This document shows positions 1-64,000 of a stretch of 64,000 nucleotides of DNA, one piece after another. A program made the translations under genes and the position numbers. The stretch is from Pseudomonas sp. FP198 (GTDB lineage: Bacteria; Pseudomonadota; Gammaproteobacteria; Pseudomonadales; Pseudomonadaceae): the NCBI RefSeq assembly GCF_030687895.1, contig NZ_CP117452.1, positions 4,208,501 to 4,272,500 on the forward strand. The letters run 5' to 3'. The first letter of the stretch is position 1. Every line of letters starts with the position of its first letter. The notes beneath the pieces are model-generated. The model was not told the origin of the DNA. It did not search any database and saw only the letters and a list, made by a program, of their open reading frames with translations.

Positions 1-123
1 AACACCGCCAACGCCCAGCAAGTGTTCAGCACCTGCGCGGCCATGGGTGGCAGCAATTGGGACCACTCGGCGCTGATCAAGGGGCTGGAGCACATGGCCA
101 ATTTCTCGATTCGCGACAACTGA
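1..123 (+). CDS. glxR: Tartronate semialdehyde reductase, C-terminal end (partial)
   Basis: Only the last 40 codons are in the window; the frame is open from base 1 and stops with TGA at 121-123. The tail (AAMGGSNWDHSALIKGLEHM) fits the C-terminus of 2-hydroxy-3-oxopropionate reductases of the beta-hydroxyacid dehydrogenase family, which reduce tartronate semialdehyde to D-glycerate with NAD(P)H. The following genes, a glycerate kinase and a pyruvate kinase, continue the same route, so the identification rests on both sequence and context. The upstream gcl and hyi genes expected in this operon lie outside the window. Confidence 0.8.
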   Translation, partial: NTANAQQVFSTCAAMGGSNWDHSALIKGLEHMANFSIRDN

Positions 124-139
124 CACATCAGAGAACCCT

Positions 140-227
140 GTGGGAGCGAGCCTGCTCGCGAAGGCGATCTATCGGTCAATGAAGCATTGACTGACACGCC
201 GTCTTCGCGAGCAGGCTCGCTCCCACA
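140..227. repeat. REP-type inverted repeat pair, family A
   Basis: Two copies of a palindromic unit starting GTGGGAGCGAGC face each other, separated by about 35 bp. The pair begins 16 bp after the glxR stop and sits inside the operon before ttuD. It matches the short extragenic palindromes common in fluorescent pseudomonads, and the paired transcript could fold into a long hairpin. Confidence 0.9.
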
Positions 228-272
228 GGTAACCGAGTCGCCTCAGCCAATAATAAAAATCGGGAGCCCGCC

Positions 273-1553
273 ATGTCGGTCGATCCGCAACAATTGCTGC
301 GCGAGCTGTTTGCCACGGCCATCGACGCGGCCCATCCGCAGCACGTCCTCGAACAGTACCTGCCCGCTGACCGCAGCGGTCGGGTGATCGTCATCGGTGC
401 CGGCAAGGCCGCCGCGGCCATGGCGCAAGTGGTCGAGCGCTGCTGGCGCGGCGACGTCAGCGGCCTGGTGGTGACCCGCTACGGCCATGGCGCGCCCTGC
501 CAGAAAATCGAAGTGGTGGAAGCCGCCCACCCAGTGCCGGACGCCGCTGGCCTGGAAGTGGCCGGACGGGTGCTCGAACTCGTCAGTAACCTCAACGAAG
601 ACGACCGGGTGATCTTCCTGCTGTCCGGCGGGGGCTCGGCGTTGCTGGCCTTGCCGGCGGCCGGCATCACCCTGGCCGACAAGCAATCGATCAACAAGGC
701 CCTGCTCAAGTCCGGCGCCACCATTGGCGAGATGAATTGCGTGCGCAAGCACCTCTCGGCGATCAAGGGTGGCCGACTGGGCAAGGCCTGCTGGCCGGCG
801 ACCGTCTACACCTACGCGATTTCCGATGTGCCCGGCGATCTCGCCACGGTCATCGCCTCCGGCCCCACCGTGGCCGACCCGAGCACTTCGGCCGACGCGC
901 TGGCGATTCTCAAACGCTACGGCATCGAGATCCCGGCCTCGGTGCGCAGCTGGTTGCAAAGTCCGGAATCGGAAACCGTCAAGCCCGGCGACCCGAGCCT
1001 GGCGCGCTGTCATTTCCAGCTCATCGCCCGCCCTCAGCAATCCCTCGAAGCCGCGGCGGTGAAGGCGCGCCAAGCCGGGTTCAGCCCATTGATCCTCGGT
1101 GACCTGGAAGGCGAATCCCGGGACGTGGCGAAGGTCCACGCCGGCATCGCCCGGCAAATCGCCCTCCACGGCCAGCCCGTGGCTGCGCCGTGCGTGATCC
1201 TCTCCGGCGGCGAAACCACGGTCACGGTGCGCGGCAATGGCCGTGGCGGGCGCAACGCCGAGTTCCTGCTGAGCCTGACCGACAGCCTCAAGGGCCACCC
1301 CGGCATCTATGCACTGGCGGGCGACACCGACGGCATCGACGGCTCCGAAGACAACGCCGGCGCCATCATGACCCCGGACAGCTATCGCCGCGCCGCCGAG
1401 CTGGGCCTGAACGCCAGCGATGAACTGGATAACAACAACGGCTACGGCTACTTCGCCGCGCTGGACGGGTTGATCGTCACCGAGCCGACCCGCACCAACG
1501 TCAACGACTTTCGCGCCATCCTGATCCTCGAGAACCCGAAAAATGACGCCTGA
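273..1553 (+). CDS. ttuD: Glycerate 2-kinase (annotated in many genomes as hydroxypyruvate reductase TtuD)
   Basis: A 426-residue protein of the DUF4147/MOFRL glycerate kinase family. It shows a glycine-rich GAGKAAAAMA segment near residues 42-50, LSGGGSALL near 117 and the C-terminal LSGGETTVTV...GRGGRNAEF motif near 310. Members phosphorylate D-glycerate to 2-phosphoglycerate in the cytoplasm; the older name hydroxypyruvate reductase persists for the same family. The ATG at 273 has GGGAGC upstream. It lies between glxR and pyk and overlaps pyk by 11 bp, so it supplies 2-phosphoglycerate for glycolysis from glyoxylate carbon. Function by family and context; very likely. Confidence 0.93.
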   Translation: MSVDPQQLLRELFATAIDAAHPQHVLEQYLPADRSGRVIVIGAGKAAAAMAQVVERCWRGDVSGLVVTRYGHGAPCQKIEVVEAAHPVPDAAGLEVAGRVLELVSNLNEDDRVIFLLSGGGSALLALPAAGITLADKQSINKALLKSGATIGEMNCVRKHLSAIKGGRLGKACWPATVYTYAISDVPGDLATVIASGPTVADPSTSADALAILKRYGIEIPASVRSWLQSPESETVKPGDPSLARCHFQLIARPQQSLEAAAVKARQAGFSPLILGDLEGESRDVAKVHAGIARQIALHGQPVAAPCVILSGGETTVTVRGNGRGGRNAEFLLSLTDSLKGHPGIYALAGDTDGIDGSEDNAGAIMTPDSYRRAAELGLNASDELDNNNGYGYFAALDGLIVTEPTRTNVNDFRAILILENPKNDA

Positions 1554-2958
1554 CAAGAAGGTCAAGATCCTCGCGACACTCGGCCCCGCCACCCGTGGGA
1601 TCGATGACATCCGCGAACTGGTGCAGGCCGGAGTGAACATCTTTCGCCTGAACTTCAGCCACGGCGACCACGCCGACCACGCCCAGCGCTACCAGTGGAT
1701 CCGCGAAGTCGAGCAGCAGCTCAATTACCCGCTGGGCATCCTGATGGACCTGCAAGGACCAAAACTGCGGGTCGGCAAGTTCGCCGATGGCAAGGTGCTG
1801 TTGCAGCGCGGTCAAGCCTTGCGCCTGGACCTGGACCCGACGCCGGGCGATCAGCGGCGGGTCAACCTGCCCCACCCGGAAATCATCGCCGCGCTGGAGC
1901 CGGGCATGGATTTGCTGCTCGATGACGGCAAGCTGCGCCTGCGGGTAACCGCCAGGCACACCGACGCCATCGATACCGAGGTGCTCAACGGTGGCGAACT
2001 GTCGGACCGCAAGGGCGTGAACGTGCCCCAGGCCGTGCTCGACCTGAGCCCACTGACCGCCAAGGACCGCCGCGACCTGAGTTTCGGCCTGGAGCTGGGT
2101 GTGGACTGGGTGGCGCTGTCGTTCGTGCAGCGTGCCGAGGACATTCGCGAAGCCCGCGCGCTGATCGGCGACAAGGCGTTCCTGATGGCCAAGATCGAGA
2201 AGCCCTCGGCCGTCGCCCAACTGCGGGAAATCGCCGAACTGAGCGACGCGATCATGGTTGCCCGAGGTGACCTGGGCGTCGAGGTGCCGGCCGAGAGTGT
2301 GCCGCAGATCCAGAAAAACATCATCGGCACCTGCCGCGCCCTCGGCAAACCGGTGGTGGTGGCGACACAGATGCTCGAGTCGATGCGCTTCTCCCCGGCG
2401 CCGACCCGCGCCGAAGTCACCGATGTCGCCAACGCCGTGGCCGAAGGTGCCGACGCGGTGATGCTGTCGGCGGAAACCGCCTCGGGCGACTATCCCCTCG
2501 AAGCCGTGCAGATGATGAGCAAGATCATCCGCCAGGTGGAAAACGGCCCGGACTACCAGGCACAACTCGACGTCAGCCGACCGAAAGCCGAGGCCACGGT
2601 GTCGGACGCCATCAGTTGCGCGATCCGCCGGATCAGCAACGTGCTGCCCGTGGCGGTGCTGGTCAACTACAGCGAGTCGGGCAGCTCCAGCCTGCGGGCG
2701 GCGCGGGAGCGGCCGACAGTGCCGATCCTCAACCTGACGCCCAACCTGCAGGCGGCCCGTCGCCTGACCGTCGCGTGGGGCGTGCATTCGGTGGTCAACG
2801 ACCGGCTGCGGCAGGTGGACGAAGTGTGTTCCACCGCGCTGGAGATCGCCCAGGCCCAGGGCATGGCCCAGCGTGGCGACACCCTGCTGATTACCGCCGG
2901 CGTGCCGTTCGGGCAGCCGGGGTCGACCAACTCCTTGCGCATCGAGACCCTCATCTAA
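1543..2958 (+). CDS. pyk: Pyruvate kinase
   Basis: A 471-residue pyruvate kinase, converting phosphoenolpyruvate and ADP to pyruvate and ATP. Seen in the sequence: the N-terminal KILATLGPAT start, the NFSHGDH segment, the AKIEKPSA strand with the catalytic lysine near residue 217 and the signature MVARGDLGVEVP near 238. The ATG overlaps the ttuD stop by 11 bp and has no strong ribosome site, so translation is probably coupled. Because it sits at the end of glxR-ttuD-pyk it is likely the isozyme dedicated to glyoxylate or glycerate carbon rather than the housekeeping copy. It is followed by a repeat pair that may end the transcript. Confidence 0.96.
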   Translation: MTPDKKVKILATLGPATRGIDDIRELVQAGVNIFRLNFSHGDHADHAQRYQWIREVEQQLNYPLGILMDLQGPKLRVGKFADGKVLLQRGQALRLDLDPTPGDQRRVNLPHPEIIAALEPGMDLLLDDGKLRLRVTARHTDAIDTEVLNGGELSDRKGVNVPQAVLDLSPLTAKDRRDLSFGLELGVDWVALSFVQRAEDIREARALIGDKAFLMAKIEKPSAVAQLREIAELSDAIMVARGDLGVEVPAESVPQIQKNIIGTCRALGKPVVVATQMLESMRFSPAPTRAEVTDVANAVAEGADAVMLSAETASGDYPLEAVQMMSKIIRQVENGPDYQAQLDVSRPKAEATVSDAISCAIRRISNVLPVAVLVNYSESGSSSLRAARERPTVPILNLTPNLQAARRLTVAWGVHSVVNDRLRQVDEVCSTALEIAQAQGMAQRGDTLLITAGVPFGQPGSTNSLRIETLI

Positions 2959-2972
2959 CGCCTGTACTGGCC

Positions 2973-3049
2973 CCTTCGCGAGCAGGCTCGCTCCCACACT
3001 GGATTTGCGGCGATCACAAAACCCTGTGGGAGCGAGCTTGCTCGCGATG
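2973..3049. repeat. REP-type inverted repeat pair, family A
   Basis: An inverted pair of the GTGGGAGCGAGC unit, starting 15 bp after the pyk stop. One arm is the C variant (GCCTGCTCGCGAA), the other the T variant (GCTTGCTCGCGAT). It separates pyk from the urea transporter gene. Confidence 0.9.
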
Positions 3050-3082
3050 AAGTCGACGCGGTCCCTCTGACATTCCTCAACC

Positions 3083-3982
3083 ATGCCCAATACCCACTGC
3101 CCCGACTGGGCCACCGCCCTGCTCAACGGCTTCAGCCAGATCTTCCTCCAGCGCCATCCCCTGTGCGGCCTGTTCTGCCTCTTGGCGATTCTGCTCACCG
3201 CGCCAGCCTTGTTCGGCGGCGCGTTGCTGGGCGGCGTGGCCGGATTGCTGACGGCCCAACGGCGTGGTTATGCCGAGGAGGATCGGCAGGCCGGGCTGTT
3301 CAGCTATAACGCAATCCTGCTGGGTTTGCTGCTGAGCCTGGTATTGCCTTGGTCAGCCCTGTTGCCTCCGTTGATCATCGCCGCTGGCGGCCTCAGCGCA
3401 ATGCTGACCCAACAGTGGCTCAAGCGCACCCGAGGCCCACGCTGCCTGCCCGCCTACACCGCGCCTTTCGTCGGGCTCGGCTGGTTGCTGCTGGGTCTCG
3501 CCCCGCCTGTGCCCTCGCCCGTTGCACTGGAGCAGACACTCCCCAACCTGTTGCTTGCCCCACTGAACGGCCTGGGCCAGGTCATGTTTCTCGACCAGCC
3601 CCTGGCTGGTGTGCTGATCACCATCGGCCTGCTGATCGCCAACCGGCGCGCCGCTGGCTGGGCGCTGTTCGGTTCCGTCGCAGGCTTTGCCTTTGCCTGG
3701 CTGCACGACAGCCCGCACGCCTTGTCCGGCCTGGGCGGCTACAACCCGGCATTGGTGGCCGTGGCCCTCGGCCAACACGCGCGCAAGCCATGGCGGCCGC
3801 TGGCGGGCGTGCTGCTGGCGGTCCTTCTCGCACCGGGTTTCGCGGCGCTGGGCGTGGCGCCGCTGACGGCGCCTTTCATTATCGCGTGCTGGCTGGTGCA
3901 TGCCACCGCGCGGCTGTGGCACCCAGCCTGTCGCGACATCGCGCCTTGCGCTCTGCGGGGCAATCACCCTAGGCTGCGCTGA
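3083..3982 (+). CDS. Urea transporter (UT family)
   Basis: A 299-residue, very hydrophobic protein with about ten membrane segments. The order of segments and the repeated pattern (NGFSQIFLQ..., FSYNAILLGLL near residue 72, then a second half with NGLGQVMFLDQPLAG near 170 and the GYNPALVAVALG strand) are those of the urea transporter family with its two internally related halves; the YNAILLGLL and YNPALVAVALG segments mirror each other. It would let urea cross the inner membrane. No clear ribosome site precedes the ATG at 3083. Its place after the glyoxylate operon fits urea as the co-product of allantoin breakdown. Confidence 0.85.
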   Translation: MPNTHCPDWATALLNGFSQIFLQRHPLCGLFCLLAILLTAPALFGGALLGGVAGLLTAQRRGYAEEDRQAGLFSYNAILLGLLLSLVLPWSALLPPLIIAAGGLSAMLTQQWLKRTRGPRCLPAYTAPFVGLGWLLLGLAPPVPSPVALEQTLPNLLLAPLNGLGQVMFLDQPLAGVLITIGLLIANRRAAGWALFGSVAGFAFAWLHDSPHALSGLGGYNPALVAVALGQHARKPWRPLAGVLLAVLLAPGFAALGVAPLTAPFIIACWLVHATARLWHPACRDIAPCALRGNHPRLR

Positions 3983-4003
3983 TCATTGGTTCAGGCGAAG
4001 GTT

Positions 4004-4828
4004 ATGGACAGCAACAACAACTGGCGTGAACGCCTCTACGTGATCATCTTCCAGACCGACACGGTGGCCGGCCGGCGCTTCGACAGCACGCTGCTGTTGA
4101 TCATCCTCGCCAGCCTGGTAATCGTGATGCTCGACAGCATCGACAGCGTGCACAAGAATTACGCGGCCCTGCTGGCCTACATCGAGTGGGGCTTCACGTT
4201 CATTTTCATCGTTGAATACGGCCTGCGCCTGTACTGCTCGCCCAAGCCGCTGCGCTATGCGTTCAGCTTTTATGGCCTGGTGGATCTGCTGGCGATCGTG
4301 CCGGGCATCCTCGCGTTGTACTACAGCGATGCCCAATACCTGCTGATCGTGCGGATCATCCGCATGCTGCGGATTTTCCGCGTGCTCAAGCTCAGCCCTT
4401 ACCTCAAGCAGGCCAACTATCTATTGGCCGCACTGCGCGGCAGCAAGCAGAAAATCATCGTGTTCCTGGTCAGCGTGTCGACGCTGGTGACGGTGTTTGG
4501 CACCCTGATGTATGTCATCGAAGGCCCCGAGCATGGTTTCACCAGCATTCCCAAGGGCATCTATTGGGCTATCGTGACATTGACCACCGTAGGCTTCGGC
4601 GACATCGTGCCGAAGACGCCGCTGGGCCAAGTGGTTTCGTCCCTGGTGATGATCACCGGCTACTCGATCATCGCCGTGCCGACGGGTATCTTCACTGCGG
4701 AACTGGCCACCGCCATGCGCGGTGACCAGCTCAAGCACAATTGCCCGGTGTGCAGCAAAAACAACCACGAACATGGCGCTGCTTTCTGTTCTCGTTGCGG
4801 TAACGCACTGTTTAAAAAAATGGAATAA
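4004..4828 (+). CDS. Voltage-gated potassium channel with C-terminal zinc ribbon
   Basis: A 274-residue inner membrane channel of the six-segment Kv-like type. It has an arginine-rich S4 helix (RIIRMLRIFRVLKL) near residue 110, a pore loop with the potassium selectivity sequence TTVGFGD near 195, and a final membrane helix. After the pore comes a short cytoplasmic tail with two CxxC pairs, C247/C250 and C262/C265, which look like a zinc ribbon. ATG 4004 was chosen over TTG 3986 because a purine-rich AGGCGAAGG lies just before it, although spacing is tight. The urea transporter stop is 21 bp upstream, so the two may be co-transcribed. Confidence 0.88.
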   Translation: MDSNNNWRERLYVIIFQTDTVAGRRFDSTLLLIILASLVIVMLDSIDSVHKNYAALLAYIEWGFTFIFIVEYGLRLYCSPKPLRYAFSFYGLVDLLAIVPGILALYYSDAQYLLIVRIIRMLRIFRVLKLSPYLKQANYLLAALRGSKQKIIVFLVSVSTLVTVFGTLMYVIEGPEHGFTSIPKGIYWAIVTLTTVGFGDIVPKTPLGQVVSSLVMITGYSIIAVPTGIFTAELATAMRGDQLKHNCPVCSKNNHEHGAAFCSRCGNALFKKME

Positions 4829-4921
4829 GCAAAGCACTTTTTAATTCTTGATGACCTATGAGCTTATCGCTAGTGTGCTGGCTTATCGCCCGCATCCCTT
4901 GCCAATAAAAAGGACCTCGCA

Positions 4922-5920
4922 GTGAAGAATTTCTTTGGCGCCTCCCTCCTCGCCGCTGGCCTGGCGTTCGGCAGCCTGGCCCACGCCGCCCCGACTCTGC
5001 TCAACGTTTCCTACGACGTGATGCGGGATTTCTACAAGGACTACAACGCCGCGTTCCAGAAACACTGGCAGGCCGAGCACAACGAAAGCATCACCGTGCA
5101 GATGTCCTTTGGCGGTTCCAGCAAGCAGGCGCGCTCGGTAATCGATGGGCTACCGGCGGATGTCATCACCATGAACATGGCGACCGACATCAACGCCCTG
5201 GCCGACAACGGTAAGCTGGTTCCGGAGAACTGGGTTACCCGCCTGCCGAACAACAGCGCGCCGTTCACCTCGGCCACCGTGTTTATCGTGCGCAAGGGCA
5301 ATCCGAAAGCGCTGAAGGATTGGCCGGATCTGCTCAAGGACGGCGTGCAAGTGATCGTGCCCAACCCGAAAACCTCGGGCAACGGCCGCTATACCTACCT
5401 TTCGGCCTGGGGTTATGTGCTGAAGAATGGCGGCGATGAGAACAAGGCCAAGGATTTCGTCGGCAGGCTGTTCAAGCAGGCCCCCGTGCTGGACACCGGC
5501 GGTCGTGCCGCGACGACTACGTTCATGACCAACCAGATCGGCGATGTGCTGGTGACCTTTGAGAACGAAGCGGAAATGATCGCCCGTGAATTCGGTCGCG
5601 ACCAGTTCGAAGTGGTCTACCCAAGCGTCTCCGCCGAAGCCGAGCCACCGGTCAGCGTTGTGGATAAAGTCGTCGAGAAGAAAGGTTCTCGCGCCGCCGC
5701 CGAGGAGTACCTCAAATACCTGTGGTCGCCCGAAGGCCAGGAAATTGCCGCCGCCAACTACCTGCGTCCTCGCGACCCGGCGGTGCTGGCCAAATACACC
5801 GACCGTTTCCCGAAAGTGGATTTCCTCTCGGTGGAAAAAACCTTCGGCGACTGGCGCACCGTGCAGAAGACCCACTTCAATGACGGTGGGATTTTTGACC
5901 AGATCTATAGCGGGCAGTAA
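4922..5920 (+). CDS. sbp: Sulfate ABC transporter substrate-binding protein
   Basis: A 332-residue periplasmic binding protein with a Sec signal peptide cleaved near AHA-AP (residue 22-23). The mature part follows the sulfate/thiosulfate binding family: LLNVSYDVMRDFYKDYNAAF at its start, FGGSSKQARSVIDGLPADVI near residue 60 and NPKTSGNGRYTYL near 148. The start is GTG at 4922 with AAAAAGGACC upstream. The permease and ATPase genes (cysT, cysW, cysA) that often follow sbp are absent: the next gene is an MFS transporter on the far side of a repeat pair, so the protein must work with components encoded elsewhere. Probably induced by sulfur limitation, as known for the family. Confidence 0.93.
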   Translation: MKNFFGASLLAAGLAFGSLAHAAPTLLNVSYDVMRDFYKDYNAAFQKHWQAEHNESITVQMSFGGSSKQARSVIDGLPADVITMNMATDINALADNGKLVPENWVTRLPNNSAPFTSATVFIVRKGNPKALKDWPDLLKDGVQVIVPNPKTSGNGRYTYLSAWGYVLKNGGDENKAKDFVGRLFKQAPVLDTGGRAATTTFMTNQIGDVLVTFENEAEMIAREFGRDQFEVVYPSVSAEAEPPVSVVDKVVEKKGSRAAAEEYLKYLWSPEGQEIAAANYLRPRDPAVLAKYTDRFPKVDFLSVEKTFGDWRTVQKTHFNDGGIFDQIYSGQ

Positions 5921-5949
5921 GCCCCGGCTCAGCTAACCAGTCAAAACTT

Positions 5950-6038
5950 GTGGGAGCGAGCTTGCTCGCGATTGCGTCTGTATATTCAGCATCACTGATG
6001 CAGAAAGACCGCTATCGCGAGCAAGCTCGCTCCCACAG
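5950..6038. repeat. REP-type inverted repeat pair, family A
   Basis: An inverted pair of the GTGGGAGCGAGC unit, both arms of the T variant, 30 bp after the sbp stop. The remaining bases up to the MFS start at 6156 hold nothing I recognise beyond the likely promoter. Confidence 0.9.
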
Positions 6039-6155
6039 GAGTCTGAAGACCACCATCAATTCCGGGCATGACTGCTATCAATCCCAAGCCCTGTTCCAGA
6101 GCCCTGCAAGTCTTTAGCCTCTCGCCATCCCTTTCAATCGATCGATGAGATTGCC

Positions 6156-7355
6156 ATGAGTGCTCATTCACCCGCCCCGCCCGCTGCCCTGACCCGGGGC
6201 ATGGTCCTGCTGTTTGCCTTCTGCTGCGGCGCCATCGTTGCCAATATCTACTACGCCCAACCCATCATCGAACTGATCGCGCCCGACGTCGGCCTGTCCA
6301 GCACCATGGCCAGCCTGATCGTCTCGCTGACCCAGATCGGCTACGCCTTGGGCCTGTTTTTCCTGGTGCCGCTGGGGGATCTGCTGGAAAACCGGCGCCT
6401 GATGATCCTCACCACCGTGGTGGCAATCGCCAGCCTGCTGGGCGCGGCGTTTACCGACCAGCCGAACGTGTTCCTGCTGGTGTCATTGCTGGTGGGGTTC
6501 AGTTCCGTCTCGGTGCAAGTGCTGATTCCGCTGGCGGCGCACCTGGCGCCGGAAGAATCCCGGGGACGGGTCGTGGGCGGGATCATGGGTGGCCTGCTGT
6601 TGGGGATCCTGCTGGCGCGGCCGGTGTCCAGCCTCGTCGCCGATCACCTTGGTTGGCGGGCGATGTTCATGATCGCCGCCGCGTTGATGGCGGCAATCAG
6701 CATCGTCCTGGCATTCACCGTGCCCAAGCGCCAGCCCGAGCACCGCGCCTCCTACGCGCAACTGCTGGGCTCGCTCGGCACCCTGTTACGCCAGCAGCCG
6801 CAGTTGCGCCAGCGGGCTTTGTACCAGGCGTGCATGTTTGCCGCGTTCAGCCTGTTCTGGACCGCCGTCCCCCTGGAACTGTCGCGCAACCATGGCTTGT
6901 CCCAGACTGAAATCGCGCTGTTTGCGCTGGTTGGTGCCATCGGTGCCGTCGCCGCGCCGATTGCCGGCCGCCTGGCGGACGCCGGCCACACCCGAATTGC
7001 TTCGCTGCTGGCCATGCTGTTCGCCAGCCTGAGTTTCCTGCCGGCGTTCATTCATCCTGCCTATAGCGTGATCGGCCTCGCGGTGACCGGCGTGGTCCTG
7101 GATTTCTGCGTGCAGATGAACATGGTCCTGGGCCAGCGCACCATCTACGCCCTTGATGCAAAAAGCCGCAGCCGCCTGAACGCGCTGTACATGACCAGCA
7201 TCTTTGTCGGTGGCGCTTTCGGTTCGTCCATCGCCAGCGCCGTCTACGAGCATGGCGGCTGGCTGTGGGTAGTGATCGTCGGCAGCGCCTTCCCGTTGCT
7301 GGCCCTGTTGCGTTTCCTGAGTGCTTCGCAGAAAGCTTCGCTGGCGACGGCCTGA
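6156..7355 (+). CDS. MFS transporter
   Basis: A 399-residue protein with 12 predicted membrane segments of the major facilitator fold. The N-terminal CCGAIVANIYYAQPIIELIA and the loop LGDLLENRRLMILTT (variant of the MFS motif A after segment 2) place it with the drug/H+ antiporter-like group that includes E. coli YnfM-type proteins. It probably exports or imports a small organic molecule by proton coupling; the substrate cannot be read from the sequence. It stands alone, ending at a strong bidirectional terminator at 7375-7406. Confidence 0.85.
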   Translation: MSAHSPAPPAALTRGMVLLFAFCCGAIVANIYYAQPIIELIAPDVGLSSTMASLIVSLTQIGYALGLFFLVPLGDLLENRRLMILTTVVAIASLLGAAFTDQPNVFLLVSLLVGFSSVSVQVLIPLAAHLAPEESRGRVVGGIMGGLLLGILLARPVSSLVADHLGWRAMFMIAAALMAAISIVLAFTVPKRQPEHRASYAQLLGSLGTLLRQQPQLRQRALYQACMFAAFSLFWTAVPLELSRNHGLSQTEIALFALVGAIGAVAAPIAGRLADAGHTRIASLLAMLFASLSFLPAFIHPAYSVIGLAVTGVVLDFCVQMNMVLGQRTIYALDAKSRSRLNALYMTSIFVGGAFGSSIASAVYEHGGWLWVVIVGSAFPLLALLRFLSASQKASLATA

Positions 7356-7374
7356 TACCGTCGCGCAAAAAAAT

Positions 7375-7406
7375 GCCCGACAGGCCAGGACCTGTCGGGC
7401 TTTTTT
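7375..7406. terminator. Bidirectional intrinsic terminator
   Basis: A perfect 10-bp stem (GCCCGACAGG / CCTGTCGGGC) is followed by six T and preceded by a run of seven A on the other side. It can end transcription of the MFS gene from the left and of the small membrane protein gene from the right. Confidence 0.93.
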
Positions 7407-7416
7407 CATGGAGCGG

Positions 7417-7608
7417 TCAGACCCGCACGTTGCCCCGCGGCCCGGCAATCGCCCAGATGATCAGGCCCAACACCGGCAGCAGGAGAATCAGCAGCACCCA
7501 CAGGACTTTCGCCCCGGTGCCCGCGCCACTCTTGAGCACATTGATGATCGCCCAGATATCGAGCGCCAGGATGATCAGGCCAATCAGGCCGTTGAAAGTG
7601 GAACCCAT
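7417..7608 (-). CDS. Small PLDc_N-domain membrane protein
   Basis: A 63-residue protein with two membrane segments (LIGLIILALDIWAIINVL and VLWVLLILLLPVLGLIIWAIAG). The pattern of a first helix with a DIWAI motif, a basic/glycine loop and a second helix ending WAIAGPRG is that of the phospholipase D nuclease N-terminal (PLDc_N) family, a small inner membrane domain of unknown role. The ATG at 7608 is preceded by GGGAGCG at good spacing, so it is preferred to longer starts. It is transcribed alone and converges on the MFS gene. Confidence 0.8.
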   Translation of the reverse strand: MGSTFNGLIGLIILALDIWAIINVLKSGAGTGAKVLWVLLILLLPVLGLIIWAIAGPRGNVRV

Positions 7609-7678
7609 GGTGTCGCTCCCGAATGGTGGTATGCACACTTAGGATAGCGGGGTCCGGGCAAGGGTTCCGTTTATTGTT

Positions 7679-8209
7679 TCAGACGTGAACCGCGATCTTG
7701 AGCGCTTCCAGGGCGGGGGCCGCGGCGATGCCGACTTCGCCACACAACTCCAGCACACGCGGCACGTCGTTGCCGTACACCAGCACCATCTGCAATTCAT
7801 CGTCGAGCAACTGGCTGAAGTTCATCAGCACGTAGCCGCCGTTCTCCTTGTTCAGGCTGCTCATCTGGATCTGGATACGATTGAGCGCGGTCAACGCCTC
7901 GGTCTTCGCCAGTTGCTTGGGCTTGAGGTTGAAGGCGACGCCAGGGCCGAACGAGGCAACGATCTGCTCGAACAGGTCGACGTACGAGTCGGCCAGGAAC
8001 AGCACTGTGTCCGGCAGGCTGCCCACCACCACCCACTCTCCCAGCGGGATCGGGAAGGTGTCGTCATAGTTGATGTCCGGGTTCGCCGCCAGAAATGCCA
8101 CCGGGTCGGCGTAGGCCTGGGCGGCTTCGTCGGCGATTTTCTCGATGTCCGCCTCGCCCAGGCAGCCAGAGCTGATTTTGCTGATGAGTTCGACGAGTGC
8201 GGCTTTCAT
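7679..8209 (-). CDS. Conserved hypothetical protein, 176 residues
   Basis: I do not recognise this family. The protein is soluble and acidic, without signal peptide or membrane segment. It begins MKAALVELISKISSG and carries a central stretch LGEWVVVGSLPDTVLFLADSY. The ATG at 8209 is chosen because AGGATCC lies about 9 bp before it; the frame is open further upstream but without a start context. It is 91 bp downstream of the ankyrin gene on the same strand and could be co-transcribed with it. The size and acidity would suit a partner or adaptor protein, but this is only a guess. Confidence 0.65.
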   Translation of the reverse strand: MKAALVELISKISSGCLGEADIEKIADEAAQAYADPVAFLAANPDINYDDTFPIPLGEWVVVGSLPDTVLFLADSYVDLFEQIVASFGPGVAFNLKPKQLAKTEALTALNRIQIQMSSLNKENGGYVLMNFSQLLDDELQMVLVYGNDVPRVLELCGEVGIAAAPALEALKIAVHV

Positions 8210-8300
8210 GGGGCGGATCCTGTGGCTGAATTTTTCAGGCGCGCAGGATAGCGCATCACCCCAGGTCAAGTCAGGAACCCTGTGGCTGGAGAGCCAGGCT

Positions 8301-8819
8301 TCAGCCCAACAACTTTTCCAACTGCGCCGTGGTGTCCACCGCGCCCATGGTCCTGGCCGCGTCCAGCGCCGAGACGCCGTTGGCATCCTTGGCCTTCGGG
8401 TCGGCGCCTTTGCTGATCAGGTAATCGACTATTTCCACCCGGTTGAACATCGCCGCCATCATCAGCGCCGTACGGCCATCGAACGAGGAGCCTTCGACTT
8501 GCGCGCCGCCATCGACGAGGGCCGAAACCACCGCAAGATCGCCCTTGAACGCCGCACCGGCAATCGGGCTCTGGCCGTTGTCGTTGCGGATTTCCGGATC
8601 GGCCTTATTCTCCAGCAGGACTTTTACCGTCTCCACGTGCCCGTGGTACGCGGCCAGCATCAGCAAGGTGTCGCCCTTGTGATTGCGCAGGTTCGGCGGC
8701 AGGCCCTTGCTCAGCAGCGCGGCCATCATCGCGGCATCGCCCTGACGTGCGACGTTGAACACCTGCTCGGCAAACTCCGCAGCCTCTTCCGGGGTCATCT
8801 GGCGGCTTGTATCGGACAT
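8301..8819 (-). CDS. Ankyrin repeat protein
   Basis: A 172-residue soluble protein made of about four ankyrin repeats. The units are visible as KGDTLLMLAAYHGHVETVKVLL, then QSPIAGAAFKGDLAVVSALVDGGA, then RTALMMAAMFNRVEIVDYLISKGADP, ending with a degenerate GVSALDAARTMGAVDTTAQLEKLL. Such proteins bind other proteins. No signal peptide is seen, so it should be cytoplasmic. ATG 8819 has AGAGGAAG seven bases upstream. The partner is unknown; the 176-residue gene directly downstream is the obvious candidate. Confidence 0.88.
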   Translation of the reverse strand: MSDTSRQMTPEEAAEFAEQVFNVARQGDAAMMAALLSKGLPPNLRNHKGDTLLMLAAYHGHVETVKVLLENKADPEIRNDNGQSPIAGAAFKGDLAVVSALVDGGAQVEGSSFDGRTALMMAAMFNRVEIVDYLISKGADPKAKDANGVSALDAARTMGAVDTTAQLEKLLG

Positions 8820-8912
8820 GGGCAACTTCCTCTGGCTTTCGCAAAGCCGCTAGTTTCCCGAGGGACTCAAAGCCTGTCATCCCTTTTTTCTCTGCAAGGG
8901 CCATAGCCACAA

Positions 8913-10736
8913 TCAATAGCGGTACTGCCCACCCCGGATCTGCGTCGCCAGTTGCCGGTCCACCCGCACGTAGGTCGAGGTGTCGGGGAGCCAGGCGTAG
9001 ATCGGTTCCTCGCCCGTGAGGCAGGGGTCAAAGGCTTCGGCCTTGAGGCGGGTTTTCTGGTACTTGAACGTGCCGGTCGTTTCCATCTTCACCTTGATCC
9101 GCAGGAACAGCGGCACCGCGTAGGCCGGCAGCTTGCCTTGCAGAAATTGCAGCAGCTCGTTGAAATCCAGGGTCGCCAGGGACTCGGCCGGGGTGATCGC
9201 GGCCATCCCGGCGCGGCCGTTGGTGCCGCTGATCTCCACGCCGTAGGCCACCGCCTCGGCGATCTGTGGATGTTGCAGGAGCACGTTTTCGACCTCGGTG
9301 GTGGAGACGTTTTCGCCTTTCCAGCGATAGGTGTCGCCGAGGCGATCAACGAACTGCCCGTGGCCGAAGCCAATATTGCGCAGGAGGTCGCCGGTGTTGA
9401 AATAACGATCGCCTGGGACGAAGACGTCCCGGCAGACAGTTTTTTCGGTCTTGGCCGGATCGGTGTAGCCATCCAGCGGCGCCTTGTCGTCGATGCGCGC
9501 CAGCAGCAGGCCCGGCTCGCCCTTTGGGACCTTCTGCATGCGCCCTTGCAGGTTGCGCAAGGGCGCACCGCTGTCGTGGTCGTACTGCACCAGTTCCCAG
9601 CCCATCAGGGAAAACCCGACCGTGTTATCGAAGTTGAGGATGTTGGTGAAGCCGATATTGCCGTCGCTGGCCGCATACAGTTCGCAGATATGGCCAATCC
9701 CGAAGCGGGTCTTGAAGGCCAGCCAGGCGCCCGGGCGCAAGCCGTTGCCGATCATCTTCCGGACCTCATGCCGCCGGTCGTCGGCGCTGGCGGGCTGCTC
9801 GATCAGGTAGCGACACAGTTCGCCGACATAACCCAACGTGGTCGCCCGGTAGCGACGCACGTCGCTCCAGAACTGGCTGGCGCTGAACTTGCGGCGGATG
9901 GCGAACCCCGAGGCACCGCAAACCGCCGCGCCCCAGCACACGCACAGGCCGGTGGCGTGATACAGCGGCAGCGTGCAATAAACGACGTCATCGGGCTGCA
10001 TGTCCAGGGCGATCAGGCCAAAACTGGTGGAGGTGCGCATCCAGCGTCCATGGCGGAATACGCCGGCCTTGGGTAACCCGGTGGTGCCCGAGGTATAGAG
10101 ATAAAAACAGGGGTCGTTGAAAAACATCTGTCTGCCAAGCGGATTATCGCCTGGGTAATCCTTGCTGCTGACCATCAGGTCGACGAATCCGCACGGAACC
10201 GCGCCACTGTCCTGGTCCGCCACCCACCAGGTCCGCGCATCCGCCAGCGCCGTCCGGCCGCGCACGTCGTTGAAGACAGCGACCCGTTCATCCCCGACCA
10301 CCACCGCCACCGGCGCGACCAGCGCCAGGCTGTGCACCAGGGCGTCTCCGGTTTGCGATGTGTTGATCATCGCGCTCACCGCCCCGACCTTCGCCACCGC
10401 CAACACCGTAATCAGCAGCTGCGGGCGGTTTTCCAGAACAATCGCCACGCAGTCGCCCTTGCCAAGACCTTGCGCCAGCAAGTAATGGGCGATGCGATTG
10501 GCCTGTTCGTTGACCTGTGCATAAGACAGCACCGTGTCGCCGCAGAGCAGCGCCGGGCCGTGGGGATTGCGTTGCGTGGCCTGTTCGAAACACCAGCCAA
10601 GGCCGCAAGGCTGGGTGGGGTCCTGGACGTTGGCGAGTTTCAGGCCCTTGATGATTCGGGGAACAACTCTGGCGATGACGGGCAGCTTGCGCAGCATCAT
10701 GCCCCAGGTAATAGCGTCGCTGGGTGTACGACTCAT
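8913..10736 (-). CDS. Long-chain acyl-CoA synthetase (FATP/FadD6 type)
   Basis: A 607-residue AMP-forming ligase. The phosphate-binding loop YTSGTTGLPKAGVFRHGRW lies near residue 213, the ATP/AMP motif (ELYAASDGN) near 360, FNTGD near 450 and the DRLGDTYRWKGENVSTTEVE hinge region near 465. These features are those of long/very-long-chain acyl-CoA synthetases, which activate fatty acids to acyl-CoA with ATP. A hydrophobic or basic N-terminus (MLRKLPVIARVVPRIIKGLK) suggests membrane association. ATG 10736 has GGAAGGATC upstream. It is transcribed alone, separate from any beta-oxidation gene in this window. Confidence 0.9.
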   Translation of the reverse strand: MSRTPSDAITWGMMLRKLPVIARVVPRIIKGLKLANVQDPTQPCGLGWCFEQATQRNPHGPALLCGDTVLSYAQVNEQANRIAHYLLAQGLGKGDCVAIVLENRPQLLITVLAVAKVGAVSAMINTSQTGDALVHSLALVAPVAVVVGDERVAVFNDVRGRTALADARTWWVADQDSGAVPCGFVDLMVSSKDYPGDNPLGRQMFFNDPCFYLYTSGTTGLPKAGVFRHGRWMRTSTSFGLIALDMQPDDVVYCTLPLYHATGLCVCWGAAVCGASGFAIRRKFSASQFWSDVRRYRATTLGYVGELCRYLIEQPASADDRRHEVRKMIGNGLRPGAWLAFKTRFGIGHICELYAASDGNIGFTNILNFDNTVGFSLMGWELVQYDHDSGAPLRNLQGRMQKVPKGEPGLLLARIDDKAPLDGYTDPAKTEKTVCRDVFVPGDRYFNTGDLLRNIGFGHGQFVDRLGDTYRWKGENVSTTEVENVLLQHPQIAEAVAYGVEISGTNGRAGMAAITPAESLATLDFNELLQFLQGKLPAYAVPLFLRIKVKMETTGTFKYQKTRLKAEAFDPCLTGEEPIYAWLPDTSTYVRVDRQLATQIRGGQYRY

Positions 10737-11033
10737 GGACGATCCTTCCCCGTTCGACCTTGTGGGCCGCGGTTCTTGTTATGGGTTGGGCGAATCGGGA
10801 GGGAAATTACGCCAGCGATTCCGGTGCTGTACATGCGGTTTTTGCAATGTTTTGTATCCGCTGCGGGGAACAAGCGAAGCGGGAGCGCCAGGATGCGGTT
10901 TGGTTCCAAAAATAATCGGGCTCCCCCGCAAAATGCAGGATGCACGATGGCCGTTCATGCAAGATGCACGAATGCAAAAAAACCTGAAAAGATTAACGTA
11001 TTGTTTTTAAAGGAATTTTTTACTATTCCAATG

Positions 11034-11050
11034 CTGGCATAGACACTGCA
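11034..11050 (+). promoter_or_regulatory. Candidate sigma-54 promoter
   Basis: The sequence CTGGCATAGACACTGCA has GG and GC exactly ten bases apart, as in -24/-12 promoters (consensus TGGCACG-N4-TTGCW), with about three mismatches outside the invariant bases. Transcription would begin near 11062, about 30 bp before the DUF3509 ATG. The preceding 70 bp is AT-rich. The rest of 10737-11033 holds no gene that I can support. Confidence 0.4.
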
Positions 11051-11091
11051 ACTACCCCTCCACGGTTTGCCATACCATGGAGCAGTCAACT

Positions 11092-11370
11092 ATGAACATG
11101 ATTCAAGAGAAGTTTGCATCGCTGTTTTCCAACTACGAAGTCACCACGCAGCCTCGCCCGGACGGCGGCATTCTGCTGACCTTGCGTAATAGCGATGGCA
11201 AGCTGTTCAAGCGTACGATTTCCTACGCTCAGTTGCATGCCGGGGATCAACTTTCCTGGGCGATCAGTGCCATTCGCCGCGACCTGGCTGAACAGGCCAG
11301 CGAACTGCCGCCGGTCGCGATGCTGCAGAGCCAGCACCGTTTCGCGCTGCCGACCTATCACAGCGCCTGA
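11092..11370 (+). CDS. DUF3509 domain protein
   Basis: A 92-residue protein (MNMIQEKFASLFSNYEVTTQ...) of the DUF3509 family, a small domain found almost only in pseudomonads and of unknown function. An in-frame ATG at 11077 would add five residues, but the GGAG it contains sits nine bases before ATG 11092, so that sequence is more likely the ribosome site of the shorter form. It is a single-gene unit: a candidate sigma-54 promoter lies before it and a strong terminator follows at 11401. Confidence 0.82.
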   Translation: MNMIQEKFASLFSNYEVTTQPRPDGGILLTLRNSDGKLFKRTISYAQLHAGDQLSWAISAIRRDLAEQASELPPVAMLQSQHRFALPTYHSA

Positions 11371-11400
11371 CAGCCAACAGCTTCAAGCCCTGAACAAAGA

Positions 11401-11440
11401 CAGGCCATGGAACCCAGCGGTTCCATGGCCTGATTTTTTT
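11401..11440 (+). terminator. Intrinsic terminator of the DUF3509 gene
   Basis: A perfect 12-bp stem (CAGGCCATGGAA / TTCCATGGCCTG) with an 8-nt loop is followed by seven T. It lies between the converging DUF3509 and mtnC genes. Confidence 0.93.
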
Positions 11441-11457
11441 CAGCGGCGAGAATTCGC

Positions 11458-12141
11458 TCAGAAGCGCGAAGGTTCGATCAGCGCGAAGCTCTCAACGGTC
11501 GTGTGGCCGGCCAGATCGCCGCCCTCGCGGGCCAGTCCACAGGTTGCCATTCCGGCATCCTTGGCCGCGTCCAGTTCCTCGACGATATCCGACAGAAACA
11601 GGATTTCCTGCGGCGCAATCCCCATCGCCTCGCTGATTCGCCGATACGACTGCGCGTCCCGCTTGGCTCCCGACGTGGTGTCGAAATAACCGCTGAACAA
11701 CGGCGACAGGTCGCCAGCCTCGGAACAGCCGAAAATCAGCTTCTGTGCCTGGATCGATCCGGAGGAATAGACAAACAGCCGGTAACCTTGCTGATGCCAG
11801 GCTTCGAGCGCCTGTGCCGCGTCCGGATAGACATGCCCCTTCAACTGGCCAGCCGTGTATCCCTGCTCCCAGACCATACCCTGCAAGGCCTTGAGCGGCG
11901 TGGCCTTGCGGTCTTCGGCAATCCAGCCCAGCAGGATCGCGATGACCCGTTCGACGTCCGCGTCCGGCTCGGCACTGTCGCGGCGCACGGCGTCCAGTTG
12001 CTCGGAGACGTCGGCGCGCCCGGCGTTGTGCCGGACAAAATCCGGCAGGTGTCGGGCCGCATAGGGGAACAGCACGTCGAATACAAAACTGACCGCGCTG
12101 GTGGTGCCTTCGATGTCGGTGAGGATGGCCTTGATCGTCAC
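11458..12141 (-). CDS. mtnC: Enolase-phosphatase E1 (2,3-diketo-5-methylthiopentyl-1-phosphate enolase/phosphatase)
   Basis: A 227-residue HAD-superfamily enzyme of methionine salvage. It enolises and dephosphorylates 2,3-diketo-5-methylthiopentyl-1-phosphate to give the acireductone substrate of MtnD. The HAD motif at the N-terminus is [18 protein letters not shown], with DIEGTT in the place typical for MtnC; FVYSSGS near residue 120 and [12 protein letters not shown] near 180 are the other HAD motifs. The start is GTG at 12141, with GGAGG nine bases upstream and only 4 bp after the mtnD stop. Last gene of aroC-MFS-mtnB-mtnD-mtnC. Confidence 0.95.
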
Positions 12142-12145
12142 GGGC

Positions 12146-12691
12146 TCAATCCTCCAGGCGCGGGAAACGGCTGGCGATTTCATCACCGGTGAACTTGGCG
12201 ACCCAGCCTTCCGGGTTATTGAACAGCCGAATGGCGACAAAATGTGGGTGTTCGCCCATGTCGAACCAATGCGGCGTACCGGCGGGCACCGAGATCAGGT
12301 CGTTCTTTTCGCACAGTACCGCGTAGACGTAGTCGTCGATGTGCAAGGTAAACAGGCCACGACCGGCGACGAAAAAGCGTACTTCGTCCTCGCCGTGACG
12401 GTGCTCATCAAGAAACTTGGCGCGCAGTTCGGCTTTTTGCGGGTGGTCGCTGTTGAGGCTGATGACATCCACCGTGACATAGCCGCGCTCGGTCATGAGC
12501 TTGTCGATCTGGGTCCGGTAGGCGCCAATCACTTCCTCCTGGCTGGCGCCGGGCTGGATCTTCGTCGCGGCTTCCCAACGATCGAAGCGCACGCCTTTTT
12601 CGGCGAGGGTCGCGGCGATGTCTTCGAAATGGGTCAGGACCTTGTTCGGAATCTCGGGACTTGAAACGTGATAGACGGACAGGCTGCTCAT
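12146..12691 (-). CDS. mtnD: Acireductone dioxygenase
   Basis: A 181-residue cupin-fold metalloenzyme. The metal site motif [19 protein letters not shown] near residue 94 and the second histidine in [11 protein letters not shown] near 138 are intact. With iron it splits the acireductone to 2-keto-4-methylthiobutyrate and formate in methionine salvage. It follows mtnB by 18 bp and is followed by mtnC after 4 bp, so the three are one transcript. Confidence 0.97.
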
Positions 12692-12709
12692 GGTCTTGGC
12701 TCCAGCAAT

Positions 12710-13330
12710 TTAACGGTTCAGGAGTGTGCGAGTCTTGAGCTCGCATTCGAACAGGAACTCGAACGCCTCGATTTGCCGCAGCGCATCGTTCATGCCCGGT
12801 CCCCAGGTGTACAGGCCGTGCCCACGGATCAGATAACCGACGCAATCGGGGTGCGTGTCGAGCCAGGGCTGAACCTTGGCGGCGAGGCGCGCGATGTCCT
12901 GGTCGTTGTCGAAAATCGGCACGCGAACCTGGGACTCATGGGTCGTGACTCCGCTGAAGGCCTTTTGCAGCTCGTAGTCCTCGAAGTCGATGAAGGCTGC
13001 GCTGGTCAGGCGCGAGAGCACCGTGGCATTCACCGAATGGGTGTGCAGCACCGCGCCGATCTGCGGGCGCCAGCGATACAGCTGGGTGTGCAGGAGGGTT
13101 TCGGCGGACGGTTTCTTGCCCGGCTCCAGGCTGTTGCCGTCCAGGTCGGTGGCGAGCACATCGTCGACGCCCAGTTGCCCTTTGTGTTTGCCGGAAACGG
13201 TAAGCAGGGCCTGGTCGGACGACAACCGGGTCGAATAATTGCTGCTGGTGGCCGGGGACCAGCCGCGACCATACAGAAAACGCCCGGCGTCGATGATTTC
13301 CCGGGTGAGCTGTTCACGGGTAAGGCTCAT
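12710..13330 (-). CDS. mtnB: Methylthioribulose-1-phosphate dehydratase
   Basis: A 206-residue class II aldolase/adducin-family enzyme that dehydrates 5-methylthioribulose-1-phosphate in the methionine salvage pathway. Visible signatures are the NYSTRLSSD segment near residue 31, the zinc-binding HTHSVNATVLSRL near 97 and IRGHGLYTWGPGM near 160. Its ATG overlaps the stop of the upstream MFS gene by 4 bp (ATGA), so translation is coupled. mtnA and mtnP, needed earlier in the pathway, are not in this window. Confidence 0.96.
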   Translation of the reverse strand: MSLTREQLTREIIDAGRFLYGRGWSPATSSNYSTRLSSDQALLTVSGKHKGQLGVDDVLATDLDGNSLEPGKKPSAETLLHTQLYRWRPQIGAVLHTHSVNATVLSRLTSAAFIDFEDYELQKAFSGVTTHESQVRVPIFDNDQDIARLAAKVQPWLDTHPDCVGYLIRGHGLYTWGPGMNDALRQIEAFEFLFECELKTRTLLNR

Positions 13331-14472
13331 GGCCTGTCCTCTTGCATGCGTGTAGCAATGATAACGGCTGCAGCGAAGGCTGCGAGACTGGCGATGTTGA
13401 AAGTCCAACCGGCGCCCAGGGCATTCCAGCTGTAGCCGGAATACAGCGCGCCCAGCGCACCGCCGGTGCCGGCCAGCGCGGCGTACAGCGCCTGCCCCTG
13501 ACCTTGCTGGCGTGAACCGAAGCTACGTTGCACGAAATGGATGGCAGCGGCGTGAAAGCTGCCAAAGGTCGCTGCGTGCAGGACCTGGGCAAGCAGCAAC
13601 ACCCAGAGAAACTCCGCCAACGACCCCAGTAGCAGCCAGCGCAGCGCCGCCAGCAGGAAGCTGGCCATCAACACCCGGCGCACGGAAAACCGTGCCAGGA
13701 TCCGGCTCATCAGCAGGAAAACCAGCACTTCCGCAACCACACCGACGGCCCAGAGCATGCCGATCAATCCGCGGCTGTAGCCCAGGCGTTCCAAGTGCAA
13801 TGTCAGGAAGGTGTAATACGGCCCATGGCTCAGTTGCATCAGGCCGACGCAGGCATAAAACGCCAGCACGCCCGGATTGCGCAACTGCCGCAGGAAACCG
13901 TCCCCGGCCACCCGCGGCCCCTGAACGGGCTGGGCGTTGGGCACCCAGAAACTGCTGAGCACGATGCCCCCCATGATCAACGCCAGCGCCACGGGATAGA
14001 TGTCCAGGCTCAACCATTCGAACAAGCGTCCGAGCGCGACCACGGTGATGATGAAACCGATCGAGCCCCACAGGCGAACCTGGCTGTAGCGCGCCGCCTG
14101 CCCGCTCAAGTGGGCCAGGGTGATGACTTCGAATTGTGGCAGCACCGCGTGCCAGAAGAACGCATGCAGCGCCATGACCATCGCCAGCCAGGCGTAGCTT
14201 TTGTCGATGAAGATCAGCGAGAAACTGAGCAACGTACAGATCGCGCCAAACCGCACGATTGCCAGGCGCCGACCGGTGTAGTCACCCAGCCAGCCCCAGA
14301 GGTTCGGCGCGACACAGCGCATCAGCATGGGAATCGCCACCAGCTCGCCGATGCGCGCGGCGTTGAACCCGAGGTGATCGAAATACAGCGCCAGGAACGG
14401 CGCGGTCGAACCGAGCAGCGCAAAGTAAAACAGATAAAAGCTGGAAAGCCGCCAGTACGGCACTGCCGCCAT
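13327..14472 (-). CDS. MFS transporter (HcaT/nucleoside symporter-like)
   Basis: A 381-residue 12-segment transporter of the MFS_1-like group that includes E. coli HcaT and nucleoside:proton symporters. The N-terminus YWRLSSFYLFYFALLGSTAPF and the loop WGWLGDYTGRR are diagnostic. It lies between aroC and mtnB, 34 bp after aroC and overlapping mtnB by 4 bp. Tight linkage to mtnBDC suggests that its cargo could be a methylthio-nucleoside or sugar such as methylthioadenosine or methylthioribose. That is inference from position only. Confidence 0.85.
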   Translation of the reverse strand: MAAVPYWRLSSFYLFYFALLGSTAPFLALYFDHLGFNAARIGELVAIPMLMRCVAPNLWGWLGDYTGRRLAIVRFGAICTLLSFSLIFIDKSYAWLAMVMALHAFFWHAVLPQFEVITLAHLSGQAARYSQVRLWGSIGFIITVVALGRLFEWLSLDIYPVALALIMGGIVLSSFWVPNAQPVQGPRVAGDGFLRQLRNPGVLAFYACVGLMQLSHGPYYTFLTLHLERLGYSRGLIGMLWAVGVVAEVLVFLLMSRILARFSVRRVLMASFLLAALRWLLLGSLAEFLWVLLLAQVLHAATFGSFHAAAIHFVQRSFGSRQQGQGQALYAALAGTGGALGALYSGYSWNALGAGWTFNIASLAAFAAAVIIATRMQEDRP

Positions 14473-14506
14473 GGTCGTCAGGCCACGGCGGTCGGCAGGC
14501 CAGCCA

Positions 14507-15598
14507 TCAAAGCTGACCCAACACCGGCGTGCCGACCCGAACGTCGGCGTTCTGTCCGCGGTGACGCAACAGGTGGTCCATCAGCACGATCGCCATCATC
14601 GCCTCGGCGATCGGCGTTGCGCGAATGCCCACGCAAGGGTCGTGGCGGCCCTTGGTGATGACGTCCACCGGGTCGCCGTGGATGTCGATCGAGCGTCCCG
14701 GCGTGGTGATGCTGGACGTCGGCTTCAACGCCAGGTGAGCGACAATCGGCTGGCCCGAAGAGATGCCGCCAAGGATGCCGCCGGCGTTGTTGCTGAGGAA
14801 ACCCTGGGGCGTCAGTTCGTCACGGTGTTCGGTGCCACGCTGGGCGACACAGGCGAAACCGGCGCCGATCTCCACGCCCTTGACTGCGTTGATGCTCATC
14901 AGCGCGTGGGCCAGCTCGGCGTCGAGACGATCGAAGATCGGCTCGCCCAGGCCAGGCATCACGCCTTCGGCGACCACGGTGATTTTCGCGCCGACCGAAT
15001 CCTGGTCCCGGCGCAACTGGTCCATGTAGGCTTCAAGCTCGGGAACCTTGTCCGGGTCGGGGCTGAAAAAGGCATTCTGCTCCACCGAATCCCAGGTCTT
15101 GAACGGGATCTCGATCGGGCCCAGCTGGCTCATGTAGCCACGGATGACGATGCCCTGGCTGGCCAGGTACTTCTTGGCGATTGCCCCGGCCGCCACGCGC
15201 ATGGCGGTTTCCCGGGCCGAACTGCGACCGCCGCCGCGGTAGTCGCGCTCGCCGTATTTGTGATGGTAGGTGTAGTCGGCGTGGGCCGGGCGGAACAGGT
15301 CCTTGATGGCCGAGTAGTCCTTGGATTTCTGGTCGGTGTTGCGGATCAGCAGGCCGATGGCGCAACCGGTGGTGCGTCCTTCGAACACACCGGAGAGGAT
15401 TTCGACTTCATCGGCTTCCTGGCGCTGGGTGGTGTGGCGGCTGGTGCCGGGCTTGCGGCGATCAAGGTCACGCTGCAGGTCCTCCAGGGAAATCTCCAGG
15501 CCCGGCGGGCAGCCGTCGACAATGGCGACCAACGCCGGGCCATGGCTTTCGCCCGCGGTGGTGACGGTGAACAGCTTGCCGTAGGTATTGCCGGACAT
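14507..15598 (-). CDS. aroC: Chorismate synthase
   Basis: A 363-residue enzyme that makes chorismate from 5-enolpyruvylshikimate-3-phosphate with reduced FMN, the last common step to aromatic amino acids. The three family signatures are present: [19 protein letters not shown] near residue 16, [22 protein letters not shown] near 124 and the C-terminal [17 protein letters not shown] near 325. The ATG at 15598 begins the standard [10 protein letters not shown]. It leads the transcript that continues into the MFS gene and mtnBDC, and is divergent from the alpha/beta hydrolase. Confidence 0.98.
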
Positions 15599-15727
15599 GC
15601 AGGGTGCTCCGTGGAATCGCTGAAAAATCGAGATGGGCGCCAGTATACGCAGGCTCCCCGAGTAGTTCATCCTCGAACCTTATCGGTGCGCGCCAGTCCA
15701 ACCGGCACCTTCGCAACTAATGGCGTC

Positions 15728-16693
15728 ATGATGTTAAAACTGTTTGCCTTGAGTCTTGCCCTCTTGACTGGCCTGGTTAGCGGCCTGGCCCAGGCCACCG
15801 TCCTGCAACGCCCCATCAGCCTCGACACGGGCAACGGTGAACTTTTCGGCTCGCTACTGCTGCCCAAGTCCGACACACCGGTGCCCGTTGTCCTGATCAT
15901 TTCCGGGTCAGGTCCTACGGATCGTGACGGAAACAACCCCGAGGGCGGGCGCAACGACAGCCTCAAGCGCCTGGCCTGGGTGCTGGCCAGGCACAACATC
16001 GCCAGCGTGCGCTACGACAAGCGCGGCGTGGCCGCCAGCCTCGCCGCCACGCCGGACGAGCGCAACCTCAGCGTCGAGGCCTACGTCGCCGATGTCGTGG
16101 CCTGGAGCCACAAGCTCGCCGCCGATCCGCGACTCGGCCCGCTGATCCTGCTGGGTCACAGCGAAGGCGCGCTGATCGCCAGCCTCGCCGCGCCCCAGGC
16201 CAACGCTGCGGCAGTGATTTCGGTGGCCGGCAGCGCGCGGCCGATCGACCAGGTGCTACGGCAACAACTGAGCAGCCGCTTGCCACCGGCGCTGATGTTG
16301 CGCAGCAACGAGTTACTCGACAGCCTCAAGGCCGGGCGCCCCGACGCGAACGTTCCGCCGCAGTTGCAGGTGATTTTCCGTCCCAGTGTGCAGCCTTACC
16401 TGATCTCGTTGTTCCGCCAGGACCCGGGCCAAGCCTTCGCGGCATTGAAGATGCCGGCGCTGATCATCCAGGGCAGCCATGACATCCAGGTCAGCGTCGA
16501 GGACGCCAGGCAACTGAAAGCCGCCAAGCCTGACGCACAACTGGTCCTGATCGAGGGCATGAACCATGTGATGCGCATTGTGCCCAACGACGTGAAGCGG
16601 CAACTGGCGTCCTATAAGGACCCCAACCTGCCCCTGGCGGCTGAACTGGGTGTGCAGATCCTGCGCTTTATCGGCTCGATCGGTTCCCGTTGA
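15728..16693 (+). CDS. Secreted alpha/beta hydrolase
   Basis: A 321-residue protein with a signal peptide (MMLKLFALSLALLTGLVSGLAQA). The fold is that of alpha/beta hydrolases: an oxyanion strand VVLIISGSGPTDRDGN near residue 57, the nucleophile elbow LGHSEGALIA with serine near residue 143, an acid in IIQGSHDIQV near 260, and a histidine in EGMNHVMR near 284. It probably hydrolyses an ester in the periplasm. The ATG at 15728 has only a weak ribosome site, but the signal peptide fixes the start. It is divergent from aroC. Confidence 0.85.
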   Translation: MMLKLFALSLALLTGLVSGLAQATVLQRPISLDTGNGELFGSLLLPKSDTPVPVVLIISGSGPTDRDGNNPEGGRNDSLKRLAWVLARHNIASVRYDKRGVAASLAATPDERNLSVEAYVADVVAWSHKLAADPRLGPLILLGHSEGALIASLAAPQANAAAVISVAGSARPIDQVLRQQLSSRLPPALMLRSNELLDSLKAGRPDANVPPQLQVIFRPSVQPYLISLFRQDPGQAFAALKMPALIIQGSHDIQVSVEDARQLKAAKPDAQLVLIEGMNHVMRIVPNDVKRQLASYKDPNLPLAAELGVQILRFIGSIGSR

Positions 16694-16811
16694 GCGGACT
16701 TGATCGCCATACCGGCCAATTGCCCTCCAGTCCTGGCGAAAACGGCCGATAAGCCGATGTCGGACAGCGCAATGGCTGTCGACAAGCCGGCCTGGACAGG
16801 ACTTTGCCGTT

Positions 16812-17600
16812 ATGACTGAGACTCAAACTTCTCCCGACACCGTCGCCGAACCGGCCGCCGCGCCTGCGGCGGAGCAGCCTTGGGCGGATGTGCAGGCCGA
16901 GCAGCATAAAATGCTCCGGCTGGCCCCGCTCAAGACCGATCGCGCCACCGGTGTGCGGCCCTTGCGCTTTGTCGAGTTCAGCTACGCCGAGCGTCACAGC
17001 AAGGAGCGCAGTTTGCTGCGCATGAGCATCAAGTTGCCGGGCCAACGGGTACGCAAGGAACAGAACCATCTGGACGTCTGGGCCGACCACGTCGAAAAAC
17101 GTCTGTCTTTCTCCCCTGACAACTTGCAAGTCGAGCCTTTGAATCGTGGGCTCGGACGCTTCCTCGCCGCTCAAGGCATCACCTGGGCGAAGAAGCGCTG
17201 GTCGAGCTATCGGGTGGACGGCAGCGACCTGAACAACAAGGACGCGTTGAACGAAGACACGCGCCTGCGCCGCGATCACTTCCTCAAGGCCCACGGCTTC
17301 GAGGTGGTCTACGCCGACGCCCAGCATCTCAAGGGCAGCGTCAAGCCTGCCCAGGTTGGCGACCTGGTGGGCGACTGGAACACCGAGAAACTGCAGTTCG
17401 TCGAGATTCTCGAAGCCGCGCAGATGCTGCAACAAGCCGAGCAGAACCTGGCGGAGCAGGAAGTCAAACTCAAGAAGCAGGAAGAGAAGGTCAACAAGTT
17501 CAAGCGCGAAGACACCGGCTTGCGCTTTACCATCACGTGCCTGGTGGCGTTTGCGATGTTCCAGGCGGGATTGCTGATCTGGATTGCAACGCGGCATTGA
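16812..17600 (+). CDS. Hypothetical tail-anchored protein with coiled coil
   Basis: A 262-residue protein of unknown family. The first 25 residues are alanine/proline/glutamate-rich and probably disordered. Residues 30-190 form a soluble domain with many basic and aromatic residues. Near 200-232 a heptad-like stretch (LQQAEQNLAEQEVKLKKQEEK) predicts a coiled coil, and residues 240-259 form a single C-terminal membrane helix (FTITCLVAFAMFQAGLLIWI). This layout points to a tail-anchored inner membrane protein facing the cytoplasm. The gene stands alone, 118 bp after the hydrolase. Confidence 0.75.
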   Translation: MTETQTSPDTVAEPAAAPAAEQPWADVQAEQHKMLRLAPLKTDRATGVRPLRFVEFSYAERHSKERSLLRMSIKLPGQRVRKEQNHLDVWADHVEKRLSFSPDNLQVEPLNRGLGRFLAAQGITWAKKRWSSYRVDGSDLNNKDALNEDTRLRRDHFLKAHGFEVVYADAQHLKGSVKPAQVGDLVGDWNTEKLQFVEILEAAQMLQQAEQNLAEQEVKLKKQEEKVNKFKREDTGLRFTITCLVAFAMFQAGLLIWIATRH

Positions 17601-17632
17601 TTGCCCAGCTGCGTACTTGGCTCCACGACGCT

Positions 17633-17754
17633 GTGGCGAGGGGATTTATCCCCGCTGGGGTGCGAAGCGCCCCCTAAACCTGCTCACGCGGCGGATCAGG
17701 AAAATTGCAGGGGGGCTGCTGCGCAGCCCAGCGGGGATAAATCCCCTCACCACA
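17633..17754. repeat. Long palindromic intergenic repeat, family B variant
   Basis: A 122-bp near-palindrome starting GTGGCGAGGGGATTTATCCCC and ending with its complement, with an inner inverted pair (GCGAAGCGCCCC / GCTGCGCAGCCC). This copy has GATTTATCCCC where the other four copies have GAGCTTGCTCCC. It starts 32 bp after the stop of the tail-anchored protein gene and lies between two converging genes. Confidence 0.88.
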
Positions 17755-17771
17755 AGGACAGTTCTGTCAGA

Positions 17772-18680
17772 TCACACCCGCGAAGCAAACAACGCCTGAT
17801 GCTGGCGGCACTGTTCGGCGCTGAGCATGAACACGCCGTGCCCGCCGCGTTCGAAGTCCAGCCAGGCGAAGTCGACCTCCGGGTACAGTGCCTCGACATG
17901 TACCTGGCTGTTGCCCACCTCGACAATCAACAGGCCCTTCTCGGTCAGATGGTCGGCCGCCTCGGCCAGCATCCGGCGAACCAGGTTCAAGCCGTCATCG
18001 CCACAGGCCAGGCCCAACTCAGGTTCGTGCTGGTATTCCTGGGGCATGTCGGCGAAATCCTCCGCGTCGACGTAAGGCGGGTTCGACACGATCAGGTCGA
18101 AACGTTGCCCCGGCAAGCCATCGAAACCATCGCCCTGGACAGTGAACACCCGCTCATCGACGCCATGGCGCTCGATATTCTGATTGGCCACCTCCAGCGC
18201 TTCGAACGACAGGTCGGCCAGCACCACTTCGGCGTCCGGGAATTCATAGGCACAGGCGATCCCGATGCAGCCGGAACCGGTGCACAGGTCGAGGATCCGC
18301 GCAGGCTCCTGGCCCAGCCAGGGCTCGAAGCGTTTTTCAATCAGCTCGCCGATGGGCGAACGCGGGATGAGCACGCGTTCGTCGACGATGAAAGACATTC
18401 CGCAGAACCACGCTTCACCGAGCAGGTAGGCAGTTGGAATGCGCTCGGCAATCCGTCGGCGCAGCAGGCGCTGCACATGCACCAGCTCTTCGTCTTCGAG
18501 ACGGCAATCCAGATAGCTGTCGGCAATTTCCCAAGGCAAATGCAGCGCGCCCAACACCAGTTGGCGAGCCTCATCCCAGGCATTGTCGGTGCCATGGCCA
18601 AAGAACAGATCCTCGCCATGGAAACGGCTGACGGCCCAACGAATATGGTCGCGCAGGGTACGAAGGCGGGAAGTGATCAC
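17772..18680 (-). CDS. prmB: 50S ribosomal protein L3 N5-glutamine methyltransferase
   Basis: A 302-residue SAM-dependent methyltransferase. Motif I is [15 protein letters not shown] near residue 131, and the catalytic NPPY that positions the target glutamine is at about 199. Length and the N-terminal helical domain match PrmB rather than PrmC. It methylates a glutamine of ribosomal protein L3. The start is GTG at 18680 with GGAG ten bases upstream. The neighbourhood with aroC is the usual one in Pseudomonas. Confidence 0.95.
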
Positions 18681-18933
18681 AGCGGCAAACTCCAGAGAAA
18701 TCGACGGGCGAGTCTACCAGCCAAACCCGCACTCTCCCAAACACCCCCCGCGAGAAACGAAAAACTCCGATCCAGCCGTAGGATCTTTCCATTTTTTCCG
18801 CCGCCCATTGAATAAGATTGCCAACTTGACAAGGCTGTAGGCCAGCAACGGCGGCCCTTGCGATGGAAGCGATTCACAGAACCGCTCAGCCGGAGGAGAA
18901 TGTCGCAAAAGCCCCACTCGAAGGAGCCCCAGA

Positions 18934-19524
18934 ATGTCCGTTCCAAAAACGATGTTTCAACTCAGCGGCCGCGGTTATGCAGCGGCCAACCTGAGTCAAG
19001 CGACGCTGATCATCATTGATGCCCAGAAAGAATATCTCGCCGGCCCCCTGGCCCTCAGCGGCATGGACGCGGCGGTCGCGAACATCAAGCAACTGCTCGG
19101 CGCGGCCCGCACCGCCGGCCGGCCGATCGTGCATGTGCGCCACCTCGGCACCCACGGCGGGCTGTTCGATCCACAGGGCGAACGGGGCGAATTCATTCCG
19201 GGCCTTGAGCCACGGGACGACGAAACCATCATCGAAAAGCTCTTGCCGAGCGCTTTCCACGGCACCGAACTGAAGAAGCGCCTGGAAGATTTCGGCCCAC
19301 TGGACCTGATCGTCTGCGGTTTCATGAGCCATTCCAGCGTCAGCACCACCGTGCGCGCCGCCAAGAACCTGGGCTTTCGCTGCACCCTGGTCGAAGACGC
19401 CTGCGCCACTCGTGATCTGCCGCACAAAGGCGGCGTGCTGAGCGCCGAACACGTCCACCAGACTGAAATGGCGATCATGGCGGACAACTTCGCCACCCTG
19501 GCCATGACCCGCGACTTCACCTGA
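18934..19524 (+). CDS. Isochorismatase-family protein lacking the nucleophile cysteine
   Basis: A 196-residue protein of the cysteine hydrolase (isochorismatase/nicotinamidase) fold. The catalytic aspartate (IIIDAQKEYL, D29) and lysine (EKLLPSAF, K102) are in place. Where the family has the nucleophile cysteine, in a pattern like G..SH.CV..T, this protein reads CGFMSHSSVSTTV, with serine 135 (codon 19336-19338). It may therefore be inactive as an amidase, use serine, or act as a binding protein. A leader with AAGGAGCCCC precedes the ATG. It is divergent from prmB, and the 253 bp between them holds only promoter-like AT-rich sequence. Confidence 0.85.
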   Translation: MSVPKTMFQLSGRGYAAANLSQATLIIIDAQKEYLAGPLALSGMDAAVANIKQLLGAARTAGRPIVHVRHLGTHGGLFDPQGERGEFIPGLEPRDDETIIEKLLPSAFHGTELKKRLEDFGPLDLIVCGFMSHSSVSTTVRAAKNLGFRCTLVEDACATRDLPHKGGVLSAEHVHQTEMAIMADNFATLAMTRDFT

Positions 19525-19653
19525 CACCCCTGATGAGCGGCTGGTTGCGCCGCTCATCCGCAAAAACGTCTCATTTGCTGCAATTGTCCAGGCTTCAGGA
19601 ACAACCCGAACATCTTCCGGTCGAAGGGCCGATACCCATTGAGGAAGGTCGGA

Positions 19654-19974
19654 ATGAAGTTATCCGATGGTTTTGACGCACGTCGCTTGCGGCCCAAGGG
19701 CCCGAGCAACTGGCGATTTCGTATCGGCGCGGGGATCGCGGCGCTGCTGGCAACGCTCGGTGTGCTGCTGGCGATGGCCGGCGCCGCCAGCCTGCTCGGC
19801 CGCCCGCCCGCGTTGGGCGAGTTGAACGCCACCCCGCTCGGCTCGGCGATCATCCTGGCAATCGGTCTGTTGGTCCTGCTGTTGGGCATCTGGCTCTGGC
19901 GCCGTTGCCGCCGTCGCGCCCGTCAATCCCTGGAGCTGGCCATGGCTCCCCATCTGATGAAAAAACACGACTGA
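19654..19974 (+). CDS. Small membrane protein, 106 residues
   Basis: A small protein with two predicted membrane helices, IGAGIAALLATLGVLLAMAGAAS near residues 25-47 and AIILAIGLLVLLLGIWLW near 67-84, each bordered by basic residues. I know no family for it. ATG 19654 is chosen because GAGGAAGG lies five bases before it. It sits between the isochorismatase-family gene and smr, with independent spacing on both sides. Nothing in the sequence reveals a role. Confidence 0.68.
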   Translation: MKLSDGFDARRLRPKGPSNWRFRIGAGIAALLATLGVLLAMAGAASLLGRPPALGELNATPLGSAIILAIGLLVLLLGIWLWRRCRRRARQSLELAMAPHLMKKHD

Positions 19975-20048
19975 TCCGCCATCCGACGTTTTGTCGCGCC
20001 CTATCCCAGCGGAGTTGGGTAAACTGGCCGGCCTTCGCGGAGGCTGAC

Positions 20049-20606
20049 ATGCAAGACGACGACTTTTCCCTGTTCAAAAGTGCGATCCAGGGCGTAAAAC
20101 CACTCAAACACGATCGCGCCGAAACCGGCAAGCCGAAGGCCGATCGCGCGCAGATCGCCAAGTTGCGCCAGGCCGCTACCGTGCGCACCGATGCAACGAC
20201 CGTGGACGGCCTGTCCGATCAGTTCGTCATCGACGTCGGCCCTGAAGACGAGTTGATGTGGGCGCGCGACGGGGTCCAGGAAAGCCAGATGCGCAAGCTG
20301 AAGGTCGGTCAGATCCCCTTCGAAGGCAGCCTCGACCTGCACGGCATGACCGTCGAAAAAGCCCGGGAAACCCTCTGGGCGTTCCTGGCCGAAGCCACCC
20401 GATTCGAAATCCGCTGCGTGCGCGTCACCCACGGCAAGGCGGTGCGGCTGGACGGCAAGCGACCGATGATCAAGAGCCACGTCAACACCTGGCTGCGCCA
20501 GCACCCGCAAGTGCTCGGCTTCACCTCCTGCCAGGCAAAACACGGCGGCGCCGGGGCGGTCTACGTGATGCTCAAGCGCACCATGATGGAAGGTCGCGAC
20601 GAGTAA
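20049..20606 (+). CDS. Smr/MutS2-domain protein
   Basis: A 185-residue protein with a C-terminal Smr domain: SLDLHGMTVEKARETL near residue 95, VRVTHGKAVR near 124 and the closing QAKHGGAGAVYVMLKR near 161. Smr domains are nucleases acting on DNA or on RNA at stalled ribosomes (E. coli SmrA/SmrB). The N-terminal 80 residues are charged, probably flexible. The ATG at 20049 follows GGAGG. It lies 77 bp before folE on the same strand. Confidence 0.9.
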   Translation: MQDDDFSLFKSAIQGVKPLKHDRAETGKPKADRAQIAKLRQAATVRTDATTVDGLSDQFVIDVGPEDELMWARDGVQESQMRKLKVGQIPFEGSLDLHGMTVEKARETLWAFLAEATRFEIRCVRVTHGKAVRLDGKRPMIKSHVNTWLRQHPQVLGFTSCQAKHGGAGAVYVMLKRTMMEGRDE

Positions 20607-20683
20607 CCCTCGATTGCCGAGCTTGCAGCGCCGTGTCCGCCACCGTACCCTTGCCCTTTGCGTAAAATCCCACAGGTAGTTTC

Positions 20684-21229
20684 ATGTCTCTGGAACAGAA
20701 TTACACCGCGATTCTCGGCCAACTCGGCGAGGACGTTTCCCGCGAGGGCCTGCTCGACACGCCCAAGCGCGCTGCCAAGGCCATGCAGTACCTTTGCCGC
20801 GGTTATGAACAGACCCTGGAAGAAGTCACCAACGGTGCCTTGTTCAGCTCCGACAACAGCGAAATGGTGCTGGTCAAGGACATCGAGTTGTACTCGCTGT
20901 GCGAGCACCACTTGCTGCCTTTCATCGGCAAGGCCCATGTAGCCTACATCCCGAGTGGCAAGGTGCTGGGCCTGTCGAAAGTCGCGCGTATCGTCGACAT
21001 GTATGCGCGTCGCCTGCAGATCCAGGAAAACCTCAGCCGCCAGATCGCCGATGCGGTCCAGCAGGTGACGGGTGCCATGGGCGTGGCAGTGGTGATCGAG
21101 GCCAAGCACATGTGCATGATGATGCGTGGTGTGGAAAAACAGAATTCTTCGATGATCACGTCGGTGATGCTCGGTGAATTCCGTGAAAACGCGGCGACCC
21201 GCATGGAATTCCTCAGCCTGATCAAGTAA
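20684..21229 (+). CDS. folE: GTP cyclohydrolase I
   Basis: A 181-residue enzyme that opens GTP to 7,8-dihydroneopterin triphosphate, the first step of folate synthesis. The zinc ligands are visible in LCEHHLLPF near residue 68 and in KHMCMMMRG near 142; [18 protein letters not shown] near 99 is the family signature. An AGGTAG precedes the ATG. The gene ends at an intrinsic terminator at 21244-21272. Confidence 0.97.
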
Positions 21230-21243
21230 AGCGACGCATCAAG

Positions 21244-21272
21244 AAAACCGGTATTGATCGCCGGTTTTTTTT
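21244..21272 (+). terminator. Intrinsic terminator of folE
   Basis: AAAACCGG and CCGGTTTT form an 8-bp stem around a 9-nt loop, followed by further T (eight T in all), 14 bp after the folE stop. Confidence 0.9.
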
Positions 21273-21332
21273 CGCCTGGCAAAAATCAGGTAAGCTGCGC
21301 GCCCTCTTCTTCCCTGCTTCGAGGCTTGCACC

Positions 21333-21704
21333 GTGATCGTCAAAGCGCTTCGAGTTGGTCTGGGCCAGCTCATCATCTTCATCGATTTCATCACTCGCCC
21401 CGGCAAGAAAAAGCGCTCGGTCGAGGCCCAGGCGCAAGTCGACCAGGCGGCCCGCAGCCTGACGCTTTATCAATTCCATGCCTGCCCGTTCTGCGTGAAG
21501 ACCCGCCGCGCCCTGCACCGCCTCAACGTGCCCGTGGCGCTGCGCGATGCGAAAAACAACGAGCAGGATCGCCAGACGCTGCTGGAACAGGGCGGCCGGA
21601 TCAAGGTGCCTTGCCTGCGCATCGAAGAGAACGGCGAGACCACCTGGATGTATGAGTCCAAGGCAATCATCGATTATCTGGACAAGCGGTTTTCGGCGGT
21701 CTGA
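21333..21704 (+). CDS. Glutaredoxin-family protein with N-terminal membrane segment
   Basis: A 123-residue protein. Residues 45-120 are a glutaredoxin/GST N-terminal fold with the dithiol active site ACPFCVKTRRAL near residue 51 and a cis-proline strand GGRIKVPCLRI near 88. The first 25 residues are hydrophobic (VGLGQLIIFIDFIT), so the protein may sit on the membrane. It probably reduces disulfides with glutathione. The start is GTG at 21333 with GAGG upstream. It is a single gene between the folE terminator and a repeat pair. Confidence 0.88.
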   Translation: MIVKALRVGLGQLIIFIDFITRPGKKKRSVEAQAQVDQAARSLTLYQFHACPFCVKTRRALHRLNVPVALRDAKNNEQDRQTLLEQGGRIKVPCLRIEENGETTWMYESKAIIDYLDKRFSAV

Positions 21705-21729
21705 GGATTTGTGCCGGGGTTGAACTCCC

Positions 21730-21824
21730 CTTCGCGAGCAGGCTCGCTCCCACAGGAGGCCGGTGTTGATTACAAGTTTGCAATCACCCAGAGATCCATG
21801 TGGGAGCGAGCCTGCTCGCGAAGA
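21730..21824. repeat. REP-type inverted repeat pair, family A
   Basis: Two facing GTGGGAGCGAGC units (C variant) about 45 bp apart, starting 26 bp after the glutaredoxin stop and ending 24 bp before the aminotransferase stop. The two genes converge here. Confidence 0.9.
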
Positions 21825-21847
21825 GGCCGGTCGATCCAACCCAAGCC

Positions 21848-23014
21848 TCAAGCCGCCTCGGCAGCCAAAGCTCCCCGCACCACACCCGCCAGTCGCCTGA
21901 GCCCTTCATCCAGCCGCGCCGGATCGATGTGGCTGAAATTCAACCGCAAGTGCCCGGGATGATTGTCCGGCTCGGGAAAAAACGGCTCTCCCGGCATGAA
22001 CGCCACATCCTCCGCCAGGGCTGCGGCAAGCAAGGTCCGGGTATCCAGCGGTTGCTTGAGGGTCAGCCAGAAAAACAGCCCGCCCTGGGGCACGTTCCAG
22101 TCGGCAATGTCGGCGAAATGCTTTTGCAACGCGGCCTGGAACCTGTCGCGGCGATCCCGGTAGAAATCTCTCAACTCGCTCAGATGGCTGCGGTACTGCT
22201 CGGTGCCGATCCATTGCAACGCCTGCCACTGGCCGATGCGATTGGTGTGCAGGTCCGCTGACTGCTTGAGCCGTAGCAAGTGCGGGAACAGGTCCGGACT
22301 GGCAATCAGGTAGCCCACCCGCAGCCCAGGCAGCAGAGTCTTCGACACCGTGCCGGTGTAGATCCAGCTGGCCTTTTTCAAACGGCTGGCAATCGGCGTG
22401 GCGCTGCCGCCATCGAAGGTCAGTTCGCGATAGGGCTCGTCTTCCACCAGCGTCACGCCGAACTCGTCCAGCAGTGCCGCGACCGCATCGCGCTTGGCCT
22501 CGCTGTAGCGTACCGCCGAAGGGTTCTGGAACGTTGGGATCAGGTAGATGAACGCCGGTCGATGCTGCTGCAGCCGGGCCCGCAATTGCTCAAGGTCAGG
22601 GCCATCCGCTTCAAGGGGCACGGTGATGCAATTGGCGCCGAACAATTGGAAAATCTGCAAAGCCGCAAGGTAAGTCGGCGCTTCGAGCAGGATCTCGGTG
22701 CCGACGTCAATGTGCAGCTTTGCCGCCAGATCGAGGGTTTGCTGGGAACCGCTCACGACCAATACCTGACCGGCCTCACAAGCCAGGCCCAACGATCGCG
22801 CCTGCGCTGCCAGCGCTTCACGCAAGGCCGGCTCGCCCTCGCTCATGCCGTATTGGCCCATGGACAGCGGCATCTGCTCCCACTGCACCTTCGGCAGCAT
22901 GGCTTCGGCCGGCAGGCCGCCGGCAAACGACATCACTTCCGGGCGCTGCGCCGCGGCAAGGATTTCCCGGATCAAAGAACTTTTGAGGCGCGAAACACGT
23001 TCGGAAAAAGCCAT
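21848..23014 (-). CDS. PLP-dependent aminotransferase (class I, 2-aminoadipate type)
   Basis: A 388-residue fold-type I aminotransferase. Near the N-terminus it has SFAGGLPAEAMLP, typical of the LysN/alpha-aminoadipate and MocR-related group. The PLP lysine lies in TGTVSKTLLPGLRVGY near residue 221, and the substrate arginine in HLRLNFSH near 359. No DNA-binding domain is attached. It transfers an amino group between an amino acid and a 2-oxo acid; the natural substrate is not evident. It is divergent from a MarR regulator, with a perfect palindrome between the two genes, which suggests that MarR controls it. Confidence 0.88.
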   Translation of the reverse strand: MAFSERVSRLKSSLIREILAAAQRPEVMSFAGGLPAEAMLPKVQWEQMPLSMGQYGMSEGEPALREALAAQARSLGLACEAGQVLVVSGSQQTLDLAAKLHIDVGTEILLEAPTYLAALQIFQLFGANCITVPLEADGPDLEQLRARLQQHRPAFIYLIPTFQNPSAVRYSEAKRDAVAALLDEFGVTLVEDEPYRELTFDGGSATPIASRLKKASWIYTGTVSKTLLPGLRVGYLIASPDLFPHLLRLKQSADLHTNRIGQWQALQWIGTEQYRSHLSELRDFYRDRRDRFQAALQKHFADIADWNVPQGGLFFWLTLKQPLDTRTLLAAALAEDVAFMPGEPFFPEPDNHPGHLRLNFSHIDPARLDEGLRRLAGVVRGALAAEAA

Positions 23015-23047
23015 GGGGTCACCTGTAGCGAGGCCTTGGAAAAATGA

Positions 23048-23062
23048 GTCAAACTGTTTGAC
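23048..23062. promoter_or_regulatory. Palindromic operator between aminotransferase and marR genes
   Basis: GTCAAACTGTTTGAC is a perfect 7-1-7 palindrome, 34 bp before the aminotransferase start and 34 bp before the marR start. Size and place fit a MarR-family binding site that would control both genes. Confidence 0.6.
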
Positions 23063-23095
23063 CGAAATTACCGCGCCGCCTCTGGAAACGTCAAT

Positions 23096-23533
23096 ATGCT
23101 TGACCTTAAAAATCCGACCTCCCAACAAATGGCCATGGAAGCGTTCTTCTTCGGTTACCAGGCGTTCACCGCCAAAGCCGATGAAATGCTTGAGCGCCGG
23201 GGCTTGAGCCGCGTGCATCAGCGCATCGTTTTTTTCATCGCCCGTTATCCATCATTGAGTGTGAAGGAGCTGCTGGCGCTGCTTGGCGTGAGCAAACAGG
23301 CATTGAACATGCCGCTGCGGCAATTGATGGAAATGCATTTGGTGAACAGCGTTGCCTCCGAGGCAGACAAGCGCAAGCGGCTGCTGGAACTGACCGCCGA
23401 GGGCGCGCGCTTTGAACAGGCGTTACGGCGCGAGCAGGTGAAATTGCTTGAACGGGTGTTTGCCGAGGCGGGTGAAGCGGCGGTGGATGGGTGGCTGGCG
23501 GTGAATCTGGGGTTGGGGAAATCCAGCGAATGA
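23096..23533 (+). CDS. MarR-family transcriptional regulator
   Basis: A 145-residue winged-helix regulator. The recognition region SVKELLALLGVSKQALNMPLRQL near residues 59-80 and the wing SEADKRKRLLELTAEG near 88-104 are typical of the family. It should bind as a dimer to a short palindrome, and GTCAAACTGTTTGAC lies 34 bp before its own start. It is divergent from the aminotransferase gene, which is its likely target together with itself. The ligand is unknown. Confidence 0.9.
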   Translation: MLDLKNPTSQQMAMEAFFFGYQAFTAKADEMLERRGLSRVHQRIVFFIARYPSLSVKELLALLGVSKQALNMPLRQLMEMHLVNSVASEADKRKRLLELTAEGARFEQALRREQVKLLERVFAEAGEAAVDGWLAVNLGLGKSSE

Positions 23534-23550
23534 AAGCGTCTGCTCCGCCG

Positions 23551-23647
23551 CTATCGCGAGCAAGCTCGCTCCCACAGGGTTCATCGGTGAACACAATCTT
23601 TCATTCACCACTGCACCATTGTGGGAGCGAGCTTGCTCGCGATAGCG
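23551..23647. repeat. REP-type inverted repeat pair, family A
   Basis: Two facing units of the T variant, 18 bp after the marR stop, separated by about 45 bp. The following 60 bp up to the permease promoter is AT-rich. Confidence 0.9.
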
Positions 23648-23707
23648 TCCTAAAGACCGATATAGCCCGACCGTCATAATTTTCGTCAACAAAACAGAAA
23701 ACATTAT

Positions 23708-23735
23708 TTGCTTTATTTGTATACAAAAGCATAAT
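23708..23735 (+). promoter_or_regulatory. Permease promoter with embedded palindromic operator
   Basis: A -35-like TTGCTT (23708-23713) and -10-like CATAAT (23730-23735) are 16 bp apart. The perfect palindrome TTTGTATACAAA (23716-23727) fills the spacer. A protein bound here would block polymerase. The same core, TTGTATACAA, occurs before puuE. Bases 23736-23863 form a leader in which I see no known riboswitch. Confidence 0.55.
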
Positions 23736-23863
23736 TCGCTTCGTGCGAGTTCCTGACCAAAAGGTCAACTACTTCGCCAGCCTTACCGCCTCAATGCCTC
23801 GCAGCCCTCCTCAGGGAGCACGCGGTGCTGAAATAACAATAAGACTCTTGAGGAGTACTCGCT

Positions 23864-25213
23864 GTGGAAAGCCGCAAACCCGAAGCCCAGACCCTGGACC
23901 TTTCGCCGCCACTACGCAGTGGCTGGCTGGAGCGAATCTTCAAACTCAGCTTGCATGGCACCACGGTGAAGACCGAGCTGATCGCCGGCCTGACGACCTT
24001 CATCACCATGGCCTACATCATCTTCGTCAACCCCAACATCATGGCCGACGCGGGCATTGATCACGGCGCCGCGTTCGTCGCCACATGCATTGCCGCCGCC
24101 CTGGGTTGCCTGTTGATGGGCCTGTATGCCAATTGGCCGGTAGGCCTGGCGCCGGGCATGGGCCTGAACGCTTTTTTTACCTACACGGTCGTCGGGACCA
24201 TGGGCTACAACTGGGAAACCGCGCTGGGCGCGGTGTTCGTTTCCGGGGTGTTGTTCATGTTCCTGACCCTGTCGCGGGTGCGTGAGTGGTTGCTCAACAG
24301 CATTCCGGTGAGCCTGCGCTACGCCATGGGCGCGGGGGTCGGATTGTTCCTCGGGCTGATCGGCCTGAAGACCGCCGGTATCATCGTCGACAGCCCGGCG
24401 ACGCTGATCAAGCTGGGTTCCTTGCATGAGCCAGGACCGCTGCTGGCCGCCGTGTGTTTCCTGATGATCGCTGTGCTGAGCTACCACCGTGTGTTCGGCG
24501 CGATCCTGATCAGCATCATTGCCGTGACCCTGGCCGGTTGGGGCCTCGGACTGGTGCAATACAACGGCGTGATGTCGACGCCGCCGAGCCTGGCTCCGAC
24601 CTGGATGGCGATGGACGTCGCCGGCGTGTTCAACGTCAGCATGATCAGTGTGGTGCTGGCCTTCCTGTTCGTGCATATGTTCGACACCGCCGGCACCTTG
24701 ATGGGCGTCGCCCAGCGCGCCGGCCTGGTAAAGCCCGACGGCAAGATCGAAAACCTCTCCAAGGCCCTCAAGGCCGACAGCGCCTCCAGCGTATTCGGCG
24801 CGATGGTCGGTGTTCCGCCGGTGACCAGCTACGTGGAAAGCGCAGCCGGCGTCGCCGCCGGCGGCCGCACGGGGCTTACGGCGGTGACGGTCGGTGTGCT
24901 ATTTATTGCCGCCATGTTCTTTGCCCCGCTGGCCGGGATGATTCCTGCCTACGCCACGGCCGGCGCCTTGATTTATGTGGCCATGCTGATGATGGGCGGC
25001 ATGGCCCACATCGAGTGGGACGAAGCGACCGACAGCATCCCGGCCATCGTTACCGCCATCATGATGCCGCTGACCTTCTCGGTCGCCGATGGCATCGCGC
25101 TGGGTTTCATCACCTACGTGGTACTCAAGGCCGGCACCGGTAAACACAAGGAAATATCCGTCAGCCTGTGGGTGCTCTGCGCGATCTTTATCGCCAAGTT
25201 CATCTTCTTGTAA
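23864..25213 (+). CDS. NCS2-family purine permease (AzgA/GhxP type)
   Basis: A 449-residue inner membrane transporter of the AzgA-like branch of NCS2 carriers. It shows EIAGLTTFITMAYIIFVNP-like sequence near residue 40 (here ELIAGLTTFITMAYIIFVNP), LAPGMGLNAFFTYTVV near 91 and SYVESAAGVAAGGRTGLTAV near 321, the conserved substrate-site region. This group imports adenine, guanine or hypoxanthine by proton symport. The start is GTG at 23864 with GAGGAG upstream. The promoter contains the palindrome shared with the hiuH/puuE region, so it is probably regulated together with urate breakdown. A terminator follows at 25232. Confidence 0.92.
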   Translation: MESRKPEAQTLDLSPPLRSGWLERIFKLSLHGTTVKTELIAGLTTFITMAYIIFVNPNIMADAGIDHGAAFVATCIAAALGCLLMGLYANWPVGLAPGMGLNAFFTYTVVGTMGYNWETALGAVFVSGVLFMFLTLSRVREWLLNSIPVSLRYAMGAGVGLFLGLIGLKTAGIIVDSPATLIKLGSLHEPGPLLAAVCFLMIAVLSYHRVFGAILISIIAVTLAGWGLGLVQYNGVMSTPPSLAPTWMAMDVAGVFNVSMISVVLAFLFVHMFDTAGTLMGVAQRAGLVKPDGKIENLSKALKADSASSVFGAMVGVPPVTSYVESAAGVAAGGRTGLTAVTVGVLFIAAMFFAPLAGMIPAYATAGALIYVAMLMMGGMAHIEWDEATDSIPAIVTAIMMPLTFSVADGIALGFITYVVLKAGTGKHKEISVSLWVLCAIFIAKFIFL

Positions 25214-25231
25214 GCGGGCCCGTCTGTATCC

Positions 25232-25256
25232 GCCTCACCCCGTCGGGTGAGGCTTT
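25232..25256 (+). terminator. Intrinsic terminator after the purine permease
   Basis: GCCTCACCC and GGGTGAGGC form a 9-bp stem with a CGTC loop and a four-T tail, 18 bp after the permease stop and just before the ribosome site of the LysE-type gene. Confidence 0.8.
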
Positions 25257-25276
25257 TGTGCATCAGGAGCAAAGCA

Positions 25277-25903
25277 ATGAATCTGGAAACCTGGTTGTTG
25301 TTCAGTGGCGCCGCGTTGGTGGTGATCCTCATCCCCGGCCCGCTGTCGCTGCTGATGATCAGCAACAGCCTCAACTACGGTCTGCGTCGTTCTTATCCGG
25401 CGTTCCTCGGTGGAGTAATGGCCTCGATCTGCCTGTTGAGCGCCTCAGCGCTGGGGCTCGGGGCGCTGTTGCTGGCTTCGGAACAATTGTTCAGCGCCCT
25501 GAAAATCGTCGGTGCGCTGTACCTGTTCTACCTCGCCTGGCAGAGCTGGCAGCAATCGCGCCAGCCGTCCCAGGGCGCCGAAGTACCCCAGGCTACCGCC
25601 ACTCCAAGGTTTCGCGCCCTGTTCGGCCGGGCATTCGTGCTGGGCGCGAGCAACCCGAAAGACATCCTCTTCTTCGCGGCATTCCTGCCGCAATTCCTGA
25701 GCGCCGAACAGCCATTCCTGCCGCAACTGCTGATCATGATCGCCACCTGGACCGTGCTCGACCTGCTGTGCAAGCTGGCCTATGGCCTGGGTGCCCACGG
25801 CGCTGCCCGGTATCTGCGTACCGGCAAGGGTCAGAGCTGGTTCAACCGGGTCAGTGCGGGGTTGTTCAGTGGGGCGGGGGCGGCTTCTTTGTTGAGCCGC
25901 TGA
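25277..25903 (+). CDS. LysE/RhtB-family amino acid exporter
   Basis: A 208-residue protein with about six membrane segments. The N-terminal pattern NLETWLLFSGAALVVILIPGPLSLLMISNSLNYG includes the conserved proline-glycine-P of LysE/RhtB exporters, and GRAFVLGASNPKDILFFAAFLPQF near residue 120 is the family signature of segment 4. It exports an amino acid or similar metabolite; the substrate is unknown. ATG 25277 has CAGGAGC upstream. Separated from the permease by a terminator, so transcribed on its own or by read-through. Confidence 0.9.
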   Translation: MNLETWLLFSGAALVVILIPGPLSLLMISNSLNYGLRRSYPAFLGGVMASICLLSASALGLGALLLASEQLFSALKIVGALYLFYLAWQSWQQSRQPSQGAEVPQATATPRFRALFGRAFVLGASNPKDILFFAAFLPQFLSAEQPFLPQLLIMIATWTVLDLLCKLAYGLGAHGAARYLRTGKGQSWFNRVSAGLFSGAGAASLLSR

Positions 25904-25913
25904 AAAGCAAAAG

Positions 25914-25990
25914 CTTCGCGAGCAGGCTCGCTCCCACACTGGATTACTGGTGTTCACGAAACTTTGTGGGAGCGAGCCTGCTCGCGAAGG
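25914..25990. repeat. REP-type inverted repeat pair, family A
   Basis: Two facing units of the C variant, starting 11 bp after the LysE-type stop. Confidence 0.9.
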
Positions 25991-26021
25991 CAGCCTCGAA
26001 GACAACCTCTTTTTCAAGGCC

Positions 26022-26048
26022 AAAAAAAGCCCGCAGTGTGAGCGGGCT
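26022..26048 (-). terminator. Intrinsic terminator of hiuH
   Basis: Read on the minus strand, AGCCCGC and GCGGGCT pair around a 7-nt loop and are followed by seven T (the A run at 26022-26028). It lies 60 bp beyond the hiuH stop. Confidence 0.88.
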
Positions 26049-26106
26049 AAAAACCAAAGAAGCTCTATGCGCAGTCGCTTCCAGGGCAAGGCAGCTGCTT
26101 GGGGGC

Positions 26107-26460
26107 TCAACTGCCTCGATAGGTTGAATAGGCGTAAGGCGAAATCAGCAGGGGTACATGGTAATGCTCCTGCTCCTGCGCAATACCGAAGCGCAGCACC
26201 ACCACATCGAGAAACGCCGGCTCGGCCAGTTGCACGCCACGGGCGCGGTAGTAGTCGCCGGCGTGGAATTGAATCTGGTAGACCCCGCTGCGGTAGTCAT
26301 CCCCTTGCAGAAGCGGTGCGTCGCAACGGCCATCGCTGTTGGTCAATGCACTGGCGACCAGCTGCAATTGCGAACCTTCGACGCGGTACAGCTCGATCCT
26401 GATCGAGCTGCCCGGACAACCGTGTGCAGCATCCAAAACGTGTGTAGTCAGACGTCCCAT
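26107..26460 (-). CDS. hiuH: 5-Hydroxyisourate hydrolase (transthyretin-like)
   Basis: A 117-residue transthyretin-like enzyme that hydrolyses 5-hydroxyisourate, the product of urate oxidation, to OHCU. The N-terminal [14 protein letters not shown] carries the catalytic histidine, and the C-terminal YRGS is the signature that separates the enzyme from true transthyretin. No periplasmic signal is present. It is transcribed away from puuE, with 411 bp between them that contains two TTGTNNACAA palindromes. Confidence 0.96.
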
Positions 26461-26586
26461 TGATTGTGCGTGCCTTGCCGCAAGGCGACCAGGCACGGCG
26501 CCTCCTGAGTCAGTTGAAAGACAGGCCGCACCATTTTGAAGCGTGAACGCTGCGGCAGTTCGCGAATTAAGACACTTTAAGTGTGA

Positions 26587-26598
26587 ATTGTACACAAT
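26587..26598. promoter_or_regulatory. TTGTNNACAA palindrome on the hiuH side
   Basis: ATTGTACACAAT is a 5-2-5 palindrome, 127 bp upstream of the hiuH start. On the minus strand it overlaps a TACAAT that could be a -10 box. It differs from the puuE and permease sites only in its two central bases. The AT-rich bases around it (26560-26630) look like promoter sequence. Confidence 0.5.
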
Positions 26599-26762
26599 AA
26601 AAAATGAATTTTTCTCGTGCACGCCGACTGACGATGGTTCCGCCCGACTCCCGATCCGCCCCTGCTGCGACAAAGGCTTGTGAAGGGTAAATTGACCAAG
26701 TGGGCAGATTTCTTGCAGTGTAGCCAAACCGACGGTCGCGGTGAAAAATGCAAAAAACAGGC

Positions 26763-26792
26763 TTACAAGTCGAATATAAAGTTGTATACAAT
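26763..26792 (+). promoter_or_regulatory. puuE promoter with TTGTATACAA operator
   Basis: A TTACAA (26763-26768) and TACAAT (26787-26792) lie 18 bp apart, about 80 bp before the puuE start. The perfect palindrome TTGTATACAA at 26782-26791 covers most of the -10 box. The same palindrome is in the spacer of the purine permease promoter. This arrangement indicates repression by one regulator. Confidence 0.55.
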
Positions 26793-26871
26793 CATCCCAT
26801 CGTCGTGACGCCAGCCTGTGATTCACCCCCAAGGCGCCACCTACCTGGTTCGAAGAAGAAGGAAGACTGCA

Positions 26872-27798
26872 GTGAGCGCTGACTACCCACGCGACCTGAT
26901 CGGTTACGGCAGTAACCCTCCCCACCCGCAATGGCCGGGCAATGCCCGCATCGCCCTGTCTTTCGTGCTCAACTATGAGGAAGGCGGCGAGCGCAACATC
27001 CTGCACGGCGATCGTGAGTCCGAAGCGTTCCTCTCGGAAATGGTTTCGGCGCAACCGCTGCTGGGCGAGCGCAACATGAGCATGGAGTCGCTGTACGAGT
27101 ATGGCAGCCGTGCCGGCGTCTGGCGGATCCTCAAGCTGTTCAAGCAATTCGATATCCCGCTGACCATCTTCGCCGTGGCCATGGCCGCCCAGCGCCATCC
27201 GGACGTGATCCGCGCCATGGTCGCCGCAGGTCACGAAATCTGCAGCCACGGCTATCGCTGGATCGACTACCAGTACATGGATGAAGCGCAGGAACGCGAG
27301 CACATGCTCGAAGCGATCCGCATCCTCACCGAAATCACCGGCGAGCGGCCGTTGGGCTGGTACACCGGCCGCACCGGCCCCAATACCCGGCGATTGGTGA
27401 TGGAAGAAGGCGGCTTTCTTTATGACAGCGACACCTATGACGACGACCTGCCGTATTGGGAGCCGAACAACCCCACCGGCAAGCCGCACCTGGTAATCCC
27501 TTACACCCTCGATACCAATGACATGCGCTTCACCCAGGTGCAGGGTTTCAACAAGGGCGACGACTTCTTCCAGTACCTCAAGGACGCCTTTGACGTGCTG
27601 TATGCCGAAGGCGCCGAAGCACCGAAGATGTTGTCCATCGGCCTGCATTGCCGCCTGATCGGCCGCCCTGCCCGCCTCGCCTCCCTCAAGCGTTTCCTGG
27701 AATACGTCAAGGGCCACGAACAGGTGTGGTTCAGCCGCCGCGTCGACATTGCGCGCCACTGGCAACAGACCCACCCGTATCCGGGAGCTTCGAAATGA
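26872..27798 (+). CDS. puuE: Allantoinase PuuE (polysaccharide deacetylase-like)
   Basis: A 308-residue protein of the NodB/polysaccharide deacetylase fold that in this context is the cofactor-independent allantoinase PuuE, opening allantoin to allantoate. Typical features: [20 protein letters not shown] at the N-terminus, [16 protein letters not shown] near residue 33, the [11 protein letters not shown] motif near 122 and [13 protein letters not shown] near 184. The GTG at 26872 follows GAAGGAAG. Its stop overlaps the uraD start (ATGA). It is the first gene of puuE-uraD-alc-allA-puuD. Confidence 0.95.
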
Positions 27799-28310
27799 CT
27801 GCCTTCCAGACCCTCAAGCCCTCCAGCCTGAGCCGCGAAGCGTTCGTCAAAGCCTTCGCCGACATCTACGAACATTCGCCCTGGGTTGCCGAAAAGGCCT
27901 TCGACCTGGGCCAGGATCCGTCGATCGACCAGATCGAAACCCTGCACCAGCGCATGAGCGACATCCTGTTGAGTGCCGACCACGCCAGCCAGCTGGCGCT
28001 GATCAACGCTCACCCGGACCTGGCCGGCAAAGCCGCCGTCCAGGGCCAACTGACCGAAGCCAGCACCCACGAACAGGCTGGCGCCGGTATTCACCAATGC
28101 ACGGACGAAGAGTTCCAGCGCTTCACCGAGCTGAACGAGGCCTACAAGGCCAAGTTCAAGTTTCCCTTCATCATGGCGGTAAAAGGCAGCAACCGGCACC
28201 AGATCCTTGCCGCGTTCGAAACGCGCATTCACCACTCGGCGGATGCCGAATTCAAATGCGCATTGGCAGAGATCAACAAGATCGCGTTGTTCCGATTACT
28301 GACCCTTTAG
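27795..28310 (+). CDS. uraD: 2-Oxo-4-hydroxy-4-carboxy-5-ureidoimidazoline decarboxylase
   Basis: A 171-residue OHCU decarboxylase giving S-allantoin, the step after HiuH. Signatures are [11 protein letters not shown] near residue 27, the catalytic [11 protein letters not shown] near 74 and [10 protein letters not shown] near 121. It is translationally coupled to puuE by a 4-bp overlap. The order of genes does not follow the order of reactions, but all steps are present. Confidence 0.97.
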
Positions 28311-28377
28311 CGAGCAGCACCTCAAGACCGGGTCCTGCAAGCATCCCCAGCCAACTTATCAAAGGCAGACAAGAAGA

Positions 28378-29379
28378 ATGAAAGCTTACGCCGTACCGTT
28401 CGAAAAATTCGTCAACCTGGCCGACGCCCGCCTGGGCACCAGGATCATTTCGGTAACCGATGACTGGTTCGCCGATGCCAACCGCCTGTTCCAGCCGACC
28501 CCGGCTGTATGGAAGGAGGGCGTGTTCGACGATAACGGCAAATGGATGGACGGCTGGGAGTCGCGCCGCAAGCGCTTCGAAGGCTACGACAGCGCGGTGA
28601 TCCGCCTCGGCGTGCCGGGCTCGATCAAGGGCGTGGATATCGATACCTCATTCTTCACCGGCAATTACCCACCGTCGGCCTCCCTGGAAGCCTGTTTCCT
28701 GGCTGAAGGCGAGCCGGACGAAAACACCCAGTGGACCGAAGTGCTGTCGGCCGTCGAGCTGAAGGGCGACAGCCACCACTACCACGAAATCAGCAATGAC
28801 CAGGCGTTCAGCCATCTGCGCTTCAACATCTATCCGGACGGTGGCGTGGCCCGCCTGCGGGTCTACGGCATTCCGTACCGCGACTGGTCCGCCGTCGGCG
28901 ACAACGAACAGATCGACCTGGCTGCCGCCCTCAACGGTGGCCGTGCCTTGGCCTGCTCCGACGAACACTTCGGCCGCATGAGCAACATCCTCAACCCGGG
29001 TCGCGGCGTGAACATGGGCGACGGCTGGGAAACCGCCCGTCGGCGCACCCCCGGCAATGACTGGGTGATCGTCGCCCTGGGCCATGCCGGCATTGTTGAG
29101 AAAGTCGTCGTCGACACCCTGCACTTCAAGGGCAACTACCCGGACAGCTGCTCGATCCAGGGCGCGTTCGTCAAAGGCGGCACCGACAGCCAGATCGAAA
29201 CCCAGTCGCTGTTCTGGCGCGAACTGCTGCCGAGCCAGAAGCTGGAAATGCACGCCGAACACACCTTCGCCGAGCAGATCAAGGCGCTGGGGCCGATCAC
29301 CCACATCCGCCTGAACGTGTTCCCGGACGGTGGCGTGAGTCGCCTGCGGGTATTGGGCAAGGTGTCGAAACAAGGGTGA
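28378..29379 (+). CDS. alc: Allantoicase
   Basis: A 333-residue protein made of two related jelly-roll repeats, seen in the parallel pairs [15 protein letters not shown] and [14 protein letters not shown], and [16 protein letters not shown] near residue 156 and [16 protein letters not shown] near 316. It hydrolyses allantoate to ureidoglycolate and urea. The length is that of the family. The ATG at 28378 follows AAGAAGA. A repeat pair lies between it and allA. Confidence 0.97.
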
Positions 29380-29384
29380 ACCAA

Positions 29385-29452
29385 ATCGCGAGCAAGCTCG
29401 CTCCCACATTTGAAACGCATTCCCCTGTGGGAGCGAGCTTGCTCGCGATGGC
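29385..29452. repeat. REP-type inverted repeat pair inside the allantoin operon, family A
   Basis: Two facing T-variant units only about 22 bp apart, beginning 6 bp after the alc stop. It is the closest pair to a stop codon in the window. It could set the relative amount of alc and allA mRNA by protecting the upstream part. Confidence 0.9.
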
Positions 29453-29493
29453 GGCATAACAAACAACACAGAATTCAAGGTTAAAAGACCAGC

Positions 29494-29997
29494 ATGCGCA
29501 CACTCAAGATCGAGCCATTGACCAAAGAAGCCTTCGCCCCGTTCGGTGACGTGATCGAAACCGACGGCAGCGATCACTTCATGATCAACAACGGTTCGAC
29601 CATGCGCTTCCATCGCCTGGCGACGGTCGAGACCGCCACGCCGGACGACCAGGCGATCATCAGCATCTTCCGCGCCGACGCGCTGCAAATGCCATTGACC
29701 GTGCGCATGCTGGAGCGCCATCCGCTGGGCAGCCAGGCCTTCATTCCGCTGCTCGGCAACCCCTTTCTGATCGTGGTCGCGCCACTTGGCGATGCACCGG
29801 TATCAGGCTTGGTCCGCGCCTTCGTCACCAACGGCAGGCAGGGCATCAATTACCATCGCGGCGTCTGGCACCACCCGGTGCTGACGATCGAAAAGCGGGA
29901 TGACTTCCTGGTGGTTGATCGCAGTGGCACAGGCAACAACTGCGATGAGCATTTTTTCCAAGAGGATGAGCTGTTGGTCCTCGCCCCCCACCAATAA
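29494..29997 (+). CDS. allA: Ureidoglycolate lyase
   Basis: A 167-residue cupin-like enzyme that splits ureidoglycolate to glyoxylate and urea. The N-terminus LKIEPLTKEAFAPFGDVIE, the segment ERHPLGSQAFIPL near residue 72 and the conserved GINYHRGVWHHPVL near 112 define the family. Its glyoxylate product can enter the glxR-ttuD-pyk route at the left edge of the window. Confidence 0.96.
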   Translation: MRTLKIEPLTKEAFAPFGDVIETDGSDHFMINNGSTMRFHRLATVETATPDDQAIISIFRADALQMPLTVRMLERHPLGSQAFIPLLGNPFLIVVAPLGDAPVSGLVRAFVTNGRQGINYHRGVWHHPVLTIEKRDDFLVVDRSGTGNNCDEHFFQEDELLVLAPHQ

Positions 29998-30048
29998 GAG
30001 AAGGTCCGATCACCCAAAGACAAGGGTGACGGGCGAGAGGTAAAGACT

Positions 30049-31350
30049 GTGGAAGCACATATGCTGGAATGGCTGAACCTGAGCGTGCGCTGGGTTCACA
30101 TGATCACTGGCGTGGCCTGGATCGGCGCGTCGTTCTACTTCGTCTGGCTGGAAAACAACCTCAATCGCGTCAACCCCCGGAGCGGCCTGGCCGGTGATTT
30201 ATGGGCCATCCACGGTGGCGGCATCTACCATCTGGAAAAATACAAACTCGCGCCGCCGTCCATGCCGGACAACCTGCACTGGTTCAAATGGGAAGCCTAT
30301 TTCACCTGGATGTCGGGCATCGCCCTGCTGTGCCTGGTGTTCTATTGGAACCCGACCGTCTACCTGCTGGCTCCCGGCAGCAGCCTGAGCGGCGCCGAGG
30401 GTGTTGCCCTGGGCATCGGTTCATTGTTCGTTGGCTGGTTCGTCTATTCGGCACTCTGCGACTCGGCACTCGGCAAGCGCCCCGCCCTGCTCGGCCTGAT
30501 TCTGTTCGTGCTGTTGATCGCCGCGGCCTACGGCTTCAGCAAGGTGTTCAGCGGTCGCGGCGCCTACCTGCATGTCGGCGCCGTCATCGGTACGATCATG
30601 GTCGGCAACGTGTTCCGCATCATCATGCCGGCCCAGCGCGCCCTGGTGGCGGCCATCGCCGAGAACCGCACGCCTGACCCGGCATTGCCGGCCAAGGGCC
30701 TGCTGCGTTCGCGTCACAACAACTACTTCACCCTGCCGGTGCTGTTCATCATGATCAGCAACCACTTCCCGAGCACCTACGGCAGCCAATACAACTGGCT
30801 GATCCTGGCCGGAATCGCCGTGGCGGCGGTGTTGGTGCGTCACTACTTCAACACCCGCCATGACAGCAACCGGTTTGCCTGGACGCTGCCGGTCGGCGCC
30901 CTGGCGATGATCTGCCTGGCTTACGTCACCGGGCCCAAGCCAATGCCAACGGCACCGGAAGTCGCCAAGGCTCCCGGCGTGATCGAGTATCAACCGCTGC
31001 CGGAAACGGCGGTGGGCGGCGGGGCCAAACCGGCCACGGCGCCAGCCGCTCCGGCAACGGCGCCCGCCCAGGCGTCCAGTGCGCAGGGCCCGTCATTTGA
31101 AAAGGTCCACAGCGTGATCCAGGAGCGCTGCTCGGTCTGTCATTCGGCCAAGCCCACCAGTCCGCTGTTCAGCGCCGCGCCGGGAGGGGTGATCTTCGAT
31201 ACGCCGCAGCAGATCCAGCAACAGGCCGCACGCATCCAGGCCCAGGCCGTGACCACCCAGATCATGCCCTTGGGCAACATCACCCAGATGACCCAGCAGG
31301 AACGTGATCTGATCGGCGCCTGGATCACCCAGGGCGCGCGCACCAACTAG
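30049..31350 (+). CDS. puuD: Membrane urate oxidase PuuD with C-terminal cytochrome c domain
   Basis: A 433-residue inner membrane protein. Residues 1-305 contain about eight membrane helices (NLSVRWVHMITGVAWIGASFYF at the start), the urate hydroxylase domain. After an alanine/proline linker (330-345) comes a cytochrome c domain with the haem motif CSVCH at 361-365 and a distal methionine region (IMPLGN near 406). The family oxidises urate to 5-hydroxyisourate and passes electrons to the respiratory chain instead of making peroxide. The GTG at 30049 follows a GAGAGG; an ATG four codons later is an alternative. No soluble uricase is encoded nearby, so this is the urate-oxidising step. Confidence 0.94.
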   Translation: MEAHMLEWLNLSVRWVHMITGVAWIGASFYFVWLENNLNRVNPRSGLAGDLWAIHGGGIYHLEKYKLAPPSMPDNLHWFKWEAYFTWMSGIALLCLVFYWNPTVYLLAPGSSLSGAEGVALGIGSLFVGWFVYSALCDSALGKRPALLGLILFVLLIAAAYGFSKVFSGRGAYLHVGAVIGTIMVGNVFRIIMPAQRALVAAIAENRTPDPALPAKGLLRSRHNNYFTLPVLFIMISNHFPSTYGSQYNWLILAGIAVAAVLVRHYFNTRHDSNRFAWTLPVGALAMICLAYVTGPKPMPTAPEVAKAPGVIEYQPLPETAVGGGAKPATAPAAPATAPAQASSAQGPSFEKVHSVIQERCSVCHSAKPTSPLFSAAPGGVIFDTPQQIQQQAARIQAQAVTTQIMPLGNITQMTQQERDLIGAWITQGARTN

Positions 31351-31465
31351 TCCGGCCAGACACACCCCGCTCCACCCGCAATACCGCAGACAGGCAGGCC
31401 GGCACAAGACCGGTCGCCCGTCAGCGGCCGCCTGCGCCTCAACAATAAGAACAAGAGGAAAGCTT

Positions 31466-31576
31466 ATGCATGCGCTCCATCGTCACGCCTCCGGATGCGC
31501 CGTCGCAGCGCACTTGAGTCGCTCCAGGCAAGTCCGTATCCTGCGCGGCCGTTCAAACCCGGACATCTCAAAATAA
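31466..31576 (+). CDS. Possible 36-codon ORF or gene remnant
   Basis: An ATG at 31466 has AAGAGGAAAG at good spacing and opens 36 codons (MHALHRHASGCAVAAHLSR...) ending at TAA 31574. It resembles no known protein. The strong ribosome site without a recognisable gene suggests the start of a deleted gene, or a leader peptide before the Tsx-like gene. The rest of 31351-31723 shows no other coding sequence. Confidence 0.3.
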   Translation: MHALHRHASGCAVAAHLSRSRQVRILRGRSNPDISK

Positions 31577-31723
31577 TCATAAGGTCCTGAGCGACCCACC
31601 GACTTTCAGCCACTGCCACAAACAAAAAGCTGACCGAACGGATGTTTTGTCCGTGGAAAAAGGCGCCACACCAGAGCGCTGACGACAACAACGCGGTACC
31701 ACTTACCTTTGGGAGCAAACCGA

Positions 31724-32509
31724 ATGAAACGTACGTGCACCAGCCTGATACTCGCAGGATCGTTGCTCGCCGGCAGCCAGGCCATGGCCGGCGATCTGTT
31801 GCAGTGGCAGAACAACAGCCTGAGTTACCTCTACGGCAAGGATTTCCAGATCAATCCACGTATCCAGCAGACCGTGACGTTCGAACACGCCGATGCCTGG
31901 ACCTACGGCGACAACTTCTTCTTCCTCGACCGGATCTTCTACAACGGCGAGGACGACAGCAATTCCGGCCCGAACACCTACTACGGCGAGTTCAGTCCGC
32001 GCCTGTCGTTTGGCAAGATCCTTGATCAGAAGCTGGAACTGGGCCCGGTCAAGGACGTGCTGCTGGCCATGACCTATGAGTTTGGCGAAGGTGACAACGA
32101 GTCCTACCTGATCGGCCCGGGCTTTGACCTGGCGATTCCCGGCTTCGACTATTTCCAGTTGAATTTCTACAACCGCCAGACCGAAGGCTCGCGGGCGGGC
32201 GACAATGTCTGGCAGATCACCCCGGTCTGGGCCGTCACCGTCCCGGTGGGTTCATCCGACATCCTGTTCGACGGGTTCATCGACTGGGTCGTCGACAACG
32301 ACAGCAACGCCAAGGGCACGTACCACGCCAACCTGCATATCGTCCCGCAGATCAAATATGACCTGGGCAAGGCGTTGAAGCTCGGCGCCAAGCAGCTATA
32401 CGTGGGCGTGGAATACGACTACTGGAAGAACAAGTACGCCATCGAGGACAGCGAAAGCTTCAAGACCAACCAGAGCAATACCAGCCTGCTGGTCAAATAT
32501 CATTTCTGA
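31724..32509 (+). CDS. Tsx-like outer membrane channel protein
   Basis: A 261-residue outer membrane beta-barrel. A signal peptide (MKRTCTSLILAGSLLAGSQAMA) is cut near residue 22, alternating aromatic strands follow, and the chain ends in a barrel-type YHF-terminus (LLVKYHF). The sequence (WQNNSLSYLYGKDF near residue 29, YGEFSPRLSFGKI near 90) fits the nucleoside-specific channel-forming Tsx/OmpK family. Next to the urate genes it could admit nucleosides, purines or allantoin. ATG 31724 has GGGAG upstream. A terminator follows at 32524. Confidence 0.87.
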   Translation: MKRTCTSLILAGSLLAGSQAMAGDLLQWQNNSLSYLYGKDFQINPRIQQTVTFEHADAWTYGDNFFFLDRIFYNGEDDSNSGPNTYYGEFSPRLSFGKILDQKLELGPVKDVLLAMTYEFGEGDNESYLIGPGFDLAIPGFDYFQLNFYNRQTEGSRAGDNVWQITPVWAVTVPVGSSDILFDGFIDWVVDNDSNAKGTYHANLHIVPQIKYDLGKALKLGAKQLYVGVEYDYWKNKYAIEDSESFKTNQSNTSLLVKYHF

Positions 32510-32523
32510 CCCGGCGTACCCAT

Positions 32524-32552
32524 AAAAAAACCGGACCCAAGGTCCGGTTTTT
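32524..32552. terminator. Bidirectional intrinsic terminator
   Basis: AAAAAAACCGGACC pairs with GGTCCGGTTTTT around a CAA loop. It separates the converging Tsx-like and DEAD-box genes and can serve both. Confidence 0.93.
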
Positions 32553-32563
32553 CATTCATGGGC

Positions 32564-33910
32564 TTACTCAGCCGCCGGCGCCTCGGGCTTGCGGCGTTTG
32601 AGCGGGGCCATGCCGTCCTTGCTGACCAGCGATGGCGCGTCGCTCTTCGGGCGGTTGGCGGTCTTGCGCTTGGTCGGGGCCTTCGCGCCGGTTTTCTTCT
32701 TGTCGCCCTTGGCGTCGACCTTTTTCTTCTTCACGCCAACGGCCTTGCCCGACGCCTTGACCTTTTTCGGTCCGCCGTAGGTGCCTTTGACTTCCTTGAT
32801 GGTACGGCGCTCGAAGCTCTGCTTGAGGTAGCGCTCGATGCTCGACATCAGGTTCCAGTCGCCGTGGCAGATCAGCGAGATCGCCAGGCCATCGTTGCCG
32901 GCGCGACCGGTGCGGCCGATGCGGTGCACATACTCGTCGCCACTGCGGGGCATGTCGAAGTTGATGACCATATCCAGGCCGTCGACGTCCAGGCCACGGG
33001 CGGCGACGTCGGTGGCCACCAGGATCTTCACACCGCCCTGCTTGAGGCGGTCGATGGCCAGCTTGCGGTCCTTCTGGTCTTTCTCGCCGTGCAGCACGAA
33101 CGCCTTGTATTCCTGGGCGACGAGACGACCGTAGATGCGGTCGGCCATGGCCCGGGTGTTGGTGAACACGATGGCTTTTTCGTAGGTCTCGTTGGCCAGC
33201 AACCAGTTCACAATCTGCTCTTTGTGCTGGTTGTGGTCAGCGGTGATGATCTGCTGGCGGGTGGTGGAGTTCAGCTGGCTGACCGCGTTGAGCTGCAAGT
33301 GCTCAGGGTTGTTCAGGACCTTGGCGATCATCTCGCGCAGGCCCGAACCGCCGGTGGTGGCGGAGAACAGCATGGTCTGCTGGCGATTGACGCATTCATC
33401 CACCAGGCGCTGCACGTCTTCGGCAAAACCCATGTCCAGCATGCGGTCGGCTTCGTCCAGCACCAGCACTTCGACTTCCTTGAGGTCGAGGTTGCCGGCG
33501 TTCAATTGCTCGATCATCCGCCCCGGCGTGCCGATCAGGATATCCGGCACCTTGCGCAGCATGGCGGCCTGGACCTTGAAATCTTCCCCGCCGGTGATCA
33601 GGCCGGACTTGATGAAGGTGAACTGCGCGAAGCGTTCCACTTCCTTCAAGGTCTGCTGGGCCAGCTCGCGGGTCGGCAGCAGGATCAGGGTCTTGATGCT
33701 GACGCGGACCTTGGCCGGGCCGATCAGGCGATTGAGGATCGGCAGCACGAACGCAGCGGTCTTGCCGCTGCCGGTCTGCGCCGTCACCCGCAGGTCACGC
33801 CCCTGGAGCGCGAGCGGAATAGCCGCTGCCTGCACCGGCGTTGGCTCGACAAATTTAAGCTCGGCCACGGCTTTGAGCAGGCGTTCGTGCAGGGCGAATT
33901 GGGAAAACAC
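32564..33910 (-). CDS. DEAD-box ATP-dependent RNA helicase (SrmB-like)
   Basis: A 448-residue helicase. In order: the Q motif (VEPTPVQAAAIPLAL near residue 20), AQTGSGKTAAF (Walker A, near 44), PTRELAQQ, LDEADRMLDMGF (motif II, near 150), SATT, and HRIGRTGRAG near 330. A basic C-terminal tail rich in K-K-K-V-D-A-K repeats (residues 375-448) probably binds RNA, as in ribosome assembly helicases such as SrmB. The start is GTG at 33910 with GAGGTAG upstream; the frame is open further but without good starts. It is divergent from the mechanosensitive channel gene. Confidence 0.92.
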   Translation of the reverse strand: MFSQFALHERLLKAVAELKFVEPTPVQAAAIPLALQGRDLRVTAQTGSGKTAAFVLPILNRLIGPAKVRVSIKTLILLPTRELAQQTLKEVERFAQFTFIKSGLITGGEDFKVQAAMLRKVPDILIGTPGRMIEQLNAGNLDLKEVEVLVLDEADRMLDMGFAEDVQRLVDECVNRQQTMLFSATTGGSGLREMIAKVLNNPEHLQLNAVSQLNSTTRQQIITADHNQHKEQIVNWLLANETYEKAIVFTNTRAMADRIYGRLVAQEYKAFVLHGEKDQKDRKLAIDRLKQGGVKILVATDVAARGLDVDGLDMVINFDMPRSGDEYVHRIGRTGRAGNDGLAISLICHGDWNLMSSIERYLKQSFERRTIKEVKGTYGGPKKVKASGKAVGVKKKKVDAKGDKKKTGAKAPTKRKTANRPKSDAPSLVSKDGMAPLKRRKPEAPAAE

Positions 33911-34100
33911 GGGTGCTACCTCGAAGAAATGCAAAAAAACAGCTGCATAGGTTACCGGTTTCGAGCGCGCAGGCCGAGTTTCTTTATACAAACGGCTGCA
34001 AATCAGTGTGTTTTCAAGAGCGGATTTGTCATCAACGGTCACTTCGCCACGCTTAAATGCTCTAATTCGCCCATCGCGCTCATAGAAGACCGTCTCGTCC

Positions 34101-35399
34101 ATGGATATCAAACAATTCTGGCTCAACCTTCAGGATTTCTGGGGGGCCCTGGATCAGCACCCGCTCCTGCATTCCGGCCTCGCCCTGGCCCTGCTGCTGG
34201 CGATCGCGCTGGTGCTCGGACGCGTGGCGCGCTACCTGATCCTGCACGGCGCCAAGCTGATCGGCCGCCAACCGGCCCTGCACTGGGTCAACGACCTGCG
34301 CCAGAACAAAGTCTTTCATCGCCTGGCGCAAACGACGCCGTCGCTGATCATCCAGTTCGGCCTGCACCTGGTACCCGGGCTGAGCAAGACCAGCATGGTC
34401 TTCCTCGGCAATGTCGCGCTGGCCTTCACCATCCTGTTCATGCTGCTGGCCGTCAGTGCCCTGCTCAGTGCGCTGCTGGACGTCTATGCCCGCACCGAAC
34501 ACGCCCGCACCCGCTCGATCAAGGGCTACGTGCAGCTGACAAAAATGGTCCTCTACGTGTTCGGCGCGATCATCATCGTCGCCACGCTGATCGACCGCTC
34601 GCCGCTGTTGCTGCTGTCGGGCCTGGGTGCGATGTCGGCGGTGATCCTCCTGGTCTACAAGGACACGCTGTTGTCGTTCGTCGCCAGCGTGCAGTTGACC
34701 AGCAACGACATGCTGCGGGTCGGCGACTGGATCGAAATGCCACAGGTGGGAGCCGACGGTGACGTGGTGGATATCACCCTGCACACGGTCAAGGTGCAGA
34801 ACTTCGACAAGACCATCGTCTCGATCCCCACCTGGCGCCTGATGTCCGAATCGTTCAAGAACTGGCGCGGCATGCAGCAATCCGGCGGAAGGCGGATCAA
34901 GCGCAGCCTGTTCATCGACGCCAGCGGCGTGCGCTTCCTGCACGACGAGGAAGAACAGCGCCTGACCCAGGTGCACCTGCTGACCGATTACATCGGCCGC
35001 AAGCAGGCCGAGCTCAAGGCCTGGAACGAAGCCCAGGGCAACGTCGCGGCGATGTCGGCCAACCGCCGGCGGATGACCAACCTCGGCACTTTCCGCGCCT
35101 ATGCCCTGGCCTATCTGAAAAGCCACCCGGAGATCCAGCCGAACATGACCTGCATGGTCCGCCAGCTGCAGACCACTGCCCAGGGTATCCCGCTGGAAAT
35201 CTACTGCTTCACCGGCACCACCGTGTGGGCCGACTACGAGCGCATCCAGGGGGATATCTTCGATTACCTGCTGGCGGTGATGCCGGAATTCGGGCTGGGC
35301 TTGTACCAACAGCCGAGCGGTACGGATCTGCGGGCGGGGTTGCTGCCGGCGGTATTGGGGGCAAGCCATATTCCGGAGCCGGAGAGGCAGGTGGTCTGA
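34101..35399 (+). CDS. MscS-family mechanosensitive channel (YbdG-like)
   Basis: A 432-residue inner membrane channel. About five hydrophobic helices occupy residues 20-200, ending in the pore helix LLLLSGLGAMSAVILLVYKDTLLSFVAS. The beta domain that follows has the family motif NDMLRVGDWIEMP near residue 206, then FDKTIVSIPTWRLMSESFKNW near 236. Size and layout fit the YbdG (MscM) branch, which releases osmolytes under mild membrane tension. It starts 190 bp from the divergent helicase gene. Confidence 0.92.
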   Translation: MDIKQFWLNLQDFWGALDQHPLLHSGLALALLLAIALVLGRVARYLILHGAKLIGRQPALHWVNDLRQNKVFHRLAQTTPSLIIQFGLHLVPGLSKTSMVFLGNVALAFTILFMLLAVSALLSALLDVYARTEHARTRSIKGYVQLTKMVLYVFGAIIIVATLIDRSPLLLLSGLGAMSAVILLVYKDTLLSFVASVQLTSNDMLRVGDWIEMPQVGADGDVVDITLHTVKVQNFDKTIVSIPTWRLMSESFKNWRGMQQSGGRRIKRSLFIDASGVRFLHDEEEQRLTQVHLLTDYIGRKQAELKAWNEAQGNVAAMSANRRRMTNLGTFRAYALAYLKSHPEIQPNMTCMVRQLQTTAQGIPLEIYCFTGTTVWADYERIQGDIFDYLLAVMPEFGLGLYQQPSGTDLRAGLLPAVLGASHIPEPERQVV

Positions 35400-35424
35400 T
35401 CCACCATGGCCCCCGCAAGGGGGT

Positions 35425-36291
35425 TCAGTGTGAGGGCTGAGCTTGGCGCACCCCCAACCGACTGATCCACACCGCCGCGAGTATCACCGACCCACCCAGC
35501 AGCAACCGACCCAACGCCTCATGCTGGTTCCAGATCAGCAGGTTCACCAGCAACCCCACCGGCACGTGCAGGTTGTTCATCACCGCCAATGTCCCGCCGT
35601 TCACCAGGCACGCGCCCTTGTTCCACCAGTAGAGGCCCAGCGCGGTGGAGACCAGGCCGAGGAATACCAGTACGCCCCATTGCAGCGGCGCTTCAGGCCA
35701 GAAATCGGCCTTGCCGAACAGCAGGAAGGCCGGCAGCGCAACCATCAGCGCGCCGAGGTAGAAATAGCCGAAACGCCGATAGTGCGGCAGGTCGCTCGGG
35801 TGCCGCGCCACCAGGTGCTTGTACAACACTTGCCCGGCCGCGTAGGTGAAGTTGGCCAGTTGCAGCAGCAAGAAGCCCATGAAGAAATCCGGGTTGATCC
35901 GGTCATAACGAATCACCGCCGCGCCGGTCACGGCCACCAGCGCCGCGATCAAGGCCCAAGGGTTGAAGCGTCGATTGAGTGCATCTTCGATCAAGGTCAC
36001 GTGCAGCGGCGTGAGGATGGTGAACAACAGCACTTCCGGCACCGTCAGTACCCGGAAACTCAGGTAGAGGCAGACGTAAGTCACGCCGAACTGCAGGGCA
36101 CCGATCAACAGCATGCCGCGCATGAACGACGGCTCAACCTGACGCCAGCGCGTCAACGGAATGAACACCAGCCCCGCCAGCACGACGCGCACCAGCACCG
36201 CAAAATAACTGTCGACATGCCCGGCCAGGTACTCGCCGATCAGGCTGAAGGAAAACGCCTGGATCAAGGTCACAAAAAGTAGATAGCCCAT
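35425..36291 (-). CDS. DMT-family transporter (EamA, carboxylate/amino acid type)
   Basis: A 288-residue protein with ten membrane helices in two EamA halves; the second half starts near residue 150. LFTILTPLHVTLIEDALNRRF near residue 90 marks the first EamA repeat and STALGLYWWNKGACLVNGGTLAVMNNLHVP near 219 the second. It likely exports an amino acid, amine or carboxylate; the substrate is not evident. ATG 36291 has GAGGGGCGG upstream. It converges on the MscS gene with a 25-bp gap. Confidence 0.88.
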   Translation of the reverse strand: MGYLLFVTLIQAFSFSLIGEYLAGHVDSYFAVLVRVVLAGLVFIPLTRWRQVEPSFMRGMLLIGALQFGVTYVCLYLSFRVLTVPEVLLFTILTPLHVTLIEDALNRRFNPWALIAALVAVTGAAVIRYDRINPDFFMGFLLLQLANFTYAAGQVLYKHLVARHPSDLPHYRRFGYFYLGALMVALPAFLLFGKADFWPEAPLQWGVLVFLGLVSTALGLYWWNKGACLVNGGTLAVMNNLHVPVGLLVNLLIWNQHEALGRLLLGGSVILAAVWISRLGVRQAQPSH

Positions 36292-36377
36292 ACCGCCCCT
36301 CGTTTCGAATGGCGGCGAAGATAGCGGTTTTTCAGGATCGCCGCTAACCGCAATAACCAGCCCAGACACTAAACCCT

Positions 36378-36467
36378 GTGGGAGCGAGCTTGCTCGCGAT
36401 GGCTGCCTGACAGTCGAGAGAGATGTCGGCTGACATTCCGCTATCGCGAGCAAGCTCGCTCCCACAG
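36378..36467. repeat. REP-type inverted repeat pair, family A
   Basis: Two facing T-variant units. This is the only family A pair not close to a stop codon: it is 87 bp before the DMT start and beyond the azoR terminator. Confidence 0.9.
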
Positions 36468-36497
36468 GAGAAATTCAGTGGATGGGAGATCGCAGGC

Positions 36498-36536
36498 AAA
36501 AAAAAAGCCCGATCTCGCTTCAGCGTTCAATCGGGC
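36498..36536 (-). terminator. Intrinsic terminator of azoR
   Basis: On the minus strand GCCCGAT and ATCGGGC pair around a 16-nt loop and are followed by nine T (A run at 36498-36506). It lies about 110 bp past the azoR stop. Confidence 0.85.
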
Positions 36537-36643
36537 GGCTGCACTCAGGAGCAATAAGTGCCAAGGGAGGTTCGATGCGCAAAACGGTTTGAAGGGAAGC
36601 GCCAAGTCACTAGAACATCTGGCGATTACCCGAGGATTAACGC

Positions 36644-37243
36644 TCAGGCCACTTGGGACAGCTTGGCGTTGGCCTGGTTCAGGCCCTTCTCCTGGAAGTC
36701 GCCGCCCAGGTTCATGCCTTCGGCATGGATGAAGGTCACGTCGTGGATACCGATAAAGCCCATGACCTGGCGCAGGTACGGTTCCTGGTGATCGGTGCTG
36801 CCACCGGCGTGAATGCCGCCGCGGGCGGTGAGCACAAAAGCGCGCTTGCCGGTCAACAGCCCCTGGGGACCGGTGGGGGTGTACTTGAAGGTCACGCCGG
36901 CGCGCAGCACATGGTCGAGCCAGGCTTTCAAGGTGCTCGGAATGGCGAAGTTGTACATCGGCGCAGCCATCACCAGAACATCGGCGGCGAGCAGCTCATC
37001 GGTCAGTTGGTTGGAGCGCTCCAGCGAAGCGTTCTCGATGTCGTTGCGCTGCTCGGCCGGTTTCATCCAGCCCCCCAGCAGATGAGCGTCCAGGTGCGGA
37101 ACCGGGTTGACTGCCAGATCGCGAACGCTGATCTCATCGGCCGGATGCGCGGCTTTCCACTGGCTGATGAAGGTCTGGGTCAGTTGACGGGAAACCGAGT
37201 CTTGCTGGCGGGCACTGCTTTCGATGATCAGAACGCGGGACAT
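36644..37243 (-). CDS. azoR: FMN-dependent NADH-azoreductase
   Basis: A 199-residue flavodoxin-fold quinone/azo reductase. Near the N-terminus it has VLIIESSARQQDSVSRQLT (flavin phosphate site), the core APMYNFAIPSTLKAWLDHVLRAGVTF near residue 92 and FVLTARGGIHAGG near 135. It reduces quinones and azo compounds with NADH in the cytoplasm, a detoxifying role. An inverted repeat of TATCGATG lies 60-100 bp upstream, and a LysR gene is nearby, so LysR control is likely. A terminator follows at 36498. Confidence 0.95.
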   Translation of the reverse strand: MSRVLIIESSARQQDSVSRQLTQTFISQWKAAHPADEISVRDLAVNPVPHLDAHLLGGWMKPAEQRNDIENASLERSNQLTDELLAADVLVMAAPMYNFAIPSTLKAWLDHVLRAGVTFKYTPTGPQGLLTGKRAFVLTARGGIHAGGSTDHQEPYLRQVMGFIGIHDVTFIHAEGMNLGGDFQEKGLNQANAKLSQVA

Positions 37244-37303
37244 GGCTTGTAGGCTCCATCTGAGAATGTTGTAAGTCGATGGAGTGAAGGTTAAGCGCGA
37301 TCA

Positions 37304-37345
37304 TATCGATGAAAAAGCGCAAATAATTGCTGCAAAACATCGATA
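37304..37345. promoter_or_regulatory. Inverted TATCGATG repeats upstream of azoR
   Basis: TATCGATG (37304-37311) and CATCGATA (37338-37345) form a perfect 8-bp inverted repeat 26 bp apart, in AT-rich sequence upstream of azoR. The spacing suits a regulator that binds two sites on one face of the helix, such as a LysR tetramer. Confidence 0.45.
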
Positions 37346-37393
37346 ATTTCGTTTATAAGCGGAGCACGCCTTATGACGCTGCCCCGCCGCTGG

Positions 37394-37708
37394 TTATTTC
37401 GGCTTGCAGGTCAGCTCGATGCGCAGCTTGATGATGTTGCGGTTGAACTTGGCGGTGGCGTTCTTGAACTTGCCGGCGGCGACTTCGATCTTGCGGGTTC
37501 GCGGCGCTTCGGGGCCGTTGCGAAATACCACGCTGCACGCCGCGTCGGTGCTGCCGTAATTGTTGACCTGGATCGAGCCGATGTCGGCATCGGTGTCGTA
37601 GGCGGTGTAGTCGATGCTCAGACCGTTGAGGTGTTTTTCCACGTCGATCGGGTAGGCGAACGCACTCAGTGGCAGCAGGGCCAGCAGCGCACAACAGATT
37701 TTTTTCAT
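37394..37708 (-). CDS. Small secreted protein, 104 residues
   Basis: A protein with a signal peptide (MKKICCALLALLPLSAFA, cut near residue 18) and a mature part of about 86 residues. It contains two cysteines (near 58 and 101) that could form a disulfide, and ends LRIELTCKPK. I do not know its function; database names for similar Pseudomonas proteins are often misleading. It is divergent from the LysR gene, which starts 51 bp away, and upstream of azoR on the same strand. Confidence 0.75.
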   Translation of the reverse strand: MKKICCALLALLPLSAFAYPIDVEKHLNGLSIDYTAYDTDADIGSIQVNNYGSTDAACSVVFRNGPEAPRTRKIEVAAGKFKNATAKFNRNIIKLRIELTCKPK

Positions 37709-37758
37709 TCGGCAGTCTCCACGAGGGGACCGCCAGCTTAGGACAAGAGGAGCTCAAT

Positions 37759-38682
37759 ATGAAAGCGCCCCGCGTGACCCTTGATCAATGGCGAACGTTG
37801 CAGGCGGTGGTGGACCATGGTGGTTTCGCCCAGGCCGCCGAAGTGCTGCACCGCTCTCAATCATCGGTGAGCTACACCGTGGCCCGCATGCAGGATCAGC
37901 TCGGCGTGCCGTTGCTGCGTATCGACGGGCGCAAGGCCGTGCTGACCGAAGCCGGCGGCGTGCTGCTGCGCCGTTCCCGGCAACTGGTGAAACAGGCCAG
38001 CCAGCTGGAAGACCTGGCCCACCACATGGAGCAGGGTTGGGAAGCTGAAGTGCGCCTGGTGGTCGACGCGGCCTACCCCACTGCCCGCCTCGTCCGCGCC
38101 CTGACCGCATTCATGCCGCAGAGCCGGGGCTGCCGGGTAAGGCTGCGCGAAGAAGTCTTGTCCGGTGTCGAAGAGGTACTGCTCGAAGGCGTGGCCGACC
38201 TCGCCATCAGCGGCTTCAGCATTCCCGGTTACCTGGGCGCCGAACTGAGCGATGTCGAATTCGTCGCGGTGGCCCATCCCGAGCACGCCCTGCACCGACT
38301 CAACCGCGAGCTGACGTTCCAGGACCTGGAGAGCCAGCTGCAAGTGGTGATCCGCGATTCCGGCCGTCAGCAGCCCCGCGATGTCGGCTGGCTCGGCGCC
38401 GAACAGCGCTGGACCGTGGGGAGCCTGGCCACCGCCGCGACGTTCGTCGGCAGCGGCCTGGGCTTTGCCTGGCTGCCCCGGCACATGATCGAGCGAGAAC
38501 TTCGAGAGGGCACGCTCAAACGTCTACCCTTGGATCAGGGCGCCAGTCGCAACCCGAGCTTCTACCTGTATTCGAACAAGGAAAAGCCCCTGGGACCGGC
38601 CACGCAGATTCTCATCGAGCTGCTGCGCACCTTCGATACCGCGCCGCTGGATGCGCCGTTCGCTGCCCCTGAACAAGCCTGA
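37759..38682 (+). CDS. LysR-family transcriptional regulator
   Basis: A 307-residue regulator. The N-terminal helix-turn-helix (LDQWRTLQAVVDHGGFAQAAEVLHRSQSSVSYTVARMQDQL, about residues 8-48) is standard for LysR, and the remainder is the substrate-binding-like effector domain. ATG 37759 has AAGAGGAG upstream. The likely targets are the divergent small secreted protein gene and azoR beyond it; the azoR upstream inverted repeat fits. The effector may be a quinone or azo compound, inferred from context only. Confidence 0.92.
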   Translation: MKAPRVTLDQWRTLQAVVDHGGFAQAAEVLHRSQSSVSYTVARMQDQLGVPLLRIDGRKAVLTEAGGVLLRRSRQLVKQASQLEDLAHHMEQGWEAEVRLVVDAAYPTARLVRALTAFMPQSRGCRVRLREEVLSGVEEVLLEGVADLAISGFSIPGYLGAELSDVEFVAVAHPEHALHRLNRELTFQDLESQLQVVIRDSGRQQPRDVGWLGAEQRWTVGSLATAATFVGSGLGFAWLPRHMIERELREGTLKRLPLDQGASRNPSFYLYSNKEKPLGPATQILIELLRTFDTAPLDAPFAAPEQA

Positions 38683-38696
38683 CAAGGATCTCGCCG

Positions 38697-39500
38697 ATGG
38701 CCTTTTTCGAACATGAAGGTTGCAACCTGCACTACGAGGAATATGGCCACGGCACACCGCTGGTGCTGGTCCACGGGTTGGGCTCCAGCACTCGCGACTG
38801 GGAAAAGCAGATTCCCGTGTTGTCGCGCCACTACCGCCTGATCGTGATGGATGTGCGCGGCCACGGCCGCTCCGACAAGCCGCGCGAGCGCTACAGCATC
38901 GCCGGCTTCAGCGCCGATCTGGATGCCCTGATCGAGCACCTCGATCTCGGCCCGGTGCACCTGGTGGGCTGGTCCATGGGCGGCATGATCTGTTTCCAGC
39001 TGGCCGTGGACGAACCCGCACGGGTCAGAAGCCTGTGCATTGTCAACAGCGCCCCTGAAGTCAAAGTCCGTACGCCCGACGATTGCTGGCAATGGTTCAA
39101 GCGCTGGAGCCTGATGCGCCTGCTGAGCCTGGAAACCATCGGCAAGGCCCTCGGCGAGAAGTTGTTCCCCAAGCCCGAACAAACCGAACTGCGCCTGGAA
39201 ATGGCCCGGCGTTGGGCAGAAAACGACAAACGCGCCTATCTCGCCAGTTTCGACGCCATTGTCGGCTGGGGCGTGCAGGAACGCCTGGCGCAAGTTGCCT
39301 GTCCAACCCTCGTCATTTGCGCCGACCACGACTACACCCCGGTGGCGCTGAAAGAAGCCTATGTAAAACTGTTGCCTGACGCACGACTGGCAGTCATCGC
39401 CGATTCACGGCACGCTACGCCCCTGGATCAACCCGAACGCTTCAACCAGACCCTGCTCGAATTCTTGACCGCAACCGATTCCACTACCCAGGATCACTGA
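38697..39500 (+). CDS. Alpha/beta hydrolase (3-oxoadipate enol-lactonase-like)
   Basis: A 267-residue soluble hydrolase of the abhydrolase_1 type. It has [16 protein letters not shown] near residue 24, the nucleophile elbow VGWSMGG with S93, an acid in ICADHDYTP near 208 and the histidine in [13 protein letters not shown] near 240. This pattern is shared by enol-lactonases and C-C bond or ester hydrolases; the substrate is not clear. It starts 14 bp after the LysR stop and ends 4 bp before the cyclophilin gene, so the three may be one transcript. Confidence 0.87.
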
Positions 39501-39504
39501 ACCC

Positions 39505-40068
39505 ATGCTGAAAAAAATCGCCCTCGCCGCCGGCTCCGTACTGTTTGCCGCCAACCTGATGGCCGCCACGCCGGCCAAGGCGCCACACGTCCTGCTGGAC
39601 ACCACCAACGGCCAGATCGAAATCGAACTGGACCCGGTCAAGGCGCCCATCAGTACCAAGAACTTCCTTGAGTACGTCGACAGCGGCTTTTACAACAACA
39701 CGATTTTCCATCGCGTGATCCCGGGTTTCATGGCCCAGGGCGGCGGTTTTACCCAGCAGATGCAGCAGAAAGACACCAAGGCACCGATCAAGAACGAAGC
39801 CAGCAATGGGCTGCATAACGTTCGCGGCACCTTGTCGATGGCCCGCACATCCAACCCGGATTCGGCCACCAGCCAGTTCTTCATCAACGTGGCCGACAAT
39901 GCCTTCCTCGACCCGGGCCGCGACGCCGGCTACGCGGTATTCGCCAAGGTGGTCAAGGGCATGGACGTGGTGGACATCATCGTCAACTCCCAGACCACCA
40001 CCAAATCAGGCATGCAAAACGTGCCGATCGATCCTGTGATCATCAAGTCGGCCAAGCGCATCGACTGA
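39505..40068 (+). CDS. ppiA: Periplasmic peptidyl-prolyl cis-trans isomerase, cyclophilin type
   Basis: A 187-residue cyclophilin with a signal peptide ([20 protein letters not shown]). The core shows [15 protein letters not shown] near residue 70, with the catalytic arginine, [21 protein letters not shown] near 112 and [14 protein letters not shown] near 147. It speeds proline isomerisation during folding of exported proteins. It starts 4 bp after the hydrolase stop. The gene symbol follows the E. coli periplasmic enzyme. Confidence 0.93.
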
Positions 40069-40144
40069 ACCCACAGGGCAAGCCTGAGCGGCGCCGGCAA
40101 CCCCGCGCCGCCCACCGCAAAAAAGGAGAGCCCCCGCCCGGGCT

Positions 40145-41986
40145 ATGTACCCCATGGTTTACCGCCGTTTTGAAAAACTGATCGACATCTTCCGCGACGC
40201 CCCGACCTCGGCCCCGCCGAACCGCGTCCTGCCCTTCTACACGTATTACCTGAAACAGGTCTGGCCCAGCTTCGCCGCCCTGCTGGTGGTCGGCCTGATC
40301 GGCGCGCTGATCGAAGTGGCGCTGTTCAGCTACCTGAGCCGCATCATCGACCTGACCCAGGCCACGCCCAACACCGACTTCTTCAAGCTGCACGGCCTCG
40401 AACTGGCCTGGATGGCGGTGGTCGCGCTGGTGTTCCGGCCGATCTTCGTGGCCCTGCATGACCTGCTGGTGCACCAGACCCTGAGCCCGAGCATGACCAG
40501 CCTGATCCGCTGGCAAAATCACAGCTACGTGCTCAAGCAAAGCCTGAATTTCTTCCAGAACGACTTCGCCGGGCGCATCGCCCAGCGCATCATGCAGACC
40601 GGCAATTCCCTGCGCGACTCGGCGGTGCAGGCCGTGGATGCGCTGTGGCACGTGCTGATCTATGCCATCAGCTCACTGGTGCTGTTTGCCGAAGCCGATT
40701 GGCGCCTGATGATCCCGCTGCTGGCCTGGATCGCCGCCTACATCGGCGCGCTCTGCTACTTCGTGCCACGGGTCAAGGAACGCTCCGTGGTGTCCTCCGA
40801 TGCGCGCTCCAAGCTCATGGGACGGATCGTCGACGGCTACACCAACATCACCACGCTGAAGCTGTTCGCCCACACCAACTTCGAACAGCAATACGCTCGC
40901 GAAGCCATCGAGGAACAGACCGAGAAAGCCCAACTGGCCGGCCGCGTGGTGACGAGCATGGACGTGGTCATCACCAGCATGAACGGGCTGCTGATCGTCG
41001 GCACCACGGCCCTGGCGCTGTGGTTGTGGACCCAGTCGCTCATCAGCGTTGGCGCCATTGCCCTGGCCACCGGCCTGGTGATCCGCATCGTCAACATGTC
41101 CGGCTGGATCATGTGGGTAGTCACCGGCATTTTCGAAAACATCGGCATGGTCCAGGACGGCTTGCAGTCCATCTCCCAGCCGGTCAGTGTCACCGACCGC
41201 GAGCAGGCCAAGCCGCTCGCGGTGGCCCGTGGCGAGGTGCGTTTCGAGCATGTGGATTTTCATTACGGCAAAAAAAGCGGCGTGATCAGCGACCTGAACC
41301 TGACCATCAGGCCCGGCGAGAAAATCGGCCTGATCGGGCCGTCCGGCGCGGGTAAATCCACGCTGGTAAACCTGCTGCTGCGCCTCTATGACGTGCAAGG
41401 CGGACGCATCCTCATCGACGGCCAGGACATTGCCCATGTCGGGCAGGAAAGCCTGCGCGAACGCATCGGCATGATCACCCAGGACACCTCGCTGCTACAC
41501 CGCTCGATCCGCGACAACCTGCTTTATGGCAAGCCCGACGCCACCGACGCGCAACTCTGGGAAGCGGTGCACAAGGCCCGCGCCGATGAGTTCATCCCGT
41601 TGCTGTCGGACGCCGAAGGCCGCACCGGTTTCGATGCGCACGTCGGTGAGCGCGGCGTGAAGCTTTCCGGTGGCCAGCGCCAACGCATCGCCATCGCCCG
41701 GGTATTGCTCAAGGATGCGCCGATCCTGATCATGGACGAAGCGACCTCCGCGCTGGACTCGGAAGTCGAAGCGGCGATCCAGGAAAGCCTCGAGACGCTG
41801 ATGCAAGGCAAGACCGTGATCGCCATCGCCCACCGCCTCTCGACCATCGCCCGGATGGACCGGCTGGTGGTGCTGGAAAACGGCCACATCGCCGAGACCG
41901 GCAGTCATGCCGAGCTGTTGGCCCATGGCGGGCTGTACGCGCGGCTCTGGCAGCATCAGACGGGTGGGTTTGTCGGGATTGATTGA
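40145..41986 (+). CDS. ABC exporter, fused permease and ATPase
   Basis: A 613-residue half-transporter of the type I exporter fold. Six membrane helices occupy about residues 35-330. The ATPase follows, with Walker A GPSGAGKST near residue 400, a signature LSGGQRQRIAIARVLL near 505, Walker B ILIMDEATSALD near 527 and the H-loop AIAHRLSTIA. It would act as a homodimer exporting a lipid or drug-like compound. The ATG at 40145 is 17 bp beyond the nearest GGAG, so the exact start is uncertain; ATG 40154 is also possible. Confidence 0.9.
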   Translation: MYPMVYRRFEKLIDIFRDAPTSAPPNRVLPFYTYYLKQVWPSFAALLVVGLIGALIEVALFSYLSRIIDLTQATPNTDFFKLHGLELAWMAVVALVFRPIFVALHDLLVHQTLSPSMTSLIRWQNHSYVLKQSLNFFQNDFAGRIAQRIMQTGNSLRDSAVQAVDALWHVLIYAISSLVLFAEADWRLMIPLLAWIAAYIGALCYFVPRVKERSVVSSDARSKLMGRIVDGYTNITTLKLFAHTNFEQQYAREAIEEQTEKAQLAGRVVTSMDVVITSMNGLLIVGTTALALWLWTQSLISVGAIALATGLVIRIVNMSGWIMWVVTGIFENIGMVQDGLQSISQPVSVTDREQAKPLAVARGEVRFEHVDFHYGKKSGVISDLNLTIRPGEKIGLIGPSGAGKSTLVNLLLRLYDVQGGRILIDGQDIAHVGQESLRERIGMITQDTSLLHRSIRDNLLYGKPDATDAQLWEAVHKARADEFIPLLSDAEGRTGFDAHVGERGVKLSGGQRQRIAIARVLLKDAPILIMDEATSALDSEVEAAIQESLETLMQGKTVIAIAHRLSTIARMDRLVVLENGHIAETGSHAELLAHGGLYARLWQHQTGGFVGID

Positions 41987-42008
41987 GACCGGAGTCCACA
42001 CAAAACCC

Positions 42009-42137
42009 GTGGCGAGGGAGCTTGCTCCCGCTAGGGTGCGCAGCGCCCCCCTTTGAAGCCCGGATCCAGCTTCATGGTTGGATTCAGCTTTTTTGGGGCC
42101 GCTGCGCAGCCCAGCGGGAGCAAGCTCCCTCGCCACG
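42009..42137. repeat. Long palindromic intergenic repeat, family B
   Basis: A 129-bp near-palindrome that begins GTGGCGAGG, with the self-complementary core GAGGGAGCTTGCTCCC at each end, and an inner inverted pair with GCGCAGC. It starts 22 bp after the ABC exporter stop and lies between converging genes. Confidence 0.9.
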
Positions 42138-42153
42138 GGATTTCATAACATCC

Positions 42154-43278
42154 TCAGCACTGCCGATACGGCAGTGCTGTCCTGGCCTCTTCGGCATACG
42201 CCAGCACGCCCTCATGCTCGCGGACTAGAAAATCCGCCACCGCCGCTTTCAAACCGGGATGGCGCAAGTAATGCCACGACCGGGTAATCACCGGCTCGAA
42301 CCCGCGAATCAATTTGTGCTCGCCCTGGGCTCCGGCGTCAAAACGCTGCAGACCGTTGGCGATCGCATAGTCCATGCCCTGGTAGAAACACGTCTCGAAA
42401 TGCAGCCGATCGAACTCCGCCAGGCAGCCCCAGTAGCGGCCGTAAAAACTGTCGCCGCCCACCAGGCTGAATGCCATCGCCACCGGCCGCGAACCTTGTT
42501 TGGCCAGCACCACGCGAATGGCCTCGGGCATGCGCTCGGCCAGCAGGCTGAAGAATGCCCGGGTCAGATAAGGCGCTTGCCGACGTACCGCATAGGTATT
42601 GGCGTAACAGGCGTAGACAAAATCCCATTGCGCCTCGTCAAGCTGATGGCCTTCGAGCCACTCGAACTCGATGCCCTGCCCAGCCACTTGCTCGCGCTCC
42701 TTGCGCATCTGCTTGCGCTTGCGGGAACTAAGCGCATCAAGAAAATCCTGGAAGTCCCGATAGCCGCGATTCTGCCAGTGGTACTGGCAACCGATCCGCT
42801 GCAGCCAACCCTCCTGCCCGGCCAACGCCGCATCGGTAAAGGCATCGGTGAAGTTGATGTGGGCGCTGGAAAGCCCTTCGATTTCCAGATAACCCGGCAG
42901 GCTGCCGAGCAATTCCAGACCGTCCTCCACTGACGCCGCCAGCAGCCGCGGCCCGCTGACCGGACTGAACGGCACGGCCGTCAACAGCTTGGGGTAATAG
43001 TCGATGCCCGCCCGGGCACAGGCATCGGCCCAGCCATGATCGAACACGTACTCGCCGTAGGAATGCCACTTGCGGTAACTGGGCAGGGCCGCCAGCAGCC
43101 GTCCGTCTTCTATGTGCAGCAGGTGCTCGGGCTGCCAGCCGGAATGCTCGCCCAGGCTGGCGCTGTCTTCCAGGGCGGTGAGAAAAGCGTGGCGCAGGAA
43201 CGGTTGATTGGCAGGCACCAGCGCGTCCCACTCGGGTGAGGCGATGGCGGACAGACTGTCCAGGACGTGAAGCGGCAT
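42154..43278 (-). CDS. GNAT-fold protein of the DUF482 (peptidogalycan-like) family
   Basis: A 374-residue soluble protein of the GNAT/FemAB-like superfamily. Recognisable pieces are AFLTALEDSASLGEHSGWQPEHL near residue 31, SSRKRKQMRKEREQV near 188, and the C-terminal GRYWGCLAEFDRLHFETCFYQGMDYAIANGLQRFDAGAQGEHKLIRGFEP, which is characteristic of the DUF482 family. These proteins are thought to transfer acyl or aminoacyl groups; the substrate is unknown. ATG 43278 has GAGGAACC upstream. Confidence 0.85.
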   Translation of the reverse strand: MPLHVLDSLSAIASPEWDALVPANQPFLRHAFLTALEDSASLGEHSGWQPEHLLHIEDGRLLAALPSYRKWHSYGEYVFDHGWADACARAGIDYYPKLLTAVPFSPVSGPRLLAASVEDGLELLGSLPGYLEIEGLSSAHINFTDAFTDAALAGQEGWLQRIGCQYHWQNRGYRDFQDFLDALSSRKRKQMRKEREQVAGQGIEFEWLEGHQLDEAQWDFVYACYANTYAVRRQAPYLTRAFFSLLAERMPEAIRVVLAKQGSRPVAMAFSLVGGDSFYGRYWGCLAEFDRLHFETCFYQGMDYAIANGLQRFDAGAQGEHKLIRGFEPVITRSWHYLRHPGLKAAVADFLVREHEGVLAYAEEARTALPYRQC

Positions 43279-43418
43279 GCGGTTCCTCGATATCCAGGCG
43301 GCGGATAGGGGGAGTATCGCCGATTCGGATGGCGAGGACGTAGCGTCGGGAGATTTTTTACGGTTGGATAGGTCTCCAACCTGGATGGTGGCAGTACAGC
43401 TCATCATTACCCCAAAAA

Positions 43419-44510
43419 TTAGCGACCGGCGTCGCGTAAAAATCTATCCGAGTCCGGCCTCACCCCATCCCGATAGTCAGCCGCGGCTTTTTTATTTTCC
43501 TTGTACAGCCGGTCGCTCATGACCCGATCAGAACGATCCTTCCTGATGTTGGCAGCTGATCTATTGAGCCTATCTGCTTGCGTCTTGATCATTTTGGCTC
43601 CTTCCCTGGTGATACCCCGCTCACCTACGTTCTCGGAAGCAAATAAACGTGCAGCCGTGTTCGACTTAAGCTGCTGTTGGTGTTTCAAGTAAAGGTCTTC
43701 GCTGCTGAACATGCGTTGTTTAAACGAGGGTTCTTTGGAAACCACTTTATATGAGCTTTCGATACCCTCCAACTGCTCAACATGCTTGCTTTGAATAGGC
43801 ATCAACGTCGTCGCATGGGACTTTGTATTGCGACCCAGCACGCCCGGCAGGTTTTCATATCCAGGCGTCGCCGTGGTAATTCTTTTAGATCCGGAAATAC
43901 GCCTGATTCCGCGCAATAACCATCCCCAAGGACTGTGTCCCGTCGGATCCACGTTGTTGATCGGATCCCCCACACAATACATATACGCGTTCAATCCACC
44001 CGTCCCAAACGGACTCAAGCTGTCCGGGCTGTGGAATCTCATCAACAAAGGATTGAACACCCGATAGCCATTGCCCAGCAGATACCAACCACTTTGGGCT
44101 TCACGCCGGTGACCGTTGTAACCCAGATGGCTCCTCATCGGTGCCTCATCCGGTCGATGCCCGTAAGGTGAATAAGCCATGCTGCTGATCGCGGCCTGAC
44201 TCGTCTCACTCATCACGCTGCCCTTGCCATCGCCCGCCAGCAACAAGACCCTCGGATCGCCACCGACCTGATGTTCGGCAAGCACCATCCCTTCAGCTTT
44301 TACAAAGGTACTGCTAGCGGCCCCACGGATCTCGTTCGCCAACTCATCATTTCGGTAAAACCGTTGTTCCCTGCCATTCGCCGTACTTTGACCGGTGAGA
44401 GTGTCCATTCCATCGTAATGAAAGCTGACCAGCGCTTCGCCAGACGAAGTACTGACAGTAGTTATGGATTCACCAGACGTCACCCGCTCTTTTTTATCTG
44501 CACCCGTCAT
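43419..44510 (-). CDS. Short orphan RHS-core protein with variable C-terminus
   Basis: A 363-residue protein. Residues 1-187 hold the end of an RHS repeat region and its core: FHYDGMDTLTGQ, YSPYGHRPDEA, LGYNGHRREAQSGWYLLGNGYRVFNPLLMRFHSPDSLSPFG and the closing DPINNVDPTGHSPWG. After the DPTG motif (residues 188-191) comes a 170-residue tail rich in lysine, arginine and serine without a known toxin motif. There is no signal, PAAR or VgrG region. The base composition is lower in GC than the neighbours, which suggests transfer. ATG 44510 has GGAGAA upstream. No immunity-like gene follows within the 140 bp before the GNAT-fold gene. Confidence 0.85.
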   Translation of the reverse strand: MTGADKKERVTSGESITTVSTSSGEALVSFHYDGMDTLTGQSTANGREQRFYRNDELANEIRGAASSTFVKAEGMVLAEHQVGGDPRVLLLAGDGKGSVMSETSQAAISSMAYSPYGHRPDEAPMRSHLGYNGHRREAQSGWYLLGNGYRVFNPLLMRFHSPDSLSPFGTGGLNAYMYCVGDPINNVDPTGHSPWGWLLRGIRRISGSKRITTATPGYENLPGVLGRNTKSHATTLMPIQSKHVEQLEGIESSYKVVSKEPSFKQRMFSSEDLYLKHQQQLKSNTAARLFASENVGERGITREGAKMIKTQADRLNRSAANIRKDRSDRVMSDRLYKENKKAAADYRDGVRPDSDRFLRDAGR

Positions 44511-44647
44511 ATCGTTCTCCGTGTCCAACCTTGACGACCCTGTCTCTGAAAGTAAGCACTCACCTCAAATCTGGCGAAACTGTCATTGTTGACAGGTGGA
44601 TGGCCATACAGTCCTCCAGGACCGCGGTTATGCGTTTAGGCGCGCAT

Positions 44648-44671
44648 AAAAAAACCCCGCCAAAGGCGGGG
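44648..44671 (-). terminator. Intrinsic terminator of the OprP-like porin gene
   Basis: On the minus strand CCCCGCC and GGCGGGG pair around a 3-nt loop, followed by seven T (A run 44648-44654). It is about 50 bp past the porin stop and before the RHS start. The 213 bp between the RHS and porin genes hold nothing else I can identify. Confidence 0.9.
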
Positions 44672-44723
44672 TTCAAAGGAGCGTAACGGATGAAAGTGGA
44701 GCGGTGTATCAGGTCAAAGCGAT

Positions 44724-46034
44724 TTAGAACACGTACTGGGCACGCACGACCACACCTTTGCCGTCGTCGTCGCCGTTGACGTTGGTCACGTTGTCGGTCT
44801 TGGCCTTGACGTAAGCGGCAGAGATCTTCACCGCTTCGTTGGCGTACCAGTTGACGCCCAGGTTGTGCACCTTGGCTTCGGCGTCGCCCACATCACGGGT
44901 CGCGGTGGCGGTGGTGATGTTGTCGTCTTCGACGGTCATGCTGTCGTAGCGATAGAACAGTTCCCAGGCGCCGATGGATTTGTTGGCAGGCTTGATCGAA
45001 TCGAATTTGCCGATCTTATAACCGCGCGCCTCGCCGGTGAGGGTGTAGGCGCCCTGCACGTAGAAACCATGGCCCTTGAGGTCTTCGAAGGCGCTGTCGT
45101 CAGCCTTGGTCTTGCGGGTGATGTATTCACCCTGGATCGACGCAGGACCCATGGCGAACGCGGCTTCCAGGCCAAAGGCGGTGTCGGTGTCGTAGGAACC
45201 GGCTGGCGAGTTGTTCGCGCCACCCAGTACCGGACGGTTGCCGTTAGGACCGGCATCGTTGCCGCCCAGGGTCTCGACACCACGCATGCCCAGACGGGAG
45301 CGATAACGCGCGTCGAACGCGGTGTCCGAAACGTCACGCGAGGCCACGTTCACACCGAAGTGCAACACGTTGCCGGCGTCGTGCATCGGAGCGAATACGA
45401 AACGACCGTTGGCCTGCTTGATGCTGTTGCCGTCGGTATCGTCGGTATCTTTGCTGAACACGCCAGCCGAGGCGTAGAACGAGTCGGCGAAGACGCCGGA
45501 GGCTTGCAGGCCCAGGCCGTTCTGGTGGCCGTTGGCCCAGTCGATCAGGTCGTAGGCGGCGTTACGCTCAGGCGCGGTGACCCACTTGGAGCTGGTGGCT
45601 TTTTCCAGGCCGAAGTCCGGGTCGAAACGACCGACCTTGATCGACACCGGCTTGAAGCCGTTGTAGGCCAGGGAGGCTTCGTCGAAGTAGCCGTTGTCGG
45701 AATCGCCGCTGTTGTGGGAGAAATCGTAGTTGATGGTGTAGGCCCAGTCCGTGTACAGCACGCCGGACAGCTCCAGGAAGCCGCGGCGGATGTAAGCGGC
45801 ATCAGCCTTGTCGCCGTTGTCGGTGTAGATCCCATCGAACTGGCTGTAGTCAGCCTGCAAACGACCGCCGAGCTTGAAGCTGAACTCTTTGTCAGTGGTA
45901 GCGACCTCCAGGCCGCCCTTGGTCTTGACCACGATATCGGCGCCGTCGGTGGTTACGGTGCCGGCGAAAGCCTGGGCGGTTACTGCCATTGCCAGAGCGC
46001 TGGCGGCAAAACCTGCGAAGTGCTTACGGATCAT
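44724..46034 (-). CDS. Phosphate/polyphosphate-selective porin, OprP/OprO family
   Basis: A 436-residue outer membrane porin with a signal peptide ([24 protein letters not shown]). The mature part shows the family start [33 protein letters not shown] and the conserved [24 protein letters not shown] near residue 83. It ends VVRAQYVF, a proper barrel terminus. The family forms trimeric anion channels that take up phosphate or pyrophosphate. A CTGTCAT half of a Pho box lies 123 bp upstream of the start, which supports phosphate control. The 5' region also carries a repeat. Confidence 0.92.
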
Positions 46035-46145
46035 CGAAGAATTCCCCTAGTTGGTAGTCTATGCGTTAGAAAACACGCGGAACTGGGCCCGCTGGTGTTG
46101 GGAGGGGATCTTGGCGATGGGTTGTGTCAGGCGAGTTGCTATCAC

Positions 46146-46163
46146 ATAAAGATTTTATGACAG
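46146..46163 (-). promoter_or_regulatory. Candidate Pho box upstream of the porin gene
   Basis: On the minus strand the sequence is CTGTCATAAAATCTTTATG. The first 7 bases match the PhoB half-site CTGTCAT exactly; the second half, after four bases, is degenerate. It lies 112-129 bp before the porin start. Support is modest. Confidence 0.4.
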
Positions 46164-46263
46164 CGGAACTTTTTACTTCGAATGGGAATAACAAAACAGC
46201 AGCTTCGAGAGGCAAGCCGTAAGCTGCAAGCTAGAGCGGTGAAGCAGCGACCCAGCTGCTTTC

Positions 46264-46386
46264 GTGGCGAGGGAGCTTGCTCCCGCTGGGCTGCATAGCA
46301 GCCCCAAACTTTATCTGGCACTGCGATGTATCTGTGGGACGCTGGGGCTGCTGCGCAGCCCAGCGGGAGCAAGCTCCCTCGCCACA
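46264..46386. repeat. Long palindromic intergenic repeat, family B
   Basis: A 123-bp near-palindrome of the GAGGGAGCTTGCTCCC type. It lies 22 bp beyond the stop of the FabH-like gene, between it and the porin promoter. Confidence 0.9.
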
Positions 46387-46407
46387 GGGAAAATCAAGCA
46401 GTCCGGA

Positions 46408-47529
46408 TCAACGCTTGCGCAGGATCACGCTGCCGATCGAGTAGCCGGCGCCAAACGAGCTGAGCACCGCGACCGAGCCGCTGGGCAGGTCGTCCTGGTG
46501 CAGGTGAAAGGAAATCACCGAACCCGCCGAGCTGGTGTTGGCGTAGCGGTCGAGGATCACCGGGGCTTCTTCCTCGCTGGCTTCGCGCCCGAGCAGTTTG
46601 CGCACGATCAGCTGGTTCATGCTCAGGTTGGCCTGATGCAGCCAGAAACGCTTCACTTCGCCGACGTTCAGCTGGTTTTCCTGCAAATGAGCGCCAATCA
46701 ATTCGGCGACCATCGGGCAGACGTCGCGGAACACTTTGCGGCCTTCTTGGACGAAAAGTTTGTCCCGCGTGCCGATGCCCTCTTCCGCCGCGCGGTTGAG
46801 GAAGCCGAAGTTGTTGCGGATGTTGTTGGAGAACTTGGTGAGCAGCTTGGTGCTGACCACGTCGAACTGGTACGGCGATGTCGCCTGGTCCGCCCGCTCG
46901 ATGATCACCGCCGTGGCTGCGTCGCCGAAGATGAAATGGCTGTCGCGATCACGGAAATTCAAGTGGCCGGTGCACACTTCCGGGTTGACCATCAGGATCG
47001 CCCGGGCCTGGCCCAGCTGTACGCTGTTGGCGGCGGCCTGGATGCCGAAGGTCGCCGAAGAACAGGCCACGTTCATGTCGAAACCGAACCCTTCGATACC
47101 CAGGGCTTCCTGGACTTCAATGGCAATGGCCGGATAGGCACGCTGCAGGTTGGAACAGGCAACGATCACGCCGTCGATGTCAGCAGCGCTGCGACCGGCG
47201 CGCTCAAGCGCCTGTTTCGCGGCGCCGATGGCCATTTCGCAGAGCACCGACCATTCTTCGTTGGAGCGCTCCGGCAGGCGCGGCGTCATGCGCTTGGGAT
47301 CGAGAATACCGTCCTTGTCCATCACGAAACGGCTCTTGATGCCTGAAGCCTTTTCGATGAAGGCCGCATTGGACTCGGTCAATGCCTCGACTTCGCCGCG
47401 CTCGATGGCCTCGGCATTGTCGGCATTGAACTGCGCGACATAGGTATTGAAAGACTGCACCAGCTCTTCGTTGGAGATGCTGTTGGCCGGGGTATACAGG
47501 CCGGTGCCGCTGATGACGACGTTATGCAT
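46408..47529 (-). CDS. Beta-ketoacyl-ACP synthase III-like enzyme (FabH-like, octanoyl shunt type)
   Basis: A 373-residue thiolase-fold enzyme. The catalytic cysteine lies in MNVACSSATFGIQAA near residue 147, the histidine in FWLHQANLSMNQLIV near 285 and the asparagine in YANTSSAGSVISFHL near 317, completing the Cys-His-Asn triad of KAS III. It is longer than housekeeping FabH (about 317 residues) and resembles the P. aeruginosa PA3286 type, which condenses octanoyl-CoA from beta-oxidation with malonyl-ACP. That role is inferred from similarity. Transcribed alone; palindromic sequences lie 115-185 bp upstream of its start. Confidence 0.9.
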   Translation of the reverse strand: MHNVVISGTGLYTPANSISNEELVQSFNTYVAQFNADNAEAIERGEVEALTESNAAFIEKASGIKSRFVMDKDGILDPKRMTPRLPERSNEEWSVLCEMAIGAAKQALERAGRSAADIDGVIVACSNLQRAYPAIAIEVQEALGIEGFGFDMNVACSSATFGIQAAANSVQLGQARAILMVNPEVCTGHLNFRDRDSHFIFGDAATAVIIERADQATSPYQFDVVSTKLLTKFSNNIRNNFGFLNRAAEEGIGTRDKLFVQEGRKVFRDVCPMVAELIGAHLQENQLNVGEVKRFWLHQANLSMNQLIVRKLLGREASEEEAPVILDRYANTSSAGSVISFHLHQDDLPSGSVAVLSSFGAGYSIGSVILRKR

Positions 47530-47640
47530 GGTCGTGTCTCTGATCTGTTCAGGCAGAAAGTATTGGCACCGACGTACCAACACGCAAAGGGTCTTTCCCA
47601 TCCCGTGGGAGCAGACCTGGCATCGCTTTATTCCGATCCG

Positions 47641-47712
47641 CCCGTGGTAATGAAGCCAAAACCACGGGACCGGCATTTATAGGCGCGAAGTTTGCCATAA
47701 ACGCTGGCGTTT
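47641..47712. promoter_or_regulatory. Inverted repeats upstream of the FabH-like gene
   Basis: CCCGTGGT and ACCACGGG (47641-47668) form an 8-bp stem around 12 bases. AAACGCTGGCGTTT (47699-47712) is a 6-2-6 palindrome that resembles the AAAC...GTTT spacing of fatty-acid responsive PsrA sites. Both lie upstream of the FabH-like start at 47529 and could be regulatory. Confidence 0.35.
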
Positions 47713-47747
47713 GGCCCATTCTCCCTTGCTTACAACACAAAACCCCT

Positions 47748-47837
47748 GTGGGAGCGAGCCTGCTCGCGAAGGCGGTGCATCAGCCAACATCATTGCAAGC
47801 TGAACCATCGCTTTCGCGAGCAGGCTCGCTCCCACAG
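47748..47837. repeat. REP-type inverted repeat pair, family A
   Basis: Two facing C-variant units, ending 16 bp beyond the hrpA stop. Confidence 0.9.
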
Positions 47838-47852
47838 GTTATCGCGCCGACT

Positions 47853-50800
47853 CTAAGCCTCCACCAACCCCCACTGCTTGCCCAGGCGCTTGTCGGAAAT
47901 CGGCACCTTGGTGCCCAGCTGCTGGGCGAACAGCGATACGCGGTATTCCTCCAGCCACCAGCGGTACAGTTCCAGCTGCGGATCGCGCTTGCCTTCCTGG
48001 GCATGCTTGCTGGCGCGGGCCTGGTATTGCGCCCAGAGGTTGGACAGCTCGCCGCTCCAGACCCGGTCCTTCTGTACCTGGCTGCCGAGCTTCTCGAAGC
48101 GTTGCTCGATAGCCTTGAGGTAGCGCGGCAGCTCCTTGAGCCATTGATGCGGGGTTTCACGCACAAAGCCCGGGTACACCAGGTGGCTGAGCTGCTGCTT
48201 GATGTCGTTCAGCGCCACGGCCTGGGCCAGATCGATCTTGCCCTTGAAGCGTTTTTGCAGGCCGTGCCAGAGTTTCAGGATATCCAGGGTCAGCCTGGCC
48301 AGGCGTTCGGCATGCTCGGTCCAGCCGCCGCGCTTGCGCTCGGCCAGGGCCGCCAGCGCGGCGCCGTCGCGCGGCAGGCTCGGCTCGCCTTCGAGGACGC
48401 AACTGTCGAGACTCGCCAGCAGGATGTCTTCCACCAGAGCGTCGATGCGCCCAAGCTCGCGATACAGCAGGCCCAGTTCGGTCAGGCCCGGCAGCTTGCC
48501 GCGAAGAAACTTCGCCGTTTCGGCCAGTTGCTGCATGAGCAAGCGTTGCAAGGCGCGGCGATGCTGGAACTCGGCTTCGGCCGGGGTCGGGAAACGCCCT
48601 TCCTTGACCACACCGCCCTCTTCCACCAGCGCCGGGTACACCGTCATCGACAGCCCGGCGATCTTCTGTTGGGTTTTTTCCGCCACTGGCGCGAAGATTT
48701 TCGCTTCCACCGGTTCCTGGCTCTTCGCCGTCTGCGGCACGGCTAACGCGGCCTGGCTGGCTTCGGCAAAACGCGCGGTCAGCTCGGCCAGGTCGCGGCC
48801 TTCGCCGAGGAACTTGCCTTGGCCGTCGACGATTTCCAGGTTCATGCGCAAATGGCTTTCCACTTGCTGCGCCGCTTCCGCCCAGGCTTCGTCGCTGACC
48901 CGCGCGCCGGTCATGCGCAGCAGCTCGCGCCCTAGGGACTGCGGCAGCGAGCCCTCGGCGAAAGTGATGCGCTGCAGCGCCGCCTTGACGAAGTCCGGCA
49001 CCGGCACGAAGTTCTTGCGCAAAGCCTTGGGCAGGTTGCGCACCAGGGCGATGCATTTGGCCTCGATCATCCCCGGCACCAGCCATTCCAGGCGCTCCGG
49101 CGGCAGCATCGGCAGCAGCGGTGCCGGTACCCGCAACGTCACGCCATCGCGCGGGTGGTTGGGCTCGAAGTGATAGCTCAACGGCAAGGTCAGGTCGCCG
49201 ACGCGCAAAGTGTCGGGATACAGATTGGCCGTCACCTCGCTGGCCTCGCGAGCGAGCACGTCTTCTTCGCGCATGATCAACAGCTGCGGGTCTTTCTGGC
49301 TGTTGATCCGGTACCAGCTATCGAACGTCGCGGTCTGGTGGATCTCGGCGGGCAGGCGAGCATCGTAGAACGCGAAGAGGGTTTCCTCGTCCGCCAGGAT
49401 GTCGCGGCGACGGGCCTTGGCTTCGAGCTCGTCAAGCTGTTCCAGCAATCGGGTGTTGGCGCTCAGGCACTTGGCCCGGGACTGGATTTCGCCACGCACC
49501 AGCGCCTCGCGGATGAACAGTTCGCGGGACACCACCGGGTCCACCGGCCCGTAGTGCACCGGCCGGCGACCGACCACGATCAGCCCGAACAAGGTGATCT
49601 GCTCGTAAGCCACCACCTGTCCGCGCTTCTTCTCCCAATGGGGTTCGAAGTGGTTCTTCTTGATCAGGTGCCCGGCCAGCGGTTCGATCCAGTCCGGTTC
49701 GATCTTCGCCACCATGCGCGCATACAACTTGGTGGTTTCCACCAACTCGGCGGTCATCAGCCACTGCGGGCGCTTCTTGCCCAGCCCGGACGAGGGATGG
49801 ACCCAGAAGCGTCGCTGCCGCGCACCGAGGTAATCGCCGTCCTCGGTTTTCTGGCCGATCTGGCTCAACAGGCCCGAGAGCACCGCCTTGTGCAGTTTCG
49901 GATAATCGGCCGGTTCCTTGTTGAGGCTCAACTGCATGTCGCGGCAGATCAGGCTCAACTGGCGATGGGAATCGCGCCATTCACGCAGGCGCAAGTAATT
50001 CAGGAAGTTTTTGCGGCACCAGTTACGCAGGGGGCTGGCGGTCAGGGCCAGGCGCTGTTCTTCAAAGCCGCGCCACAGATTGACCAACCCGGCGAAGTCC
50101 GAATCCGCATCCTTCCACTGCGCGTGGGCCTGGTCGGCGGCCTGCTGGCGCTCGGGCGGGCGTTCGCGCGGATCCTGAATCGACATGGCACTGGCCACGA
50201 TCAGGACTTCCTGGAGGCTGCCCAGTTTCGCCGCTTCCAGCAACATGCGGCCCATGCGCGGGTCCACCGGCAAGCGCGCCAACTGGCGGCCCAACGGCGT
50301 CAACTGGCTGTTGCGGTCTACCGCCGAAAGCTCTTGCAGCAGGTTGAAACCGTCGCTGATGGCCTTGCCATCCGGCGGTTCGATAAACGGAAAGTCAGTG
50401 ATCTCGCCGAGGCGCAGATGCAGCATCTGCAGGATCACCGCCGCCAGGTTGGTGCGCAGGATCTCCGGATCGGTAAACTCCGGCCGGCCAAGGAAATCCT
50501 CTTCGCTGTACAAGCGCACGCAAATCCCCGGCTCGACCCGTCCGCAGCGGCCCTTGCGCTGGTTGGCGCTGGCCTGGGAAATGGCTTCGATAGGCAGGCG
50601 CTGGACCTTGGCGCGGTAGCTGTAGCGGCTGATGCGCGCGGTGCCGCTGTCGATCACGTAGCGAATGCCCGGCACAGTCAGCGAGGTTTCGGCGACGTTG
50701 GTCGCCAGCACCACGCGACGGCCCGGGTGCGACTGGAAGATCCGCTGTTGTTCGGCCGGCGACAGCCGCGCGTACAACGGCAGGATTTCGGTGTGTTTGA

Positions 50801-51764
50801 GCTGGGCCTTGCGCAGCATCTCCGCCGCGTCGCGAATCTCCCGCTCGCCCGGCAGGAACACCAGCACATCACCGGGGCTGCGGCGTTCGTTGCGTTCATG
50901 GGCGGCAATTTCATCGAGGGTGGCGAGGATCGCCTGGTCAACGGTCAAGTCGTCCTCGACCCGATTGCCCTCCTCGTCCTGCTCCAGCGTCAACGGGCGA
51001 TACCAGGTCTCCACCGGAAAGGTACGGCCCGAGACTTCGACGATCGGCGCGTCATCGAAGTGCTTGGAAAAGCGCTCCAGGTCGATCGTCGCCGAGGTGA
51101 TGATGACCTTCAGGTCCGGACGGCGCGGCAGCAGGGTCTTGAGGTAGCCGAGCAGGAAATCGATGTTGAGGCTGCGTTCGTGAGCCTCGTCGACGATGAT
51201 CGTGTCGTAGCGTTCGAGGTAGCGATCGTTCTGGGTCTCGGCCAGCAGGATACCGTCGGTCATCAGCTTGATCAGGGTATTGGCGTCGCTCTGGTCCTCG
51301 AAGCGCACCTGATATCCCACCAACGCCCCCAACGGCGTGCCGAGTTCTTCGGCGACCCGGCTCGCCACGCTACGGGCGGCGATCCGGCGTGGTTGGGTGT
51401 GACCGATCAAGCCATGCTGCCCGCGACCGATTTCCAGGCAGATTTTCGGCAACTGGGTGGTTTTACCCGAGCCGGTTTCGCCGGCGATGATCAACACTTG
51501 ATGCTTGAGCAGCGCCTCTTTGATCTCGTCGCGCTTGGCCGCGATCGGCAAGTTGTCGTCGTAGCGAATCGACGGCACGCTCGCCTTGCGCGCCTGCACC
51601 TGGTCGCACGATGCCTGCATGCGCGTCACCCACTGGGCCAGCTTGGCCTCGTCGGGTTTCTTGCGCAGCTCGAGCAACTGCCGCCGCAACCGGTGACGGT
51701 CGGCGAGCATGGCGTGGTCGAGGTTCTTCAGCAGTTTGTCGATAGCGGGGGCTTGGTCAGTCAT
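47853..51764 (-). CDS. hrpA: ATP-dependent RNA helicase HrpA
   Basis: A 1303-residue DEAH-box helicase of full length. Near the N-terminus it has Walker A GETGSGKTTQLPKICLEIG (about residue 94), the DEAH motif in IIVDEAHERSLNID (about 190), SATID, and QRKGRCGRVEPG (motif VI, about 405). The helicase-associated and OB-fold domains follow, then the long DUF3418 C-terminal domain unique to HrpA. It unwinds RNA and takes part in mRNA processing and ribosome rescue. ATG 51764 begins MTDQAPAIDKLL. Confidence 0.97.
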   Translation of the reverse strand: MTDQAPAIDKLLKNLDHAMLADRHRLRRQLLELRKKPDEAKLAQWVTRMQASCDQVQARKASVPSIRYDDNLPIAAKRDEIKEALLKHQVLIIAGETGSGKTTQLPKICLEIGRGQHGLIGHTQPRRIAARSVASRVAEELGTPLGALVGYQVRFEDQSDANTLIKLMTDGILLAETQNDRYLERYDTIIVDEAHERSLNIDFLLGYLKTLLPRRPDLKVIITSATIDLERFSKHFDDAPIVEVSGRTFPVETWYRPLTLEQDEEGNRVEDDLTVDQAILATLDEIAAHERNERRSPGDVLVFLPGEREIRDAAEMLRKAQLKHTEILPLYARLSPAEQQRIFQSHPGRRVVLATNVAETSLTVPGIRYVIDSGTARISRYSYRAKVQRLPIEAISQASANQRKGRCGRVEPGICVRLYSEEDFLGRPEFTDPEILRTNLAAVILQMLHLRLGEITDFPFIEPPDGKAISDGFNLLQELSAVDRNSQLTPLGRQLARLPVDPRMGRMLLEAAKLGSLQEVLIVASAMSIQDPRERPPERQQAADQAHAQWKDADSDFAGLVNLWRGFEEQRLALTASPLRNWCRKNFLNYLRLREWRDSHRQLSLICRDMQLSLNKEPADYPKLHKAVLSGLLSQIGQKTEDGDYLGARQRRFWVHPSSGLGKKRPQWLMTAELVETTKLYARMVAKIEPDWIEPLAGHLIKKNHFEPHWEKKRGQVVAYEQITLFGLIVVGRRPVHYGPVDPVVSRELFIREALVRGEIQSRAKCLSANTRLLEQLDELEAKARRRDILADEETLFAFYDARLPAEIHQTATFDSWYRINSQKDPQLLIMREEDVLAREASEVTANLYPDTLRVGDLTLPLSYHFEPNHPRDGVTLRVPAPLLPMLPPERLEWLVPGMIEAKCIALVRNLPKALRKNFVPVPDFVKAALQRITFAEGSLPQSLGRELLRMTGARVSDEAWAEAAQQVESHLRMNLEIVDGQGKFLGEGRDLAELTARFAEASQAALAVPQTAKSQEPVEAKIFAPVAEKTQQKIAGLSMTVYPALVEEGGVVKEGRFPTPAEAEFQHRRALQRLLMQQLAETAKFLRGKLPGLTELGLLYRELGRIDALVEDILLASLDSCVLEGEPSLPRDGAALAALAERKRGGWTEHAERLARLTLDILKLWHGLQKRFKGKIDLAQAVALNDIKQQLSHLVYPGFVRETPHQWLKELPRYLKAIEQRFEKLGSQVQKDRVWSGELSNLWAQYQARASKHAQEGKRDPQLELYRWWLEEYRVSLFAQQLGTKVPISDKRLGKQWGLVEA

Positions 51765-51885
51765 CAGGTACGCAGGGATCGTCGGTGTGAGCAAGGGGCG
51801 ATTGTCGCAGATTTGCGGCTATCGCGCCGAGCACCAGAAGCGGCCCCCACCCTCCCACAGGGGATTTGCGTCAAGGAATGCTTTT

Positions 51886-51999
51886 GTGGCGAGGGAGCTT
51901 GCTCCCGCTCGGTTGCGCAGCAGCCGCCTGGGTTTAATGTCGGTCACCAAATCGCCGGGGTGCGCTTCGCACACCAGCGGGAGCAAGCTCCCTCGCCAC
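51886..51999. repeat. Long palindromic intergenic repeat, family B
   Basis: A 114-bp near-palindrome of the GAGGGAGCTTGCTCCC type, 23 bp beyond the aceK stop and 120 bp before the hrpA start. Confidence 0.9.
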
Positions 52000-52022
52000 G
52001 GGGATTTCGCTCAGCCACCCAG

Positions 52023-53744
52023 TTATTCGCTGTCCAAGTCCTTGCGCCGATACGGAAACACATCGATCACCTTCCCCGCCCGAATCGCCTCTTGCAGGCC
52101 TTTCCAGTAGTCGGCGTTGTACAACTCGCCGTGCAACTGGTCGAAGAGCTTGCGCTGCCCGGCATCGGCAAACAGGAACGGCGGAAACTCTTCGGGGAAG
52201 ACGTCCAGCGGCCCTATGGAATACCAGGGCTCGGAGGCCATTTCATCTTCCGGTGTGCGCGGCTGGGGGATGTGGCGAAAATTGGCTTCGGTCAGGAAGC
52301 AGATTTCATCGTAGTCGTAGAACACCACGCGACCATGGCGGGTGACGCCGAAGTTCTTCAGCAGCATGTCACCGGGGAAGATATTGGCCGCCGCCAGTTG
52401 CTTGATCGCCAGTCCATAATCCTCCAGCGCCTCACGTACCTGGGCCTCGTTGGCGTTTTCCAGATAGAGGTTCAGCGGCGTCATCCGGCGTTCGGTCCAG
52501 CAGTGGCGAATCAGCACCGTGTCGCCGTCCACCGACACCGTGGATGGCGCCACTTCCAGCAGCTCTTCCAGGCAGGCCGGTTCGAATTTGCTCAAGGGAA
52601 AACGGAAGTCGGCGAACTCCTGGGTGTCGGCCATGCGCCCGACCCGGTCGACGCTTTTCACCAGTCGATACTTCTCGATCACCGTGGCCCGGTCGACGTT
52701 TTTCGACGGCGAGAAACGGTCCTTGATGATTTTGAAAACCGTGTTGAAGCCCGGCAAGGTAAACACGCTCATGACCATGCCGCGCACGCCCGGGGCCATG
52801 ATGAACTGGTCGTCGGTATTCGCCAGGTGGTTGATCAGCGCCCGGTAGAACTCCGATTTGCCGTGCTTGTAGAAACCGATGGACGTGTACAACTCGGCGA
52901 TGTGCTTGCCCGGCAGGATGCGCTTGAGGAAACCGACGAATTCCGCCGGCACCGGCACATCCACCATGAAATACGAGCGGGTGAACGAGAAGATGATCGA
53001 CACCTGCGCCTCGTCGGTAATCAGCGCGTCGATCTGGATGCCGCGCCCTTCGCGATGCAGCAGCGGGATCACCAGCGGCCATTGGTCGTCACGAGTGTAG
53101 ATGCGCCCCACCAGGTAGGCGCCCTTGTTGCGGTAGAGCACCGAGGAGAACAACTCCACCGTCAGTTCCGGATCCTTGCAGACCCAATCCGGCAGGTTCT
53201 CGCGCAGTTGGCTTTCGAGCCGTTGCAGGTCGCCGGGCAGGTCGGCGTAGTCCTCGCTGAAGCGATAGTCGGCGAAAATCGCCGCCAGCATCCTGTCCAG
53301 TTGCCCCTGGGGCTTGTAGGTCCGGGTCTGGGCCGCACGGGCACGGCGCAGGCTCGGCCGGGTGGTGTGGATGAACATGGTGCCGTCGCTGATCAGGTCA
53401 TGGCTGAACAGGCCGCAGAAGATCGAGTTGTACCAGGTCTCCGACAGCTCATCGTCAAACCGCAGGTCGATCAGGCTGATATAGGCGCTTTTCACCAACG
53501 GCCAGCAACCGACATCCATCAGGGCCTCGGCAGCGAAGGTGTTGCGCAGCCTGGCCACGGTTTCGAAGACTTTTTCTTCATACAAGCTGATGCGCGCCGC
53601 CGACGCCGCTTGCGCCTCCTGCCACTGCGCCTGCTCGAATCGGGCACGGGCGCCATCGGTGATGTGCCGGAATTGCTCACGGTAATCATCGAAGCCGTCG
53701 AGAATCGAACGGGCGATATCGGTGGCGGGCCATGGCTGCGACAT
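52023..53744 (-). CDS. aceK: Isocitrate dehydrogenase kinase/phosphatase
   Basis: A 573-residue bifunctional enzyme that phosphorylates isocitrate dehydrogenase to divert carbon into the glyoxylate shunt and removes the phosphate again. The family start [19 protein letters not shown], the nucleotide-binding [21 protein letters not shown] near residue 323 and VIFYDYDEI-like sequence (here [15 protein letters not shown] near 474) are present. It stands as a single gene, separate from aceA or aceB. Its role connects to glyoxylate metabolism but not directly to the allantoin genes. Confidence 0.97.
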
Positions 53745-53875
53745 AGGGAAAACCTCGGCGGGTCATGCTTGTTATTGGCGACTGAGCTTAGAGGCCAATC
53801 GAGCGGCAACGCAACCATTGCCATCGGTGTTTGGCGGGGCGACACTTGCGGCCCGATCAAGGAAGGACGCATCTC

Positions 53876-54784
53876 GTGAATCTCGTCGACACCCTGCGCT
53901 TGCTGTCGCTGGCCGCCATCTGGGGGGCCAGCTTCCTGTTCATGCGCATCATCGCCCCGGTGATTGGCACGATTCCTACGGCTTTTTTCCGCGTTTCCAT
54001 TGCCTTCGTCGGCCTGCTGATCATTCTTGCGCTGATGCGTATCGACTGGAATTTTCGCGGCAAGCTGAAAGCGGTAATGGTGCTGGGCCTGATCAACTCG
54101 GGCATTCCGGCAACGTTCTATTCCCTTGCCGCTCAGGTGTTGCCGGCCGGTTATTCGGCTATCTTCAACGCCACCACACCGTTGATGGGCGTGCTGATCG
54201 GCGGGTTGTTTTTCAGCGAGCAACTCACCGTGGCCAAGGTCAGCGGGGTATTCCTCGGCCTGTTCGGCGTTGGCATCCTGACCGGTGCCGGCCCGGTGGC
54301 ATTCGACCACGAGTTACTGATGGGTGCCCTGGCCTGCTTGCTCTCCACCACTTGCTACGGTTTTGCCGGCTTCCTCACCCGTCGTTGGCTCGACCATCAA
54401 GGTGGGCTGGACAGTCGCCTCTCCGCCTTGGGCAGCATGTTCGGCGCCACGGTTTTCCTGTTGCCGTTGTTCGGTTACAGCGTCATCAGCCAACCGCCGG
54501 CCAGTTGGGGCGGCTGGAGCGTCTGGCTATCGCTGCTGGGGCTGGGCCTGGTTTGCACCGCGCTGGCGTACATCCTGTATTTCCGCTTGCTCAGCTCCAT
54601 CGGTCCGGTCAAATCCATGACCACGACCTTTTTAATCCCGCCGTTCGGCGTGCTGTGGGGCGCGTTACTGCTGGATGAGCCGTTGGGGATGGCGCATTTG
54701 TATGGCGGGGTGTTGATTGCGGCGGCGTTGTGGCTGGTGCTGAAGCCTGGCGGGGCGAAACCGGCTGAGGTGTCGGCCAGGTAG
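53876..54784 (+). CDS. DMT-family transporter (EamA)
   Basis: A 302-residue protein with ten membrane helices in two EamA repeats. The first has LSLAAIWGASFLFMRIIAPVIG at the start and AQVLPAGYSAIFNATTPLMGVLIGGLFF near residue 83; the second ends with KSMTTTFLIPPFGVLWGALLLDEPLG near 245. The substrate is unknown. The start is GTG at 53876 with AAGGAAGG upstream. It is divergent from aceK. Confidence 0.88.
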   Translation: MNLVDTLRLLSLAAIWGASFLFMRIIAPVIGTIPTAFFRVSIAFVGLLIILALMRIDWNFRGKLKAVMVLGLINSGIPATFYSLAAQVLPAGYSAIFNATTPLMGVLIGGLFFSEQLTVAKVSGVFLGLFGVGILTGAGPVAFDHELLMGALACLLSTTCYGFAGFLTRRWLDHQGGLDSRLSALGSMFGATVFLLPLFGYSVISQPPASWGGWSVWLSLLGLGLVCTALAYILYFRLLSSIGPVKSMTTTFLIPPFGVLWGALLLDEPLGMAHLYGGVLIAAALWLVLKPGGAKPAEVSAR

Positions 54785-54806
54785 TCCAGCGGTATGGCAA
54801 GATTGC

Positions 54807-54873
54807 CTTCGCGAGCAGGCTCGCTCCCACAGGGTCAATTGCAATCCTTGTGGGAGCGAGCCTGCTCGCGAAA
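54807..54873. repeat. REP-type inverted repeat pair, family A
   Basis: Two facing C-variant units with a short (about 18 bp) loop, 23 bp after the DMT stop and 31 bp before the stop of the converging DMT gene. Confidence 0.9.
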
Positions 54874-54903
54874 GCAGTGGTGCAATCAATAGATATCTAT
54901 CGG

Positions 54904-55767
54904 CTAGCGGCTCTTACGGAACACAAACACCAACCCGACGATGATCAGCACCATGCCCAGCAGGCTCAACAACGCCAGCCGGTTGCCGAACACCAGGTAG
55001 TCCATGATCGCCGTCACCGCCGGCACCAGGTAGAACAGGCTGGTGACGTTGACGAGGTTGCCCCGGGCGATCAAGCGATAAAGCAACAAGGTCGCCAACA
55101 CCGACACCACCAGCCCCATCCACAACACCGGCACGATGAACCCCGCATTGTGCTCGAAGTGAAACGGTTGAAACGGCACGAACACCACGCACAGCAAGAG
55201 CCCGGCCAGGTACTGCACCGGCAATGTACCGAGGGGATTGTCGGTGATGCGCTTCTGCATGATCGAACCTGCTGTCATGCTTACCAGCGCCAGCAACCCG
55301 CACAGCATGCCCGTCAACGACATGCCGGCCAGGCCAATGCCCTGGTACACCACCATGATCAAGCCCACCAGGCCCAGCGCCAGGCCGAACATCCGTTGCC
55401 AGGAACGCTGGCGCTCCATGAGCACCACGGTGAGGATCGGTTGTACGCCCATCAGCGTGGCCATCACACCGGGCGTAACGTTCAATTGCAGCGCCAGCAG
55501 ATAGAAAATCTGATAGGCACCCAACAACACCAGGCCGGTCGTCGCCGCGTACAGCATCGGCTTGCCAGCCTTCGGCAGCTTGAACTTCAACAGCGGGATC
55601 AACAGCACCAGCGCGCACAGCGCAATCGCAAAACGGATCAGCAGGAAAGCGAAGGGGGACGCGTGGGCCAGGCCCAGTTTGGAAAAGATCGCTCCGCTGC
55701 TCCACAGCAAAACGAACAGGCTCGTGGAAGCCGTCGCCAATAAGGCGTTCTTGGAAAAGGAAAACAT
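54904..55767 (-). CDS. DMT-family transporter (EamA) with long leader
   Basis: A 287-residue protein with ten membrane helices: SLFVLLWSSGAIFSKLGLAHASPFAF at the N-terminus, LNVTPGVMATLMGVQPILTVVLMERQ (first EamA repeat) near residue 94 and SLFYLVPAVTAIMDYLVFGNRL near 246. It probably exports a metabolite. ATG 55767 follows AGGTGG. What is unusual is the 5' side: a likely promoter lies about 300 bp upstream, and the leader has a short reading frame and hairpins. It converges on the other DMT gene, with a repeat pair between. Confidence 0.88.
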   Translation of the reverse strand: MFSFSKNALLATASTSLFVLLWSSGAIFSKLGLAHASPFAFLLIRFAIALCALVLLIPLLKFKLPKAGKPMLYAATTGLVLLGAYQIFYLLALQLNVTPGVMATLMGVQPILTVVLMERQRSWQRMFGLALGLVGLIMVVYQGIGLAGMSLTGMLCGLLALVSMTAGSIMQKRITDNPLGTLPVQYLAGLLLCVVFVPFQPFHFEHNAGFIVPVLWMGLVVSVLATLLLYRLIARGNLVNVTSLFYLVPAVTAIMDYLVFGNRLALLSLLGMVLIIVGLVFVFRKSR

Positions 55768-55787
55768 GAAAACCACCTGTAGTCAGG

Positions 55788-56063
55788 CAAAAAGCCAACT
55801 CAGCCGAAGCTGAAATCCAGTCGTTTCTTTCAGGCAGGCACAGGGGACGGCAACCGTTGCCGATCAGCCCTTAACGCCAACACCCGGCGGTGATACGCAG
55901 GCGTATACCGGTGAGCGACTGACAGGTGGAGGGTATTGACCGATCTGCTCAGGCTGCGGGTTCCCGCACGGCACGACGCCAGCGTTGAACGCTGGAACCA
56001 CAACCGCGGTGAACGGGAATGCAGGCATGAGCCGATCTCTTGAGGGATGGGTCCGAAGACCGA
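55788..56063 (-). promoter_or_regulatory. Structured leader with possible attenuator before the DMT gene
   Basis: The leader transcript (minus strand) contains several stable hairpins: CCAGCGTT/AACGCTGG, TGCGGG/CCCGCA and TATACGC/GCGTAT. A final hairpin, CAGC-TTCG-GCTG (55801-55812), has the very stable C(UUCG)G loop and is followed by AGTTGGCTTTTT. This last part looks like a weak terminator 25-45 bp before the DMT start. I cannot match it to a known riboswitch class. Confidence 0.4.
55864..56028 (-). CDS. Proline-rich 54-codon reading frame in the DMT leader
   Basis: From ATG 56028 a frame runs 54 codons to TGA 55864. The peptide begins MPAFPFTAVVVPAF and includes QYPPPVSRSP and VSPPGVGVKG; about a fifth of the residues are proline. 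The ribosome site (AAGAGA) is weak. It could be a leader peptide whose translation controls the DMT gene, or a chance frame in a structured leader. It resembles no known protein. Confidence 0.35.
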   Translation of the reverse strand: MPAFPFTAVVVPAFNAGVVPCGNPQPEQIGQYPPPVSRSPVYACVSPPGVGVKG

Positions 56064-56069
56064 GCGCCG

Positions 56070-56099
56070 ACTATAACCAGCGCCCGATGTGTAACGCAA
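56070..56099 (-). promoter_or_regulatory. Likely sigma-70 promoter of the DMT leader transcript
   Basis: On the minus strand TTGCGT (56099-56094) and TATAGT (56075-56070) are 18 bp apart. Transcription would start near 56063, giving a leader of about 295 bases before the DMT ATG. It lies directly after the lpxO stop. Confidence 0.5.
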
Positions 56100-56102
56100 T
56101 GT

Positions 56103-57041
56103 TTAAACGAATAACCAGTAGCCCAGCGCCGTCAACACTGCCACCGCCAACACCGGTCGCAGCACCCGATAGGCCTTGGGATGCCGGCGCTTGAATTGCT
56201 TGACCCGGCCGCTGATGCCGTCGCTGAACGTCTTGCTCCAGGCATAGGCGCGGTTGATGCCGCCGACATGCTCGTCGTCCAGGTTCTGCGGCGCGGTGGC
56301 TCGGCCAAGGAAGGCACTGATGGCGCGATTGAAACGAGTCATCAAGGGATTTTTAAGGGGACGCTCGACATCGCAGAACAGGATGACGCGCGTCTGGTCT
56401 GTTTCATTCCTGACCCAGTGCACATACGTTTCGTCGAACATCACGTCTTCACCGTCACGCCAGGCATAGATCTGCCCGTCGACGAAGATCCGGCAATCGT
56501 CGGAATTGGGCGTGGACAGCCCCAGGTGATAACGCAGGGAACCGGCGAATGGGTCACGATGGGGATTAAGGTGGCTGCCCCCCGGCAGCAGGGCGAACAT
56601 CGCGCCCCGCACGTTGGGAATCCGGTTGACCAGCTCGACGGTCCGGGGGCACAACAACTCCGCCGATGGCAGCGGCTTGTCGTACCACTTGAGGTAGAAG
56701 CGCTTCCAGCCTTTCTTGAAGAACGAACCGAAACCGGCGTCGTTGTTTTTCTCGGCGGCGCGGATGTAACCCTCGTCGAACAGGTGCATGGCTTCGTCGC
56801 GGATCACTTGCCAGTTTTCCTTGAGCACATCCAGTTCCGGAAATTCGCGGCGATCCAGGTAGGGCTTGGAGGGCACCCTGGAAAACAGGTACATCAAGGC
56901 GTTGTAAGGGGCGAACAACGCCGAGTGGTTGACGAACTGGCGCAACACCGGCAGACGCGCCTTGCCACGCAAATGCACAAAAAGCGTACTGCCCACAAAC
57001 AGCAGCAACACCGAGGCCTTGGCGACAAACGAAACGCTCAT
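56103..57041 (-). CDS. lpxO: Lipid A hydroxylase LpxO (aspartyl/asparaginyl beta-hydroxylase family)
   Basis: A 312-residue Fe(II)/2-oxoglutarate oxygenase anchored in the inner membrane by an N-terminal helix (VAKASVLLLFVGSTLFVHL) and probably a second at the C-terminus (VLRPVLAVAVLTALGYWLFV). The metal site HRDPF near residue 168 and the second histidine in DETYVHWVRNETDQTRVILFCDVERPL near 209 are intact. LpxO adds a 2-hydroxyl group to an acyl chain of lipid A. ATG 57041 has AAGGAG nine bases before it, better than two in-frame ATGs further upstream. Confidence 0.9.
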   Translation of the reverse strand: MSVSFVAKASVLLLFVGSTLFVHLRGKARLPVLRQFVNHSALFAPYNALMYLFSRVPSKPYLDRREFPELDVLKENWQVIRDEAMHLFDEGYIRAAEKNNDAGFGSFFKKGWKRFYLKWYDKPLPSAELLCPRTVELVNRIPNVRGAMFALLPGGSHLNPHRDPFAGSLRYHLGLSTPNSDDCRIFVDGQIYAWRDGEDVMFDETYVHWVRNETDQTRVILFCDVERPLKNPLMTRFNRAISAFLGRATAPQNLDDEHVGGINRAYAWSKTFSDGISGRVKQFKRRHPKAYRVLRPVLAVAVLTALGYWLFV

Positions 57042-57249
57042 TTCTTTCAACTCCTTGTTTGAATTGCGCAGCGCCATCAGCCCGACGCGGCGGCTGGCCA
57101 TGTTAAATACCCTCGTGCAGATGAAACATCGTCAGACGTGACATTCACTGTTGAGGATTACGCAACAAAGCCCTTGTTAACATGCGTCAGCTGAACCTTG
57201 GCTGACGCATCGAACGATCTTCCACTGCCCTCCAAGGGCGATGTTTTCT

Positions 57250-57363
57250 GTGGCGAGGGAGCTTGCTCCCGCTCGACTGCGAAGCAAGCGCCTGGGATCA
57301 AGGCGTGCCGCCGATGGCAGGGGCGCGCTTCGCACGCCAGCGGGAGCAAGCTCCCTCGCCACA
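57250..57363. repeat. Long palindromic intergenic repeat, family B
   Basis: A 114-bp near-palindrome of the GAGGGAGCTTGCTCCC type, 47 bp beyond the cysK stop. The rest of 57042-57249 holds the lpxO promoter region, with no gene visible. Confidence 0.9.
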
Positions 57364-57410
57364 AAAAGCCTGCTTTTCCCGCCAGATTCCCAGTCACATC
57401 CAGCGTTCAG

Positions 57411-58385
57411 TTACTGCTGGGTCTCCTGCTCGGTAAACAGGTCACTGAACAACATGCTCGACAGGTACCGTTCGCCCGAATCAGGCAGGATCACCACGAT
57501 AGTCTTGCCCTGCATTTCCGGTTTTTCCGCCAGGCGCACCGCCACGGCCATGGCCGCGCCGCAGGAAATGCCGCAGAGGATGCCCTCTTCCTGCATCAGG
57601 CGCAGGGCCATGGCCTTGGACTCCTCATCGGTCACTCGCTCGACCTGGTCGACAATCGACAGATCGAGGTTCTTCGGCACAAAACCCGCACCAATCCCCT
57701 GGATCTTGTGCGGGCTCGGCTTGATTTCCTGCCCCGCCATCGCCTGGGTAATCACCGGCGAAGCCTCGGGTTCCACCGCCACCGACAGGATCGGTTTGCC
57801 ACAGGTGTTCTTGATATACCGCGAGACCCCGGTGATGGTTCCACCCGTGCCCACGCCCGCGACCAGCACGTCCACCGCGCCATCGGTGTCGTTCCAGATT
57901 TCCGGGCCGGTGGTTTTTTCATGGATCGCCGGGTTCGCCGGGTTATCGAACTGCTGCGGCATGAAATATTTTGACGGGTCGCTGGCGAGGATCTCGGCGG
58001 CCTTCTCGATGGCGCCCTTCATGCCCTTGGCCGGCTCGGTGAGCACCAGCTCCGCGCCCAGCGCCTTGAGCACCTTGCGCCGCTCGATACTCATGGACGC
58101 CGGCATGGTCAGCATCAGCTTGTAGCCACGGGCGGCAGCCACGAACGCCAGGCCAATGCCGGTATTGCCCGAGGTTGGCTCGACGATGGTCATGCCTGGC
58201 TTGAGACGGCCCGAGCTCTCAGCGTCCCAGATCATGTTCGCGCCGATCCGGCACTTGACCGAATAACCCGGGTTGCGCCCTTCGATCTTCGCCAGGATGG
58301 TCACGCCGCGCGGGGCGATGCGGTTGATCTGCACCAGTGGCGTATTGCCGATGGAATGGGCGTTGTCAGCGTATATACGACTCAT
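57411..58385 (-). CDS. cysK: Cysteine synthase A
   Basis: A 324-residue PLP enzyme making cysteine from O-acetylserine and sulfide. The PLP lysine is in [19 protein letters not shown] near residue 43; [21 protein letters not shown] near 69 and the phosphate loop [14 protein letters not shown] near 177 follow. Length and the KCRIGANMI motif favour CysK over CysM. ATG 58385 begins [19 protein letters not shown]. It stands alone; sbp at 4.9 kb belongs to the same sulfur pathway. Confidence 0.96.
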
Positions 58386-58511
58386 GACCGGGTCCTTAAT
58401 GCAGGGGGAATTTAGCGCTTAAAGGTAAGCCTGTTGCCAAAGGGCGTCCAGTTGCAGCGAACGTTCCAGTTGTTACAAGAGTCAATGGTTTTAACAACGG
58501 AGACTACTGAC

Positions 58512-59588
58512 ATGAAGCGTCGATACAGTTGGCCACTGTGGGCCTTCGTCGCCATCGTTGCGCTGCTGGTGGCCGTGCACTTCGCGCTGCCCTATCTGGT
58601 GCGCGACTACCTGAACGATAAATTGGCAGACATGGGCGACTACCGCGGCCAAGTCAGCGATGTCGACCTCGCGCTCTGGCGCGGTGCCTACCGGATCAAT
58701 GGCCTGAAAATCGTCAAGGTCGATGGCAAGATCCCGGTGCCATTCGTCGACGCGCCGCTGGTCGACCTGTCCGTGAGCTGGCACTCGCTCTGGTATGACC
58801 ATGCGGTGGTGGCCGCCGTGGAGTTCACCCATCCCGAAGTCAACTTCGTTGACGGCGGGCCCAACCGGCAGAATTCCCAGACCGGCCGGGGTACCAACTG
58901 GCGTGAACAATTGAGCAAACTGATGCCCATCACTCTGAACGAGGTGCGGATCAGCGACGGCAAGGCCACGTTTCGCAATTTCAACTCCAAACCACCGGTC
59001 AATCTGCGAGCTACCAACGTCAACGCCAGTTTTTATAACCTGACCAATGTGGTCGACACCGAAGGCAAGCGCGACGCCCGTTTCGAAGGCAAGGCCCTGG
59101 TGGCCGAGCATGCGCCACTGGAAGTCCAGGCAACCTTCGACCCATTGAGCGACTTCGAGGATTTCGATTTCCGCCTGCGCGCCACCAACATCGAGCTCAA
59201 GCGCCTGAACGACTTTGCCGCGGCCTATGGCAAGTTCGACTTCAACGCCGGCCACGGCGACCTTGTAGTCGAGGCCGAAGCCGACAACGCCCGGCTCAGC
59301 GGTTACATCAAGCCACTGCTTCGCGATGTGGACGTGTTCGACTGGCAACAGGACGTCGAAAACGAGAACAAGAACATCTTCCGCTCGGTCTGGGAAGCCT
59401 TGGTCGGCACGGGCGAAACAGCCTTGAAAAACCAGAGCAAGAACCAGTTCGCCACTCGCGTGGAACTCAGCGGCAACGTGCATCAGCAGAACATCAGCGC
59501 CTTCGAAGCCTTCCTGCAGATTCTGCGCAACGGTTTCGTCCAGGCCTTCAATGCCCGTTATGAACAGCCGCCGCCCTCCAAAGACTAA
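58512..59588 (+). CDS. DUF748 (AsmA-like) protein
   Basis: A 358-residue protein with one N-terminal membrane helix (WPLWAFVAIVALLVAVHFALPYLV) followed by a long periplasmic domain of beta-strand character. LNDKLADMGDYRGQVSDVDLALWRGAYRINGLKI near residue 36 and ITLNEVRISDGKATFRNF near 140 are typical of DUF748, related to AsmA-type lipid transfer proteins. The exact role is unknown. ATG 58512 has GGAG upstream. Its stop overlaps the stop of the converging DUF2442 gene by 4 bp. Confidence 0.87.
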   Translation: MKRRYSWPLWAFVAIVALLVAVHFALPYLVRDYLNDKLADMGDYRGQVSDVDLALWRGAYRINGLKIVKVDGKIPVPFVDAPLVDLSVSWHSLWYDHAVVAAVEFTHPEVNFVDGGPNRQNSQTGRGTNWREQLSKLMPITLNEVRISDGKATFRNFNSKPPVNLRATNVNASFYNLTNVVDTEGKRDARFEGKALVAEHAPLEVQATFDPLSDFEDFDFRLRATNIELKRLNDFAAAYGKFDFNAGHGDLVVEAEADNARLSGYIKPLLRDVDVFDWQQDVENENKNIFRSVWEALVGTGETALKNQSKNQFATRVELSGNVHQQNISAFEAFLQILRNGFVQAFNARYEQPPPSKD

Positions 59589-60085
59589 GTCTTGGGAGTG
59601 ACAACGTAGCGACCTTTTTGCTCCGCCACCGCCCGGCCCGTACCGCGCTGCAGAGAGTCCCAGCCCAGGCATGCAAGAGCCAGCGATCGCGGTACCGCCT
59701 CGCGGCCGCTGCTGTAGCGAGTGATACTGCGAGGACTGACCCCCAGCGCTTCGGCCGCCTTGTTCAATGGCAACCCGGTTCGGGCGCGCCAATCGATGAA
59801 GATGCGGGTGTTTTCATCCGCGGCGTTCTGGGCCAATGCGCTGAAATACAAGGTGTCGGCGCCGATCTGGATATCCAGGTCGGGCCACTCCACACTCCAG
59901 CCGTCGTCGCCCAGGGCTGCGCCACCAAACGCACCGTCTTCAAGCAATGGCTGCAAACCCGGATAATTTTGCACATCGGCGCTCAAGTCCAGCCTCAGTT
60001 GCTGACCGTCGATGAATATCAGTTCGAGACTGAACGGCAATAAAGGCTGCACGGCCAATAGCCGCGGCCGTTTCATGGGTAGCAT
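59585..60085 (-). CDS. DUF2442 and helix-turn-helix protein
   Basis: A 166-residue protein. Residues 1-75 are a DUF2442 domain (LLAVQPLLPFSLELIFIDGQQLRLDLS), and residues 100-145 an XRE-type helix-turn-helix (GLPLNKAAEALGVSPRSITRYSSGREAVPRSL). In similar gene pairs such a protein is the antitoxin or regulator. ATG 60085 has GGAGG ten bases upstream; a second ATG at 60076 overlaps the stop of the upstream DUF4160 gene (ATGA). It is the second gene of the pair and is translationally coupled. Confidence 0.82.
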   Translation of the reverse strand: MLPMKRPRLLAVQPLLPFSLELIFIDGQQLRLDLSADVQNYPGLQPLLEDGAFGGAALGDDGWSVEWPDLDIQIGADTLYFSALAQNAADENTRIFIDWRARTGLPLNKAAEALGVSPRSITRYSSGREAVPRSLALACLGWDSLQRGTGRAVAEQKGRYVVTPKT

Positions 60086-60303
60086 CGTTGCCAATCCTCC
60101 AGCAGTTGCGCCTGATGGGCCCGGACCCAGTCCAGCGCTTCCTTGATAATCAATGGCGGAGCGCGGCCCATCAAGACTTCAACGGTTTCCAGACTCAGGA
60201 CAACATCCACTCCGCCACCGGTGAGGTGGACATGGGGAGGTGGATGATCCCTTTCCCGCAATTGGATGCGATAGGTATCTCTGAATCGATATTTAGTAGA
60301 CAT
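60073..60303 (-). CDS. DUF4160 protein, putative toxin-like partner
   Basis: A 76-residue protein with the DUF4160 signature RERDHPPPHVHLTGGG near residue 17 and a C-terminal helix ALDWVRAHQAQLLEDWQRCYP. DUF4160 genes are usually paired with DUF2442 genes, in an order suggestive of a toxin-antitoxin unit, but no activity is established to my knowledge. The ATG at 60303 has a weak ribosome site. A perfect palindrome lies 10 bp before the start. Confidence 0.8.
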   Translation of the reverse strand: MSTKYRFRDTYRIQLRERDHPPPHVHLTGGGVDVVLSLETVEVLMGRAPPLIIKEALDWVRAHQAQLLEDWQRCYP

Positions 60304-60312
60304 GCCATCGAA

Positions 60313-60335
60313 TATATCGCCAATTTGGCGATATA
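60313..60335. promoter_or_regulatory. Perfect 23-bp palindrome before the DUF4160/DUF2442 pair
   Basis: TATATCGCCAA and TTGGCGATATA flank a single T, an 11-1-11 perfect palindrome 10 bp upstream of the DUF4160 start. Its TATATC ends resemble -10 elements, and TTGACT at about 60360 on the minus strand could be a -35. A protein bound here would repress the pair; the helix-turn-helix protein is the natural candidate. Confidence 0.7.
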
Positions 60336-60502
60336 CAATACTGGCAAGACGCCGAGACTGAGTCAACATGTGACGCCCCATTCAGAGACTGAATACAGCG
60401 TCTGCGTTCACAGTCGGCGGGGCCGCGCGTTATAGTCGGGCACGTCATTTATTTCGCGCGCCCCGCCTCGCCGGGCCGGCGACACCGTTCGAGGATTTGC
60501 AG

Positions 60503-61348
60503 ATGAAGTTCGAAGGCACCCGCGCCTACGTGGCCACCGATGACCTGAAACTGGCCGTCAACGCCGCCATCACCCTGGAACGGCCGTTGCTGGTCAAGGG
60601 CGAACCGGGCACCGGCAAGACCATGCTCGCCGAACAACTGGCGGAGTCCTTCGGCGCGCGCCTGATCACCTGGCACATCAAATCCACGACCAAGGCCCAC
60701 CAAGGCCTGTACGAATACGATGCGGTCAGCCGCCTGCGCGATTCACAGCTGGGCGTGGACAAGGTCCATGACGTGCGCAACTACTTGAAGAAAGGCAAGC
60801 TCTGGGAAGCGTTCGAGTCCGAAGAGCGGGTCATCCTGCTGATCGACGAAATCGACAAGGCCGACATCGAGTTCCCCAACGACTTGCTGCAGGAACTCGA
60901 CAAGATGGAGTTCTACGTCTACGAGACGGACGAAACCATCAAGGCCAAGCAGCGCCCGATCATCATCATTACCTCCAACAACGAAAAGGAACTGCCGGAC
61001 GCCTTCCTGCGCCGCTGCTTCTTCCACTACATCGCCTTCCCCGACCGCGCCACCCTGCAGAAAATCGTCGACGTGCACTACCCGGACATCAAGAAAGACT
61101 TGGTCAGCGAAGCGCTGGACGTGTTCTTCGATGTACGCAAAGTGCCGGGCCTGAAGAAAAAACCCTCCACCTCCGAACTGGTGGACTGGCTCAAGCTGCT
61201 GATGGCCGACAACATCGGCGAAGCGGTGCTGCGCGAGCGTGATCCGACCAAGGCCATCCCGCCGCTGGCCGGCGCCCTGGTCAAGAACGAACAGGACGTG
61301 CAATTGCTCGAGCGCCTGGCGTTCATGAGCCGTCGCGGCACTCGCTGA
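60503..61348 (+). CDS. MoxR-type AAA ATPase
   Basis: A 281-residue AAA+ ATPase. It has Walker A KGEPGTGKTMLAEQL near residue 33, Walker B VILLIDEIDKAD near 111 and the arginine region DAFLRRCFFHYIAFP near 168. MoxR proteins act as chaperones with a VWA-domain partner, often inserting metals or activating enzymes. The partner is the next gene, 34 bp downstream. ATG 60503 has GAGG upstream. Confidence 0.92.
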   Translation: MKFEGTRAYVATDDLKLAVNAAITLERPLLVKGEPGTGKTMLAEQLAESFGARLITWHIKSTTKAHQGLYEYDAVSRLRDSQLGVDKVHDVRNYLKKGKLWEAFESEERVILLIDEIDKADIEFPNDLLQELDKMEFYVYETDETIKAKQRPIIIITSNNEKELPDAFLRRCFFHYIAFPDRATLQKIVDVHYPDIKKDLVSEALDVFFDVRKVPGLKKKPSTSELVDWLKLLMADNIGEAVLRERDPTKAIPPLAGALVKNEQDVQLLERLAFMSRRGTR

Positions 61349-61382
61349 TCCTCTTCGTCCAACAAGAGCGAGGGCGATTGCC

Positions 61383-62561
61383 ATGCTGCTTAACCTGTTC
61401 AATGAGATGCGCGCCGCCAAGGTGCCGGTGTCGGTACGCGAACTGCTGGACCTGATCAACGCGCTGAAACAGCGGGTGATCTTCGCCGACATGGACGAGT
61501 TCTATTACCTGTCCCGGGCCATCCTGGTGAAGGACGAACGGCACTTCGACAAGTTCGACCGAGCGTTCGGCGCTTACTTCAATGGCCTGGAAAAACTTGA
61601 TGATCATCTTCAGGCGTTGATTCCCGAGGACTGGTTGCGCAAGGAGTTCGAGCGCTCCCTGACCGATGAGGAACGGGCGCAGATCCAGTCCCTGGGCGGT
61701 CTGGACAAGCTGATCGAAGAGTTCAAGAAGCGTCTGGAAGAACAGAAGGAACGCCACGCCGGCGGCAACAAGTGGATCGGCACCGGCGGCACCAGCCCGT
61801 TCGGATCCGGTGGCTTCAACCCCGAAGGTATCCGGGTCGGCGACGCTGGCAAACGCCAGGGCAAGGCCGTGAAAGTCTGGGACCAGCGCGAGTACAAGAA
61901 CCTCGACGACCAGGTGGAACTGGGCACCCGCAACATCAAGATCGCCCTGCGCCGCCTGCGCAAGTTCGCCCGCCAGGGCGCGGCCGAAGAGCTGGACATC
62001 GACGGCACCATCGATCACACCGCCCGGGACGCTGGCCTGTTGAACATCCAGATGCGCCCGGAGCGACGCAACACCGTCAAGCTCCTGCTGCTGTTCGACA
62101 TCGGCGGCTCGATGGACGCCCATGTGAAGATCTGCGAGGAGCTGTTCTCGGCCTGCAAGACCGAGTTCAAGCACCTGGAGTATTTCTACTTCCACAACTT
62201 CGTCTACGAGTCGGTGTGGAAAAACAACCTGCGCCGCACCTCGGAGCGCACTTCGACCCAGGACTTGCTGCACAAATACGGCGCCGACTACAAAGTCATC
62301 TTCATCGGCGACGCAGCCATGGCCCCTTACGAGATCACCCAGGCCGGCGGCAGCGTCGAGCACTGGAACGAAGAAGCCGGTTATGTGTGGATGCAGCGCT
62401 TCATGGAGAAGTACAAGAAGCTCATCTGGATCAATCCGTACCCGAAGGACACCTGGGGTTACACCGCTTCGACCAATATCGTCCGCGAGTTGGTGGAAGA
62501 CCGGATGTATCCGCTGACGTTGCGAGGGTTGGAGGAAGGGATGCGGTTTCTTTCCAAGTAA
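61383..62561 (+). CDS. VWA-domain (CoxE-like) protein
   Basis: A 392-residue soluble protein. The N-terminal half is helical and charged; a glycine-rich stretch (GGNKWIGTGGTSPFGSGGFNPEG) lies near residues 128-150. The C-terminal half is a von Willebrand A domain with the metal site LLFDIGGSMDAHV (D239, then GGS), the variant of DxSxS usual in this group. It pairs with the MoxR ATPase upstream as a two-gene unit. The target of the pair is unknown. Confidence 0.92.
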   Translation: MLLNLFNEMRAAKVPVSVRELLDLINALKQRVIFADMDEFYYLSRAILVKDERHFDKFDRAFGAYFNGLEKLDDHLQALIPEDWLRKEFERSLTDEERAQIQSLGGLDKLIEEFKKRLEEQKERHAGGNKWIGTGGTSPFGSGGFNPEGIRVGDAGKRQGKAVKVWDQREYKNLDDQVELGTRNIKIALRRLRKFARQGAAEELDIDGTIDHTARDAGLLNIQMRPERRNTVKLLLLFDIGGSMDAHVKICEELFSACKTEFKHLEYFYFHNFVYESVWKNNLRRTSERTSTQDLLHKYGADYKVIFIGDAAMAPYEITQAGGSVEHWNEEAGYVWMQRFMEKYKKLIWINPYPKDTWGYTASTNIVRELVEDRMYPLTLRGLEEGMRFLSK

Positions 62562-62586
62562 AGTCTTGCGGTGCCTGTAAGGGCCT

Positions 62587-62660
62587 CTTCGCGAGCAGGC
62601 TCGCTCCCACACTGGATCTTTGCCATAACAAGAAATCCAGTGTGGGAGCGAGCCTGCTCC
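62587..62660. repeat. REP-type inverted repeat pair with one damaged arm, family A
   Basis: The first arm is a full C-variant unit. The second matches up to GAGCCTGCTC and then changes to CGGGCGGCG, so the last part of its palindrome is lost. It starts 26 bp after the VWA stop and ends 22 bp before the pxpC stop. Confidence 0.85.
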
Positions 62661-62681
62661 GGGCGGCGATCCGACGAAGCT

Positions 62682-63605
62682 TTATTGGCTGTAGTGAATA
62701 CTGCGGAGGCACTCAACCTGCTGCCGATGCGCAACGGCCTGCACCACCGGCCGCAACCGCAGCTGCGTCCCTGGCAGGCATTGCGCCAACCGGGCCAGGG
62801 ACAGCGGCGTCAAGGCGCCCAGGCGCGGGTAACCACCGATGGTCTGCCGATCATTGAGCAACACGATCGGCTGGCCGTCCGGCGGCACCTGCACGGCGCC
62901 GAGCGGAATGCCTTCGGAAATCATCGCCGGGCCTTGGTATTCCAGCGCCGGGCCGAGCAAGCGCATGCCCATGCGATCGGCGCGACTGTCCAGCGTCCAG
63001 GGTGTATTGAAGGCATCGAACAGGCTGCGTCCGCTGAACGCGCCATTTTGCGCACCGAGGATCAGGTCCAGCGGCTGTACCTGCTGAAAATCCGGAATCC
63101 GCCTGTGGGGCATCGGCCGAGGCGTTGCCGAGCCTGAATAACTCAGCTGTTCACCGCGACTCAGCGCTCGCCCCCGCCCATCCAGGCCACCGAGTTCTTC
63201 GCGCACCACCGTCGCCCGGCTGCCCAGCACCGCAGGCGCATTAAAGCCGCCGGGAGCCGCCAGGTAGGCGCGGGCACCGAGCACCGGCTGAGTGAGCGCC
63301 AACACCTGGCCTTGGCGCAGGCTGAAGAAGCGCCACGACGCTACGCCCTGACCGTCTATCCGCGCGCCCAGGTCCGCACCGGCCAGCGCTAGCACGCAGT
63401 CCTCCTCGGCCACCACGGTAAAACCGCCGAGGGTGATTTCCACCACCGCCGCGTCCGGGGCGTTGCCCAGCATCCAGTTGGCCCAGCTCATCGACAGCCA
63501 GTCCGCCGCGCCGCCCTGGGTCACGCCAAGATGCCTGACGCCAAAGCGGCCAGTGTCCTGCAACAGGCACAGCGCTGTGCTGGCCTCGATCAACAGACGG
63601 CTCAT
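62682..63605 (-). CDS. pxpC: 5-Oxoprolinase subunit C (biotin-dependent carboxyltransferase fold, AHS2)
   Basis: A 307-residue protein of the KipA/AHS2 family. LQDTGRFGVRHLGVTQGGAADWLSMSWANWMLGN near residue 15 is the family signature, and PLDLILGAQNGAF near 173 and LLGPALEYQGPAMISEGIPLGAVQVPPDGQPIVLLNDRQTIGGYP near 210-255 complete the fold. With PxpA and PxpB it hydrolyses 5-oxoproline to glutamate. Its start overlaps the stop of pxpB by 4 bp. Confidence 0.93.
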   Translation of the reverse strand: MSRLLIEASTALCLLQDTGRFGVRHLGVTQGGAADWLSMSWANWMLGNAPDAAVVEITLGGFTVVAEEDCVLALAGADLGARIDGQGVASWRFFSLRQGQVLALTQPVLGARAYLAAPGGFNAPAVLGSRATVVREELGGLDGRGRALSRGEQLSYSGSATPRPMPHRRIPDFQQVQPLDLILGAQNGAFSGRSLFDAFNTPWTLDSRADRMGMRLLGPALEYQGPAMISEGIPLGAVQVPPDGQPIVLLNDRQTIGGYPRLGALTPLSLARLAQCLPGTQLRLRPVVQAVAHRQQVECLRSIHYSQ

Positions 63606-64000
63606 ACCTGCGCCTCCAACGGTGTGTCGTCGCCGCCCAGGGCAATGAACTCAGCGTGACCAACAGCGGCAAAACGCACCGTGTCGCCGGGCTGCATCAG
63701 GCTGTAGCCATCGCGCTCGCGGTCGAACAATTGGGTCGGGGTGCGGCCGATCAGGTTCCAGCCGCCAGGCGATACCACCGGGTACGCGGCGGTCTGACGC
63801 TCGGCGATTCCGACGCTGCCCGCCGCGACCCGTTTGCGTGGGGTGTCGAGTCGCGGTGCGGCCAACTCTTCGTCCACCAGCCCCATGAAAGCGAATCCCG
63901 GCGCGAAGCCCAGGGCGAACACCTGATATTCGCGCTCACTGTGACGCTGGATGACTTGCGTCACCGTCAACCCGCTGCGGCTCGCCAGCAGGTCCAGCTC
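63602..64000 (-). CDS. pxpB: 5-Oxoprolinase subunit B (partial, N-terminus outside the window)
   Basis: The last 132 codons of a KipI/AHS1 protein; the frame is open through base 64000, so the start is beyond the window. The segment FALGFAPGFAFMGLVDEELAAPRLDTPRKRVAAGSVGIA is the family signature, followed by YPVVSPGGWNLIGRTP and the end RDGYSLMQPGDTVRF. It is the partner of PxpC and coupled to it by a 4-bp overlap. Confidence 0.93.
   Translation of the reverse strand, partial: ELDLLASRSGLTVTQVIQRHSEREYQVFALGFAPGFAFMGLVDEELAAPRLDTPRKRVAAGSVGIAERQTAAYPVVSPGGWNLIGRTPTQLFDRERDGYSLMQPGDTVRFAAVGHAEFIALGGDDTPLEAQV

Follow-up and report, generated by a model that had tools for sequence, protein, structure and literature searches.

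Palindromes at purine-breakdown promoters of a Pseudomonas genome as probable operators of the GntR-FCD repressor UgmR/GclR

The palindromes that stand before the purine permease, hiuH and puuE genes of Pseudomonas sp. FP198 are very probably operators of UgmR/GclR, a GntR-FCD repressor of purine breakdown. The regulator itself is already known, and the sites described here fit as new members of its predicted regulon. They lie in the window, the 64-kb stretch of DNA that was analyzed as a whole, among genes for purine uptake and breakdown (Table 1); an NCBIfam search gave no match for the permease. An earlier note on this DNA had drawn attention to three palindromes, and all three are present: the exact pattern TTGTNNACAA occurs three times in 64 kb, each time at one of these sites, whereas shuffled sequence gave a mean of 0.40, with three or more reached by one of 100 shuffles. 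Allowing one mismatch, 20 matches were observed in the window versus 13.3 expected. The permease palindrome is embedded in TTTGTATACAAA.

Table 1. Genes and candidate control elements of the purine locus (positions in the window)
Feature	Position	Strand	Basis or remark
Purine permease	23864..25213	+	Pfam Xan_ur_permease
hiuH, 5-hydroxyisourate hydrolase	26107..26460	-	TIGR02962 (profile run on 26107-26463)
puuE, allantoinase	26872..27798	+	TIGR03212
uraD, OHCU decarboxylase	27795..28310	+	
alc, allantoicase	28378..29379	+	
allA, ureidoglycolate lyase	29494..29997	+	
puuD-type membrane urate oxidase	30049..31350	+	Urate_ox_N
Operator candidate, purine permease promoter	23717..23726	.	TTGTATACAA; 138 bp 5' of gene
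CATAAT, likely -10 of permease promoter	23730..23735	+	3 bp 3' of operator; not in sigma-70 scan
Operator candidate, hiuH side	26588..26597	.	TTGTACACAA; 128 bp 5' of hiuH
Operator candidate, puuE	26782..26791	.	TTGTATACAA; 81 bp 5' of puuE, over likely -10

The palindromes had been placed by the same note in the spacer of the permease promoter and over the -10 element of puuE. A sigma-70 scan, at its threshold, called no promoter in either intergenic region. Nevertheless, all 13 orthologous permease promoters keep CATAAT 3 bp beyond the palindrome, and 13 of the 14 genomes with ugmR keep a TACA(A/G) block 18 bp 5' of the puuE palindrome, so that both placements fit the conserved elements.

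To describe conservation we used a family sample of 39 genomes, 14 of which have ugmR. The exact site is found 5' of puuE in 13 of these 14, with one mismatch in the remaining genome; a GntR gene does co-occur with the sites in related genomes, as the note had proposed to check. Together with three genomes of genus g6, the puuE operator is exact in 16 cases and has one mismatch in one, in a count that omits 10 loci of less than 79% identity, one of which (L157, in G035) has an exact site. The second place, on the hiuH side, is exact in nine of the 17 puuE upstream regions, has one mismatch in seven and is absent from one (G007), hiuH itself having been identified in the FP198 genome. Against the UgmR reading, G007, whose ugmR is 69% identical, has no exact TTGTATACAA and carries one-mismatch sites at puuE and ugmR. 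Upstream of the permease, exact TTGTRYACAA was found in 13 of 13 orthologues, with arms 100% kept versus 79% for the flanks, whereas none of the 17 paralogues examined (19 listed) has the site (Fisher p = 8e-9, a statistic that ignores phylogeny). Across five gene sets the arms are 95–100% kept versus 49–79% for the flanks, in rows aligned on their best match, a procedure biased towards the arms. The reversed control had no occurrence in the upstream regions of the puuE set or of the permease, gcl and pbuX sets. The sites are kept across genera at orthologous genes, and the possibility that they occur as often at random promoters, which the note had raised against its own reading, is disfavoured by the 17 paralogues and by the reversed control.

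Genome-wide, the loose pattern TTGTNNACAA occurs 55 times versus 69 for its reversed control. This lack of enrichment is what favours dismissing the three palindromes as chance matches, a view that is hardly credible given the preservation of the arms over the flanks and the division between orthologous and paralogous permeases. Because TTGTNNACAA is not enriched, and is rich in TTGTCGACAA matches, it was dropped as the working motif. The degenerate form is too loose, and the informative form is TTGTATACAA/TTGTGTACAA; the pattern given in the note describes three real sites in the window but has to be narrowed to TTGTRYACAA. TTGTATACAA occurs seven times in the genome versus none for the reversed control, with about 1.05 expected from the base composition of the window, and six of the seven copies are at purine-type or glyoxylate genes; copies stand at the permease, puuE, gcl together with a divergent HbpS-like gene, an NCS1 permease, pbuX and azurin. 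In the family sample, the 14 ugmR genomes hold 68 copies versus 2 of the control, and the other 25 genomes hold 34 versus 24. TTGTRTACAA is found at 11 sites on either strand of this genome. Two sites, one that precedes a GGDEF/EAL gene or lies at its start (2270103) and one inside a long ORF (5455890), were taken as chance from this genome alone. A literature search for the motif letters together with GntR gave no match; together with Pseudomonas, the match listed was a paper on surface sensing.

The note had stated that no such regulator gene lies in the window, in agreement with a search for FCD-type proteins that placed none of the genome's 20 FCD matches there. The candidate regulator gene is at 1963793-1964563 of the genome, 2.3 Mb away, and its product has both a GntR helix-turn-helix (HTH) domain (PF00392) and an FCD domain (PF07729) above cut-off. 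The FCD domain marks the FadR group of GntR regulators. The adjoining ORFs at this locus are ordered guaD, xdhC, xdhB, xdhA (xdhA named from Pfam domains, the others from translations only), presumably the same xanthine/guanine gene neighbours that PA1520 has in P. aeruginosa. Upstream of the regulator gene itself stands TTGTGTACAA, a site also found 5' of the gene, at varying distance, in 80 of 80 best-matching Pseudomonas contigs (the best 80 of 541 relatives); over the remaining 1.52 Mb of these loci there are 17 sites, every one of them TTGTCGACAA. Control of xdhA was rejected, since its upstream region has no site within one mismatch. The orthologue in P. umsongensis DSM 16611 is 96% identical to the regulator of this genome. 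Site conservation, co-occurrence with ugmR and the site at ugmR itself support the single GntR repressor that the note had postulated, and these data are best explained by one belonging to the FCD (FadR) class.

We regard it as very unlikely that the palindromes are read, alone or jointly with UgmR, by some other GntR-FCD protein of FP198. Candidates exist among the 20 FCD matches: another FCD-type GntR gene (4043205) has TTGTCGACAA at its start, so the half-sites by themselves do not single out UgmR. In genus g6 (G005, G022 and G036), a GntR protein 38–39% identical to UgmR has TTGTATACAA 5' of itself and accompanies the puuE site, and a SELEX site of the GntR protein PA0120 is reported at gcl (PMC12694930). 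Against such a reader, the one of the 11 TTGTRTACAA sites that lies next to an FCD GntR gene lies next to that of the UgmR orthologue; seven loci of GntR relatives (36–43% identity) in other genomes are without TTGTNNACAA in 7.4–10 kb; and the HTH region is 89–100% identical among nine aligned UgmR orthologues. We did not rely on a count of 17/17 genomes with a UgmR-like GntR versus 0/3 without (p = 0.0009, again ignoring phylogeny), because its 38% identity cut was set post hoc and other relatives of 36–43% identity lack such sites. We infer that in this species UgmR would recognize precisely these palindromes.

At the sequence level, operator candidates stand upstream of both the allantoin cluster and gcl, which lie about 2.2–2.3 Mb from the regulator gene in this genome. 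All nine gcl orthologues of at least 86% identity have the site; those at 77% identity (G015 and G031) have none, though these genomes have ugmR. For pbuX the exact site was found in four of eight cases. Additional TTGTATACAA sites were examined in G008, G011, G028 and G030, and one was identified, 5' of an NCS2 permease in G008 (L341).

The site at azurin is unexpected. Exact TTGTATACAA lies 5' of the gene in 38 of the 56 azurin-bearing genomes of a 59-genome genus sample, with one mismatch in four and no site in 14; outside the genus, it was found in none of nine ugmR-bearing genomes with azurin. In three genomes compared for both features, the azurin site and ugmR are both present in G000 and G030, and neither is present in G014. 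At least two kinds of flanking sequence surround the site, each with an exact palindrome. In the genus sample, TTGTATACAA by eye is often just 5' of a TTGATnnnnATCA-like sequence; by pattern, this holds for 4 of 28 loci. An Anr box, to which the TTGATnnnnATCA-like sequence would correspond, has been described at azu in most species examined; the passages available do not mention a second palindrome beside it (PMC6588701). Searches of open papers for azurin with GntR or uric acid, and for a purine/gcl motif, returned no report of an azurin site. Tentatively, and with more doubt than confidence, we suggest that within the genus the urate repressor may have captured the azurin promoter, with TTGTATACAA next to the Anr box. 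If so, azurin, a blue copper electron carrier, would be tied to urate or another effector of the same repressor, and purine breakdown would be linked to electron flow in respiration or under oxidative stress.

The positions of the sites suggest how UgmR/GclR may block its promoters. With TTGTATACAA occupied by a dimer, which at the permease would lie in the promoter spacer and at puuE would cover the -10, RNA polymerase would be denied access, and the sites in front of hiuH, gcl and the regulator gene would work alike. Xanthine dehydrogenase yields urate, and binding of urate to the FCD domain would free the repressor from DNA, so that uptake, urate-to-glyoxylate breakdown and glyoxylate carboligase would come on together. 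In P. aeruginosa, UgmR is reported to bind upstream of gcl and the allantoin cluster and to repress, with relief by uric acid and, in the passages available, none by allantoin; SELEX data place a UgmR motif at gcl (PMC12694930). That allantoin or glyoxylate is the effector here instead of urate is unlikely on this evidence, even if the regulon centres on the reactions of these two compounds and gcl can be induced by allantoin in P. aeruginosa (PMC12694930). Because allantoin induces gcl there though it does not relieve UgmR, a further regulator probably acts at P. aeruginosa gcl.

The system proposed here resembles UgmR (PA1520) in its GntR family and in its targets, the allantoin cluster and gcl, both of which have the palindrome in this genome; it differs in the distance of these targets from the regulator gene and in the additional candidate sites at the NCS1 permease, pbuX and azurin, which the passages available do not report. 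Its predicted reach comprises the purine permease, the urate-to-glyoxylate enzymes, gcl, the NCS1 permease, the xanthine permease, the regulator itself and possibly azurin. The likeness to GclR (PP_4283), a GntR repressor of gcl in P. putida KT2440 that has been connected to xanthine metabolism (PMC13357446, PMC9206389), lies in a GntR gene beside xanthine genes, and the link is an indirect one through P. umsongensis: the GntR protein of strain GO16, encoded close to xanthine genes, is 89% identical to PP_4283, but, as evidence against the reading, deletion of this GclR-related gene left growth with EG, TA or glucose unchanged (PMC13357446). GclR was described for ethylene glycol metabolism, in published passages that give no operator sequence, and TTGTRYACAA is a precise candidate operator for this repressor, which restricts the use of ethylene glycol by P. 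putida.

Three palindromes at purine genes, proposed earlier to be operators of one GntR repressor, lie exactly where they had been placed and are the only copies of TTGTNNACAA in the window (shuffle mean 0.40; three reached in 1 of 100 shuffles). The adjoining genes were identified with NCBIfam and Pfam; downstream of puuE come uraD and the genes for allantoicase, ureidoglycolate lyase and a membrane urate oxidase. Paired inverted copies of GCGAGC...GCTCCCACA, a common Pseudomonas type that we take to be REP-like, also occur within this gene series. A second small palindrome beside the hiuH-side operator was kept in 0 of 15 other aligned rows, and a Tsx-like gene had no TTGTNNACAA-type operator in front of it in an exact and one-mismatch scan of the window.

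Coordinates of sites and genes
Feature	Coordinates	Setting
TTGTNNACAA, purine permease	window 23717	138 bp upstream of gene
TTGTNNACAA, hiuH	window 26588	128 bp upstream of gene
TTGTNNACAA, puuE	window 26782	81 bp upstream of gene
Small palindrome ACACTTTAAGTGT	window 26572-26584	3 bp from hiuH-side operator
GCGAGC...GCTCCCACA pairs	window 21733-21824, 23555-23650, 25917-25990, 29388-29450	intergenic
Tsx-like outer membrane channel gene	window 31724-32509	downstream of urate oxidase gene
Regulator gene start	contig 1963793	
TTGTGTACAA, regulator gene	contig 1963696	ends 88 bp before gene start
Two further TTGTGTACAA/TTGTACACAA sites	contig 2270103, 5455890	taken as chance matches
TetR_C_3 (RutR-like) regulator	locus L047 13736-14380	~1.3 kb from gcl/HbpS-like divergent promoter
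TTGTATACAA, azurin	locus L052 5026-5035 (G000:C1:5191025-5191034)	62 bp upstream of gene
Second FCD-type GntR gene	locus L048 3140-3961 (4043205)	adjoins genes resembling 2-methylcitrate genes (label from translation)
TTGTCGACAA, second GntR gene	locus L048 3928-3937 (G000:C1:4043927)	at gene start
TTGTATACAA, TrmO-like gene	L342 3013 (G011), L343 3089 (G028), L344 2712 (G008)	label from translation
GntR about 38-40% identical to UgmR	L255 4874-5662, L256 5115-5903	near NCS1 permease
GntR about 38-40% identical to UgmR	L258 7704-8459	near puuE gene

Counted across the 5.86-Mb genome, the TTGTNNACAA class is not enriched over its reversed motif (55 vs. 69), and the pattern of the earlier note is therefore too loose as a working motif. 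The form TTGTATACAA occurs seven times vs. none for the reversed control; at the base composition of the window, approximately 1.05 copies would be expected. Two copies are those at the purine permease and puuE, two lie 3.7 kb beyond the window, in the interval that separates gcl from a divergent HbpS-like gene, and one each is found at an NCS1 permease with a racemase-like gene after it, at a PbuX-type xanthine permease, and at azurin (Pfam plastocyanin/azurin family). With the TTGTGTACAA/TTGTACACAA form, hiuH and the regulator gene also have sites, and two more occur that we regard as chance matches. Near gcl there is also a TetR_C_3 (RutR-like) regulator gene; PA1504, of this type, is suggested as a further gcl regulator in the available part of PMC12694930. 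In three other genomes TTGTATACAA recurs beside a TrmO-like gene, where it may be coding sequence.

As the earlier note stated, the window holds no gene for such a regulator: none of the genome's 20 FCD matches falls inside it. The most likely regulator, very probably the orthologue of UgmR (PA1520) of P. aeruginosa and GclR (PP_4283) of P. putida, is a 256-amino acid protein with GntR and FCD domains. Its gene has a BenE-family permease across the gap and guaD-, xdhC-, xdhB- and xdhA-like genes on the other side (the first three labelled from translations). TTGTGTACAA begins 88-113 bp upstream of the gene in 80 of 80 Pseudomonas contigs, the best-matching 80 of 541 relatives (95-98% identity); the rest of these loci, 1.52 Mb, contains 17 TTGTNNACAA copies, every one TTGTCGACAA. 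The TTGTCGACAA at a second FCD-type GntR gene may represent a sister operator that differs in its centre.

The sites are conserved and co-occur with the regulator, as the earlier note had proposed checking. Among 39 genomes of the family, 14 encode a ugmR orthologue (at least 69% identity) and 20 a puuE orthologue (at least 79%). Of the 14 ugmR genomes, 13 have exact TTGTNNACAA upstream of puuE, and 13 have an exact site within 350 bp upstream of ugmR; at both genes the remaining genome, G007, has one mismatch, and it lacks exact TTGTATACAA genome-wide. Upstream of the purine permease, TTGTRYACAA is present in 13/13 orthologues (77-100% identity) at 117-163 bp, and in 0/17 paralogues examined of 19 listed (54-58%), same-genome paralogues included. 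Sites also precede gcl (9/9 at 86% identity or more, 0/2 at 77%), the NCS1 permease (5/5 at 69% or more) and pbuX (exact in 4/8, one mismatch in the other 4). The reversed control gave none in the upstream windows of the puuE, ugmR, permease, gcl, NCS1 and pbuX sets. Summed, TTGTATACAA numbers 68 vs. 2 control in the 14 ugmR genomes. For the remaining 25 genomes the counts are 34 vs. 24, falling to 25 vs. 21 once G005, G022, G035 and G036 are removed. In aligned promoters the arms are 95-100% kept vs. 49-79% for flanks, anchoring of rows on the best site somewhat favouring the arms.

Exact TTGTNNACAA also precedes puuE in all three genomes of one genus (G005, G022, G036), where the nearest GntR, 38-39% identical to UgmR, is itself preceded by TTGTATACAA and, in the loci inspected, lies beside an NCS1 permease. 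Among puuE-like loci below 79% identity, 1 of 10 has an exact site, a G035 copy that lies approximately 2.3 kb away from a 40% identical GntR lacking its own site within 350 bp. The genomes of L255, L256 and L258 lack a UgmR orthologue, yet carry TTGTATACAA at puuE. Three genomes with a puuE orthologue (G016, G017, G033) lack the puuE site, and their best GntR match is 29-31% identical. The HTH (residues 27-90) is 89-100% identical to the query across nine aligned UgmR orthologues. The GntR proteins of G035 and of that genus, about 38-40% identical overall, keep SRTxIRxxLxRL (FGVSRTIIRRALSRL vs. FGISRTGIRKVLQRL) in what is presumably the recognition helix; other GntR relatives have different residues there, and seven loci around such relatives (36-43% identity) contain no TTGTNNACAA in 7.4-10 kb each. 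The closest solved structures are other GntR proteins of low similarity (best E 1e-18).

Azurin was found in 56 of 59 genomes sampled from the genus, and the regions upstream of all 58 azurin matches were inspected (250 bp for 30 loci, 531-601 bp for 28). Exact TTGTATACAA is present in 38 of the 56 (26/30 in the shorter set, 12/28 in the longer), with one mismatch in four more (G045, G053, G074, G058), and absent from 14 genomes and two second azurin copies; outside the genus, 0/9 ugmR-bearing genomes with azurin have it. At least two kinds of flank occur, in which the site stands before a TTGATnnnnATCA-like box or before CCATTGAACAAT, and the palindrome is exact in both. It often directly precedes an Anr-like box; an Anr box at azu is described in the available part of PMC6588701, and no report of the palindrome was found in the literature searched. 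UgmR is a candidate regulator of azurin, and the site could instead belong to another GntR.

CATAAT, 3 bp past the palindrome, is kept in 13/13 permease promoters, which supports the earlier placement of this site between -35 and -10; a sigma-70 scan returned no promoter at its threshold. The repressor would occlude the promoter spacer or the -10, and binding in Pseudomonas sp. FP198 would be identical to that reported elsewhere.

UgmR binding, repression and relief by urate are reported in the available part of PMC12694930, and excerpts of PMC13357446, PMC9206389 and PMC11166783 describe P. putida GclR as a GntR repressor of gcl tied to xanthine metabolism. Among the matches listed, P. umsongensis holds an orthologue 96% identical to the present protein. 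In PMC13357446, the regulator of P. umsongensis GO16 is given as sharing 89% identity with PP_4283, its gene is located close to xanthine genes, and deleting it left growth on EG, TA or glucose unaltered. A 2026 study, in the part available, assigns PA1520 to stringent-response and persister pathways (PMC13086498). The regulator and its regulon logic have thus been described already, and its motif probably has been too; new here are these predicted operator instances and the extra candidate targets.
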